This document shows, in pieces, positions 1-64,000 of a DNA stretch of 64,000 nt. The notes beneath the pieces are model-generated. The model was not told the origin of the DNA and made no database searches. It worked only from the letters and a program-made list of their open reading frames with translations. Positions within the stretch are counted from its first letter, which is position 1. Each line of letters starts with the position of its first letter. This stretch comes from Buxus sempervirens. Taxonomy: Eukaryota > Streptophyta > Magnoliopsida > Buxales > Buxaceae. The stretch is from NCBI GenBank assembly GCA_947561395.2, contig OX387190.1, positions 11,960,858 through 12,024,857 of the forward strand, given 5' to 3'. The translations under genes were made by a program, and so were the position numbers.

Positions 1-1330
1 TTGTAGGAGGTTGGTGCTGCAGCTCGAACTTGTGCTTTCATCACCTTCATGCAGTCATAGATGAAACCAATAGTTGGGTATGCATCTGTGTCAATGATCC
101 GTAGCATCCGGTAAATGGGCTCCAATAAATCAACTAGTTCCCTCAATTTAGCCCAGAAGCTATTAGAAAGAACAATGTCCTCTACCCGTCTCCCCATCTC
201 AGTGCAGCTTTGAGTGCAATTACCCCAATCCTCACTAGTAAATAGCGACCTCAGTCCTTGCTTGTGTTGCAAGATGCTATCCAGGGCAATATAATTTGTG
301 CCAAATCTAGTGATCCCTGGCCTGACTATGTCTCCCTGACATACTGCTCTTATCTTTGCTAGCACATAATTATGGTTGTAAACAAAAGTAGTCAGGGTCT
401 GTGCATCCTATAGAGTCAAAACCACAGTCTTCCTCTTTCCATTGATAGCTTCGTAGGGCCTGTCCAACTATCACACATGATAGTAACCCCGAATATCTCC
501 CAATGAGGACGCAAAGATTGAATAAAGTCCAACATCTCCTTCTCTTCATCATTCAGGTACACCCTCATGATCTCCTTTTGGGTAGGAGGTAGGACTCCAA
601 TCCCAGACTCTTGAATAACATAAACTATACTCTTAAAATGAGGAGAAGTGGCTGCATTTGCAGGAATATGATTGAATATAAAAAACCGAGATATGAACTT
701 GCTCATCTTCTGTCTAACACCCCCTCCATTCCAAACATCTTTAAGCCTTTTCTGCATCGCATTTGAGGATCTATGCGTGGAGGGATCCACAGGATAATCA
801 GGCATCCTCGTGGAATGCGAACGTTTTATAGAAGCCGATCTCGGATCTGTAGCTGTGTGCTCAATACTAACCCTAGAGGGACCACCTCTCTTAAGCCTGT
901 ATCTCTGCCTCTCTCTCTTATCAAACTCTGACTGCAAGGATGCACGGACTTGTGCTCTGTACTCTGCCTTCTCAGCCTCTGTGACCATATCACCAGGGTA
1001 GACAATGTTCTCGTCATCATCATCTGAGGGTACCCGTGGAGGCTCTGCTAATCTTCGTTTGACCTCCTCTTGCTGCACACAGGCTTTTGTTTTCTGTTTT
1101 TTGCACCATCCTCTCGGTGTGCACGCATTTGCTTCTTTACTTCTAGTGGCACTCTAGGACACTTTGCAACGTCTTTATAGCCATGTGCCAGGTGCATGAC
1201 AGTAATTACATACTGTTTTATTTCTGTCCCCCTCATACCGTATAAAGTGATTCCATCCAATATCCATTCTACGCCCTCCCGCCTCAGCATCATCATCACC
1301 ACCGTCTGTGCTACTAGATCCATATGCCAT
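1..1330 (-). pseudogene. hAT transposase pseudogene (BED finger / DUF659 type), truncated at window edge
   Basis: Minus-strand reading from ATG 1330-1328 gives a decayed plant hAT transposase. In order: a BED-finger start (DIGWNHF...TVCNYC), then HLAHGYKDVAKCPRVP, an acidic linker, a DUF659 start ending CDSWTGPTKLS, and after a break TFVYNHNYVLAKIRA, RPGITRFGTNYIAL and LLEPIYRMLRIIDTD running off base 1. Three lesions are visible. Near 1195 the BED finger loses the residues between CNYC and HLA, with a frame change. There is a frameshift near 1085. Between 443 and 407 the catalytic middle of the family protein (about 100-150 residues in relatives, from family knowledge) is missing and the frame changes. 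The C-terminal dimerisation domain would lie left of the window. It cannot encode active transposase; a non-autonomous copy is the best reading. Confidence 0.88.
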
Positions 1331-1597
1331 CACCCGCAAGCTGGTAACCGTTACACTAGGTTACTCTTCAATTGCAAGTTGCAAACAATAAAAAAAAAGT
1401 CACTTAAAGTCACCACTGGTCCACTAGTATACATTAACTATCAAAATAATCAACTAGTGGTACATTATTTGTGAAAAAATAATAAGAATATTATCAAGAT
1501 AACACATACTAAAAAAAAAAAATTTAAACATTTTTAAAATTTTTAATGATTTTTCGTATTAAATAAACAATTAATTATTCCTTTTCTACAAAAGTAA

Positions 1598-1636
1598 AAG
1601 TGTGGACACCCATCTATAGATCGGGTGTCCGCACTT
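1598..1636. repeat. hairpin with 14-bp arms
   Basis: Arms AAGTGTGGACACCC (1598-1611) and GGGTGTCCGCACTT (1623-1636) pair with one G-T wobble. The centre ATCTATAGAT is itself self-complementary. It shares its inner core with the hairpin at 1920-1954 but has different outer arms. Confidence 0.85.
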
Positions 1637-1919
1637 CATGTATAATTAATCCATGAATTTTACTAATTTTTTTTGCATATTTTAATAATTTTTTTAACAT
1701 TTTTTTTAATTTTCGAGTTTAATAAATAACTAATTTTTTAAATACCCAAATTTAATTTAAGTCCTAAGATATTTTTGATTAGATTAGTATTCTAGTATTA
1801 TAGTAATTATTACATGATTTTTGGACATATAATATGAATTTTATTTTTGTTTTCTAATTTTAAATGAATTTTCGTGCAATATAATTTTACAAATTATAAT
1901 TTTCGTAAAAAAAAAAAAA

Positions 1920-1954
1920 GTAACAACACCCATTGATAGATCGGGTGTTGTTAC
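1920..1954. repeat. hairpin with perfect 12-bp arms
   Basis: Arms GTAACAACACCC (1920-1931) and GGGTGTTGTTAC (1943-1954) are perfectly complementary around an 11-nt centre close to that of the 1598 hairpin. The inner ACACCC/GGGTGT stem is shared with that hairpin; the outer stem is replaced on both arms. Confidence 0.85.
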
Positions 1955-2242
1955 AGATCATATCCAAAAATCATACCATTCTAAGCTAATTACAAAACAA
2001 AATATAAGAAAAAACGCGATTTACCTTTATTTGAAAACCTTGAAAGCCTCCGAAGTGCTCAAATGCGAATGGAGATGTCTCTTTTCAGCCTCAATCTTGG
2101 TAGGAAGTTGATTTGGAGTGAGAAGGGGGAAGAAATTTGAGAAAAAGGAAGAAATTTGGAAAATGGGGAAGATTTCCCCAAAACAATTGGGGTTGTGCAC
2201 GTCTGCTCGAGATTTTGCCCAAATTTGGCGAATTCTCGAGTG

Positions 2243-2268
2243 GCACCTCACCTATTAAGGTGAGGTGC
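2243..2268. repeat. hairpin with perfect 11-bp arms
   Basis: GCACCTCACCT (2243-2253) and AGGTGAGGTGC (2258-2268) are perfect inverted copies around ATTA. The stem is unrelated to the two hairpins at 1.6 and 1.9 kb. Confidence 0.85.
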
Positions 2269-2284
2269 TAGCTCGTGTGTACTT

Positions 2285-2376
2285 AAGTGACCCTAGCGTT
2301 TTGCTAGGGTTTCGGCGAAATGCAACAAAATTTCTCTATGTTTTGCCGGCACCCCGGTGAAACGCTAGGGTCACTT
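2285..2376. repeat. inverted repeat, perfect 17-bp arms
   Basis: AAGTGACCCTAGCGTTT at 2285-2301 recurs inverted at 2360-2376. The 58-nt centre contains a further copy of the GCTAGGGTTTC motif and a GCCGGCACCCCGG palindromic stretch. Confidence 0.85.
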
Positions 2377-2962
2377 GTTTCGTCCCTCTAAATCGTGCTG
2401 CTAGGGGGGCGATTCACAAACGTCAAACATTGATTGCCAATCATTTGGGAGAACAACTAGCTTAAGTAGATAATTTATTTTCTAATTATGTTGATGGTAT
2501 AAAATACTTATCAAATAATAAGTTTTTCTGCAATTATGTCTAATTATTTAATTAAAAATAAAGTTAATTATGAAATTTATGTGAAAAAAATGACTTGAGT
2601 GTCATTCAATCACAATAAACTTTAATAAACAAGTTCGTGAGGTTTTGAGGTATCAAGAGAGGAAAATTTTTTTCACTAAATTTGATCTTCATTCCTTCTA
2701 CATTCAATATTGTTATTTTCTTGCAAGTAAATGCATATAATAGATGCGTTAGCATGCGACTTGTGTCTAAATGAATTTAACCTATGCAAAAAATTCGAAT
2801 GAAAAAAATTAATTTCAAAGCAATCTAATGATTTTTCTTTTATCTTTTTTTTAATGTTTAAATTTTTGTTGTTAATTTGTCCAAGAAACCTAAAATTTGT
2901 AAAACATATTGGAAAAATTGAATTTAGTGGGGTTTAATTTGATTTCTATATCAGCAACAATA

Positions 2963-3470
2963 TGATGGATTCTTGGTTCCACCTCCTCAAGCAAGGCCTC
3001 CTCTGGTGACTCACGGCAGAATTGGATGGAAGATAAAAGAAGACAGGGAAGAGTAGAACAGAGAATATGGAGATAACTGTAAAATTGTATTGATCTGTAG
3101 GAAATAAACGATAACACTAATGGAGGAAGTTCGAGAGTCCTCCTCTCTCCCAATTCAGCTGATACCAATTACATGCCCTTCCTCTCTTCTCTCTCCCCTA
3201 TTTCTATTTGCTCGTCACCCATTCTCTCTAACAAACCTGTCCACCTCACACAAGTCATCATCACCTACTGCTATACTAACTAATTTGTAACTAACACTCA
3301 GAGCCACCTCAGCTTCATTTGGTTATTCTCCAACTCAGCATCACTTCATCTTCACGTGAGTCCTCTCTTGGGCCATGGGGTCTGATCTTTCCACACTTGA
3401 TGTCTTTGCATTTGCCCTCCTTTTGTACGTGAAGAGCACTGGAGGTCTGCTGTCACCTGGTAACACATCA
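2963..3470 (-). repeat. 3' LTR of the chromovirus
   Basis: 508 bp, TG...CA ended, differing from 8048-8555 at two sites I could see: one C/A in the aaac/aaaa run and one G/A in the cttcacgtg/cttcacatg segment. The last 43 codons of the pol frame lie inside it. Confidence 0.96.
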
Positions 3471-6400
3471 TTACTCCCGGCCATTTTAAGCACCTTGTCC
3501 TCAAGGTGGAAATGGGGAAATTGCTGATTAATGGAGTCATACGGTTCCCATGAAGCTTCAAACTCTGGCAAGCCTTTCCACTGTATTAACACCTCTGTGG
3601 ATGGTTGTTGAGGTAGCTGGCCTGGACGTACGCCCAATACCTGTGCTGGTTCCACTCGCCATTCTAACTCGGCAGACATTGTGGGTGGTAGTGGTTGACT
3701 AATTGTAGCTGTTCCCAGGGCTTTTCGGAGCTGGCAAACATGAAAGACCGGGTGGATGTTTGCAGTAGGAGGAAGATCTAGTCTATAAGCAACCTGACCA
3801 ATTCGTTGGCTGATGGTATAGGGTCCGAAATAACGCGGAGACAACTTCTCGTTCACCCTTTTTGCCATAGATTTCTGCCTGTATGGTCTGAGTTTCAGAT
3901 ACACCTGATCTCCCACTTCAAAACTGACATCCCTTCTATGACGGTCAGCCATCTTCTTCATCCGATTTTGAGCGATTGCCAACTGTTCTTTGAGTTCTTC
4001 CAACATCAGATCTCGTTGTTGCAGCTGCTGTTCCACTGAGAAATTTACCGTAGTGGACTGTCCATATCGAATGATCGGTGGTGGTTCTCTTCCATACACG
4101 ATCTGAAAAGGGGTTAACTTGGTGGAAGTATGGAATGAGGTATTATACCAGAATTCCACCCACGGTAACCACTTGATCCACGTACGCGGTTGGGTGCTTG
4201 CAAAACATCGAAGATATGTCTCCAAACATTGGTTGACCACTTCACTTTGTCCATCCGTTTGGGGATGGTAAGCAGTGCTTCGGTGTAATGCGGTTCCCTG
4301 TAGCTTAAACATTTCAGACCAGAATTTGCTCAGGAAAATCTTGTCTCGATCTGAGACGATTGAGCGGGGAAATCCATGAAGTTTAACCACATGCTGAATG
4401 AAGTGTTCAGCTACTGTAGGTGCTGAGAAAGGGTGTTTCAACGGAATGAAGTGGCTGTACTTGCTAAGCCTGTCCACGACCACCAATATAGTGTCGAAAC
4501 CCAATGACTTTGGCAACCCTTCGATGAAATCCATCGTGACATCCTCCCAAACTGAATTTGGCACTGGTAAGGGTTGCAACAAACCTGCTGGAGCCAGTGC
4601 TAAATATTTATTTCTCTGACAAACCTCACACTTGGTCACATATTCCATAACATCCTTCTTCATTCCCATCCAAAAGAGTTCTTTGGATATCCTTTTATAA
4701 GTCTTCAGGAATCCGGCATGTCCTCCTATAGGGCTCCCATGAAATTCTGCCAGTAGCACAGGAATGGATGAAGATCCTTTAGCTATAACGAGGCGGTTCT
4801 GGTAGCGTAATTGTCCTTGGAGTAATGTCCATCCTGGTTTGGTTTGCTGATTGGAGAGTAAAGCAGTCTTGATTTCTGCTAGAGTATTGTCTCGATCAAC
4901 TTCAGCCGCTATTTCTTCCAAATTTAGTATTTGTGGGATCATTAGCAATCCTAACTCCACAGTTGGTGTAACTCGAGACAGGGCATCAGCTACTTTGTTT
5001 TCTCCTCCAGGTTTATAGTGGATTTCAAAACTAAAACCCATGAGTTTGATCAGCCATTTTTGGCAATCTGGGGTAATCACTCGCTGCTCCAAGAGATGCT
5101 TCAGGCTCTTTTGGTCAGTATGGATGATGAAATGTTGACCGAGTAGATAGTGATGCCACTTCTGTACAGCAAAGACGATTGCCATCAACTCCCTTTCATA
5201 AACTGATTTTTGGCGGGCACAAGATGAGAATGCCTGACTAAAAAAAGCAATTGGCCTCTTGTGTTGACTCAAGACTGCCCCTACCCCTACTCCGGATGCA
5301 TCGGTTTCAATCACAAAGACCTCATTGAAGTTAGGGAGAGCCAGTATTGGAACGGACACCATAGCGTCTTTGAGTCGCTGAACGGCTGCTGTGGCTTCCG
5401 GAGTCCAAATAAAAGAATCCTTCCGCAATAACTGAGTAAGGGGAGCTGCTATGTGTCCATACTTTCGCACAAACCGTCTATAATAGCCGGTGAGGCCCAA
5501 GAAACCACGAAGTTCTTTGGGGTTTCTAGGAGTCGGCCACTGCACCATGACCTTGATCTTGTCTGGATCAGCCCGCACTCCTTCAGCAGAAATCAAGTGC
5601 CCAAGGTATTCTAACTGTGTCTGGCCGAACAAACATTTCTTTGAGTTGGCAAATAACTCCTGGCTTTGTAGGATGGAAAGCACCTCCCATAACTGTTGTT
5701 GATGGGCTATCAATGAGGGGCTGTAAATTAGTATATCATCAAAAAAAACAAGAACTGACCTTCGAAGCAGCCCTTTAAATATGGAGTTCATCAAGGCTTG
5801 GAAGGTCGCCGGAGCATTTGTGAGACCAAACGGCATGACCAATAACTCGTAATGTCCTTCGTGTGTGCGAAAAGCTGTTTTCGGAATGTCATCTGCCCGC
5901 ACCCTGATCTGATGATACCCTGACTTCAAATCTAACTTGGAAAAATACTTGGCTCCGTTCAGCTCATCTAATAACTCGTCTATTGCTGGAATTGGAAAAC
6001 GGTCAGGCACCGTCGCTTTATTTAACGCTTTGTAATCCACACAGAAGCGCCAGCTTCCATCCTTCTTCTTAACCAATAGAACGGGGCTAGAAAAAGGGCT
6101 GGAGCTTGGTTGAATCACCCCAGCTGCAAGCATCTCCGCCACTAACCGTTCAATCTCGTTCTTCTGGGCATGAGGGTACCGGTAAGGCCTCACATTGATC
6201 GGCCCTGTTCCTTCCTCCAAATTGATTGCATGGTCTTGTTCTCGAGCCGGAGGTAACCCCTGGGGTCCTTGAAATACATCCTGAAAAGTGTCGACCAATT
6301 CTCGGATTGACTCCGGTATTGCATCTCCCTGAACTTCTACTGTTGGGGTAAGCTCACACCCCCTTCTGTTGCCTCCCTCATGGGTTGTTACTAGTGACCC

Positions 6401-6574
6401 CAGCTCCACTGCCCAGCCTTGACTTCCCTGTCGTAATGTTTTCATCAGCGACTGCAAGGATGCTGGTGTTTTGCTCAAGCTAGGATCTCCCTGTAACAAC
6501 ATATTAGAATTGCCCAACCTGAACTTCATCGTCAGCTTCTGCCAATTGAATTGGATATTGCCCAACGACGCCAA
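3341..6574 (-). CDS. chromovirus pol: RT - RNase H - integrase - chromodomain
   Basis: 1077-residue open frame, in phase with the gag/protease segment upstream; it starts right after an in-frame TGA, so it has no ATG start of its own. RT spans about residues 128-300 with LDLKSGYHQI (D215) and FFDDILIYS (D279-D280). RNase H acidic residues are D424, E461, D487 and D530. Integrase has the H612/H619/C649/C652 zinc site and catalytic D682, D742, E778 with 35-residue D-E spacing. A chromodomain (about 971-1027, with VLIQWKGLPEFEASWEPYD) follows. All catalytic residues appear intact. The frame runs through the polypurine tract and 130 bp into the 3' LTR before stopping at 3341. It would copy and integrate the element's RNA if expressed as a readthrough or revertant product. 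Confidence 0.95.
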   Translation of the reverse strand: MASLGNIQFNWQKLTMKFRLGNSNMLLQGDPSLSKTPASLQSLMKTLRQGSQGWAVELGSLVTTHEGGNRRGCELTPTVEVQGDAIPESIRELVDTFQDVFQGPQGLPPAREQDHAINLEEGTGPINVRPYRYPHAQKNEIERLVAEMLAAGVIQPSSSPFSSPVLLVKKKDGSWRFCVDYKALNKATVPDRFPIPAIDELLDELNGAKYFSKLDLKSGYHQIRVRADDIPKTAFRTHEGHYELLVMPFGLTNAPATFQALMNSIFKGLLRRSVLVFFDDILIYSPSLIAHQQQLWEVLSILQSQELFANSKKCLFGQTQLEYLGHLISAEGVRADPDKIKVMVQWPTPRNPKELRGFLGLTGYYRRFVRKYGHIAAPLTQLLRKDSFIWTPEATAAVQRLKDAMVSVPILALPNFNEVFVIETDASGVGVGAVLSQHKRPIAFFSQAFSSCARQKSVYERELMAIVFAVQKWHHYLLGQHFIIHTDQKSLKHLLEQRVITPDCQKWLIKLMGFSFEIHYKPGGENKVADALSRVTPTVELGLLMIPQILNLEEIAAEVDRDNTLAEIKTALLSNQQTKPGWTLLQGQLRYQNRLVIAKGSSSIPVLLAEFHGSPIGGHAGFLKTYKRISKELFWMGMKKDVMEYVTKCEVCQRNKYLALAPAGLLQPLPVPNSVWEDVTMDFIEGLPKSLGFDTILVVVDRLSKYSHFIPLKHPFSAPTVAEHFIQHVVKLHGFPRSIVSDRDKIFLSKFWSEMFKLQGTALHRSTAYHPQTDGQSEVVNQCLETYLRCFASTQPRTWIKWLPWVEFWYNTSFHTSTKLTPFQIVYGREPPPIIRYGQSTTVNFSVEQQLQQRDLMLEELKEQLAIAQNRMKKMADRHRRDVSFEVGDQVYLKLRPYRQKSMAKRVNEKLSPRYFGPYTISQRIGQVAYRLDLPPTANIHPVFHVCQLRKALGTATISQPLPPTMSAELEWRVEPAQVLGVRPGQLPQQPSTEVLIQWKGLPEFEASWEPYDSINQQFPHFHLEDKVLKMAGSNDVLPGDSRPPVLFTYKRRANAKTSSVERSDPMAQERTHVKMK
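3471..3487 (-). other. polypurine tract of the chromovirus
   Basis: On the minus strand AAAATGGCCGGGAGTAA abuts the first base of the 3' LTR, where a plus-strand primer site is expected. It is read through by the pol frame (residues about 1029-1035). Confidence 0.65.
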
Positions 6575-7678
6575 TCATTGAACGCCCAAAATCAGATCTG
6601 AACTCCCCAATTCAAGAGGGAGATAATCCTCCACCACTGTAAGTGTCTGCAGCGTAACTACTACGGCTTTGCAGATTCCGCACCCTCTCACAGCATTCCC
6701 TGTGCCCATCATCACGCCATAACTGGCCGTTTTTGCGATTGGTAGTTGCAGTTCCTTCACCATCTCCGTAGAGATGAAGTTATGCGTTGCTCCGCTATCA
6801 ATCAACACCACCACTTCTCTCGCTCCCATCAATCCTGTGAGTTTCATAGTTCGTGGTTCAGTTAATCCCACCACCGAGTTGAGAGACAGCTCGATGTGGT
6901 TTACCTGAGTTAACTCCTCTTGTTCCCCCACTATTCCTTCTTCTTCCTCATTGGTTCCTTCTGTTGCATCTTTATTTTCCCCTTCTTCTTCATTCACCGC
7001 CAATACCTGCAACTCCTTGTTGCGGCAGCGGTGCCCAATGTGATACTTCTCATCACATTTAAAGCACAATCCTCGATCGCGCTTATCTTGAAGCTCGGCC
7101 CCTGTTAGGCGCTTGAAAGGTGGTCGGTCCGTCGGGGGGTTGGTCCTCGAGGCTGTGGGAGCGGCTCTGGGTGGAACCCAAGTCATTGCGCGAGTCTCCT
7201 GGCGAAGGGGGTAGGACGCAGCTGTTCGTCCTGGCCGAAGCCTCTCCTTATCTCGGATTTGCCTCAGGAATAGGTTCCGATCTTCGATCCGCTGTGCAAA
7301 ATCCATGATAGCTTGCAAACCCTTGGGATTCGACATCATGAGTTCCGCCTGTATCGTCTCTTCCAATCCGTTAACGAAAACGGCGGCTAAGGTTTCCTCC
7401 TCCAAGTGTTTTAGGGAGAACGATAACACCTCGAAATGCTCTCTGTATGCCGACACTGTCCCTGTTTGCTTGACGGAGAAGAACCTCTGTTGCAGTGATC
7501 CGAGTTGGGTGTCTCTAAATCGCTGAAGGAGTTGGTTCTTGAGGTGAATCCATGTCGCCATTGGTCGCCGCGACTCCTCCCATTGATACCATGATAACGC
7601 GACGCCATTGAAGCACACGCCGGCAGCTTGTATCTTCTCCTTCTCCGACAGTCCGTTGAGACTAAAGTAACGTTTTGC
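6575..7678 (-). CDS. chromovirus gag (C-terminal part), CCHC knuckle and aspartic protease
   Basis: Open between two in-frame stops, in the same frame as the segments on both sides. It begins AKRYFSLNGLSEKEKIQAAG, continues with VALSWYQWEE (Retrotrans_gag), then the zinc knuckle CFKCDEKYHIGHRC (C-X2-C-X4-H-X4-C) and the protease motif VLIDSGATHNFIS. It ends LILGVQ-TGA where relatives carry a tryptophan (TGG), and the next codons continue the family sequence (LASLGNIQ). The stop is therefore best explained as a single G-to-A change inside the protease-RT linker. Programmed stop readthrough is an alternative, but the upstream stop is clearly a lesion, so decay is favoured. Confidence 0.92.
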   Translation of the reverse strand, partial: AKRYFSLNGLSEKEKIQAAGVCFNGVALSWYQWEESRRPMATWIHLKNQLLQRFRDTQLGSLQQRFFSVKQTGTVSAYREHFEVLSFSLKHLEEETLAAVFVNGLEETIQAELMMSNPKGLQAIMDFAQRIEDRNLFLRQIRDKERLRPGRTAASYPLRQETRAMTWVPPRAAPTASRTNPPTDRPPFKRLTGAELQDKRDRGLCFKCDEKYHIGHRCRNKELQVLAVNEEEGENKDATEGTNEEEEGIVGEQEELTQVNHIELSLNSVVGLTEPRTMKLTGLMGAREVVVLIDSGATHNFISTEMVKELQLPIAKTASYGVMMGTGNAVRGCGICKAVVVTLQTLTVVEDYLPLELGSSDLILGVQ

Positions 7679-8014
7679 TTAAAATAGCCAGGAGTCCGGG
7701 TCTGTTCCAGAGAACACGGGTAATTCCAATTTGCGGTGCAGGCTCTCCCAATTAACCGGGTTCATTCGACCTGATTCACCTTCCCTACCACTCGCCTCTT
7801 CCTGTCCAGGGGTCGCCATGGTTGAGTGAGCTTCGCTCGATTCCGCTTGTAATCTATCGCCTGAGTTTCGAAGCCTTAAGACTGCTCGGAATCCCACATC
7901 GATTTTTTGGGCTAGCGTTTCAATGGTTGTCGACAAGTCAGTGAGTCGTTCCTCCAACACCGGTAGTGTCTCCTCCACCTTTTCTAGTCTCGCATCCATT
8001 CGCGTCGCTGGCAT
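7679..8014 (-). CDS. chromovirus gag, N-terminal part
   Basis: ATG at 8014 lies 19 bp inside the primer binding site. It encodes 111 residues with an N-terminal coiled-coil-like stretch (RLEKVEETLPVLEERLTDL), typical of Gypsy gag starts, ending LELPVFSGTDPDSWLF followed by TAA. Relatives continue the sentence FQAERYFSLNG, and the same frame here continues AKRYFSLNG. A C-to-T change in a CAA codon would explain the stop. It is separated from the rest of gag only by this codon. Confidence 0.9.
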   Translation of the reverse strand: MPATRMDARLEKVEETLPVLEERLTDLSTTIETLAQKIDVGFRAVLRLRNSGDRLQAESSEAHSTMATPGQEEASGREGESGRMNPVNWESLHRKLELPVFSGTDPDSWLF

Positions 8015-8032
8015 TACCCACAGCCGATCTGG

Positions 8033-8044
8033 GCTCTGATACCA
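8033..8044 (-). other. primer binding site of the chromovirus
   Basis: Minus strand TGGTATCAGAGC, three bases inside the 5' LTR end. This is the usual plant initiator-tRNA-type primer site and fixes the element's orientation. Confidence 0.92.
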
Positions 8045-8047
8045 AAT

Positions 8048-8555
8048 TGATGGATTCTTGGTTCCACCTCCTCAAGCAAGGCCTCCTCTGGTGACTCACG
8101 GCAGAATTGGATGGAAGATAAAAGAAGACAGGGAAGAGTAGAACAGAGAATATGGAGATAACTGTAAAATTGTATTGATCTGTAGGAAATAAAAGATAAC
8201 ACTAATGGAGGAAGTTCGAGAGTCCTCCTCTCTCCCAATTCAGCTGATACCAATTACATGCCCTTCCTCTCTTCTCTCTCCCCTATTTCTATTTGCTCGT
8301 CACCCATTCTCTCTAACAAACCTGTCCACCTCACACAAGTCATCATCACCTACTGCTATACTAACTAATTTGTAACTAACACTCAGAGCCACCTCAGCTT
8401 CATTTGGTTATTCTCCAACTCAGCATCACTTCATCTTCACATGAGTCCTCTCTTGGGCCATGGGGTCTGATCTTTCCACACTTGATGTCTTTGCATTTGC
8501 CCTCCTTTTGTACGTGAAGAGCACTGGAGGTCTGCTGTCACCTGGTAACACATCA
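8048..8555 (-). repeat. 5' LTR of the chromovirus
   Basis: 508 bp, near-identical to 2963-3470, followed by TSD CAATA at 8556-8560. The short open frames inside it (e.g. 8014-8253 minus) are duplicated in the other LTR and are not genes. Confidence 0.96.
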
Positions 8556-8589
8556 CAATACTCGGGCAAAATTCCACACTCATGCATTT

Positions 8590-9029
8590 TGAGTTAGCTA
8601 TGTCTCTATGGTACTACTTCATAGCAAAATTCCATATCTTTTGGATGCAACCTTGTCATCTTCAGTTACTGCTCCAAGGCTGGAAATGGAGGAGCAACCA
8701 CTGAAGCTGAAAATCTTTGGAATATGTGTCCAGTTACTATTTTATGGGTTGTGTGGAAATAGGAGTATATTTCAAGGCAAACAGGAAAGTTTTGCAAATA
8801 TGGATGAGGCTGCTGAAATATGTCTTTTCCAGTAGGCATCCTCCTTACCTTCCTTCAATGGGGTGACTTGGGAAACCTTGTCCTCTCATGCTAGCTTTTC
8901 AGATTTGGTGTAACATTTAATAGAGGAAGGAAATGACTTATTTCAAACCTCCTCGGTATCTGTGCATTCTTTCGTCTCCGCTTTTTCTATCATCTTAATA
9001 AAACTTCTTATTATCGATAAAAAAAAACA
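8590..9029 (+). mobile_element. LINE 3'-end fragment with poly-A tail
   Basis: Plus strand reads NLWNMCPVTILWVVWK, then FQGKQESF, matching the C-terminal end of plant L1-type LINE ORF2 (the LWxxxPxxxxWxxWxERN region). It is followed by a 3' end resembling LINE tails (taataaaacttcttattatcgat) and an A-run ending at 9029. The left limit is approximate and no target duplication was found. It is a short 5'-truncated copy without catalytic domains. Confidence 0.6.
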
Positions 9030-10566
9030 ATACTTTTGGGCAAAAAGTGATTGAGCCAAATAAATGAAATATTGGCAATGCTATTGGCAAAATTTCTTAT
9101 GATTATGGCAAATTTTAAGGGAAAACAATGAAATCTTTTTTGGAATATTATCTCCAGGTGGTGAAATGAGAAAATTTTTATGAGAATTAAAGCCATGTTT
9201 TTGTCAACACCCTATCCACCATTTGTCTTTTCCAACAAAGGCTCTTTGAAATTGAGAGGTCACTTTGATGTGCACTCTATTACTAACAACTTGGATAAGT
9301 AGAAACTTTCAATTACGCAAAATGGGTGAAAGTCCTTAATATTTACACTCTTCCTTTTTGGGGATCAGGTGAATGGTGACACATTTCTTGAATTTTGAAT
9401 GTACATGGAATTATCCTACAGCTCTCCTTATGTCCTCCTTGATCATGCCCAAACACATCTTATATAAGGCTGAGGAGAATGACCTTGGCTCCATTGAGCG
9501 TTCTGTTATTTAAGCAAAGGAATTGCTGCCTATTGGTTTAGGGCTAACCGAATGTCCTTTATATATATATTTTATAGGCAACATGCCTGTATTTCTCATA
9601 TGATTCCCATCTTTTTGAGGGTACATATAGAAAGGTGGTGACAATATATCAACTTACTAAATAAGGCTCATATATATATATATATGAACGTGTTTTGATA
9701 AGTAGATATTTAAATATGTACATACACTCACAAACACACCCACACACACATACAATTTCCACACGCAATGTTATATCTTTGTCACTTGAGAATATGATTT
9801 CCCTTTGACAATGGAGGATATATACAGTTAATCCATAAATTCAATCAAGTGTTATATTAGTTTCAAACATTCTGTCATATGTAGTTGTGTACTTAAAACA
9901 ATATCCCATAAAATCAAGCAAACAAAACTTCTTTAATTTCTGTCGTTACTAAACAGATATTATCGTGCAGATACTCGCTGCTTGTATCATTTTCTTCTTT
10001 GTTTATCAATGTGGCAATGCCATATCGTAAAAAAAAATGCTTGACACTTCTGGTACTTACCATTGCAGAAGTCTTTGCTTGGATGTGGATCATTCTTTGC
10101 TGGAGCTTACTAAATTGCTGTTGACATGTAGTCTGCAATCACTTTGGAGTTTCTTTTTGCAATAGATTATACTATATGGAAAGGATATCCATTAATGGAA
10201 TATTGTGGTTATTTTAGAACTACCCGAGTTCAAATCATTATACGAAAACTATGTTTTGTTATTTTCAATTTATATTTTTATCTTTTATTTCCCATATGGC
10301 ATATTTTTCACATGGGTGTAGACCACTTTATCTGTGATTTTTATTGAATTGTCTATTTGAGTTGGTCAAAGCCTATTGTTTGGGATGAAATGTCTCCATC
10401 AGTGTCTCACATTTGCGTTGTGAATTCTAGTTTCTCATTTAATTTTTATTCCATTTTCAATGACAGCGGTAAGAGACAGGCATTCTACATCATTTCACAT
10501 TCAAATATAATCTGAATTATGGTTCTGGGGTAACTACAAATAATTTATTCCATTATTTGTTTTTAG
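9030..10566. other. intronic sequence of RABD1, no further gene
   Basis: No frame here shows the missing Rab P-loop or switch I exons. Only simple sequence stands out: (TA)n near 9671-9684 and a CA-rich tract at about 9725-9755. Ends at the TTTTAG acceptor before 10567. Confidence 0.6.
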
Positions 10567-10638
10567 TGGGATACTGCAGGACAGGAGCGCTTCCGGACCA
10601 TAACAAGCAGTTATTATCGAGGAGCACATGGAATCATT
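10567..10638 (+). CDS. RABD1: RABD1 (Rab1-class GTPase), internal exon with switch II
   Basis: The gene encodes a Ypt1/Rab1-type GTPase, which in plants acts in ER-to-Golgi vesicle traffic on Golgi membranes. This 72-nt exon reads [24 protein letters not shown] without interruption, containing the G3 motif DTAGQ (switch II). It is bounded by tttttag and gtaag splice sites. It joins in phase 0 to the exon at 13090. The sequence of the later exons ([21 protein letters not shown]) favours subclass RABD1 over RABD2. Exons for the P-loop, switch I and start codon are not found between 8556 and 10566 nor further left, so they must lie outside the window or be lost. Apart from that, all visible exons are intact, with consensus splice sites. 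Confidence 0.93.
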
Positions 10639-13089
10639 GTAAGAAATCCTATCAATGTAGTCTTATTAGACGAAAGAGTTTCTTTGATGCTCTGTGATAT
10701 CTCAAGGAAATTACCTAATCATATTGTTTTCATTGTTTTATTTCATTTCATGTAATTACAAGTTGGATATATACATAATTATTAACAATCACAGCTATGG
10801 TCATTAGATCCAGAAAATTGTGTAACCTACACTCTCTGTTATTCATATTATTTACCAGTTGACCTATTAGTTTCATTTTTTCTTCTTCGTGGTGTTCCTA
10901 TCTTCTTTCTTCCAATTGGGAAAACCACCACATCCATAAACACCATATCTTGTGCTGAACCATCATCCTAATATCACAATCTTGAAGATCTTAATGAAGG
11001 AATTTGCAGCGGACTCATTTAGCTAACAATCTTTGACATTTACAATTTCAGTGACTTATGAATTAGGATCCCTGTTCAGTTGTCTGAGATGATCTTTTTC
11101 AATATGATGGAAGTGGAGATAGAGCCTTTTCGTTTAGAAACTTCTTGTTCTAATAAAATTTCTCATATTCTCCAAGAGAGAAAAATGATATTCCATGCAA
11201 TATTTCTGCCTAAGTTAAATAAACAGTAATCTCTTATTATGTTTTAGGATCTAAGTGGAACCTAATTATTAAAGTATTCTCTCTCACTATATCTCTCTCT
11301 CTCTCTCTAGCATACGTGCAATTTAATAAATATATACTTGAAGCAACTTTGAGAAAAAAACCGAGAGGTATTCAAAGAACTGCTACAAAAACTGAAATCA
11401 TATACTGCATTTAGGTTTCAGATTTGAAAAGAACTCTTCTTCCTTAGATATTCACTAAGATTTTGTTGAAGGCTCAGGAGGATAATAATTGAATGCCATT
11501 TTTCACCCTTAAATTAAGGTTTGCCAGGATAATCGAATATCTCTTCCCCCTTCTAATTGCACTCTCTTTGAGGAGGCTGGATTGTGAGGACTGTGTCACT
11601 GTGATCCTGTGTCCACATTGTGATAGTGTTGGTGAAACTACTAAAGATGGTGGTAGCATCATTACAGGTGGCAAAAGTGGCTATATATATTTGTGATGAC
11701 CTTGATAAGAAAAAACGGGAAAAAAAAACGAACTTTATTGTTCAGTTGATCAATCTTGAGCTTTTTGAAAATGACATCCAAAAATTTGAGATTATGTCAT
11801 TTCTTAGAAAATTGCGTTAGTTTTGGAAAATGAAAGACATTAGGATATATTTTTAGATGGAAATGAATGCTCAGAGAATAAATTTTCCACAAATAATGTT
11901 TTTGTATCTTATTTTACATTAAGACAAACGAATATGTAGGTTCTCAAATCCTCAGATTAGTGCATCTACTTTGATTAATTCAATTTCTTTTTCTCTCTTA
12001 ATATTGCAAGTTTTTATAGTAATTTGTCATTGTTTCTGATACCTAGCTTATTATACAAGTTATCATATATTTGTTTTTTTAGCATCAATTATTTTCTTTT
12101 TAATTTCTTTTTTCTTTTACGCTTTTGAATTTTTCTATGTCTTCTTGGTTCTTATTTCTTTGTCAAGTTTTAAAATAAAGCCTTTTCTCTTTAACAGCCT
12201 TTAGAATGAAATCACTCCAATACCAAAAAATTAGTAAAATAAGTAGTCCAATATTTGGGTGCACAGTCTTCATTTTTTGGCCACAATTGCTGGGTGATTC
12301 CATTGGGGAATGATTGTTTAAGCTTAAGAGGCTAGTTATTATGCCCTTCATCACCTTCATTGTGGTGAATTATTGTTAGTTACCCAAATCACATTCCTAT
12401 CACATGCTTATTATATATTTTTCATATGCATATTACATGATTGCCATATGGCTAGTACATGAATTTTGCATGCTTACTACACGTTCCCCATGCTAGTCAC
12501 ATGAATCTCACATGCACACACTTGATTCATATATGCACATTGTACATATCTCATAAATGTGATCATGTATGTTTAGCGGAGATGTTGTTTTCATCTAAAA
12601 TTATTGATTCTCCTCTATTTTTATTTTCTATACCTATTCCACTTTTTATTTATCTAAATTATCTGTGTATTGATTAAAATGAAGCAGAAAATATTATTTT
12701 CTTAATTCACAAAATGAATATTTCACTTTTAAATCTCGTCAGAAAAAGGGTGTAACATGGCCATCATTTGAGAGTAAGGCTGAAAACAAATCTAATAATT
12801 TCTCATACAGAGAAGGGAAAAAAAATTGCTGAAATTCTGTTCACTAATACATGATAGAACATCAATTTTTTTTCCTGTCAAAACTATTTTTTTAGCAATT
12901 TCTGATTGAAAAAAAAGAAAAGGAATTTTATGTTGTGGTCACTTAAATTGCATTTCTATCTGAGCCACTTACTGGATTAATGTTTGAGAAAGAAGAAAGA
13001 TGACTTCTTTTAATGTATTTTTAATTAATTTCTAATCTTCTTGGCTTCGAAAATGCTGCATAAATCTTAATTTCTTGAGTTTGTGACAG
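10639..13089. other. RABD1 intron (2451 bp)
   Basis: AT-rich, no gene or recognisable transposon. A CT repeat (tatctctctctctctctctag) lies at about 11288-11310 and an acatg-rich stretch at about 12405-12560. The small open frames around 11474-11820 have no family features. Confidence 0.7.
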
Positions 13090-13245
13090 ATTGTCTACGA
13101 TGTCACCGAGATGGAGAGCTTCAACAATGTCAAGCAGTGGTTGAATGAAATTGATAGATATGCAAATGACAGTGTATGCAAGCTTTTAGTGGGGAATAAG
13201 TGTGATTTGGTTGAGAATAAGGTGGTAGATGCGCAAACTGCAAAG
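13090..13245 (+). CDS. RABD1: RABD1 exon with G4 guanine-specificity motif
   Basis: 156 nt, phase 0 at both ends, between gacag and gtattt. Encodes [13 protein letters not shown]..., including LLVGNKCDL (G4, N-K-x-D). No stops. A LINE insertion lies only 21 nt beyond its 3' splice donor. Confidence 0.94.
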
Positions 13246-13247
13246 GT

Positions 13248-13907
13248 ATTTTTTCTCTCGACAATGTTTTTTTGATAAGAAATGAGAAATATATTAAAAA
13301 CTTAAAAAAATAATTCTTACAAAGACCAATAGCATCCCATGAGGAATGGGATGCACACAAAAAAACCACAAAGACCCCAACACTACTACATCCACCACAA
13401 ACAGACCACGAAAAAAACTCCAAAATCTAATACTCCCATCACAATCAACCCATGTCCAGGCCATGAAAGTGAAAGTCCCTATTGCAGTAACATTTCCCAA
13501 TTTCTTACAAACTCCCCCACCTCTAAGCCATGAAACTCGGGACATAATGATGAGCGAAAAGTTGCCATGGACAAGATTGCATCTATTGTTGGCCCTTTTC
13601 CACTTCCCTTATCCTCAAAAACTTTCCTATTCTGATTCAACCATACTAACCAAACTGTAGCGAAAAAGTCACCCGAATACAGCCTACTCCCCTGCTTAGA
13701 CATGTGTGTAAAATTCCACTGTTCAGCCAAATCACATAGGCATCTAGGTAGAACCCAATGTACCCCTGCAAGGGATAACAATCTCCTCCAATTAGAGCTT
13801 GCATAGTCACAATGTACAAATAGATGGTCTATTGTCTCCCCATCCCTTATACATAGCATACAAACATGTGGTGAAATAGCCCAAGATTTTTTCTCCCGAA
13901 AATTATG
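13248..13907 (-). mobile_element. 5'-truncated LINE inserted antisense behind a RABD1 splice donor
   Basis: Body about 13267-13885. The minus strand encodes MLCIRDGETIDHLFVHCDYA and a C-terminal LINE tail (WVLPRCLCDLAEQW, FFATVWLVWLNQNRKVFED), i.e. the zinc-binding end of plant L1 ORF2. Its A-tail is the T-run at 13267-13273. Direct repeats flank it: ATTTTTTCTCTCGACAATG (13248-13266) and ATTTTTTCTCCCGAAAATTATG (13886-13907), about 19-22 bp with a few differences, as expected of an ageing target duplication. The reading frame is open for 126 codons, so the copy is not ancient. Confidence 0.85.
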
Positions 13908-14701
13908 ATTACTGTTTCTTACGTTTTACTGGCTCAACTTTTTGATAAACCAGTCAACTTTTGATTTTTAATTTTTTATACCCTTAAATAATGTATTAAT
14001 GCTTACAAATATGTGGATATACAAGTATGTAGATATCTGTAACATGCTCATTGGACTGAAATTGTGATCTATCTTGTTCCTCCTTCAGCTGTTGTATGTG
14101 TGGTTGTGATAAAAGATGCGCATTTCTTTGCATCTGTCTATTATAATATGAAATCAGAAACTAAAAACTAAATTGAAAAGGTTTTAACTAATCACAAAGT
14201 TATTAATTTTATAACAAATAATCAATTGATTTGACAAGGTTGCTTCTAATAATTGCAAATTCTGCCGTATATAGAAAATGATAAAATTAATTTCTCAGTG
14301 GAAATATCTGCCTGCCTATATTGTCTACCTGAATTTATCTAGTCTACATGTTTCAATATATACTACAATCCTTGCAGATGGGCATTATGTTTGGGGTTTG
14401 TAGGGTGCTTCTATTTCTTGTATATTTTTCTGGAGTTATTATCAATATACTTTTTGTGTTATTTACATGCTCATCAATATTCAAATGTAATCATTATATT
14501 TATTATGAGCTAAAATTTCCAACAGATAGCATGCGTAATAAACTAGATGATCATGTTGAGTTATTTCTTCTTGTTAGGGTAATAACGTCTTGTATAAAAT
14601 GCACAGTTCTAATCATATGTTTGAACATGTACATCAGTTTACAAGTTGTAGCTATGGGTGTTAAGTGTTAATGAAGTTAGTTATTGGGTATTTCTTTATT
14701 C

Positions 14702-14990
14702 GTTCATTATTATTATTAAATATGAATGGTGGAAGTACATAGATGCTCAAAAAATGATAGAAATTTGTTTAAACCTAAAGGTATTCTAAATTGCATGTTC
14801 CACCAATGTGACATCATTAATTAATTTTTCTGGACTAACGAGAAATTTGTTCATTATTATTATTGAATATATTTGCTGGAAGTGCATAGATGCTCAAAAG
14901 ATGATAGAAATTCTTTTAGACCTAAAGGTGTTCTAAATTGCATGTTCCTTCAATGTGACATCATTAATTACTTTTTCCGGACTAACTTGA
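14702..14990. repeat. two-copy tandem duplication, period 147 bp, in RABD1 intron
   Basis: gttcattattattatta at 14702 restarts at 14849. The following 140 bp repeat with scattered substitutions (e.g. gtacatagatgctcaaaaaatg / gtgcatagatgctcaaaagatg split across both copies). It ends about 25 bp before the next exon's acceptor. Confidence 0.85.
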
Positions 14991-15016
14991 ATCCCATGTA
15001 ATAAAATGGACTGCAG

Positions 15017-15120
15017 GCATTTGCAGATGAGCTTGGAATCCCTTTCCTTGAGACTAGTGCCAAAGACTCTATTAATGTAGAGCAAGCTTTTTTAACTATG
15101 GCTGGTGAGATCAAGAAGAG
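15017..15120 (+). CDS. RABD1: RABD1 exon with G5 motif
   Basis: 104 nt, from gcag acceptor to AAGAAGAG/gtaaat donor. Encodes [20 protein letters not shown] and [16 protein letters not shown] is the G5 loop. It ends in phase 2, completing an arginine codon with the first base of the exon at 27845 across a 12.7 kb intron. Confidence 0.94.
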
Positions 15121-15169
15121 GTAAATTACCTTTATTTTGTAGATGTGTTAAGTATATTCATGAGACAGG

Positions 15170-16200
15170 TGGAAGGGGAGAGATTGATCGAAGGCTTTTG
15201 CATAGGTTTACATGTCTCATCTTCACTCTTCAGTCTGCAAATGACATATGGTGGTTCTTGTTGAGGGGAATTTATCAGATTTCTTTGACCAAGTTTTTTA
15301 AGATGTTATCGGGCATCAAAATTAGTCTGAACATGGGTAGCTTCATGGGTATTCGTGCCTGTTGGGAAATCTTTAAAAATTTTACAGTTCTTCTCAGATA
15401 GTGTTGAGAATCTTCCTCTGAAGTATTTATGAGTCTTTTTGGGTGATAACCTAGAGAATATTAGCTTTTGGAATCTGTGATGGGGAGATTGGGTAAGAAC
15501 CTGGCTAGATGGAAGAGGAAATACTTATCATTAGGTGGCTGCTTCACATTCAGTAAAGCTTCCTGGCCGACCTACCAATATTGTTGTCTGCAATTCTAGT
15601 AAAGGTTTTGAAAGGTTTTAAAAGGATATAGAGGGCCTTTATTAGGGAAGGAAGGGGTGAAAAAGATTGTCTAGTCAAATGGGACAAATTATTTAGAGTG
15701 AGTACCTACGGTGACTTAGCTTAGAAAGGGAAACTCTATAGCATGCACTTAATTAGAAGGTTGGTCTTCTTCAAGATGGTTGGTTTATCAAAACACAGTC
15801 TAGGTTATAAAGGTCTGGTCCTTTGCATTTTTTTTCCCTTTGGCTCCATTCTTTGATTCCATGACTTATTTTGGTTGGTGAGTGGATTCCATGATAGAAC
15901 TCCCATCTGAGAAAATTTTGAGACTGAAGATACCTTCTAGACTTAAGGCCGTAGTGGGAGTGGGACTACAAGTCTTTATAGGATCAACACCATTGATGTT
16001 TTATAAAGGAAATTCATAACTATGTCTCCTTCGGTTTTGTCATTTGCTCGAGTGATAAAGAGTTACTGGACCATCTTTTTCATCTAATATCCCACTGGAT
16101 TTGGGTCAATTTTCTGTAGACTACAAGAGTTTATTAGGCAATGCCATAATCATTCTTAAAGCTGTTATTTTATTAGAGGATTTGAGTAAGTGGGGGAGTT
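15170..16200 (+). mobile_element. degenerate LINE reverse transcriptase relic in RABD1 intron
   Basis: Plus-strand fragments in several frames keep the order of plant L1 RT: FTCLIFTLQSANDIW (decayed HLQFADDT), FFKMLSGIKISLNMG, NLPLKYL, ARWKRKYLSLGG (frameshifted) and AFIREGRGEKDCLVKWDKL. Many stops and shifts; limits approximate. It starts about 50 nt downstream of the splice donor at 15121. A LINE-like 3' end (cagtaaatttcattttctttgg plus A-run) at about 17790-17823 could be its original tail. Confidence 0.7.
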
Positions 16201-17255
16201 TTATGTCATTTCTTGTTAAATGACATATATTTGGTCATATGCATGGTTTTAAATTTCCCTTTTTGAAGGCACCAAAAAATTTTTCCCCACATCAATACTC
16301 CCTTATTTTGATGACTCCAATTACTTGGAAAGAAGGCATTTGCTTTGATTAATTGATTGATATTTACAATATATAAAAAAAAAATCATTGTCATTAGGGT
16401 AATTGAATAAGATGATTTTTGAGGTCACAAGATCAAAGGAAGTTTCTTTTTTTGGGTGAGGTTCAGGATGGCTCTTTGGGCCAGTGTTAAGGATGACATT
16501 AGAGATTACTGATATACAGGTTGTGGGAGTGGGATTTGTGGTTCAATATTCACTTGTTAAGTTGAAGTTGATGTGATACTCAGATTCTCCAAGCTTAGGA
16601 TGAGTATTAGGTCATGATGGATTCATGTTTATTCTGGCTCCACCAAGCAGGGTGATGCTATTAGGCATTGGAAATATGCTTAAGATTGTCAAGATGCTTA
16701 TGTGAAGCTAGGCGACAGAATTACCTATAGCCTAGGCTGTGGTTTCTTGTGTGGCAACCTTTGGAGCAATTCTTCATACATTATTCCTAATTACTCTGCG
16801 GCTAGTTGAGTGATAGTATATCCTAATGAATGAGCAGCATATTAGATCTATAAAACTGATTTGATATATTAAATCATAAAATTGTGATCAAATAATTGAG
16901 GTTGCTTGCATGCTAATATGTGAAGTTAATTATGTGATTGAAGTGCCTTAAAGTTAATTGATTACAACATATACTGAAAAGAAGTCATGAAGAAAACTCA
17001 TTAAAATGGCATACTTGAAAAAAAATAGAAAACTCAGTAACAAAGATTACAAGATATTGAATCAGGCAAGAGAAGATAGGACAATCGTGTACTTACAAAA
17101 CTCCAAAACAAAGTCATCAGTGGATTATGGTGTTGACAAGGGAGAAGGAGAGTTGAAATTACTTGTGGAGAGGGAGGGAGGGAGGGAGGGTCTTACATCT
17201 TTGGTTGGATCCCTGCTTATTTCTGCTGTAGCTAAATGGAGCCATAATAGGCTTG

Positions 17256-17540
17256 CCTAGATTCTTAATAGAAATGCCTAGCCATGTAGTGATGGGGATC
17301 AGTGTGGTCAAATTTCTCTTGGAGGTTGAGGTACACAGTCCTACTAGTCAAATGGCTCAAATCCTTGCTTGGTGGTTGCCTAAATATCTTGGTAGTTGCA
17401 TAGTTGATAGTGTCCTAAATGAGTATATCCTAGATTCTTAATAGAAATGCTTAGCCATGTAGTGATGGGGATCATTGTGGTCAAATTGCTCTTGGAGGTT
17501 TAGGTACACAGTCCTACTAGTCAAATGGCTCAGATCCTTG
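17256..17540. repeat. direct duplication of about 112 bp, spacing 173 bp
   Basis: cctagattcttaatagaaat at 17256 recurs at 17429 and the match continues through ggctcaaatccttg / ggctcagatccttg, with about six substitutions. 61 bp of unique sequence separates the copies. Confidence 0.85.
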
Positions 17541-18589
17541 GTTCATGAGATGAGTGTGTTATTTGTACAGGTTCCTCAATTTGAATAGATAGGCTTTGCT
17601 GAGTGTGTGTTCTATGGGGAGTTTATTTCTTGCATGTGTTTAGTTAGAGAATATGATGTTTGGCTGAGTTCAATATGTACTAATTATTGCATGATCTTGG
17701 TGGATTGTTTGTTTGTTTGTTTTTTTTTTTCTCTTCTTTAGTTTTTGTCTTCTTTCATTTCCATGTTTGTACATAGATAAGATTTCCTTTCTTCAGTAAA
17801 TTTCATTTTCTTTGGAAAAAAAAGGGAAAATGAACCACAAAGGCAATTTCTTGTGATTTATTGTAGAAACGGTGAAATCATTGCCCAAATTTTCTTTTGA
17901 TCCTTGTTCCGAGAGTCTTCTTGATTTGATATTTTGAAGGAAATGATTGATTATCTTTTTCTACATTCTTTGTTGAAGGAAGAAAAAGATAAAACACCTA
18001 GGTTGTAAGACTAGCTACCTAGTTTAACAAGAAAACAAAGGGTAAGCAAGGCATTAAAAATTGAGAAAAAGGAAGTGAAGTAGGCCAACCAAAACACAAG
18101 GCAACTCATAGAAATCACATATTGCCATAAAGCATCTCATTTGAGTGAATTTGGACGAATATCCCATCTCTCCTTGCACCATCCTTCACTAGCCTGTTCT
18201 GCTATATTGCTGGTATATTTTGACATGTGATTTGATAAGATGTTCACTTCATCAAGAAATGTCTTTTTCGCCCGCAGATGATATGTGCAGGTCTCTGATA
18301 GTGTATCTGATCAAATACCTAGCATGAGCAGCATCCTCATCACTAAATGGCCTGATAGTGCATGTAATATGACATCCCTATGGTCTCTGAACATACTGCA
18401 AATCCTTTATTGACCTAGCTTCCTCAATGAGCTTCCATCAAACTTTTCCAACTTTGTTATATATATATATATATGTATATATTTAATCCAAATTTATGTT
18501 GGTCCTCCGGCCTTGATACCATTTTGAAGCATCTGAGGATACACTTTGGCTGGTGGACTTGTTCTTTCTCCGCCCCTGACATCAAAAGA

Positions 18590-18715
18590 TTCTGTCATCT
18601 GCAAAATGGAGGTGTGAAATCTGCACACTGTCTCTCTCTGTCCCGGAAGTCAAAATTTTGTCATCCTCAAAATGTAGGTGGAAAATCTGCACACTGTCTC
18701 TGCCAATTAAAATCT
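18590..18715. repeat. short imperfect tandem duplication (about 65-bp unit)
   Basis: tctgtcatctgcaaaatgga ... aaatctgcacactgtctctc recurs as ttgtcatcctcaaaatgtag ... aaatctgcacactgtctctg. No function apparent. Confidence 0.7.
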
Positions 18716-19739
18716 GGGACTATTTCATGAAGAACTGGCTTAGATCATCTCCTGAAAGAGTGAAAGGAAAGGGGGATAATGGATCTCCTTGTCTGAAACT
18801 CTCGTGAAAGAAAGTATGCACGTACAAAGTCATTTAAAATGAATTAAAAGGAAGACATTACTCACACAACTCACATACAAGATTGTCAGATGGCATCTAA
18901 AAAATCCATTCCACTCTATCATAAGTTTTCTCCAAGTCTGGTTTGCAGACAAGCCCTAAATCATTTGAATGAAATCTTTTAAAATCTTTCTATCCTTGAT
19001 AAAGCTTCTTTTATTCTGACATAATATGAGGCATCATGTTCGGTAGCGTAAATGAAAGGACCTTAACGATTATTTTATACAAATTTGTGATCAAACATAT
19101 GGGGTCTAAAGTAAACCACTTCCACCTCACATTTTTTTAGAATTAAAACCAGGAAAGTTGTATTGGTGATTTTATTGTCCACTTCACAGATATGAAATTC
19201 CTTGAACAGCCTAATAATGTCCATTTTTATCACCTCCCAGCTATCCTGATAAAAGCCATTCTAAAACTGTCAGGTCTAGGTGGTTTATTGTTATTCCTAG
19301 AAAGCTCCCATGATGCTGATTTAATTTCCTTCTCGTCAAAATTTCTTTCAAACCGCTCCTTTTGACTTGCCGCCCTTCCATTGACATCCACCTCTCTAAG
19401 GCAAGTTTGAAGACTTACTCAGACTTGTACAATTTTTATTATAACTGCGATAGTGCCTGTTAATTTCCAACACCCCCAACCCCCCAGTAAAGAAAAGAAA
19501 AAAAAAATCCATCACTCATCCCTCCGCTAGTGTTTGCTTTTGAATTATAATCTCGTATACATGGGTGTTGTGTAAACAACATGCTGTAATGGAGCCTGAT
19601 TGCAGTGAGAAATGAGCAAGGGTGAGGGCATCCTCCACAAACAACATGTTGTAACACCACCCGGTTACAGCGAGAAGTGAGCAAAGGTTCCTAGATCAAG
19701 TTGGACAAGCATGAGTCAAGAGGCTAGTCCAAGAGAGCA

Positions 19740-21087
19740 GAATTCACTCTAGTGCTTGGAATATAGAAACTTTAACGGGGAAGAAACCAGTGTTAATAGA
19801 TACTTTGAATTTGAAGAGAAGATGGATAAATATAATGTGCTTGCAAGAAACTAAATGGAAAAGAGACAAGGCTGAGGAGGGTAATGAGTATAAACTTTAG
19901 TACATGCTAGATAAAAGTCCTATAATGTTAGTTTGAGGATAATTAGTGATATAATAATGTTGCTTAAGTTAGTTATAGGTTAAAAAGGTGTAAACATTAT
20001 TAGCTCTTATGCACCTCAAGTAGGTTTAGATGAAAGCATTAAAAAACATTTTTGGAAGAAATGGATAGTTTGGTACACGACATATATGAAAGTGAAGGAT
20101 ATTTATGGGAGGACTTAAATGGTCATGTGGTAGATGAGAGTGATTGTTATAATAGAATTCATGGAGGAAGGCTTTGGCCAAACTAATGAGATGGAGGATC
20201 AGTCCTTGAGTTCACAGTGGCATATAACCTTGCTTTAGCAAATGTGTTTTTTCAAAAGAAAATCGAACATTTGGTGACTATTAAGAGTGGATCAAATTGG
20301 TGTCAATTGACTTTTTTTTCGTTGGAATGAACTAGCTACTTGTAGAGATTGGAAAGTTATTCCAAGCGAGAGTTTAGCTTGACAATATAGATTAATGGTG
20401 ATAGAAATTTGTATTAAAAAATGGAAGAAAAAACAAATAAACTAAATCAAACCCGAAAATAAAATTGTGGAAGTTGAAAGGAGAGAATTTAGTAATTTTT
20501 AGGAATAAGTTAATGAAAGAGGTCAGTTGGGATCTTACGGCTGATCCAACTAGGATGTGGAATGAAATGGACAATTTCATCGTAAGACTTGGAAAAGAAG
20601 TACTAAGAGAATCGCGACGTAGTATTTCAGCTTACAAGGAAACTTGGTGGTAGAATGATGTAGTACAAGAAGCTATTAAAGAGAAAAAACTTTATTTTAA
20701 AATTTTCCAAGAGAGTAAACCCAACCAAACTTAGAAAGATACAAAAATGACAAAAAAAGAAACCAAGAAGAAAATTAGTGGGGATAGAAAACATGCTTAA
20801 ACAACTTTTATGATAAGTTAGGTAATAATTAAGGTGAAAACTTTATTTATAAATTTGCAAGATTTAGAGAATGAGAGACTTGGATTAGGTAAGATATATT
20901 AAAAGTGAAGATTCAAGAGTTTTTGTAAAAGATGAAGAGATTAAATGAAGGAGAGAATATTTCATAGAATTATTGAATGGGGACAATACACATAGTTCTA
21001 GATTCTGCGTGGATGATAGCATTAATGGAACTAGAGAACAAATATATATTTGTACGATTTAAGCTGTAGAAGTTCAAGGTGCTCTAG
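19740..21087 (+). mobile_element. RTE-type non-LTR retrotransposon relic (endonuclease to RT start)
   Basis: Plus-strand reading in shifting frames: WNIETLTGKKPVLIDTLNLK and CLQETKW (APE endonuclease), NVISSYAPQVGLDE, LNGHV, then ISAYKETWW, VQEAIKEKKLYFK, VFVKDEEIK and EVQGAL, the order seen in plant RTE elements. Multiple stops and frameshifts. The polymerase palm (YADD) and 3' part are absent; the relic stops at about 21087, where a different repeat begins. Confidence 0.8.
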
Positions 21088-21676
21088 TCTAAGGTTTACC
21101 ATTTTGGTGCCGTTGGGTGTGTCGCCTAGGGCACGAAACGAAATTGGAAAATCAAAAGGAATAAAAAAATGTGTTTTTTTGGATTTGGGGAAATTTCGCC
21201 CAAATCAAGTAAAGTTTTGCTTCATGTTGCCCAAAAAAAAATTTGCATTTCGCCCCATTTCCCTTGTTTTGCCCTATTTCGTTATGCACGCCGCTACATT
21301 TCGCCGGTGTGCTGCTAAAAATCGCCAAGTACGTAGTTTGGAGATCTTTACCCTACAAAAAGCATCGCTATTGGGTCTTGGAGTGAAATTTCAGTGGCAT
21401 GCGATGGAAAACACTGCTTTAGTCAAAATGAGAATAGGAAAAGCCTTGGATCTAGATGGCAGTCTGGTGCGGACACTAGATATAGGCCACCAATTATACG
21501 AGTGTATGGACGACGTCATCGGAAGACAGCTCATCCAATGACCTAGAAGATTAGGATATTAGAGAAGGAATTAATATTTGGGTTTATTTAGCTAGTACTT
21601 GGGTTATCTTGTAATTTCATTTATTGTTGGGTTTTTCTTTAATTTCTGTTTTATGAACTAGGTTTTTTTTTTAGGC

Positions 21677-21683
21677 TATAAAA
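21677..21683 (+). promoter_or_regulatory. LTR TATA box
   Basis: TATAAAA within the self-complementary context GGCTATAAAAGCC, 180 bp before the LTR end; position fits an LTR promoter. Confidence 0.55.
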
Positions 21684-21867
21684 GCCTCACTTTCTAAGAG
21701 AATAAAAAAATACTTTTGAAGAATATTTAATCAAACGATGGTTTTCCTCCCAACCTTTTCGTCTTCTCTTCTCTTGGCTTTTCCTCTTCTTCCTTCTTCT
21801 TTCCCTTCTTTCTTCCTTCTCTACTTTCTTCTTCTTTTGGCTTCTTATTACTGTGATGCATCAAATT

Positions 21868-21879
21868 TGGTATCAGAGC
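21868..21879 (+). other. primer binding site (TGGTATCAGAGC)
   Basis: Lies four bases after the CATCA LTR end, the same primer type and LTR terminus as in the chromovirus at 3-8.5 kb. Confidence 0.85.
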
Positions 21880-23396
21880 ACTTTTCGATTGTTTTTCATC
21901 AACAATCGACGATCCGATAAGCATCATTGCGGTTACTTAAGTTCTCAAGTTCTCTTCGGCATCAGTCGCCGTTCCCATCTTCATCAGTCATCATAATTGT
22001 CTTCACCAACCCATAGCAACTGTCGGCGGCGACTGTTCTCAAAGTGTTCTCGTCATCTATTAGAAGAAGGCGCCACCTGCTCAAAGACAACAGACTCCTT
22101 TTGAAGAAAAGAAATTAATTTCAGCATCAGGTGTTGTCGTCAGGCGTCATCTTCATCTGTTCTCAGAAATCAATCAAAAATCATCAATCTTCAACTCTGT
22201 TTCAACGTCAGTAGTAAATGTGCAATAGGTGGACTGTCAACAACAACTCACCATCGGCAGCCATCGATTGTCATCTCCAACAGTCAGTTGTCTTCAATCG
22301 TCATCGATAGTCATCTCCTTCATCACGTCTTCAACAGCCATTGTTGTCTTCACCAAAGCAAGCAGCCACAGCATCAATCTCTGCGTCACATACTTGAGAT
22401 GCAAACCTCATCTATTCGTCTCCTTTTTTCAATCTCTTTGTTTCTCTTGTGTTCTCTCTCTCGTTGCCCTATTTTCTTCTGCCGCAAAGTATTTGTCTCT
22501 GTCTCAGTCTCCTCTTTTTCGATGTCTCCCTGTTTTTCACTTAAGCGAAGAGAATCCATCTACATCTCTCTTTTGGTCGCAAGCCTCTCTCTCACTCTCG
22601 TGTGTTTTCTCTTGCAACAGAGACATATTAAAAAAAAAAATTTGTTTACACTTGTCGCTGGTTCTCTCTCTCTCTTTCGTGAGAGGACCTCTGTATTTCT
22701 TTCGTTCTCTCACCTGTTTCATCATCATTGGCAATTGAAACTTCCGCAGCAGTTTTTCTTCATCTTCTCGTTTCTCTTTCTTCCGTTAGAGAGAAACCCA
22801 TTGGCTTCGTTGATTCGTCATCTTCATTGTTTTCGTTATCGTCATTCTTCATCGGCAATTGTCAATTTTCAGTGTGATTGTGGACTGAGTTTTTCTATGC
22901 AACGCTTCAGCCACCTGATTCCAGTCAAACCATCGTATCTACGAAATTGGTTGTCGCAGCCGCTCCTTTTTCGCAACTGTTAAACGGTTCTCACTTGAGT
23001 AGCAGACTAGACAATGAGATAAGTTCTTTTCTTGGTATTATACATTTGTGATTCTGAATGATTATCAATATTATCTCTTGTGGCTGGTTGGTTGTTTCCC
23101 ATGTACATATTCAGCCCTTTTCATTGAGCCTAATTTCATTTCCATCTTACCATCTGAAAACCTATATGTCACTAGTTTTCTTTTTATTAAATGTGGAGCT
23201 TGCCTAATTATGTGGAAATCTAAGATATTTGTTGGTCACTCCCCTTATTTTGAAATTTCAGTACTACTTGTTTGCAATTTACTTGTTTAGTTTGGACCTT
23301 GTTTAAAAAAAAAAAAGGGATCAGATTTTTCTTTATATCATGCAATACATTGCTTAGATTTGTTTGATCTCATTTGCTAGTTAGAATAGTCGTTGC

Positions 23397-24520
23397 ATGC
23401 ATTTATGCAGTGGTCACTTAGCGTCTAGCTTGAAGTCGTCCAGTGTCATGGAGGCCAACACTTTTGGTGCTTTTGCACAACAAATGCAAGACCAAATGAC
23501 AGCCATCCAAGATCAACTCCTAGGACTCCAAACTCAGTTGAGAACCTCCCAAGAGCAAACAAGAGACCTAGTTGTTAGGGTTGAGTCAATTGAGGGGAAT
23601 GATGTCGGTGAAGCTCCCATTGGTGGGGGCCAACATGTCAGACAAGAAAATAGGCCACCTCCTAGGCATAATTTTCATCGTCAGGATAGGGGTTATGAAA
23701 ATCTTGATTATGCTAACCCCAATGATAGAGTGATGAGTCACATCAAAGTAGATGCTCCTTCTTTTGATGGTCGATTAGATCCCTAGGTTTTCACCAAATG
23801 GTTGAAGGACATGGACTATTTCTTTGAGTGTTATAACCTGTCTGAAAATAAGAAGGTTAGGTTTGCTAAGATGAAACTCACGGGTAACTCTCAATTGTAT
23901 TGGGAGAGTGTGGAAGAACTTCGTAGAAGAGGTGAACCACCCATCCTTGATTGGATAGAAATGAAACATAAGCTTAAGTAGAAGTACCTACCCCGTTCTT
24001 ATCAGGGCAACCTCTTGGACCAATGGAATAATTTGAGACAAGGAAATAGGCCTATGACTGAATATGTGGCACAATTTGATGAATTCAGAATGAGGTGTGG
24101 AATCCTTGAAGATGAAGCTATGACCTTGAGTAGGTTTAGAAGAGGGCTCACTGATGAGCTTAGGAAATAACTTGTGCTTCGTGGCATTACCACACTTGGT
24201 CAAGTGTACACTTTAGTTCAAGATTATGAACTAGTGACTCAATCTTCATTTACTAGGTGTGTTGACAACCAGGTCAACACAAACAAACCTCAACCTTCAG
24301 TTAGCAACTCCTTGTTAGGACCACCTCCTCAGAAAATCAATCCTACTGGTGTACCACTTGCTAAGGACAAAGGCAATGGGGTTATTATTGACAATTCTAG
24401 GCAAAGTTCTATGGTTCAGTGCTTTAAGTGCAAGGGTTTTGGGCATATTGCTGTCAATTGCCCCACAAAAATACTTGCTAAGGAAGAATGATTTGGCAAG
24501 AAAGATAAGGGGATTATTGT
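23397..24520 (+). pseudogene. Gypsy gag with CCHC zinc knuckle, stop-interrupted
   Basis: From the start near 23451 (MEANTFGAFAQQMQDQ) a single frame reads HIKVDAPSFDGRLDP-stop-VFTKWLKDMDYFFECYNL, RFAKMKLTGNSQLYW, KYLPRSYQGNLLDQW, RPMTEYVAQFDEFRMRCG and RFRRGLTDELRK-stop-LVLRGITTLGQ, then the knuckle CFKCKGFGHIAVNC (C-X2-C-X4-H-X4-C). Three in-frame stops (23785, 23979 and 24168 regions) replace sense codons in otherwise colinear Retrotrans_gag sequence. No protease follows. Dead gag, truncated downstream. Confidence 0.85.
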
Positions 24521-27500
24521 AGGTTTTTTATTCCATTTATGATGACAGTTTTCTTTCAATTGGATGTGCAATAAATTTGTGATCGTCTGGCTGTTATAGT
24601 TTCTTTCTGTTACTCCCATTCTTCTGATTTATAATCATATATCTTCTTTTAAGATTCATATACTTCCTTGACCTACATATCCTGCAAGTGTTACCCACAT
24701 ATTGACATCTCCCATACTTTTTTTTCCACATTCATACATTATCTACACAATAAAGTTAGTTTTGCTGAATCTTTGTGACTCTTTCTTCAATCTATGTTCC
24801 TGTTTATTTGGGATTTTGTGTCCTTGATTGAAGCCTGATTTGAAGGTATTGGCACAGAAATAGTGGCACATATCCTACCAATTGCCTAGAAATCAGGTCG
24901 CTGAATTGTCAAAATAAAGTTGACTATAACCTTAATTTAAAGACAGAAAGGAACTTTAGTTTGTAGCTGCCTATTACCTGGAATTCAATCTGGTAATCAG
25001 CTAGCAAAACGCAGTAAAAAGCCTAACTGGGAAGGCTGGGATTCGTGTCTATGGCGGGAACCAACTGAAATTTCATGTGTTAACAATATAGAAAAAGGCA
25101 TGGAGTGTAGTGAAGTTCTGTATACTGTATAGTACATCGTGAATATGCACTTATAAAATGAGTAGGCTAGATATTTGAAGAAAAAAAGTATCATAGTTAA
25201 TAAGAAGGGAGCAAGGACAAAGGAAAAAGAATAAGAGGAAAGTTGCTCCAGTTTATTACATATCTGAGAGGAATTTAACTACCATGCCAGGGAGACAATT
25301 TTCTTGGACAATTCTTAGGAGTATTTTATTCAACTTTAAAAATTCCTTTCTAGGGATTGTAAATGACTTATATTTAAGTTTTGATTACAATTACAATAAA
25401 TTTCCTCATTTATTACAGGATAAAAAATTTGGTACTATGTTGTAACTATAACCAGTTTCTTTTGCTTAAAATAGATAAATAATTTCAGGGTGGATATAAG
25501 GAAAGAACATAATGTTCTTAAGATGGAAGATTTACATGATGGGATTTGGAGCCAACTATAGCTGCGCTACTGTCGCTAGAACAAGCTAAACACATTGGCC
25601 TAATGTTGAATATTTAAACCATGCAATAATAATGAAAAAATAGAAGAGAAATTGTGTGCACAGATTTTACGTGGTTCAGTATTGTGCCTACAGCCACAGG
25701 TGAGAAGGAAAATTTCATAGTATTAAAAAAACTTTAGCTATATTTCCAATCTCAAATTACAACCCAAGCCCGGTATGTGAGAGGAAATTCCCTATATACC
25801 CTTGCCATGGGAGGCTTTGCCACCTTGTACGTTCCAACCCCTTGGTTCAACCCAGTACAAAATAAATAAAGCATCCAGGGGAGGGACATTCTCCCATGGA
25901 CTCCTCTTCACTCTGCCCATATGGCCCCTCAGGTCCGTGGCCCTTTAAAGTTGGATAAAATATGAGCCCACACTCCAACACCTTCCAACCCCTCAGTTAT
26001 ATCTATGGGTTTATTGGTAAGTGGATCTGCTATGAAAGAATGCATTTTTGGTATATAGGCATGCAAAGGAATATAGTCTTTTTGAATCGAGTTCTCAAAA
26101 GTTTTTGATCTTGATACTGTCCATGCACTAAAAGCCCATAGACCTAGCCTGTACCTTGTAAGCTGGTTAGTTTAGATGATTTTAACCAAGGTTTGTATAG
26201 GTATAATAGGTTCTAATAGTTAAAGCAAATTTTTTAGAATGGTTTGACTTTCTACAAACACCTTATTTATGAACTTGTCAGAGTTGATACACAAGGAAAG
26301 AGGCTTCACTCCAAATCTTTTGTGAACTCCTTTGTACGTTATACTTGGAGGAATTTTTAAGTTTAGGGGAATTTTTAGGATCACATTCTTAGTTGCTTGC
26401 CTCTCACCTTCCCCAGTCTTCATCCATTTCTTCACTCTGATTTGTGATAAATTATTTAAGGACTGTTTGTTTCTGTTTTTGTGCTTACGATTTATTTTTA
26501 TTCACTTATTGCTTTCTTGGTTCCTGTTTTCTTTCTTCTTTAGTCCACTCATTCGGTGGCTTGCTTACTGTTTTAGTTTTCTAGTCACTTTGATTTTTGA
26601 TGACTTTTGCTAACAATTTTTCCTCATTATCCTTTCAATCATGTTTCCACTCCTTTATAACCTATATATTCAGTTTATATTACCCAGAGATCTGACCTTT
26701 CAACTAGGGAATAAATTTCAATAAACTTACCTGAAATTTACGTCTTATATCCAGTTGAACCCCGTAGAAAAATTGGAGTGAAGAAAGCACACAAGTGCCT
26801 TGAAATGCCTTACAAATGATTTATGATAGATGAATAATGCTTAGAACCGGATACAACCCAATCATAGCCCATTCTTTACTGCATAACATAAATATCACTA
26901 TGAAGCTGATGCAGTACATAAATAATTTTTCCTAAACTACAACATTACAAAGTAAAGCTAACATATCCATCTTGAATTCATCAGTTACAATTATTAGCTT
27001 AAATCTTTGAGCTTTAAATCTTTTTTCTAAAAAAATATTTGTTTCCCACCTTTTGAAAAAGTAAGCAGCATAGATCTCATCAGTCCTTGAGATTGATTTA
27101 TGGATTTCAAGCGGTGGTGACCAGACATTCTGTTCAAGAAAAAAAATGGAAATGGATTTTAGATTTGTGATATTCAATCTCGGTTGTTTAAAACTATTTG
27201 GTAAGAAATTTAGAATTTCTTGCAAAGAATTGCTGGTTCTTTTTGTTTTCCTCAGAAATATTTATGCCTGGCTGAAATGTAAATCCAAGAAAAGGGTTGC
27301 ACATGCTTCTGTTCTATTTTTTTTTCTCCTGGTTTTCTTTCTTTTTATCTTCACCCATATAAGAATCAAGTGTTTCTAGTGACGCATCCAATGTATTATG
27401 TTGCATTTCTTGACCAAAACAGTATAACATCAATAGTTACATGGGGGGTTATCATATATGCCTGTGATACTTGACACATTTTGGTTGTGTCAACCAAAAT

Positions 27501-27844
27501 GGTATACCACAGCTGTGCTCATCTGACCTCTGCCAGCATTGTTGATCTCACCACTTTACAAGTAGTCAGAATTTGTACTGTCAAAAGAAACTCTTGTAGT
27601 AGTGCTCAGTTAAAACTGTCTTCTGATGCTTAAAATGGTTTGCATCACCCAAAATTTCTGGGAAATTTAGTGAACTTATTTGAATTACTATCCTGCATTC
27701 TTGTCTTTATTTTTTATTATAGTAAAAATTATCACTAAATTGTTGAATGACTTTACTTTTGAATTTCAGAATTTTTTTTGTTTCAAATTTGTCTAAAAGA
27801 AAATAGGTTTAGTTTCACCTAATATTATTTGCTTCATTTTCTAG
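24521..27844. other. 3' part of the RABD1 giant intron
   Basis: No gene supported. 25640-25990 reads like a retroelement remnant (acgtggttcagtattgtgcc, then a CCC-rich stretch) but shows no ends or target duplication. The remainder is AT-rich and unassigned, ending in the ttttctag acceptor at 27844. Confidence 0.5.
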
Positions 27845-27938
27845 AATGGGAAACCAACCAAGTGGGAACAAGAATCAAGCAAGCACTGTTCAAATGAAGG
27901 GGCAACCAGTTCAGCAGAAAAGCAACTGTTGTGGTTAG
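27845..27938 (+). CDS. RABD1: RABD1 last exon, hypervariable tail with prenylation cysteines
   Basis: 94 nt including TAG at 27936-27938. Encodes (R)MGNQPSGNKNQ, STVQMKGQPVQQKSNCCG. VQMKGQP is typical of plant Rab1 tails, and the terminal CC pair is the geranylgeranylation site that anchors the protein to membranes. Intact and in phase with 15120, which supports a functional gene despite the 12.7 kb intron. Confidence 0.93.
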
Positions 27939-30900
27939 CCATTCATCCTGTATCTTTAGTTTTCTGTTGTATGTTTGTAAGTTCAGATAGATGGCTGCAA
28001 TGTGAAGACATATACATGGAATATCCTTGTTTGGATCTCCTACGACATTGTTAATCTGATATCATGCACTTCTCTATCTTAATATTTCCAATAGTATACG
28101 TACATAGAAAAATCTAACATATCTTAGACCAAACCTTCTGTTTTGGGAATTCCTATATGTAGTTAACTGAATTTAGGCTGTGGAATTCTGCATCATACAA
28201 ATGGGGCACATTTTGTCTCATGGGCATGTTCTTCCTTTTTCTCACATGGCTAATGCATAGTCCAAGCAAGTTGTCGGAATTTACAGAGGGTTGATGTGGA
28301 GAAACTTTGTATACACATGGTGAATCAGGAGTTCGATAAACAAAAACTTAAGCGCAATAATGGAGGTAAGAATTAAGATCTTTAATTTAAAGCATCCTGG
28401 AGCTGCTCCTGCTGCATCTTAAACTTCTTTGTACAACTACTTTATCTTCTTTTATATTCTCATGTTGAATCGCCTACGAATTATTGACTGATTGGCTCAA
28501 TCAAGGACTGGAATTGCTGCTAGTTCTACATCTGCTTCTCCTGCGACTTGTGCTCTTTCCCCTGCTAATACAGTAAGTTATTAAGGTTTATATATTCTAT
28601 GGCTCTGTAGGATTTGCTGTTGCAAATGATCCAACGGAACCGTATATGATGCTTCTGCCAGTGGATACATAGTTGTGTTACTGGAACTGTGCAAAGGAGC
28701 ATCTGGAGAATTGTAAATGGTGAGATGCTCTACAAATGGGTTCACGTCCTCTGCAATCGCATATGCGATTAGTGAGAGGGGTAACTGGTGACCCATGTCT
28801 CCAGGTCACTTGCCTGCTGCATGCCAATCCAAAGGGTAGTGGTGACCGGAGGGAAGTAGGTTTAGCTGTTACTGTCTCTGATTGCACCTCTGATTACATA
28901 CTACGACCTGTAGCGAGGATTTCCAACCTCTACTGACCTTCACTTTGGAGTAGGCCACTGTGGATGTTGGCTACAAAAGCGTGTGGAATGTTACGATCCT
29001 AAATGTTAAAATGCTTAATCAACCAAGGATTTTGGAACGAAGGTTAGTAACAACCCTCTTGAGGTTTCCAACGATGCCACTTTTCTTATTTTAGGTTTCT
29101 AAAACACCAGTTTATTATGTCGAGGTTTTCAATGTTTAACGATCTCTCCGTTTCAGACGCTTGGACTGTTAAAATATTAATTGAAAATTTACCCATGTTA
29201 TTTACATTTAAAAGTTAAAAAAAGAAGAAGCCTTTTTAGGCATTGAGTACCAAAAACGCCCTTGGGGCACCTGAGTCTGGTCTTTATCATTTCAAACAAT
29301 GTAGTAAACATTAAACCAACCCATCAAAGGACTTTTTCATTTGAACCAATGTTGTCAATATTAAACTAACCCGCTAAACGGTAATCATGGTATTTAATTG
29401 TAAGTAATCAGAATGAGAGGGGTCAAAATTATCAATGTTTTTTGTCTTTCCAGTTCATTAACATTGCCAAAATTTTAATGGTTAAAACCTCTAAAAGGGG
29501 GAGCTTATTTCACACTGCAAACCTCAGGGGAGAATGTGGGATTGACTAAGACCTGAAGGGGGTAAACTGTAAATATCCCTAAAATCGATACTATGTATGA
29601 ATGGACGAGGGCTTTTTGGAGATTATGTTAGAACAAAATCATTATTCTTAAGAACAATCTTACAATGTCATACCATAATATATGTTTACAAGGATATGTT
29701 GGTTTTTTCACTTTTAACTCTTCGAAGAAGACTCCTCAATAATTTTTATACCCTTCGGCATTCTAAACAATCAACCAAATTTTCATTTTGCCTATGTAAA
29801 GTATTAAATGTGTCATCTACTGGTATCTTTAAGAGCTTATATTCATGCAAAACTTTTATTTTATATAATTTATTTACTCTTATTATGTCGAGTAATGCAT
29901 TGTATTGTGTTATAGGTTAATGTAATATCATTTTTGTAAAGATGATATAGTATTTTCTCAAAATAGATAAAAATTATTTTTTATACAAGAGAGGGAGAAG
30001 AGTGCAAGTAAGAAGAATAAATCCCTTCTATCAAAGCTTGGTTTTAGTTTGGCTGTTTGGCCTTAAACCACATTCTGATTCAGTCTCCATTTCCACAAAA
30101 TATTTCTTATTTTTTCTTTGGACTCAATCTGTATTTTCTATTGAATCCTAATCTTGCCCCACCAATCTTGCCATCCACATGTCCTGTTTTCGACTTCGTT
30201 CCAGTGTTACTAATTATTTGAATTTGTCTGAGACGAATTTTTGTTTGGTGTGACGACAAGCATGAAAGAAGGATCTCTCACATACACACACACAAGAGTC
30301 AGATATGACTAAACTCCAAGTTGGGCAGGGCACCGAAAGTCTTATTGTTGCTCCGAAGCCCAAGGCTTATGGAAACTGAGTTGGTTAATCACTTAACCTT
30401 TAGGAACGTAACATTTCACCACGCTTCAATAACCAATGTCTACAGTTGCCCACTCTATTGACACTGACTCAATGGTAGTAATGATAGCCCTTTGATTCTT
30501 GGTGGCTTCACTCATTACTCAGTGACTTAGTACCATATCCATACATAATATTAAAGCATTTTAATCCAACCTATAGGTTGCCCCTTCCTTGATTTGGACC
30601 TAGGATGTGGTGGCTCGCTCCGATACCATTTGTTCTGTGCCTAACCATTGCTCTAAAAAAGCCCCCAGGCTTATAAAGACGGGAGACGGGGTTGGTTAAG
30701 CACTTAATGTTTAGGATTATAACAACTCATCACTGAACCCAACTCACCTTGGTCTCCCTGAATGCATAAATGTATCCGGGATATTGATACTTCCACTATT
30801 ATAATCTAATTCATGCTGGTCCACATCTGAAGGTTTAGTTCAATGGGGATCCATGCGCCTTCTGATGGATCAAAGTGAATCCACTCAGTGTCACCAGAAA

Positions 30901-31976
30901 ACCAGGACTCTCATCTAGAATATTGCTTTTCTTTTCTTTCTCTATTTGCCACGACTCTCATCTAGAATAGTGCTTTTCTTTTCTATCTTTCTCTATTTTC
31001 TATGCCGGATTCTCGTTTTCCGGTCACCAGTGCTGGCCGATTGAAAGCCAGGACTACATTTTTTTTTTCCTTTTTTGGATCTGAGACAGGTCGGTCCAGC
31101 TGGTCCGGTACAGTTTGTACCGGGACCGTGCCTGGCCGGTCCGGTCCCCAGCCCTGGGTCCAAAAAACCATGTCCACACTCGTACATTTCAGTTTTTCTT
31201 GTCCGTTGGCCTAACAAAATTAGTAGTCGCTTAGCGAATAATTTAAGAAAACTTGACGCGTTAATACAACAGGTAAATAAAAGTATCTTCTCTTTTCTTC
31301 TTAATTGATGGAATATACATAGAAACGGTTCAGTGATTTTTAACAAATGGTTAAAGGATTTACATAGAAAAAGGGGAGTGTATGTGCCAACCCAGAAGAA
31401 TTTTCTACCAAAAGGGCAATCTGCATTGGCTAAGCCATTCCTCCAAGCAGAACGAATAAGAGGCAGCTCCAATGAAAGGAAGTGGATAAGTCAAATAGAA
31501 AAATCTATGGCATCTAAAGAAATGGAAAGCAGCATATAACTAGAACTGGGTTTTCTCATGCAAGAGAGAAGTCTGTTGTGTCTGACTCCTCAGTATGTGC
31601 ACAGGAAGATGAAATTAGCTTCAGTGATGATACGGAATCTTCAATGTACATGGAAATTACAGCATTGAAATGCCCATAAAACAACATAGATAAAGACAAT
31701 CAATTGTTCAAAACCAGCTCAACTGGGGGAAAAAAGGAAATCAAATGGACTATTACAATTTTAAGGGATATTCTACTAGAATCTAACTTCTTAAATCTAT
31801 TTCTGAGATAATGAAGCAAAAAACACAGACAACCATTAGAAAACTGTTTTAAAAAAAGAGAAAATAAAAATCGCTCATACACGCAAACCCATGAAACAAT
31901 CTAAACAAAAAATGGCAGGAGGAAAGAAAACATTTTCATATCAAGATCCATGCCAAAATAAAAATAGGTATCACCT
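27939..31976. other. convergent intergenic region between RABD1 and RABA2
   Basis: The first few hundred bases after 27938 are probably RABD1 3' UTR, but I see no decisive poly-A signal. 28500-28960 has short GC-richer frames on both strands without recognisable domains. 29000-30200 is unassigned. A TRIM-like element is suggested at about 30250-30760. 31080-31160 is a GC-rich proline/glycine-coding-like patch with no family. The region next to 31976 is probably RABA2 3' UTR. Confidence 0.5.
30250..30760 (-). mobile_element. possible miniature LTR element (TRIM-like), decayed
   Basis: Minus strand AATGGTATCGGAGCGAGCCA at 30611-30630 resembles a primer site and is followed at 30631 by TGTTCTGTGCC, an LTR-like edge. 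Similar degenerate segments flank it: gcccaaggcttat...ggttaatcacttaacc near 30358 and gcccccaggcttat...ggttaagcacttaatg near 30662. Ends and target duplication are not resolved. Confidence 0.35.
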
Positions 31977-32459
31977 CTAGGAGGATGAGCAGCATGGCTT
32001 TTTTGTATTAGCCGCTGATCCTGCGACCTCAATCGTTTTCCCTTCCTTTATGGTGATAGGTGCGGGCTCCTCAAAAGATATGTTTTTCTTACTAATTATC
32101 CGGTATATCTCTGCAAGGATCATTTGGAAAGCCTTCTCAACATTTATTGCCTCAAGGGCAGAGGTCTCAATGAATGACAGGCCTTCCTTCTCAGCAAAAC
32201 TTTGAGCATCCTCAGTGGCAACCCCACGGAGATGCTTCAAATCAATCTTGTTTCCAATGAGCATGATCACAATATTGGAGTCTGCATGATCTCTCAGCTC
32301 CTTCAGCCAGCGACTGACATTCTCAAAGGTTGTTGGTTTTGTCACATCATATACTAGAAGAGCTCCAAGGGCGCCCCTATAGTAAGCACTGGTTATTGCT
32401 CTGTAACGCTCCTGCCCTGCAGTGTCCCATATCTGTGCTTTTATGGTCTTTCCCTCAAT
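31977..32459 (-). CDS. RABA2: RABA2 (Rab11-class GTPase), exon 2
   Basis: Together with 40062-40226 this gives a complete 215-residue RabA GTPase, the usual family length. Such proteins act at the trans-Golgi network/recycling endosome and cell plate in plants. Exon 2 (160 codons plus TAG at 31977-31979) contains WDTAGQE (66-72, switch II), [18 protein letters not shown] (125-128, G4), ETSALEA (G5) and the tail KKPCCSSS with the prenylated cysteine pair at 211-212. The acceptor on the minus strand is TATTCAG/ATTGAG. The wording ([38 protein letters not shown] split here) is closest to RABA2 rather than RABA1. No lesions. Confidence 0.96.
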
Positions 32460-34074
32460 CTGAATAGGAAAAAAAAGGATAATTTAAGTGATTTATAAAT
32501 TGAAAGGGCGTCACTAGACAGAAACCTAATGCTAAATGAGAAATCAAGATGATAACTGCACTAAACATAGTTGACATAATCAATAGTGAAGCAATTATTC
32601 CAGAAAATTGGAAATGCTGACACCCAATCAATAGGAAATAAAAGGATACAACAAATAAGAGGAATTCATGAACAAAACAAATGGAGGTATCCAGGACACA
32701 TGAATCAAATGAAAATTTTGATCACTGGCAACATATTAGAATTGCACAAGAATTATATGCCGACTTACTTTTATTTTCATTCTTATGGGAGCGGAGTTCG
32801 ATGTTTTAGTAATAATATTATCATATTAAAAAAAAAAATAAAAACAACAACAACTTGATGGTTACACATCTATTGAATATTCCAAATCCTCAAAATTCAT
32901 AAATAATAGTTACCTTACTCACAAAAGGACATTATAAATGATTCAGGTTGTGCAGAAACAGTTCAGAAAACCAATGACAAAAAGTAAAAAAAAAAAAACA
33001 TTACATGCCATCTGCTTATTGATTTATCATGCAATAACTCACAAGAGACTAGAAAATGGATAATGTTAAGAAACTTAAAAAAATGGAAGGAGGAAGCAAA
33101 AAGGGTGAAGGAAACTTTACAAACAAATACCCCAAAATCAATTACAACAGAAGAACATGTTGGGCTGGGATGAGTTGCAGCTTAATGATATGCTTTTCCA
33201 TATATATATTTTTTGATATGCTTTTCCATATATTCACTCTTAAATTGTGCTTCACCAGTAAAAATCAATAACAGCAATAATAAAAACATTAATGATGAGA
33301 AGGCACAGAATGCAAGTCCTCCTTTACCACAACCTTGAGATGGCCTAATTACAAGGATTGAAAAGTATCAATCCAGAAAGCAAGAATCCACCGCTTCAGA
33401 AAATCTGAAGAAAATTGATTCCCATACATGCAATCTCTTTGCTAAAATTCAATTACAATCGATGAAGCAAACAAGCTTTGCTAAACATTCTCCAAGGTAG
33501 GTAACAGAATAAAAATTAGTGTTTGAAATTATAAGGGGACAGACTTTTTCAATACAATGCAAGTGCAGAAGTTCGAGTCAGATATTGTTGGGTAAAGTGG
33601 AAAAATAAGTTGCATCACTGGATGCATTTAGAAGCAAACTGGAAATACTAGAACATAGTGGCATGCACCTAACGCATTGTGAAACAGTAGGCAGAAGCTT
33701 AATTTGTGTCAAGTTTGAGGTTGACCTGTCACTGACTGTTAATAATTGGTTGCTTGCAAACTGGGGATCTGCGGCTCATTGCAGATCCTTGGTGTAAACA
33801 TGTTGTTGTTTGAAACCAAGGTTCACCAGGCCAATTTTGGTGTCATTTAGTGAGGGCTCTGCATGCCGTGTCGCCAAAATTTCACCGGCACGCCACTCGT
33901 ACCACCACATAACCCGGACCACTATGCCTAAAAATTCAAAATATTAAAAGAATCCACACAAATTATAAAAATATATAAGAATATTATAAAAATGATAATG
34001 ATATATCATTATTGATAATAACTATAAAGAAGCTGAGAAGAAGAGGAGGGCAACAAGCAATCAGGTTCACGCTG

Positions 34075-34345
34075 CTGCTCCCTCCCCCTCTCTCATCCCT
34101 TTCTCTCTCTCCTCCATGTCCCTGTCTTATCCCTATCCTCTCTCACCTCTCTTTCCTTCTCTCTCTCTCTCCCTCTCTTTACTGTTTCCTTTTCTTTTTT
34201 TGGATTTCACCTACCTCCAGCACCTCTCTCTCTCTCTCTCTCCCCCTCCCTCCCCTCCCCCCACTTTCTTGCTTTCTCATCCCTCCCCAGCTTCCACCTC
34301 TCTTTCCTCTCCCCCATCCTTCCCTCTCTTGACAGTTTTTTTTTT
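34075..34345. repeat. long polypyrimidine (CT-rich) tract
   Basis: About 270 bp almost free of purines on the plus strand (ctctctctccctc blocks, ending in a T-run). Open frames on it (34012-34406) are low-complexity artefacts. Such mirror-like purine/pyrimidine tracts can adopt triplex DNA; none is shown here. Confidence 0.85.
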
Positions 34346-34930
34346 TAGATCCTGCATGGCACACTAGGCCTGCCATGAGGAATCCAGTGATTTCGACGGC
34401 ACGCAAGGTGGAAATCGCTCAAGAAATGGGCGGCCCAAGCAACATATTCCGCTTGTGCCGTCCATTTCTTATTAGATTTCAGCTGTTCACCGAAACCACC
34501 GAAAGGTGTCGTTTCTGGCCAGCACTTGCAAAACATGTTTGAAAATCATATGTCATGTCACCCACTGCTCTTACCATAGTTAGCATTTCCTTATACATGT
34601 ATTTAATAATTTCAATTTAATCTTATTGGCACTCCTTTTTGCCTAATTAATATAATTAGAATTCCATTAAAGCCACAAGTGGTGCAACTAGGAAGTCCCT
34701 TCATTAAACTTTTACTTGATCCAATTAGTTCTTGCTTAAAAACCCTAATTTGAGAAACTCCCATCATAACAATTATAATTGAACCAATTAGGGTTTCATT
34801 ACAATCGAACTATGTGAAAACATGTCCTAACATGTTTTATAACAAACGCTCCATCATTTAATATGTTTAGTTACACTATTATCCATTTTCTATGATACGA
34901 CATATAGAAGGAAAAGAAAAATTAGAGAAA

Positions 34931-35126
34931 ATGACCCGCTTAACCCAATAATGATCCGTTCAACCCGATAATGACCTGTTTAACACAATAATGGCCCTTT
35001 TAACCCGATAATGACTCGTTTAACCCGATAATGACCCGCTTAACCCAATAATGATCCGTTTAACTCGATAATGACCCGTTTAACTTGATAATGGCCCATT
35101 TAACTCAATAATGACCCATTTAACCC
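34931..35126. repeat. 20-bp minisatellite, 9.8 units, with 100-bp higher order
   Basis: Exact 20-bp units of the type atgacccgtttaacccgata. Units 1 and 6 are identical, and units 2/7, 3/8, 4/9 and 5/10 pair better than neighbours, giving a five-unit, 100-bp higher-order repeat. Just right (35200-35250) is an inverted pair TTGGTGGGTTG / CAACCCACCAA. The ACCCG wording resembles the hAT-like elements at 40.8 and 57.7 kb. Confidence 0.93.
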
Positions 35127-35339
35127 TAAATTGTATCACTAATTCACATTATTTTCTCTTGGTGAATTTTTTATAATTAAAAAATAAAAAATTTTAATCG
35201 GGTTGGTGGGTTGAACTCGATTATTGGCGAGTTGGGTTTTCCCAACCCACCAATAAACATATTCAACTTGAACCGACCCGATTATTTCTCAACCCGTTAA
35301 AATATACTTCAATTATATTTTTAAGTAGAATGCATCAAC

Positions 35340-35545
35340 TGTTTACCGTAGTTTTATATGATAGCATAAAAACAATTTAAATGCTACTGTAGTTACCAAA
35401 CATGTTTTTTGCTTTTTAGCAGCAAAACAAAAGTTTACCAAACAGCTTTGCTTCAACAAAAGATCTTCTGAAAAGCAAAAACATACTTTTTTGCTTTCTT
35501 GCTTTTGAAAGCAAGAAAGCAAAAGCGTTACCAAATGGAGCCTAA
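35340..35545. mobile_element. MITE-like segment with a 36-bp near-perfect palindrome
   Basis: 35489-35505 and 35508-35524 are perfect 17-bp inverted arms (TTTTGCTTTCTTGCTTT) around TG. The flanking words gttaccaaa...ttaccaaatggagcc resemble plant hAT-type MITEs. Terminal repeats and target duplication were not resolved. Confidence 0.5.
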
Positions 35546-36199
35546 GTAGTTCGAAGGTCAATTCATAGCTTAACATGGTATGGCATGATTCCTGCATAAA
35601 ATGAAGTGGGGACGAGAAGGAAAGGTGGGGTTAAGGAAAATACGAACAGAACTCCCTGTGTCAACTTGGTAGCTTTAAATTAAACGCAATATGTCTAATT
35701 GTCACATTTCCTTTTAAGCACATCATGTGTTTTGGATCATAGTTCAAAGTTTCAACCATTACGTAAAACATATGAGTTACGGGTTTACACAAAATCCCCG
35801 AACTTGGAACGAAACAAATTCAAATCATTTAAAATACATGATTTTCAAAGACAACCATGTCACTGAATACTCACATGGCTTTTAAAATCCCCGTAGTCAA
35901 CTGAGGGCCTTTGGACACATTCTTCTCTCCACCATTTTGTTTTTCTCATTTTACACCAAATCAAACTAAAGTGTCATTAGAATTGCACCAAAATCCAGCA
36001 GAAACGCATCCAAAGTGTAGAATGTAGATCAGCCTCTGATGTACTTGTACATTTTTTTTTTTCTCTCAATTTGTTTACTTTGACATAGTTTATATCATAA
36101 GAAATAAGTTAATAAAGCATTTAAAAATAACGGTAGTTTGCCACGTAAAACTAATATAGGCTTGTTTTTCTATAATTAAGATCTTCATTGACACTTAGT

Positions 36200-37250
36200 T
36201 CCGATAGGACTCTAGTCGAGGGGTTTCTCTAACTAGGGTTCTAATTGAACCTTAAGTGGAAAAATTAAGGGTCTGAATAAGAAACTTTCTTCATTGGAAC
36301 AACAAATGCTGTACTTAACTGCAACTGAACCAAGTAAGATGGTAACTAAACCGTACTTGGTCTGGTTAAGGCTCTGATTTAGGGGTTTCTCCAATTGGAG
36401 TTAATTCAGTAATTTAATGAATGACCTTTTTTTTAATTAAACCAACTTGTACAACTAAAGTTGTTTTAAACTCTAATTGGTCCAATTAAGGGCTTAATTA
36501 AGAAGGTTTACCAATGGGGATCTAATTAATGGCGTAATGGAAGGGCTTCTCTAATTAGACCAACCAAGATTGAAACTAAATCCCAACTGAATCAATGAGA
36601 GTTGTAATGAACCCTACTCAATTTAAATAAGGATCTTATTGAGAAGGTTTCCTCAATTAGGGTACAATAACGGGAATAATGAAGGATCCCTTTTAATTGG
36701 GCAATCAAGGTTGTAATTGTATCCCAGTTGGACCAATGAGGGTTATATTGAACATCAATTGGCTCTAATTGAGGGTGTTTATCTATTTAGGATTCCATTG
36801 GGGGGTGTAATGAAGGGTATTTTTTAATTGGACCAACAAGACTGTCATGGAATCAAATTTGACCAATTAGGGATGTCAATTATCATTAAAACATAATTAG
36901 TCTAGTTAGGGATCTAATTAGAACAATTTCTAAAATTAGGGTTCAATACAGGGTGTAACGCGCCGCGGGGGGGGGGGGGGGGGGGGGGGGGGGGCGGCTT
37001 TTTTTTTTTTTTTTTCATTTAATTGGACCTTTAATTGAACCCCAATTGCACCAATAGGAGTTGAAATTGAACCCCAATTGATCCACCTAGGACTCTAATT
37101 AGGTATTTTCCTGAATTAGGTTTCAATTAGGAGGCACAATGAAGTCACTTTTTTAATTTGGCCAACTAAGACTGTAATTATAATTTAATCCTAATTAGTC
37201 CAATTAAGTGGGTTTCCTTAATTAAGGTACTAATCAGATAAATGGTGTTT
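36200..37250. repeat. degenerate tandem array of aattaggg / ccaattggacc words
   Basis: Seven or eight diverged units, roughly 120-180 bp, each with caattagggttc...gtgtaatgaaggg...tttaattggaccaac...ccaattgg. Unit starts are visible near 36230, 36392, 36510, 36655, 36787, 36930 and 37111. No coding capacity; origin unknown. Confidence 0.65.
36967..37015. repeat. 28-bp G homopolymer followed by 17-bp T homopolymer
   Basis: G x 28 at 36967-36994, then CGGC, then T x 17 at 36999-37015. The G-run is flanked by GCCGC and GCGGC, an inverted pair. It interrupts one unit of the degenerate array. Could be real or an assembly/base-calling artefact. Confidence 0.9.
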
Positions 37251-39896
37251 AACACAGGAGGTTTTCTATTTAGATCAATTACAGCCTTAAAGCAGTAATT
37301 TGAAATGTAATGACTCCAACATATGTATGCAAGAATTTTATCTTGGTTGATTTCTTAAAAAATATATATATATCTTCTAATCAACGGCGTGACTGATATA
37401 AGTCTTTTATCTCGGTCTCTTCTCATTTTGCTATCAATTATAAACCTTTTTATATTGCTTGTTTTATCTTCATTATCAATTAATTCTGTAACCACTTTAT
37501 ACAGTGACTATCGTGTACATACAAGAATTTTAGTAAGCTTTAGAGTCAAATTTTGACTGCTGTCTTTTGCTGACTTTTTGACCATCTAAAAGAAAATATT
37601 TTTGTACCCTAGACCTTAAAACATTTCTTACCAGACTTTTGGTTTTTAGCATTGATTTAGTAGGATCAAATTTATAAAATTATAAGCATAGAAAAATGTC
37701 TTGTCATTTGAAATTTAAAATTTTGACCCAAATTCAAAAACTACAAATTTATTCTCAGAAGTGAACATTTGTATTGAGAAGAGGTTCATAGGAGATTCAA
37801 AGTGGATTATGGTGTAAGAAAGGTCATATAGAATGGTCAAAGAGGGGCCATCTTCTAAGGCGAGCACGAAAATTTAACTGACCTCCAGGCTCTAGTTATA
37901 CAAAAAAGAAAAGAGGCAAAGATGAAAGTTGAAAAAACATGGAGGAACCCTCATGGACTAGGTCCATTTTGTTTTTAGAAAATAACATGGAAAGCTGAAG
38001 AAACATAGGATAAGCAATGAGGTTTTCCATAAGGCTGGTAAATATTTTTTCACTTTAACAGCATTTCATCTAATTATGCTAAGTTCCCTTACTTTCAGAT
38101 CATAGAAGAGATTACAGCTAAAGAAAGTCCTTGAGTTACAGATGAGTAACAAATAATAAAATAATAAGTGGAGGAGTTACAATAGTAAATTATCCAGTTG
38201 AAGAAAAATAACAAAAATATGGGTTCATAATTATGTGTGATGGTTGGACTTTCAGAAACCGCAAGACATTGATAAATTTTATGCCATATTGTAATAGAAA
38301 GATGACAGATAATTTTTTTTTTTTAACATTGTGAATGTGATGGGTGAAAAAAAAATAGAAAGGGAACACATACTTGCATTGTTGGAAGCTGTAGTTAAGG
38401 CCAATTATAATGCAGATGGAAAGGAACAAATGAAGAAATGGAAGAATCTGTTTTGAACGCCTTGGGTAGCCATTGCATTGACATCATGCTTAAGGATATT
38501 GGCTACATGAACCTTGTGAAGAAGGCCGCAAAGAAGGAAGATTACCAACTATATATATAATATCAATAAGACTATAATTTGATGAAGACACTTCTGATGG
38601 TCAAAAAATTGCTGCAACCAAGCATTACTCAATTTTCTACAGAGTTTGCAGCACTTGAAAGTCTAATAAAACACCAAGTATGCCTAAAGACGATTTTTGA
38701 TTCTAATGACAGATGGAAGCTTGCTTCAGAGGATAGGAGCAAGAATAATTTGCCAACAGAGGTTTCTGATTGAATCTAACTAGTGATCTCTGGAACAAGG
38801 ATGAAAAATATATGCAAGATTACTGAACATCCTCTTGGAGTACAGAAGTTGATCGATCAATAAATTCATAAGAAAAATGTGGATGTGGAACACATAATGA
38901 GTAGCAGCTCACAATGAACTGTTTGATTGGGTTCCCTATGTTTAGTTTGCTAAGCTTCTCAGCTCTCACACTTTGTTTACTTTCCAGCACATATGTATAG
39001 AAGAGAATAACCCTCCCTCCTTCAACTCCATTTTCCTTCCACATTGAATGATAGAAACATGGCAATAAAATTACTGACTACCGACTGAAGAATACAGAAG
39101 ACATTCTACTCCCAAAAAAGAACCCAAAGTAACAATTGATTTTTGAAAGAATTCGATGCATCTCGCAAGCTAAAGACCATTAGTATAACCACTCTTAAAA
39201 GCAATAGAAAATGATCCAGATCCTAACAAAAAAGATGTTGCTAACTTTCATATCTAAGTAAAAACAAAAACAACAATCTTGGAGAACTAAAAACTAGCAA
39301 AGAAATGTACCCAATTCATAGAAGTGTCTAAGGCTATTTAAAAGCAGTAGAAAAGTGCATGAGAGGGGACCTTCATCCCCTCTCATGTACATCCTTTACT
39401 TCATTAATATACAAGATGGGTCTTGGCCTCAACCCCCTTGAATTTTGGAAAAAAAAAGTTTCATAGACAAGCGTCCATCTAAATATAATAATAATAAATT
39501 GCTTCAGGGAACCACACAAATCTGACTAGGAATTTGATACAAATTCACACATGAAGGTTAACTTTTAACAAAATTTCAGGGCCATGTACATACTAGTTCA
39601 AAAATTGCATTTGCACTACCAGAGCAACAAAATGAAAACAAAACTCATAACAAAAACACAAATCCAGATCCAAGGATAAAGGTAAAGTCCCATTGGTAAC
39701 TCCAATTCACAAGGCAGAACAGTAGAAGACAAAAAATAAAGATTAAAATAAAAAATTCACACAATGTAACCATGTCATTGATCCGTGTTCATCACTGTAT
39801 GACCTAAAATCATGCATCCAAACATTCCCCAGATGAAAAGGAACTATAAAAGAAAACACTCAAATCTTAGAAGAAAGGTTGGCAGAACCCCATTCA

Positions 39897-40804
<908 letters not shown>

Positions 40805-40945
40805 CTACCGTGTAGAGGTGGCAATGGGTCGGGTTTGGGTTGGGTTGATGTAGGGGATTAACAAGCCAAGACTCAACCCGAACTTGCCTCGTTTAATAAA
40901 CGGGTTGGAATATCCCAACCCTAACCCAACCCGCTCTAACCCGCC

Positions 40946-42119
40946 TGTAGACACTGAAAATTTTGTGTTATCAAGTCAAAAAGTTGACCAAGTCAAATAA
41001 TTGACTTTGGCAAATGAGATCAAATCCAAGGCCAGGGCTTAACCAAACAAATAAGCCGGGTTAAACAAAATGATGGTTGGACCCTTAAATTATGAAATAT
41101 GGGTCAAAACAAGCATCCTACACATTCAACCCATTAACTTCAAATGGGCTCCACAAAGCAAGATATGGGTTATATTTGTTACTAAAACAAAATCGATGTC
41201 TTTTGGTAACAAAGTTGTGATGATCCAAAGAAAGAAAGTCACAACCCCACAAATGGCATAGAATATTAAGAAATAATTTAATATTCAAATAAATGCCAAA
41301 ATCAAATCAAAGAGATCTCTTAGTATGGTATGCTCAATTAAATTCAAATTGCTACCAAATGAGACACACTCTCAAAAGGAAATTCTCAATCAAAGAATAT
41401 CCTCATATTAAGGCAAGTGCTCATACCCTTTGCCTATAAATAGAGGACCTCAATGAGAAGAAGGGGGACCTTTCAAGCTCTAGAAGACTTGCCTAAAGCT
41501 TGGGGAAACTCTGCAGAAATCAAGGGACTTTTCAAGCTCTAGAAGACTTGCCTAAAGCTTGGGAAAACTCTGCAGAAATCAAAAGGCGAATTCAAGCTAT
41601 AGAAGTTCTACCTAAAGCTTGGAAAACTTTGCAGAAAATCAAAGGCTTGAAGAAATTCATTCAAGTCTACATCAAATCCATATTGTTTTCTCTTTCTCTT
41701 ACCCATACTTTGAGAAAAGAGAAGACAAATCAAAACCACAAAAAGAGAAGATCATTCTACAACTACATTTGGTTCGAGATCAAGCCCTGCAGCCCCCGAA
41801 TCGAAGATCGAAGTTTGGTTTGAGATCAAGCCCTGCAGCCCCCGAATCAAAGATTGAAGTTTGGTTCGAGATTCAAGCCCAGCAGCCCTCGAATCGAAGA
41901 TCAAAGTTTGGATCGAGATCAAGCTCTTTCAGCCCTCGAATTGAATATTGAAGTTTGTTCAAGATCAAGCTCGTGTAGCCCTTGGATCAAGACCCATTAA
42001 GGAGATCGAATCAGAGGAGAATCACAAAGATTGTACCCATTTTCTTCTTTCTAATATAAATTGTTATTTGTTACATTTTTTCTTGTCTTTTATTTTAGAC
42101 ACGAAAATTTGTGTTAACA
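40946..42119 (+). mobile_element. solo LTR nested in the hAT element, TSD CCGCC
   Basis: 1174 bp from TGTAGACACTG to GTGTTAACA, flanked by CCGCC (40941-40945 and 42120-42124). Orientation is set by the TATA box at 41435. Internal tandem repeats: about 58-bp units with tctagaagacttgcctaaag at 41469, 41527 and 41585, then five about 46-bp units with gagatcaagccctgcagccc at about 41769-41990. The open frames 41500-41951 are products of these repeats. No hairpin array was seen. A single LTR with a matching target duplication implies LTR-LTR recombination. Confidence 0.93.
41435..41442 (+). promoter_or_regulatory. TATA box of the nested solo LTR
   Basis: TATAAATA in tgcctataaatagagg, the same core as in the three TGTAGACACC LTRs further right. 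Confidence 0.7.
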
Positions 42120-42661
42120 CCGCCAACCCGTTTAAATAATTTAAAGTATTACTAAAAATTAAAAATTTTAATTCATTCTAATATCAAAGTCTATGCAAAT
42201 TTTATTTTTTAATTCATTCTAATGCCAAAACAAACCTAAAAAGCATAATAACACAACCATCATTAAAATAGAACTAAAATAACATAAAGAAAAGAATTAA
42301 AACATAATAATAAAGTCTTAAAATACTTTACTTGTCATCAAAGCCTCAATTTATATTAGTAGAGACTAAGAAATATTTATATGTAGAAAGTCTTTATTCA
42401 TTTTATCTTTTGTCATTATTTATATGAAAAGAGGAAAGGTTGAGTCGTCACAACTATTGTTAATATAATGTTCCAAACTTTTATTACACAAAAAAATAAT
42501 TGGGTTATAATCGGGTTGATAGGTCAAACCATAACCCAACCCGTTTATAATCGGGTTGAAAATTCATGACCCAAACCCGACCCGTAGGTTGAAATAATCA
42601 ACCCAAACCTGCCTAAGACCGGGCGGGTTGGCGGGTCACAATTGCCACCTCTACTACCGTG

Positions 42662-45090
42662 GATTGAGTACAAGATATGCGTTTTTTGCATTGCCCTAAT
42701 GATTATTGGTTATTTGGATGCCCTAACTTCCCAATGCGAGGGGAAATTTTTTGGTTGATCTTTGATCGAAATGACCCAATTTAATTTTTTTTAATGCGTA
42801 ATTTCCCATGTTTTGGGAATTTTTGCCTCATATGCCCCGGTTGCTGAATTTTGTAGATGCAATTTTTTTGACTTTATACCTTGGACATTTTTGTATGTAA
42901 TTTCCAACCTTGCTTCTTAGTATGGAAAACAACAAATTCTGTTATTGCTGTATTATTGTTGTAGGACATGCAAGTCATCTGAAAGGTTTGGCTTGTTAGT
43001 AATTTCCTCCTATAAAATTTAAATTTTTTCTCCTACTTATATCTGGCAACAGATTCCTTATCTCCATAGTTTTCACACAATTAAGTTATTGGTGTGGGAC
43101 AAGTCATCCCAAAGGGTTTGGCTTTTTATAGTAAAAAAATAGAAATCTTATAACATTGAATAAAATCTGATTGCTGCTAGGAAATGACCTTAAAAACTAA
43201 TGGTTGATGTGGAATAAGATAATAATTAATTCTAGAAAAAATCTCCAAATGAACCTCAGAGAAATTTGCACAACATAAAATGAGCAATACGTTTTAAATA
43301 ACAGAATGAGTCGCAAATTTGCACTTGAAATTAGATTATCTTCAAGTAAAAAAGAAATTTTGTGACCTATTCACCTTAATTACTGGAAATCTTAGGTAAC
43401 TCACTAGATATATTGCTCGTGTTAATGGAAACAACTTGAGTTTTGAATTTGCAACTCTGGACTTGAATCTCTTGATACTTTTACATTAACACACTAAATT
43501 TCAGTTTGGAAAAATATATGTTGTGCTTCTTTTAGATTTTTTGGGGGACATACAAATAATGTGATTTAACACCCGAGTTAATACATCTTAATCTATTGAA
43601 CATATGTTTTGCAAAGCGAGACCTTCAGTTTCAAAACCAAATCTTCTTCATTGGCTTATTTTCAATCTTTATGGCTGTTGTTGTTTTCATACAGGAATTA
43701 AAAAAATGCAAGAAAAGCTAGATACTAAAAATTGACAAAACACTGAATTAAATGCTCTAGTTGGGATCAAATAGTGAGGTCGCAGTGTTGGTTCTAATAA
43801 TTATAGGTTTCAATTTGGGGTTAGTTGCAATTGTTACATGTATACACCAAATGGGGTAGTTCTTGTAATGAGTTTGAGATTTTAAGGGTAGATTAAGGAG
43901 CCTAAAAAATGACAAAATAGTGGATTATATGCTCAAGTTGGGATTAAATCAATGAGATCACAGTGTTGATTCTAAGCTTGAAAAAAAAAACTAGAGAGGC
44001 CCAGTTCTGTGGTCCACGTATGTGTTAGGGCTTATGCATAGAACACTAAAACTAATAGCCCTTTTGAGATCACAGATCAAGTTCTGAACTTAAAGAAAAA
44101 GAAACCATTTTCTCTAGAATAAGGTGGGACCCTTTAGTAATTAAGGTGGAGGCACACGCATTACTGTACTTGTGCACATGTAATTAAGGTGGGACCCTTT
44201 AATAAGTAGTTTTTAAGGGGATAATTGGATAGATGTTGGACAGATGAGTCCTTTAGAGATATAACTAATATTTTAGTTGCTTTGTCCTTTTCATGTTGAG
44301 GTCTGCAATTACTTCATAAAGCTTTCTCTAAACTAGATGTTTGATATACGTGCATGTGCTTTTTTTGTCTGTGTATGTGTACAACAAAGAAGCCACAAAT
44401 GGTGACAAACTAGATGTTTGATGTTCTTAATATAGGACAACACCCCATGTAGTTTGTTGCTCTAAGTAAGCATGCTAATCTATGTTTAAAAAACTCAATT
44501 ATCTTTTTTTTCAGACCTTTTGCTTAGTGCTACTTGCAGTATTTATGCCTAAAACTTAATGACTTTCTTCCACTCAATATGTTTTGTTAGCTACACTTCT
44601 CTATAAAAAATGATTATTTTTTCTTTTTAGACTTACAATTTGGATCTAATTTTTTTGAATTGCAGGTGAGCTTCATGATTTGGATTTCAATTGTACTACT
44701 GCTTGTTCAAGATGATCAAGCTTTTTGACTCCACCATTATTTATTTTCATCCATTTATAATTCATTAAATCAATGATTTTTTTTTCCATTCTAGACAGCT
44801 TTTTTTTTATTAGTTTGGTTGTATTGATGGAAGATAATCAATAATTTGTTTCCTTCTTCAACAGATTATATATATATCTTCTTCAACAGATTGCAGATAT
44901 TTTTTGGCGTACGGACTAATCCAAGTTATTCTAGTCCATATGATGTTGGCTAAGACGTACTCTTTTAGGGATTAGGTTTTTGATGATTAAGAAATTTGTT
45001 CTACTTAATATGTTTTGTTGTCTAATTAAAATAAAAGTAAAGGTGATTCTGAAATGTTGCTAAATGCTAAGAGTAGTTAAGAAATGGATT
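42662..45090. other. intergenic, no gene recognised
   Basis: AT-rich sequence without supported frames. A short direct duplication aattaaggtgggacccttta occurs near 44120 and 44183. No element ends were identified. Confidence 0.6.
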
Positions 45091-45099
45091 TGGTCATAC

Positions 45100-45510
45100 A
45101 TAAAAACAAACACACACACAAACAAACACACCCACACATACATACAAGTATGCAAACAGATACACACCCATTCAAATACGCTCACAGAGGCACAACACAC
45201 ATATACAAGTACAAATAGACAGACACACATACATACAAGTGCAACGAGCTATACACGTGCATAAACACTCTCACATATCCACCCACACATGCATATGCAT
45301 GCTCGCATGCATAGGTGTGCATGTGGCATGTAGGTGTGTGCGCCTATGTACCTATGCATTGAACACATACATGTGTGCATAGGTGCAGGTGTATGTTGTA
45401 TATATGCATGTGCAGATATATGCGTACACATCTACGTACCTATGCATTAAACATGTATATGGGTGCATAGGTGCAGGCATATGCTGTGTGTGTGTGCGCG
45501 TACGTGTGAA
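45100..45510. repeat. alternating purine-pyrimidine low-complexity tract switching from CA-rich to TG-rich
   Basis: 45100-45290 is ACACAC/ACATAC-rich; 45295-45505 is GTGTGC/CATGCAT-rich. In the TG half, an about 56-bp segment (tacctatgcattgaacacat ... gcataggtgcagg) at 45353 recurs at 45434, period 81. Frames here (45064-45583) are low complexity. Confidence 0.8.
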
Positions 45511-45657
45511 AAGATGCTCAAACACATATTTAACTGAATTAGTCTTTGCTTTGACTGTGAGATGTTTCATGTTGAGCATCTAACGATCACTGTTCTTCTT
45601 CATATGGGGCTCACTTGAAACATTTATAACAATGTGAAAACACCGATTATAAGATAC

Positions 45658-46469
45658 TGTTTACACCCGCTATAGCCCGGCGGTTGAATTGAGTCTTACG
45701 TCGCTATGAGTGTCCTAAAAATAGGGAAGTGGGGTCCATTAAGAAACCCCATTACGTAAGATTGGTTTGGAAAAGGTTTACAAGAGTTAAAAAGATGGAA
45801 AGTGGGGTCCCTCGCTTCCTAAAAACGTGGGAGGTTTGTGGAAAGTGGGGTTTAACTTCCTAAGAGTGGGTGGAGACTTTGTGATCAAGCTAAACAACTT
45901 ATAAATAGGGACTTGCAAACAAGGGAAAGAGATCTCTCGATCAACACAACACAACTACATTAGCTATTCCGGTCTCCTCGGACCCCTTATTCGGTCTTCT
46001 CAGACCACCCTACTCTCATGCTATCCTCATAGCATGAAATAGTCTATCCTCCTGTTGCTTCTTGTTGTAACAACACATGGAGATCCCCCTTACTCCTAGA
46101 CAAAGCTAAGAAGATACGCCCTTCTTCGATCACGGCTAGGTACGATCTCGATTACTTTTTCAAGCAAGGTTAAGGGCAGTTACTATGTGCACTCCGGAAC
46201 CAGTAATCTTCAACGTGGCCCCAGATCTCTTCTCTCTATACTCCAATCACGGCTATAGGGAAACATGTGGCAAGTACCGAGATTTTGTTGGTTTTCTTTT
46301 TACCTTTTATTGATTCTCATCACCATCCATCCTTGAAACGGCCGTCACCCCACACGGCCCATCCATCCTTGAAACGGCCGTCATCCCACATGGCCTTCAA
46401 TTTCTACAGATTCTACATCAAACGGCCACCACCAACGTGGCCATCGTCTGTATTGCCATAAAATTGGTG
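45658..46469 (+). mobile_element. probable LTR of a further retroelement, interrupted at 46475
   Basis: Begins TGTTTACACCCGC, has TATAAATAG at about 45900, and a run of LTR-like transcribed sequence including a direct repeat ccatccttgaaacggccgtc at about 46330 and 46362. The solo LTR 46475-57653 split it; the sequence resumes at 57659 (ccttgaggacaaaccccaat). No 3' LTR edge or target duplication was found. Confidence 0.4.
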
Positions 46470-46724
46470 AAGAATGTAAAACCCCGTCCCAGATTATACC
46501 TTAATTATCTAAAGTGAGATTATTAGACTAATTAAGTAATTGTGTTATGAAGATGGGTTAAATATGGATTATAGTTAAGGATTTGGGAAATCAAATTTAA
46601 CTTTATTGAAGTTATTAAGGGAAGCTAAGTTAGTGCTATGTCTTAATTACAATTAGTTAAAGTATCCTCCAATTAGATCTAATGAATTGGAAATCAAATT
46701 CTAAAAAATTAAAGTTAGGTGTAC

Positions 46725-46985
46725 TTAAAGTATCCCATACAAATATTCAAGGTACCTCTCAAGGGTACTTAAAGTATCTCCTAAGGATACCTAAAGTAAC
46801 TCCTAAGTACCATCCAAGTATACTTAGGGTACACCCAAGTATTAACCAAAGTACCACCAAAGTATACCTAAAGTATTAACCAAAGTACCACCAAAGTATA
46901 CCCAAGTATTATCCAAGGTACCATCAAAGTGTTACTCAAAGTACCCCACAATTATACCTAAGGTACCCCCTTGTATTGCCCAAGG
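46725..46985. repeat. GGTACC minisatellite, left part
   Basis: Irregular copies of (a)aagtaccNccaagtat(t/a) leading into CCCAAGG at 46985, where a solo LTR split the array. Continues at 48791. Confidence 0.85.
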
Positions 46986-47087
46986 TGTAGACACCCCAAA
47001 TTGCACTACAAAATGAGAAAATAATGAAAACATTAATTAGAATTTAAAACAGGCCAAAAATGCATGAAAATGAATAATTTAAGCCTT

Positions 47088-47192
47088 GCCCGTATTATAT
47101 CTATGGGCTAAGCGCGCCCGAATTTTATATACGGGCACGCAGCGCCCTTAATACATATACGGACACCTTTGGATCGTAAATCATTTACGGGC
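47088..47192. repeat. hairpin array of LTR 'A': four units, 28-bp period, 7-nt loops
   Basis: Units start at 47088, 47116, 47144 and 47172, each 7-bp arm, 7-nt loop, 7-bp arm, then 7-nt spacer. Arms: GCCCGTA/TATGGGC, GCCCGAA/TACGGGC, GCCCTTA/TACGGAC, GATCGTA/TACGGGC. The right arm is best conserved. Loops differ (TTATATC, TTTTATA, ATACATA, AATCATT). Confidence 0.9.
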
Positions 47193-47392
47193 ACATTAGA
47201 CTCGTGCGAGTTTTATTCTTCTCTCGATTTCTGAGCCTTATCTTTAATTCAATGTCCCTTTAAATGAGCGAATTATATATTTTATTCGTGCGAAATATCT
47301 TTGTGGATAAAGGATAGGCATTATCTTGTGTTTAACTCAAACTGAAACTCTATCTTGCCAAACCTTGGACCAACCATGCCCCTGGGTTTGCC

Positions 47393-47400
47393 TATAAATA
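47393..47400 (+). promoter_or_regulatory. TATA box of solo LTR 'A'
   Basis: TATAAATA in tgcctataaatagaggg, 200 bp after the hairpin array; same context in LTRs 'C' and 'D'. Confidence 0.8.
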
Positions 47401-48790
47401 GAGGGCCTTTCCTCAAGCAAAAGGCCACAAAAATTTGAAGTCCAAGGAGCTCCAAGAGAAGAAAGGAATCCCTGCTGCTCTGTTTGCTTAATCTAGGTAA
47501 GTCCCTTTTCCCTTTTATTTTCTATCTTTAATTCTAGAAGTAATAAGATCTTATCCATTGCTGTAGAATAAGGCCTCATCTTTTGTACTCGTATTCCTAA
47601 ACTTGTCTCCAAGTACCTCAAGAATCTCTCTAGCCGTAAAACGTGAATAGAGAGCTAGGGGAAAAGAGAACAGGTGGATCCCTAGAATAGAACCCCATAA
47701 TCTATTTTTCTCTTTTTTTATAGAATAAATCCTGTGATTGTGTTTGTATCACCAAACCTATCTCCAAGTACCTCAAGAATCCTCTCTAGTCGTAAAACGT
47801 GAAGAGAGAGCTAGGGGAAAAGAGAACAGGTGGATCCGTAGGGTAGACCCCCATGTGCTCTAATTTGTGAGATGTGGCTGCTTTGAATATCCTGATCATG
47901 TTTTAATGGTTTTTATGTTGAATCTGAATCAATCATATGAATCCATGATGTTTATAGCATGAGATCCCCACTTTTTTCTAAAATTTGGATTTTCACCACT
48001 TTTGCACCTACAGCATTGTTTTCGTGATTTTTGTGATATTAGGCTAGGATCCTGGATTTATCATGATCAATATGATAGATCTGGATTTAGAAGCCTGAAA
48101 ATAACTTCTAGGGTTTCATGATGTTGTTTTTGAATTGTTTTTCACTTTTGAGAGAAGACCCTACGGTCTAAGTTCTCCCCTTTTGATGTTCTTCATCAAT
48201 GTGGGTATTTTTGGTTTTGATTTCTTGATTTAATGTGAAATTTGAGCTATATCTATGACCTGGACTATTCAAGTTCAATTCTGAAATATTTTATAAAAAT
48301 CATATTTTTCTAGATTTCTAGAATTTGACTTGAAGCCAGATTTTTGGATTTTTCACTTTAAATTGATTTTATTTGATTTTATCTCAATTTTATTTTAATC
48401 ATGAAACCCTAGGAATGGTATGATCATATTTGAAAGCTCTGGATCAATCAGGCTATTCGTATGAAAAACCATATATTTTGTCTTTTTTGTGATTTTTCAT
48501 GATTTTTATAGCAAGCATTTTTCCTTTATTTTAACATGAACAATACCTGGCATCCACCTTGTATGGATGAATAGGGGTGCCTAACACCTTTCCTTGTTCA
48601 TAACCTAATCCCCTTACCCATCTCTGGTTTTTTTTAGAGGGTCATTTTTACCCTAAAATTGCCTTTTTGAGCTTATTTAATATTTTGGTGTCCATTCACA
48701 CCTAAACAGAATGGTGGCGACTCTTTGTTTTTATGAATCCCGCGTGATGATTGAGGAAGTCATTGAATTTGATTTTTCCCATGTCTCACA

Positions 48791-49715
48791 CAAGGTACCC
48801 CATATATATACTTAAAGTACTCCCTAATTATACCTAAGGTACCCCCTGTTATTGCCTAAGGTACCCTACTTATATCCCTAAGGTACCCTACTTGTATACC
48901 TAAGGTACTCATCTGTATTGCCTAAGGTACCCCTTTGATTTACCTAAGTTACCCACCTGTATTGCCTAAGGTACCCCACTTATATCCCTAAGGTACTCTA
49001 TTTGTATACCTAAGGTACCCACCTGTATTGCCTAAGGTACCCCACTTATATCCCTAAGGTACTCTATTTGTATACCTAAGGTACCCACCTGTATTGCCTA
49101 AGGTACCCCACTTATATCCCTAAGGTACCCCCTATGTTTGCCTAAGGTATCCCTTTGATTTACCTAAGGTACCCCCTATGTTTGCCTAAGGTATCCCTTT
49201 GATTTACCTAAGGTACCCCCTATGTTTGCCTAAGGTATCCCTTTGATTTACCTAAGATACCCTCTATGTTTGCCTAAGGTACCCCTATGTTTCCCCAAGG
49301 TACCCCCCTGATTTACCCAAGGTACCCCATTGTGTTTGCCTAAGGTACCCCACATGTGTACCTAAAGTACCCCCTAGTATTATTTAAAGGTACTCCCCTC
49401 ATATAACCAAGGTACACCCATTCTATAACTCAGGTACCCCTCTTATATTACTAAGGTACACCCCTCATATTACCTAAAGTACATCTCCTTGTATTACCTA
49501 AAGGTACACCCCTGTATAACTTAGGTACACTTTTCAATAATCAAGATACCCCCTCTTGTATAACTAAGGTACCCCTCAAGTTTACCTAAAGTATAACCCC
49601 TTGAATAACTAAGGCAAATCCCCTTAAAACACCTGGGTACCCTTCAAATAACACTAAGGTACCCTCTGCTTATCACTAAGGTACCCCCATACTTAATACT
49701 AAGGTACCCCAAGGG
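48791..49715. repeat. GGTACC minisatellite, main part (22-bp unit with 44- and 66-bp higher orders)
   Basis: About 40 units of the type ggtacccc-N-tttgcctaa. The 22-bp unit forms a 66-bp order (acctgtattgcctaaggtac at 48955, 49021, 49087) and then a 44-bp order (cctatgtttgcctaaggtat at 49131, 49175, 49219, about 49263). Each unit keeps a KpnI-type GGTACC core or a one-base variant. It becomes irregular after 49380. No open frame. Confidence 0.92.
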
Positions 49716-50518
49716 TTTTAGTTGAATAAAATCTTTGTTTAGGGGCAGATTTGGAAGACCAAAACTTGGGCATATAAAAAGGATGCCCTATGTAAAACCC
49801 CGGATTTTTCCTAAAATAAAGTAAATTAAATAAGCCTAAATATTGAGAAGTTAAGATTCAATTTAGGTATTAGAAGAATAATATTATGATCCAAAGAGAT
49901 ATTAGTAACTAACAAATAAACAATAATTTTGAGTAATTAGGAAATTAAGTAGTGGCTTCATTTAAATAGGAAAGAGCAAGGTTGATTTGGATAAATTGGG
50001 AGAAGAAATTAAATATAAAGGATTGGAGAAGATAGGTATTAATCCAAGTACATTATATGGTTAAGATTGATGTGAAGAATAAATAGGAGAATTTTTAGAA
50101 AAAAATTTAAAGGTTAAATATGGAATTCCAAGGAAAGGGTATTTTAGTCATTTTCTAATTAGCCAAATTAATATATTGAGTAATTAAATAATTATTAGAC
50201 TTGAAATATTTAACTAGACTTAATTTGGGTTAGGTTTAAAATTAAATAGTAAATTATTGCTTAAAAGTAGGAAAAAGGGTATATTGGTGATTATGGTTGA
50301 TAAGGAGCCTTAAGTTTGAGGATAAGAGGAGCCTTGGGGTGTTTTAGTAATATTTTAAAATAAGAAATTTAATTAGCACGAAAATAAATTAAAATAAATC
50401 CTTCTCTTATATAAGATACTTAAAAGAGGAGGGTTAAGATGGGGAGGTTTCCAATTAAGAGTGGGAATTCTATTTAGAAAGTCTTCTAAAACTAGTAGGA
50501 TTTCTAATTAAGAGAGCT

Positions 50519-50525
50519 TATAAAA
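50519..50525 (+). promoter_or_regulatory. TATA box of solo LTR 'B'
   Basis: TATAAAA in gagcttataaaaggagagg, 730 bp after the LTR start. Confidence 0.6.
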
Positions 50526-51564
50526 GGAGAGGTCTGGGAAAGGTTTAGGGTTTTTAGCAAGTCAAAAATAAGGAGGAAAGAGAGGAAAATTCGTGCTTGG
50601 GCTTGGGAGAAAAATAAAGGAAAGAAGAGAAGAGAGAAAAGAGAGGGAAGAAAGGAAAAAGGGAGGTGCTGCAGAGGTCCGACCAACAGATTTTGAGCGA
50701 CGATCCCCGAAAATCTAGTCGTTGGATCGTCATGAAATTTGAAGGTTATGCTCTTTACATGAGATACGTTAATCTTAACGGTGGAGATTGGATTTGGATG
50801 AGTCTAAGGTAGTACGAATTAACCCAGAAGTTGGTGGAAAATCAGATTTTGGAAGAAAAAGGAGTTGCATAGATGGCTGACTAGCCAATTTCGAACGGTG
50901 ATATAGAAAGATCCAACCGTTGGAATGGGCTGAAATTTTAGGGTTTTGTTCTAATCATGGAGGACTTAAAACTGAACGGTGGAGATCTAAATTTAAAAAG
51001 TTTAGAGGGGTCCGGTCGAGCTCCAAAAACGGGCACAGAAGAAGTTTTGAAAAATCTGGGTTCATCAAAAAGGCAAGTAGCAAACACTTGAAACTGGAGG
51101 AACTGCACATTTTCTTGTGTTTTTTATGATTGATCATATTGGTTCTTAAGTTGGATTTCATTGAAAAAGTTAGATGTTTATAAAGTTTTGATTTGGTGAT
51201 TTGAATCTCTTTTTAAGAATCAAGAAAAGTGTTGTTCATGGGTGGGTTGAATTAGAAAGAAACCTTAGTTAAACTTTAATTACCAAGATGTGAGTAGCAT
51301 CGTTTTAAAACTGGGTTTTGTTTTGGATTGAATCGTGGGTTTAAATCTTGATGCATATGTTTTCTGGAAGAAGATAGTTTGAGCGTGAATTCTTTTAGAA
51401 CTGTTAGAGATAAATAAAAAGGTGTTAGAATAATTTCAAAAGTGGTTTAGATGTCTTCTGGAAATAGTAGGAGACTAAGAAAATTGTTACAGAGAGAAAT
51501 ATTTCAGTCAGTTGTAGAGATCTGGAAATAACAGAGACTTGAAAAACTAGGGTAGCATCCGCCG

Positions 51565-51589
51565 AGTTGGCGCCTGCTTAGCGCCAACT
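51565..51589. repeat. hairpin in LTR 'B', 9-bp perfect stem, 7-nt loop
   Basis: AGTTGGCGC (51565-51573), loop CTGCTTA, GCGCCAACT (51581-51589). A second inverted pair TCGGCGAA / TTCGCCGA (51598-51605, 51622-51629, loop 16) follows. It lies downstream of the TATA box, unlike the arrays in the TGTAGACACC LTRs. Confidence 0.85.
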
Positions 51590-53048
51590 ACCTGTAGTCG
51601 GCGAAAGGCCATTTTCCCCTATTCGCCGAGCTCGCGCCGACCGATTTTCTTACCGCCAATCTCGCGTTAATCTTGCGCTCATCGTGCGCCTAGTTCATGC
51701 CTAGCTCGCGCCTACTCTATTTTAAGTAAGCGTGACTTATATTTTTAACCAATGACTTACCACCGACCTCGCGCCTAATGCTGGAGGTCAGCGCAAGGCC
51801 CAATATTTTGCCGAAGTGGAGTTTTGATCAAACTAAGCTGGATTTGATGATTTTGAGAGTTCAAGCACTTGATTAATGATTTGTTTAGGACTTTAGAAAC
51901 ATTATTCCCTATTAAATTTTCTGTAAGAATATAAGTGGAAATTCTGGAAATTCTTAGGAGAATCCAAGGTTAATTCTAAAGGGCTAATGATAGATGATCT
52001 CATTGTACCTAACACTAGGAGTTCCTGATTTAGTTTCTTGTTGTTTATATACTGTACTTGAATGCGAATTTATTTAATCTGGTTTTACTTGATTGCAAGT
52101 TCTGAAACGTATTGTAAAGATTTCTCTTGGTGTGAGTAAATGAGTTTATTACCAATGGGCATGTGTTATGAGATTTGAGGAAATACTGAAAATACATGAG
52201 GTACTGCTTTGGTCCAGAGGGACATGTGGTGAACTGGTTGAGTTATACATGATGTTGAACGTATTGTTTTATTGTGATGTCAGAGTTATGATTTTATGTT
52301 GGTTTACTGTTTTGGTTTAGCTTGTCCTGGATCCATGTCTAAGCTTAGTAATGTGATGGTATTGTTTATTGATGTAATTGCATGGCTTTGTGTGTTGCCA
52401 CGACCGGTGTAGAGCAACCAGAAACCCGGGAAGTAGGCTTGCATTGGATGACGAAACCCTGAGTAGGCCGTCATTTTAGAGTGTCCGAAACCCTGAGTAG
52501 GCCGGAACTGTGTACATGGAGGTGTGGAGTGTTTACTTGGCATGTCAATTAATCAATTCAAACAATAGTCATGACATTGACCATTCAATGTTTTATTGGT
52601 ATTGTTATTGAAATATGATTTGATAATATTAATGGGATTGGATTGAAACTTTGGAATTATCTTTGTTGATGTTGTTGTTGGTTTAATCGTACACCTCATG
52701 ACTTATTTTATAAACATGGACTGCTTTCATGCATGCACCTTGCTACTTGTTGAGATTTATTCTCACTCCGGTTTCTTCCATTTTTCAGGTACTTTTGCTG
52801 AAAACGTCAAGTTGTGGACTAGTTGTAGCTGGGTAGTCTATATAGATGTAGGATTGCTCATATAATTGAAATCCTTTTATATTATAATTGTTGATTAATA
52901 AAGAGAATTTGAATTCAAGTTTCCGCTTTTACTCTGATTATAAAGTTAGAAAAAGTTTTAAATTATTCCATATTTTAGTTGATTTTGTTGCTTACCATAA
53001 CACCTCGGGTTTTGGGAATTGGACTCGGAACCGGGGCGTTACACCCTA

Positions 53049-53662
53049 ACTAAAATCTCTAGTGTTTTTGGGACCCCTTTCTTTGTCTTGGACGTATAGA
53101 ACAAGAGGAGAAAAGTAGGAGATTGCTTGAAGGCTTGAAGAAGGAGGAGGAGAAGAGAAGTTGAAGAGAAGTGAGCTTCTCCATTAATCAAGTAAGTAGC
53201 AAACCCTTCAAACTAAAATGAATTTATCGGATTTTCGTACTTCTCTCTCCTAGGGTTTGATTAAAATGGAAAATCTCTTGCATGTTAGGTTTTGCCTCTA
53301 AAATTCGTAGGGTTTTGGTTTTATAACAATATTGTGTATTTTTCTATTGATTGCCATGGATTTGCAACCTCTATTGTTTATATTTTATATTAGCGTTTGA
53401 GTTTGGTGTCTTGAATGATGTTTTATGTTGGATTTATGTTCATGGGGATTTGGGATGGATTTATGTGTTGGGAGGTGTTCTTGAGCATGATGGGATGTTA
53501 TAGAATCATCCCATTTGGTATTAGAAAGGTTGGGTGTGGTTTGTATAGGTTTGGTGTTGGAAAATAGGCAAAATTTTGTAAGAACCCGAGCTGGCAATTA
53601 ATCCTGGAATGGGGCGATTAATCTTGAGCAATAACGCCCAAAAACAATCACTGTAAAAGCTA
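53049..53662. other. body of the outer solo LTR between nested LTRs 'B' and 'C'
   Basis: Non-coding LTR sequence with gattaatc words near 53600-53640. The minus frames at 53385-53712 have no domain. Confidence 0.6.
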
Positions 53663-55432
53663 ATCGTTGTGAGACATGGAAAAATCATCGAGATGATTCC
53701 CTCCATCATCACACGGGCTCAACGAAAATGGGAGAGTCGCTACCATCCAATTTTAAGGTGTGAATGGGCACAAAAAATCATCAAAAAGAGCAAAAAGGCA
53801 AATACTAGAGTAAAAATAACCCTACTTGAAAATAAAATCCAGAGATCGGTAAGGGGATTAGATTATGAACGGGGGAAAGTGTTAGGCACCTCTATTCACT
53901 CACACAAGGTGGTTGCCAAGTGTTGTTCACGCTAAAAAAAATGAAAAAGCTTGCTAAAATAATCAAAAACCTTGAAAAAAGATTAAACAAATGTGTGATA
54001 CCTTCACATGAGAAATCCAAATGAATTCCAGATCCTCTTTTATGTCAATATCACTTCTGGGCCATCACCATTAGATGGAAATCAAAGCAAAAATTGCACA
54101 AAACCATGTTGAGTCAAATCCGGAAAATTCGGTAAAAGATAGAGCCATTTGTCTTGAAATCATTCAAATATAGTATAAATTGAATCAAACCAAATCTATT
54201 TGAAAGATTATGATAAATAGAAGACTCATGCAAATTTTCAATCAAATCCGATTAAAATCCTAGGAGTTATTCTCTTTTGAAATTTGCTGCTGGAGATAGT
54301 TAAAAGTGATAAGTGGGCAACTTTGGAAATTCATTTAGAAAAATTGGCTCCATATAAATCCGTGAAATTTGGCATGAATTAATTATGTAGAGTCATCTTT
54401 CAAATGAAACTAGCCTCATACAAAAATTCATCCGGATGTGCCTTGGGTGACCTCCGGAACAGGCCCCGGGGATCACAGATTAACCCAGAAATGTGCTGTT
54501 GAGAAGTTCTGAGTAAATCGGTCACCCATGACACAAATGAAATCAAAAAATTATGAAACCAACTGGGTTTGAAATTAGACTTCCTAAGGAAAACACAGAA
54601 ATAATAATCACTCGAATCGGACTTAAAACGAACACATGGCGCTCAGTCAAAGTGACCGGTTCAACAATCTGGCCTGAACTGACCGACGATGAAGTTACGA
54701 GTGTCTGAAGTTGGGGTACAGCTGCTGTCCAGTTTAAGTCTTTTTAGAGAAAATCAACTCAAAACAGTGATAAGGTGTGTGGAATCCGAGCAATATAAAT
54801 CCAAATCATTTGAAAATCATCGAGAAATGTCCCAGAATTGTTTGAGGCTATTTATTTCAAATCTATCACAATGAATGCAATAGATCCAAAACACAAGCCA
54901 ATTCCGACAAAACAAGTGCAATATATGTGTATGTGTAAAAATCATTTCTTCAATCACAACATATCATCATATGGCATTCATATAAATAAAATGGGGTTCT
55001 AAAAAGACCTAGGGTTCTGTTCCATTCTCGTTTCCCTTAGTTCTCTCTCCCCGTTTTACGGTTCTTCGAGATAATCTTGGGGTACTTTGATTATGAAACG
55101 GTTTTCATAGAATCAAAAAGCCATTCAAAAAAGGGTTCTAACACTAAGGATCAATCCTCAGTCTCGTTTCCCCTAGATCCCGCCTTCACGTTTTATGGCT
55201 AGGGGGAGTCTTGAGGTACTTTGAGTAGAGGAAAGGTTTGCACACACAAAGAGTAGGCCTTATTCTACAGAAAGGTAGAAGAAAAGAACTAACTCTAGAA
55301 TGTAAAGACAGAAAAATAAAGAGGGGTTTAGGCTTACTTGGGTGTCTGGAAGCAATGCGGCAGCGGTTCCCTTCTTCACTCGGAGCTCTTCAATCTCCAA
55401 CTTATTGGCCATTTGCTTAAGGAGGAGTCTCC

Positions 55433-55440
55433 TATTTATA
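55433..55440 (-). promoter_or_regulatory. TATA box of solo LTR 'C'
   Basis: Minus-strand TATAAATA in tgcctataaataggag, about 170 bp downstream of the hairpin array in LTR orientation. Confidence 0.75.
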
Positions 55441-55607
55441 GGCAAAGGCTAGGGTTAGGGTTTGCATGATGGTAGACACAAAATGATGTTTAGAGTCCAC
55501 CAACCTTAACCCTAAGGCTATTTCCGAGATTTCCACTCCTTTAATGAAGGATATAATGGTAAAAAGTGAAAACTCTCGGAAAACCCTAATTTTGAGCAAA
55601 AAGCTTG

Positions 55608-55747
55608 TATCTGACATATCAGGTCGGATATAAGAGCATATATATGTATCCGACATATGTCGTCAGATACATTAATGCCTGCTTGTATCCGACAACTTCT
55701 GTCAAATATAAAAGGATATGCTTGTATCCGACCTAAGTTGTCGGATA
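55608..55747. repeat. hairpin array of LTR 'C': four units, 39-bp period, 7-nt loops
   Basis: Units start at 55608, 55647, 55686 and 55725 exactly 39 bp apart: 8-bp arm, 7-nt loop, 8-bp arm, 16-nt spacer. Arms: TATCTGAC/GTCGGATA, TATCCGAC/GTCAGATA, TATCCGAC/GTCAAATA, TATCCGAC/GTCGGATA. Loops: ATATCAG, ATATGTC, AACTTCT, CTAAGTT. The left arm is best conserved on the plus strand. Confidence 0.9.
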
Positions 55748-55842
55748 TAAGAAAAAATGCTTATTTCTCAAATTTTGCGCAAGTTTCAAAGGAAAGAAAG
55801 ATTTTTGCCAATTATTGTGCAATTTGGGGTGTCTACAATAGT

Positions 55843-57653
55843 GAGTCAGGATTAATCTCCAAGGCTAATCGTGACCTCAACGCGCGCACGTTGGCCCCAT
55901 TTTTCACCTGAACGCGCGAACCTGGGCTTCAACGCCCGAACGTCAGGGCTAATCGCCTCTGGGTGATTAATCGTGGACCCTAATCGTGGATCCCTTTCTT
56001 CCCCAACCTTTCCCAAACAACCCAGACCTCCCACACAGCACCCTTATTTCCCTGAAAGGCATTTCCCAAACAACCTAGGCCTCCCACACAGCACATATAA
56101 GTAAATGTCCTGTGTATTTATTGCTCCATTTACTTAAGTCCTTACATGTAAATAAGGTTTTACCCCCAATTTGGAACCAATAAAAATACTCCCAAGGCCC
56201 AACTCCCAACCAATAAAAAGTCAACTTTCCAGTTCATGCCTAGATTTCTAGTTTTCCCGATTTTTATCAAAAATCCCGTTTTGGGTTTGATACCCAGATG
56301 AGTGATTCAGAAGCCCATAAAATTCTAGGAGATTTGTTTACCCTTCAATAGACTACAACCAAAATTTGAGCCCGAAACTCCTTGTAAATTTGTCTAGAAA
56401 AATTTTACACCTAAAAGTCAACGTTTTTAACCAGACTTGGAATGTTTTTGAGGTCCGAAACTCTTTGTCTTGGAATCCGTTGATTTTTGGTATGGTGATT
56501 TTATTGGGGATTCTAAGACTATCCCACTTCCCAAATACGTAATTCATAGACTTTATGGGGTATGTATTCTATTGTGAATTGGATTTGGATGTGAAGCTTA
56601 TTGGTTATTTCTTACGCATTGTGGATATTGTTTTGATTTGGTAAAGTTATGATGAGCTATTTTTATGTGATTTGAAGTGACAGTGTAGATCTCACTTGGC
56701 CGTGGTTGACTGGCAGTGACGGTGTAAATCTCACTTGCCCTTTTTGCTGAATGCGAGTGACGGTGTAGATCTCACTTGGTTTTGGTTTAAACACTGGTTT
56801 TACTCATTGATTTGATTGGGTTGTTTTGAATTATGAGTCTAGTCTGTGTGTTAGTGTTGGCATGGTTTGTGCATTGAGAACTTTCTTGGTTTGTAGAATG
56901 AAACATAGGTTCTAGTAACTGATGCGAAAGGTTTGTTTTATATTATGAGTTCTACCAAGATATACTTGTAGTTAATGATTGGGTCTGCCTGGCTAATTTC
57001 ATGTGTTATACTATTTTGATTGCTTTGACTTGAGAATATAAATTGCATAGATTGTTCCATTCATGATGTTATATGAATTGCCTAAACTGCTTCTATACAT
57101 GATGTTATATGAATTGCATAAACTGCTTCCATGCATGCATGTTTGCTACTTACTGGGACTTTGAGTCTCACGCGTTTTGTTTTACCGGATTTGTTTTCAG
57201 ATCCGCTTAGTGAGCCACGTATTGGGGCAAATAGTGAGGGTGAGCTTGAGCACGAGTCTGAGGACTTTTACTAACCGTAGTAGAACCCTTCATGTTATTG
57301 TACTTAATATTTAGAAACTATAATTGGGATGTAATTATTCTTTTTGGATTTATAGATTTGGGAGTTATATTTAGATTATCACCTTTGTATATGAATGTTC
57401 ATGTGAGAGATAGTGATGGAGAAATCTTAGTTGTCTTTTTGTATACCCAAATGTTGTATTTTGAAGTTATTACACAGATGATCTTTTATTATATGAAAAA
57501 TTTTAATTCCATGCTTCTTTTTGCTTATGCACTCTGATGATTACAATGTAATTGCCTAGTTAATTGTGTTTATTAGGTTCGCTTGGGCCCATAGGTAGAT
57601 CTTGGGTACGGGTTGGTGCCATAATAGGGCAAACTCGGATCTGGGGCGCTACA
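55843..57653. other. 3' part of the outer solo LTR
   Basis: Non-coding. 55850-55990 is rich in gctaatcg / aacgcgcg words. agtgacggtgtagatctcac occurs at about 56677, 56715 and 56756, period about 40 (three copies with variation). Ends at the GGGGCGCTACA terminus. Confidence 0.7.
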
Positions 57654-57739
57654 AAGAACCTTGAGGACAAACCCCAATCCTCTCAGCAATCGCCGGATCA
57701 GAAGTCTCCAATAAAGCTGGCAACGGGTTGGGTCATAAT

Positions 57740-57889
57740 TAGAGCTGGCAAAAAGCGAACCGACCCGACGGGTTAACCCGACCAACCCGATTATAAACGG
57801 GTTGGGTTGACCCGTTTATTAATTGGGTTGGGTACGAGTTGAGGTTTTCCCAATCCGTCCAAAATCGGGTCAACCCGATTACAACCCGT
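57740..57889 (+). mobile_element. left end of a hAT-like element split by solo LTR 'D'
   Basis: TAGAGCTGGCAAAAAGCG followed by ACCCGACGGG / CGGGTTG motifs parallels the hAT element at 40813. The sequence resumes at 59555 (cccgtcaacccgacgggtta) but no matching right terminus (TTGCCAGCTCTA-like) was found by 59700, so it is partial. Confidence 0.6.
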
Positions 57890-57992
57890 TGTAGACACCC
57901 CAAATTGCACTAAAAATGAGAAAATAATTGAAAATATTAATTGGGATTTGAAACAGGTCAAAAAAGTGTAAAATCTGGCCAAACTGGTCATG

Positions 57993-58097
57993 ACCGTATT
58001 TTGTTCACGGTCTGGTCATACCTGCAGTTGATATACGGTCACGGCGTGCCCGTATTAATAATACGGGCAGGGCGCGACCGTAATATATATACGGGCA
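57993..58097. repeat. hairpin array of LTR 'D': four units, 28-bp period, 7-nt loops
   Basis: Units start at 57993, 58021, 58049 and 58077. Arms: GACCGTA/CACGGTC, ACCTGCA/TACGGTC (weak), GCCCGTA/TACGGGC (perfect), GACCGTA/TACGGGC. Loops TTTTGTT, GTTGATA, TTAATAA, ATATATA. Stem position 2/20 is C-G in most units but A-T in unit 1, a paired change relative to LTR 'A'. Confidence 0.9.
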
Positions 58098-58316
58098 CGG
58101 GGGTCTTTGTGCGAATTTTACCTTTTTGATTTTTTAGCCTTATCTGCACCCAAATATCTCTCTTGGATAAGCGAATCCTCTTATTTATCCATTCGAATTA
58201 TCTCATTTATCCTTGTGGATAAAGGATTGACATAATCTTGTGTTTAACTCAAACTGAAACTCTATCCTGCCAAACCTTCTGGACCAACCTTGCCCCTGGG
58301 TGTGTCTATAAATAGA

Positions 58317-58324
58317 GGCTCTCT
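58317..58324 (+). promoter_or_regulatory. TATA box of solo LTR 'D'
   Basis: TATAAATA in gtgtctataaatagaggc, 220 bp after the hairpin array. Confidence 0.8.
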
Positions 58325-59599
58325 CCTCTAGCTAAGGGCCACGAAATTTTGAAGTCAAGGAATTCTAAGAAGCTCCAAGAGAAGAGAAAGGAACTCCTGC
58401 TGCTCTGCCTGCTCAATCCAGGTAAGTCCCCTATCCCTTTTTATTTTCTGTCTTCAATTCTAGAAGTAATAGGATCATCTCTATTGCAGTAGAATAAGGC
58501 CATATCTGTTTTTGTATTCCTAAACTTGTCTCCAAGTACCTCAAGGGTCTCTCTAGCCGTAAAACGTGAAGAGAGAACTAGGGGAAAGGGGAACAGGTGG
58601 ATCCGTAGGGTAGACCCCCATGTGCTCTAATTTGTGAGATGTGGCTGTTTTGAATATCCTGATCATGTTTTAATGCTTTTTATGATGAATCTGAATGAAT
58701 AACATGAATCTATGATGTTTATAGCATGAGATCCCCACTTTTTGATAAAATTTGGATTTTTGCCACTTTTGCACCTACAGCACTGTTTTCGTGATTTTTG
58801 TGGTTTTAGGCTAAGATCTTGGATCTATCATGATCAATATGGTAGATCTGAATCCAGAAGCCTAAAAATAAATTCTAGGGTTTCATGAGATGTTTTTTTT
58901 AAATTGTTTTTCATTATTGAGATAAGACCCTACGGTCTCAGTTCTCCCCTTTTGGTGTTTTTCATCAACGTGGGTATTTTTGGTTTTTATTTCCTGATTT
59001 AACGTGAAATTTGGGCTTTATCTATATCCTGGACTGTTCAAGTTCAATTTTGAAATATTTTACAAAAATCATATTTTTCTGGATTTCTAGAATTTTGACT
59101 TGAAGCCAGATTTTGGATTTTTCACTTTAAATTGATTTTATCTTAATTTTGTTTTGATCATGAAACCCTATGAATGGTATGATCATGTTTGATAGTTCTG
59201 GATCAATCAGACTATTCATATGAAAAAACCATATATTTTGTCTTTTTTGTGATTTTGTGTGGTTTTTATAGCAAGCTTTTTCCTTTACTTTAAACATGAA
59301 CAATGCCTGGCAACCACCTTGTGTGGATGAATAGGGGTGCCTAACACCTTCCCCTGTTCATAACTTAATCCCCTTACCCATCTCTGGTTGTTTTTCTTAG
59401 GAGGGATATTTTGCCCTAAAATTTGCCTTTTGTGCTTATTTAATATTTTGGTGTCCATTCACACCTAAATTGAATGGTGGCGACTCTTTGTTTAATTTAA
59501 TCCCGTGTGATGATTGGAGGAAGTCATTAGATTGATTTTTTCCCATGTCTCACACCCGTCAACCCGACGGGTTACCCGATTACAATTTTTTCAAAATTT

Positions 59600-60429
59600 T
59601 CGGAAATTTTGTTTCAGCGGAAATGCGGAATTAGCCATTTAGTTAGGGTTTAGGGTTTTCGAGAAATTCCTCTTTTCGTTTTGTCTTCGCCGAATTGCCA
59701 CAGCCCACAGCCGCTCACCTCTCGACAGTCGACTCTCGCCCTCTTCTTCCTCGGTTCCTCTTCAACAAGTTCGGCTAATCGGCTCTTCGACCTCTTCCAT
59801 AGTTCCAGTTTGCCTCTCCCTCTCGCCCTCTCAAAGTCGAAGTCTCTCGATAGTCGACTCACTTCTTCCTCGCCTCCTCGGTTCCTCTTCGGCAAGTTCG
59901 GCTAATCGCTGGTCGGTGCTCTTCAACCTCAAGTGACCAAGTCCTCATATTATTTGTAAGTTTTTTTTTTTACTTGGAGAATGGAGACTCTTGACTTATT
60001 TGGGTCGTGTTCTACTGTTCTTGCCGCTCGATCTATGGGTTGTATAAGTTGTGTTGTTTGGTTATTTCGTTTTTGTGTGCGAAATAGTTTTTCTCGCAAT
60101 TGCTTTTAAGTGTGGGGATGCCCTCGTTTGATGATTCTATTTCTGGCCTTGTGAAGCTAACATCTGGGTTCATTCGTATTCGTTTGATTTGAAATTCTGT
60201 GGTAGAAATGCCCTTTCATGATTTGTGCAAACGAATTTCTTTCAATTCCATGGTTGATTGCTGGTGAAATGCTTAGTTTACGGAGAATCAGAAGACGGTC
60301 AGGTTCAAATTTCTTTCATGTCTACTCGACAATTTCTTCCAAACTGTCCAACACATATTAGCCAAGTCAGATGCCATGTGGTTATCCTTTGTTGATTCCT
60401 GCAATCTGTCGAATCACCATTCCTTTATG
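59600..60429. other. unassigned region with a CT-rich direct duplication
   Basis: 59640-59960 resembles a 5' UTR (gggtttagggttttcgag, then TC-rich) and contains a duplicated segment: cggttcctcttcaacaagttcggctaatcg near 59752 and the cttcggcaagttcggctaatcg version near 59878. gtaag at 59956 could be a splice donor, but no coding exon follows. 60000-60430 unassigned. Confidence 0.4.
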
Positions 60430-61166
60430 TGCTCTTGTCTCTCAAGTCTGTCAAGCATCCCCCTGTGGTTGCAAACCAAAGAGCTTTGATGCAGGGGCAT
60501 TCTGTAAAGAGGTGTACAGCTAATTCTAGGTTGGAATTACGTAGTACACAATCTTGAAGCTGAAACCCCATTTTGTTATGGAAGATGTCACTTGTAGCTT
60601 GTAGGTAGGCCGTTTTGCATTAATTTCCACACAAAAAACCTGAATTTTTGTGGAGAATGAAGCTTCCATAATCTTTTCCATAAGGGCTTAGTAGGAATAT
60701 CAATAAACATCATTATTGAATCATAAGCAGATGATACACTGAATTTTCCATTCTTACCTTCCTTCCATACTATTTGGTCCTGTTCTCTGCTTTGATGAAT
60801 GTGTATTGTGCATATGATGTTTGCAATGTTCTCATTCCAAATGCTTCTTATCAAGTTCAGATTCCAGCTTCTACTGTTGGGTATTAAGAGATCAGCAACT
60901 TTCCTGATGTGGGGAAAGTCATTTAGGTTCGGCACAATCTGTTGAGCATTCTTTGGAAGCCACCTTCTATCATCAATGGGGACTGTTTCGCCATTTGCAA
61001 TGTTCCAGCCCAGGCCATGTTCAATTACATATTTAACATCCTCGAGTTGCTTCCATCCCCGGGAATCTGGGCTCTTCTTGTCACCCTCCAGTAAACCCTT
61101 GTTGTGGAAGTATTTAGATTTGAAAATCTTTACCCAAAATATAGAAATGTCAATCACCATAATCAA
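60430..61166 (-). pseudogene. LINE ORF2 C-terminal fragment (RT tail and zinc-binding domain)
   Basis: Minus-strand frame 61166-60588 encodes FWVKIFKSKYF, GLGWNIANGETVPIDDRRWLP, then WKEGKNGKFSVSSAYDSI and LWKLHSPQKFRFFVWKL (zf-RVT region of plant L1 LINEs). After a frameshift near 60590 the sequence continues DCVLRNSNLELAVHLFTECP, KALWFAT in another frame. The left end near 60430 is approximate; the right end meets an LTR-like repeat at about 61167-61180. RT catalytic part absent. Confidence 0.82.
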
Positions 61167-62232
61167 TTTCAGTTATTTGTGTGTGTGCACCTAACTTCGG
61201 TCGCACGACGAGGCGCATGCAAAATGATGCGTGCCTTGGGATTGTTTGGAGTCGCCACTGCCTGATGGGGTGCAGGCAGACACTTGGGTGCCTAAGTTCT
61301 TCTATTAAGGCTTGGTCTGCGGCTTGAGATTCTAAGCAAGTTCTCATTTACGGTCCGGGGAAGCCCGTAGACACCCCGGTCCGCCCCGTCAAAAGACGGG
61401 TCCCATAGGATTTCCTGGTTTGAGTCAACTTTTGGTCTCTCACTCACCTGATTCCTAATCCAGCATTCAATTTGGTTAAGTCTGGCAGGACCGCCAAAGT
61501 GGTGTGGGTCCCTTTACTTGATTTTATCTTTCTTAGCTTAAAGTGATGTGAGTCGGATTGGGTGGGCCCCTTTGGAAGGCCCACGGTATCCTTGGTGGGC
61601 TTGGTTAAGCCCACGTGTCCCCTGGTGGGCCTCAGTCTAGCCTGAGGGGCCCTTTGGGCTTTGGTTCAATGAATTGCTTCTATTTTGAAATTCAAGTTTG
61701 ATTATTTAAGTGGATTTCATGCCAAAGTGGGCCGGGATTGCTTTGTGGGCCCTTGAGTGGGCCACACAGTTGGTTGCCAAGTGACTTTGAGATTATCTTG
61801 ATTAACTGTGCCAAAATGGGCCAGGCCTTGGGCTTGGGCTTGAAAGCCCAAGACTTCCTGAGTTAAGGTTTGGAAACCCTAACCTTGGTTGGGTTCAATG
61901 GGCTTAGTGGGCTTGACAGGCCTTGCCCTTGGTCTCGGCCAAACCAAGTCTAGATCTAAACATACATGTTGCCCCGGTTGGGCTTTGGTGGGCCTCAATG
62001 GGTTTGGCCCACTCAATTAATTTAATTGTCTTCATTTAGTAAAAGTGGGTTTGTCGGGCTTGGTGGGCCCCGTTGGAAGGCCCACTGGAAATCAAATTGG
62101 ACCGGGTCGATCCACGGCCCATCATGGGTTCCCGGGTGACCTGGAAACCCTACTGGATCGACTGGTTTGATCAAATAAAGCAAGAAAAACAGCACAAGAT
62201 CAGAAAATGGCAAGAAAAAGCAATCTGGCCTT

Positions 62233-62335
62233 GTAGCCGGCCTAAGATGCCGGTTACACACAGGTCTCAGTGTATCCGGCATCTTTTGCCGGCTACGAAT
62301 ACAGCTCTGTTGATTCGACCTGAGTTGTCGGATCA
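62233..62335. repeat. hairpin array, three units, 39-bp period, 7-nt loops
   Basis: Units at 62233, 62272 and 62311: 9-bp arm, 7-nt loop, 9-bp arm, 14-nt spacer. Arms GTAGCCGGC/GCCGGTTAC, GTATCCGGC/GCCGGCTAC, TGATTCGAC/GTCGGATCA. Loops CTAAGAT, ATCTTTT, CTGAGTT. Same period and loop size as LTR 'C', with GC-richer stems in two units. Confidence 0.88.
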
Positions 62336-63690
62336 ACCAAAAAACTTGGTTTTTCGGATTTTTGCATTGGGCTTGGGTTCCTGGGTCTTCTAGGGTGTTC
62401 CAATGATTGTGTGGGCCCCTGTGTGGGCCCACAGTGGTTCAAATAGAAACAAATGGCTTCTTTTTTATGGTTTTGAACTCAAGATCAAGGGAGATGGATG
62501 AGGGTCCATCCTCCTTCATGGGGACCAAGGCTAGCCAATAAACAGGGACTCAAGTGTCCCTGCTTCGGTTCCTTTCTCATTCTAAAAAATCCAGCAATCA
62601 CCAACCACGGAAAAAGATCAACATAAATACCATCAAGTGGACTCAAAGAGTATTCTACATCATAAAAATGTGTGGTGTGTGCTCTATGTGTTTAGGAACA
62701 AAAGGGAAACTTCTATGCATGCAAAGATCAAATTATGAGTTAAAAAAAATGTGAACCAACTACCTCTCAACTCCTTGAAGATGTAAATACCCACATGAAA
62801 GATAAGATAAGGAAAATGGGGCTAACCTCACATGATAACCAAAACAGCAACCAAACTTGAGTTGGAAACCCGATTAAAGTACATAAAATAGTAAAATAAA
62901 TATGCTTATCGAACTTGCCATATACTAACACCATGCTTCATTCATACACATGCTTTAAACACCTAACCATGAGGGTAAGATTGCATGCATACCTAACTAT
63001 AATCATATATGAATGGATAAAAAAACATGTATCACACATCACTTGTACTATAAACCTATGAGTCCAAATCACACATCTAGCTAAAATAGTATCTAAAGAA
63101 GGGAATAAGGGGGGTTTCATGTGGGATACATGAGACTCACACAAGAAAGGGAACATGCTCCCTTGGAATAACGGTGAGACAAGCCAAAAGAAGCATGACA
63201 AGTGCTTCCAAATGAGATCCTAGACACACTTGTCAAGGCCTCTTGTCTTCCCATTCGGATACTAAACCTTCCTCTTACCATGGGAGGCCATCTTCATGAA
63301 GAAAATAAAGGAAAGATGGGGGAACAACATGCTGGAGAACACCTCATGGCAAGACAAAATAAAACTTTCCAATATGCTCAAAATCACTTCATTTTTACAT
63401 ATGTGGAGTAAATGGTGGTGAGGAACAATACCTTGGTGTTTTAACACCCTTTTGAGGTGTGTGGAGCTTCCTTGAAGTGAAGGAAGCAGCTGGAGCTCCT
63501 CCTTTGGCCACCAACAGCAGTAGCTCCTCCACTTGCTTGGGTGGAAATGGAGAAGAAGTAAAGAATGGTGGGTGGAGCAAGGTGAGGTGCTTGGGAGAGA
63601 TGAGTTGGGAGAGGTTGGAGACGGCAATGGAGAGACAAAATGTGCTCAACCAAAATCTGCTCAACCCTCAATGCATCCCACCCCCTCCCC

Positions 63691-63697
63691 TTTTATA
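63691..63697 (-). promoter_or_regulatory. TATA box, minus strand
   Basis: TATAAAA in ctctTCTATAAAAGGGGAGG (minus), about 205 bp downstream of the 63902 hairpin in that orientation, the same layout as in LTRs 'A', 'C' and 'D'. Confidence 0.5.
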
Positions 63698-63901
63698 GAA
63701 GAGATTGCTTAAGGGTTAAGAAAGACCAATTTTTAAATATTTTATCAAAAGTGACTTTTTTATTGTTATTTCTTATTTGTGACTTATTACTTTTGCTTAA
63801 TGGTTAAGAAAGACTTTTTTGTTAATATTTTTTACTTAGGGGTTAAGAAAGACTCTTTTTGTTAATATTTTTGTTTACTTAAGGGTTAAGCAAGGGGGGA
63901 C

Positions 63902-63930
63902 GTCCACGTGGCGCAGTTTGCCACGTGGAC
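63902..63930. repeat. single hairpin, perfect 11-bp stem with G-box, 7-nt loop
   Basis: GTCCACGTGGC (63902-63912), loop GCAGTTT, GCCACGTGGAC (63920-63930). Each arm contains CACGTG, the plant bZIP/bHLH G-box core. No second unit 28 or 39 bp away. Confidence 0.9.
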
Positions 63931-64000
63931 AGTTTATTTTTGACCAAGGATTGCCTATAACTCTCTCATTTGAGCTCCGATTCTGGCAAACTCAGTTGCG

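Follow-up and report, generated by a model that had tools for sequence, protein, structure and literature searches.

What is the row of four short inverted repeats that stands upstream of the TATA box in a long terminal repeat (LTR) of this plant genome, and what has kept each of them symmetrical? The original prediction described it as a CRISPR-like array of hairpins, which could work either as DNA, in the form of sites for a dimeric factor, or as RNA stem-loops. The regular spacing is real, but the likeness to CRISPR goes no further. A CRISPR array was rejected, since the repeat resides in retrotransposon LTRs of a 676-Mb genome.

The array in the window

In the window, that is, the whole stretch of 64,000 nucleotides analysed here, which is part of contig C12 in a 676.5-Mb genome, three LTR copies of one superfamily carry such arrays (Table 1). 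The four units of copy 1, each composed of a 7-nt arm, a 7-nt loop and a second 7-nt arm, with 7-nt spacers and a start-to-start distance of 28, were found exactly where they had been predicted. Unit 1 begins 102 bp into the LTR, the TATA box lies 201 bp past the array, and the arms are indeed mostly complementary, with 22 of 28 positions forming Watson-Crick pairs. Copy 1 is a solo LTR, because its 5-bp target duplication (CAAGG, at 46981-46985 and 48791-48795) abuts the LTR on both sides. The array sits in U3, and the U3/R boundary is expected shortly downstream of the TATA box, whose sequence TATAAATAG was found in all three LTR copies of the window.

Then, could such an array occur by chance? 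In a pairing test corrected for scanning, which looks for the four regular units that pair best, with arms of 7, loops of 3-12 and a period below 56, the score of copy 1 was matched by 4 of 1000 dinucleotide shuffles of its own U3. The scores of copies 2 and 3 were matched by 2 and 0 of 1000 shuffles, respectively. The pairing score alone is only modest evidence, because a score of 22 or 23 was also reached in 14 of 636 overlapping 415-bp blocks from four window areas outside the three LTR arrays. The array is nevertheless secure, because comparable arrays recur in related, differently lettered families.

Table 1. LTR copies of the window, their dyad units and the TATA box of copy 1.
Feature	Position	Strand	Description
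LTR copy 1, family A, solo LTR	46986..48790	+	1,805 bp; TG...CA ends; TGTAGACACC...TGTCTCACA
Copy 1 dyad unit 1	47088..47108	+	GCCCGTA-N7-TATGGGC
Copy 1 dyad unit 2	47116..47136	+	GCCCGAA-N7-TACGGGC
Copy 1 dyad unit 3	47144..47164	+	GCCCTTA-N7-TACGGAC
Copy 1 dyad unit 4	47172..47192	+	GATCGTA-N7-TACGGGC
Copy 1 TATA box	47393..47401	+	TATAAATAG; read from the sequence
LTR copy 2, family A, solo LTR	57890..59554	+	target duplication CCCGT at 57885-57889 and 59555-59559
Copy 2 four-unit array	57992..58096	+	period 28; arms similar to those of copy 1
LTR copy 3, family B, solo LTR	53668..55837	-	target duplication ACTAT/ACGAT (4/5)
Copy 3 four-unit array	55607..55748	-	arms TATCCGAC / GTCGGATA, loop 7, period 39
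Copy 3 units, 25 nt each	55748-55724, 55709-55685, 55670-55646, 55631-55607	-

Some other repeats were observed nearby. The insertion site of copy 1 is a minisatellite-like field (46761-46985 and 48791-49710; 11-113-bp units, rich in AAGGTACC), which also shows as self-matches of the window. Downstream of the TATA box, copy 1 contains a 117-bp direct repeat (47583-47698 and 47738-47854), hairpin-like by eye around CCGTAAAACGTGAA; copy 2 has a single occurrence of it, and copy 3 has diverged ones. On the minus strand at 3341-7678, two adjoining long ORFs of 1,077 and 367 aa, in which reverse transcriptase and integrase were recognized by eye, are flanked by 508-bp stretches (2963-3470 and 8048-8555) that are 99.6% alike; this is probably a young Ty3/gypsy insertion.

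Copies in the genome and the host element

The 20-mer that opens the LTR is present 9,063 times (4,575 + 4,488) in the 676.5-Mb genome, in which the reversed 20-base control has 0 occurrences. The same 20-mer has 0 matches in the viral contigs, and an Rfam scan of window positions 46900-48900 gave only two weak matches, below the gathering score. We took 98 loci, including 94 of 100 LTR-start places among the matches listed. We excluded L003 and L004, whose exact start was missing, and included the three window copies, which gave 99 U3s in 53 clusters at 96% identity. A further 21 U3s were added, with L104, L118, L121 and L123 lacking a usable start. The resulting 120 sequences represent 119 copies (L001 is window copy 1, the same copy in two entries), with 54 sequences in family A, 54 in B and 12 in C. 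These proportions are not genome-wide, because the sample comes mostly from the first 9.5 Mb of C1 and from close relatives of copy 1 in one genome; family C and the old lineages are thinly sampled. An array comparable to that of copy 1 is present in most of the 119 copies from this one plant genome.

Two arrangements of the copies may be mentioned. Eight same-strand LTR starts at C1:8464678-8571932 are about 15.32 kb apart, as if an element-bearing unit had been amplified in tandem. In L036 and L037 (C1:6365152 and 6367039), family B LTR starts lie 1.9 kb apart in the same orientation, and their flanking U3 is identical, as if two LTRs were abutting.

Which retrotransposon carries the LTR? 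Full elements are probably enclosed by those LTR pairs that lie 9.5-21 kb apart and have near-identical U3s. Gag (PF03732) is encoded in pieces of two elements between LTR pairs, and the piece between a third pair encodes, in Ty3/gypsy order, the end of the reverse transcriptase, RNaseH, a second RNaseH-like domain (RVT_3) and integrase, although this domain order comes from one stretch, which may belong to a nested insertion rather than to the outer element. In two elements, the primer-binding-site-like ACTGGCGACTCTGCTGGGGAC follows the 5' LTR. The coding content thus fits a Ty3/gypsy host element of Tat/Ogre-like type, with hallmarks that we take to be those of Tat/Ogre. A Ty1/copia Sirevirus was ruled out as host by the position of reverse transcriptase and RNaseH before integrase and by the second RNase H-like domain, both in that one stretch. 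In addition, an antisense ORF encoding a plant mobile domain (PF10536) and DUF7745 was observed downstream of pol, between family B LTRs (L110:4505-5419, minus strand).

One dyad geometry in three families

In family A, the arms read GNCCGTA-N7-TACGGNC (51 sequences parsed), and the units follow each other at 28 in 141 of 153 intervals, at 27 in 11 and at 29 in 1 (parser range 27-29). Family B has the arms GTATCCGRN-N7-NYCGGATAC, with four units in 50 of 54 copies and an interval of 39 in 148 of 158 cases, a count that included six family A copies. For the 12 copies of family C, the arms are RACCGYA-N7-TRCGGTY and the spacing is irregular (38, 23, then farther); ten of them hold 1 to 4 letter-perfect CCG-N11-CGG dyads each, with four in L106 and L107. 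L119 and L122 belong to family A, L082 is A-like with four units and the arms GACCGCA/TGCGGTC, and L033 is an old B-like copy with four units. Deviant unit numbers also occur, namely three (L054, L058, L084), five (L041), and few to none recognisable (L048, L069, L097).

What the three families have in common is the CCG-N11-CGG dyad, usually in four units, and not the period. Among CCG...CGG distances of 0-40 nt, N11 is the commonest in each family, with 71 cases in A (24 cluster representatives), 45 in B (19) and 21 in C (10). The next peaks, at 39 in A (47 cases) and, in B, at 37 (41 cases) and 24 (19 cases), correspond in our reading to unit-to-unit distances, and the CGG...CCG distances vary between the families. 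The fixed period claimed at first is not kept, being 28, 39, or 38/23/irregular. The argument that a tandem repeat decaying neutrally should lose its symmetry holds insofar as this is not a plain decaying tandem repeat, with symmetry and core-to-core distance kept across families. The period had also been taken for a helical repeat, but at 10.5 bp per turn a period of 28 bp makes 2.67 turns and one of 39 bp makes 3.71, and the 38 and 23 of family C do not fit either; helical phasing was rejected. The difference between 39 and 28 is 11 bp, about one helical turn.

The two half-sites of family A are similar, G(C/A)CCGTA, except at arm position 8, where T is found in 111 of 160 left arms and 148 of 160 right arms. 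Position 8 aside, a similar half-site preference in both arms is thus combined with a fixed dyad distance, as in a site for a dimer. Of two site types compared, NAC/VOZ proteins recognize CGT-N7-ACG and ARF proteins TGTCGG-N7-CCGACA. Neither was retained: the array has CGT-N9-ACG, CGT is not the common core, and the ARF site has the opposite orientation to the array dyads. A literature search on a candidate factor for CCG-N11-CGG gave no lead, and we know of no factor for this dyad.

Is the common core also under constraint? Divergence was counted in MAFFT alignments labelled from one reference copy, over 974 pairs in A (under 88% identity) and 749 pairs in B, with the columns treated as independent and no unit-finding by core. 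The 24 CCG/CGG columns diverge by 0.114 in A (53 copies) and 0.102 in B (54 copies). The other arm columns reach 0.243 in A and 0.259 in B, the loops 0.454 and 0.422, and the spacers 0.443 and 0.474, while the flanks lie at 0.19-0.33. Random sets with an equal number of other columns were as conserved as the core in 0 of 10,000 draws for A and 1 of 10,000 for B. That the core is lowest within the array, and loops and spacers highest, was also seen in two other divergence runs with slightly different grouping. CG in methylated plant DNA is expected to mutate fast; the slowness of the core is telling because each core carries such a CG.

DNA half-sites or RNA stem-loops

The array could instead act in the genomic RNA, as stem-loops in U3 of the 3' LTR, at the 3' end, with a part in stability, packaging or as a source of small RNA. 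We consider this rather improbable, although on both strands the three window arrays form more stable folds than their shuffles do (z from -3.0 to -8.6), and small RNAs are over-represented at the Sirevirus palindrome clusters of maize (PMC10760457). Each window copy prefers its own set of long pairings across units, and four separate hairpins are less stable by about 28-31 kcal/mol on average. The four-hairpin fold was dominant in none of the 23 A and 15 B copies folded, and the mean in-unit pair probability of the core exceeded 0.5 in none of them on either strand; four-hairpin RNA as the favoured state was rejected accordingly. Nor is there wobble tolerance, because G-U pairs are not above A-C mismatches in either family. 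For B, with 33 distinct arm sets compared at arm positions 5-9, the numbers are 26 G-U and 29 A-C; for A, with 40 distinct sets compared at positions 3-9, they are 43 and 71. These counts take in both inherited and post-insertion changes.

Paired changes give a divided answer. In this test, as in the wobble and concert tests, units were found by the core or by core-holding 7-mers. The original prediction would be contradicted by arms that show no excess of paired changes, and this is the case in family A, where 904 of 1,120 in-unit positions pair. Shuffling the units within copies gives a mean of 909, and 1,682 of 2,000 such shuffles reach 904 or more. The arms of family A are therefore one kind of half-site, since they pair within a unit no better than across units. 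Against shuffles across copies the figure is 904 versus 886, with 0 of 2,000 as high, in a statistic that ignores relatedness. A small excess, which speaks for paired arms, is found in 17 older family B copies, where the inner-arm pairs number 116 of 136 against 107 for within-copy shuffles (0 of 5,000 as high) and 73 for across-copy shuffles. All 33 B arm sets give 217 of 264 versus 195.6, a figure inflated because the recent GA-arm copies have a palindromic left arm.

Thus, of the two functions first put forward, the sites for a dimeric factor fare better than the RNA stem-loops, which folding and G-U counts disfavour. Folding, wobble, pair specificity and the concerted arm letters described below together favour an array of putative DNA half-sites.

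Concerted arms and inverted loops

Among the 17 older copies of family B, two units of one copy agree in the inner arm dinucleotide in 256 of 408 comparisons (0.63), whereas the same site in two copies agrees in 346 of 1088 (0.32). For the loops the relation is reversed, with an identity of 0.35 within a copy and 0.73 at the same site across copies. Over 34 distinct B arm sets, the corresponding values are 0.50 versus 0.38 for the inner letters and 0.35 versus 0.71 for the loops. The concert is partial: the same inner pair is present in all four units of 3 of the 17 copies, in three units of 8 and in two units of 6. Whole-unit copying would not give this pattern, because the arms change together while each loop retains the letters typical of its place. 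Conversion between arms, rather than selection, could have produced the concert.

The loop letters are not free, as had been supposed, but unit-specific and sometimes inverted. Among 49 family B copies examined, the N11 of unit 1, GATACTCAATC in 16 copies, is replaced by its exact reverse complement in 7 copies (11/11), that of unit 3, GTACCATGTAC in 28 copies, by its exact reverse complement in 2 copies (11/11), and that of unit 2 is inverted with two differences (9/11) in 2 copies. By position, the 7 inverted unit-1 copies probably represent four elements, and the 2 + 2 copies inverted at units 3 and 2 are probably one element each or neighbours. The family C copy L034 has a unit 3 that exactly reverse-complements the unit 2/4 type, and in other copies of this family unit 3 resembles that type in inverted form; family A yielded one weak candidate (10/11 inverted versus 9/11 direct). 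Beside the unit-1 inversion of family B, GATACTCAGGC differs from GATACTCAATC by two bases, a difference that extends the arm pairing. Inversions at different units are separate events. On a tree of the flanking U3, the unit-1 inversion takes 4 changes by parsimony, of which the well-supported branches force only 1, so that it may be recurrent.

Do these flips mean that the array has no function at all? Template switching in hairpins, as described for RNA genes, inverts loops at constant length and repairs stem pairing (PMC8794818), and the loop-inversion pattern of the array matches such footprints (PMC8794818; PMC7954356). The loop flips at constant length and the putative stem repair are the same here. 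The setting differs, in that the hairpins described lie in RNA genes (PMC8794818) and ours are LTR dyads, for which reverse transcription is an added opportunity. The array might be a functionless palindromic tandem repeat, kept symmetric by hairpin template switching during reverse transcription or replication. The loop inversions and the arm-lengthening two-base difference, being footprints of that type (PMC8794818), speak for it, as do the 4 parsimony changes at unit 1, though only 1 is forced. However, it leaves unexplained why CCG/CGG is the slowest part in spite of its CpG, why the 11-nt CCG/CGG distance recurs in three families with different outer arms, and why family A shows no unit-specific pairing. 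We regard this explanation as unlikely. A loop flip would be invisible to a dimer that reads only the arms, because the dyad arms survive it.

Putative function of the array

With a common dyad geometry, a constrained core, similar half-sites and inner arms that vary in concert without the loops, the U3 array may best be read as cis-regulatory DNA, made of inverted-repeat sites for a putative dimeric DNA-binding protein. From sequence comparison we give this reading a probability of about 0.6. The four inverted-repeat sites upstream of the TATA box would offer eight half-sites in alternating orientation, recognized by CCG-N11-CGG together with flanking letters specific to each family. The dimer, whose existence and host origin we infer, would probably be a host transcription factor, and its binding would activate transcription of the LTR. 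Secondarily, and as the flips in part show, the dyads may sometimes form hairpins during DNA or cDNA synthesis, where a template switch would flip the loop and could re-symmetrise the arms. A single factor would have to be tolerant or to have been replaced, because outer and inner letters differ between families.

A more tentative, and on balance unlikely, extension is that the dyad array shifts its half-site letters in concert so as to follow host factors, driven by hairpin-templated copying. Template switches in each dyad would then restore arm symmetry and flip loops, and selection would need to fix only one half-site change, because a template switch would spread it to the partner arm.

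Finally, the array might serve chromatin, either with CCG/CGG as targets of methylation and silencing or with anti-silencing sites for an element-encoded protein. Every core holds a CG and a CHG site, the antisense ORF with the plant mobile domain stands between two family B LTRs, and Sirevirus boxes with CGG-CCG cores form CpG islands (PMC2829016). Methylation targeting, however, needs no fixed 11-nt dyad, and we hold this to be very improbable.

If the array is read as binding sites, the CCG-N11-CGG geometry would be a ready bait for the factor driving a large Ty3/gypsy family, and the sites may form a large reservoir of promoter-type DNA, because at least 9,063 LTR starts are present in one genome. 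Of greatest interest are the flipped loops and the arm letters that change in concert: the inversions are a naturally preserved trace of template switching in the hairpins of nuclear retroelements, and concerted arms beside unconcerted loops allow binding-site selection to be separated from hairpin repair.

Comparison with known systems

Tnt1, a Ty1/copia element of tobacco, carries tandem activator repeats in U3 (the BII box), and its U3 differs between subfamilies. Tandem regulatory motifs in a subfamily-specific U3 are shared with the array, whereas the letters are unrelated and are not known to form dyads of the array geometry. Among the titles and abstract beginnings of the literature matches listed, no such arrays appeared for Tat/Ogre LTRs. 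In maize Sirevirus, the palindromes CACCGGAC-N3-GTCCGGTG of the cis-region are linked to small RNAs and resemble the array in being clustered in the LTR cis-region with strong predicted structure, but have a shorter loop and another core geometry (PMC10760457).

The nearest known relative is the RM box of Sirevirus. These boxes, palindromic and numerous, are reported to lie upstream of the TATA box in the upper LTR half, with a CGG/CCG core in 12 of 13 elements and with other letters and spacing that vary by element, and they were likened to sites of stress-related factors (PMC2829016). Both systems are therefore palindromic, repeated and upstream of a TATA box (here, in the three window copies). 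According to the same source, the RM boxes belong to Ty1/copia elements, have CGG, a short spacer and CCG at variable spacing, and number at least 8 per element; ours are found in a Ty3/gypsy, Tat/Ogre-like element and have CCG-N11-CGG, with an inner distance of 11 in A, B and C and usually four units. Palindromic box arrays in LTRs are thus already known, and their CCG-N11-CGG variant appears to be new.
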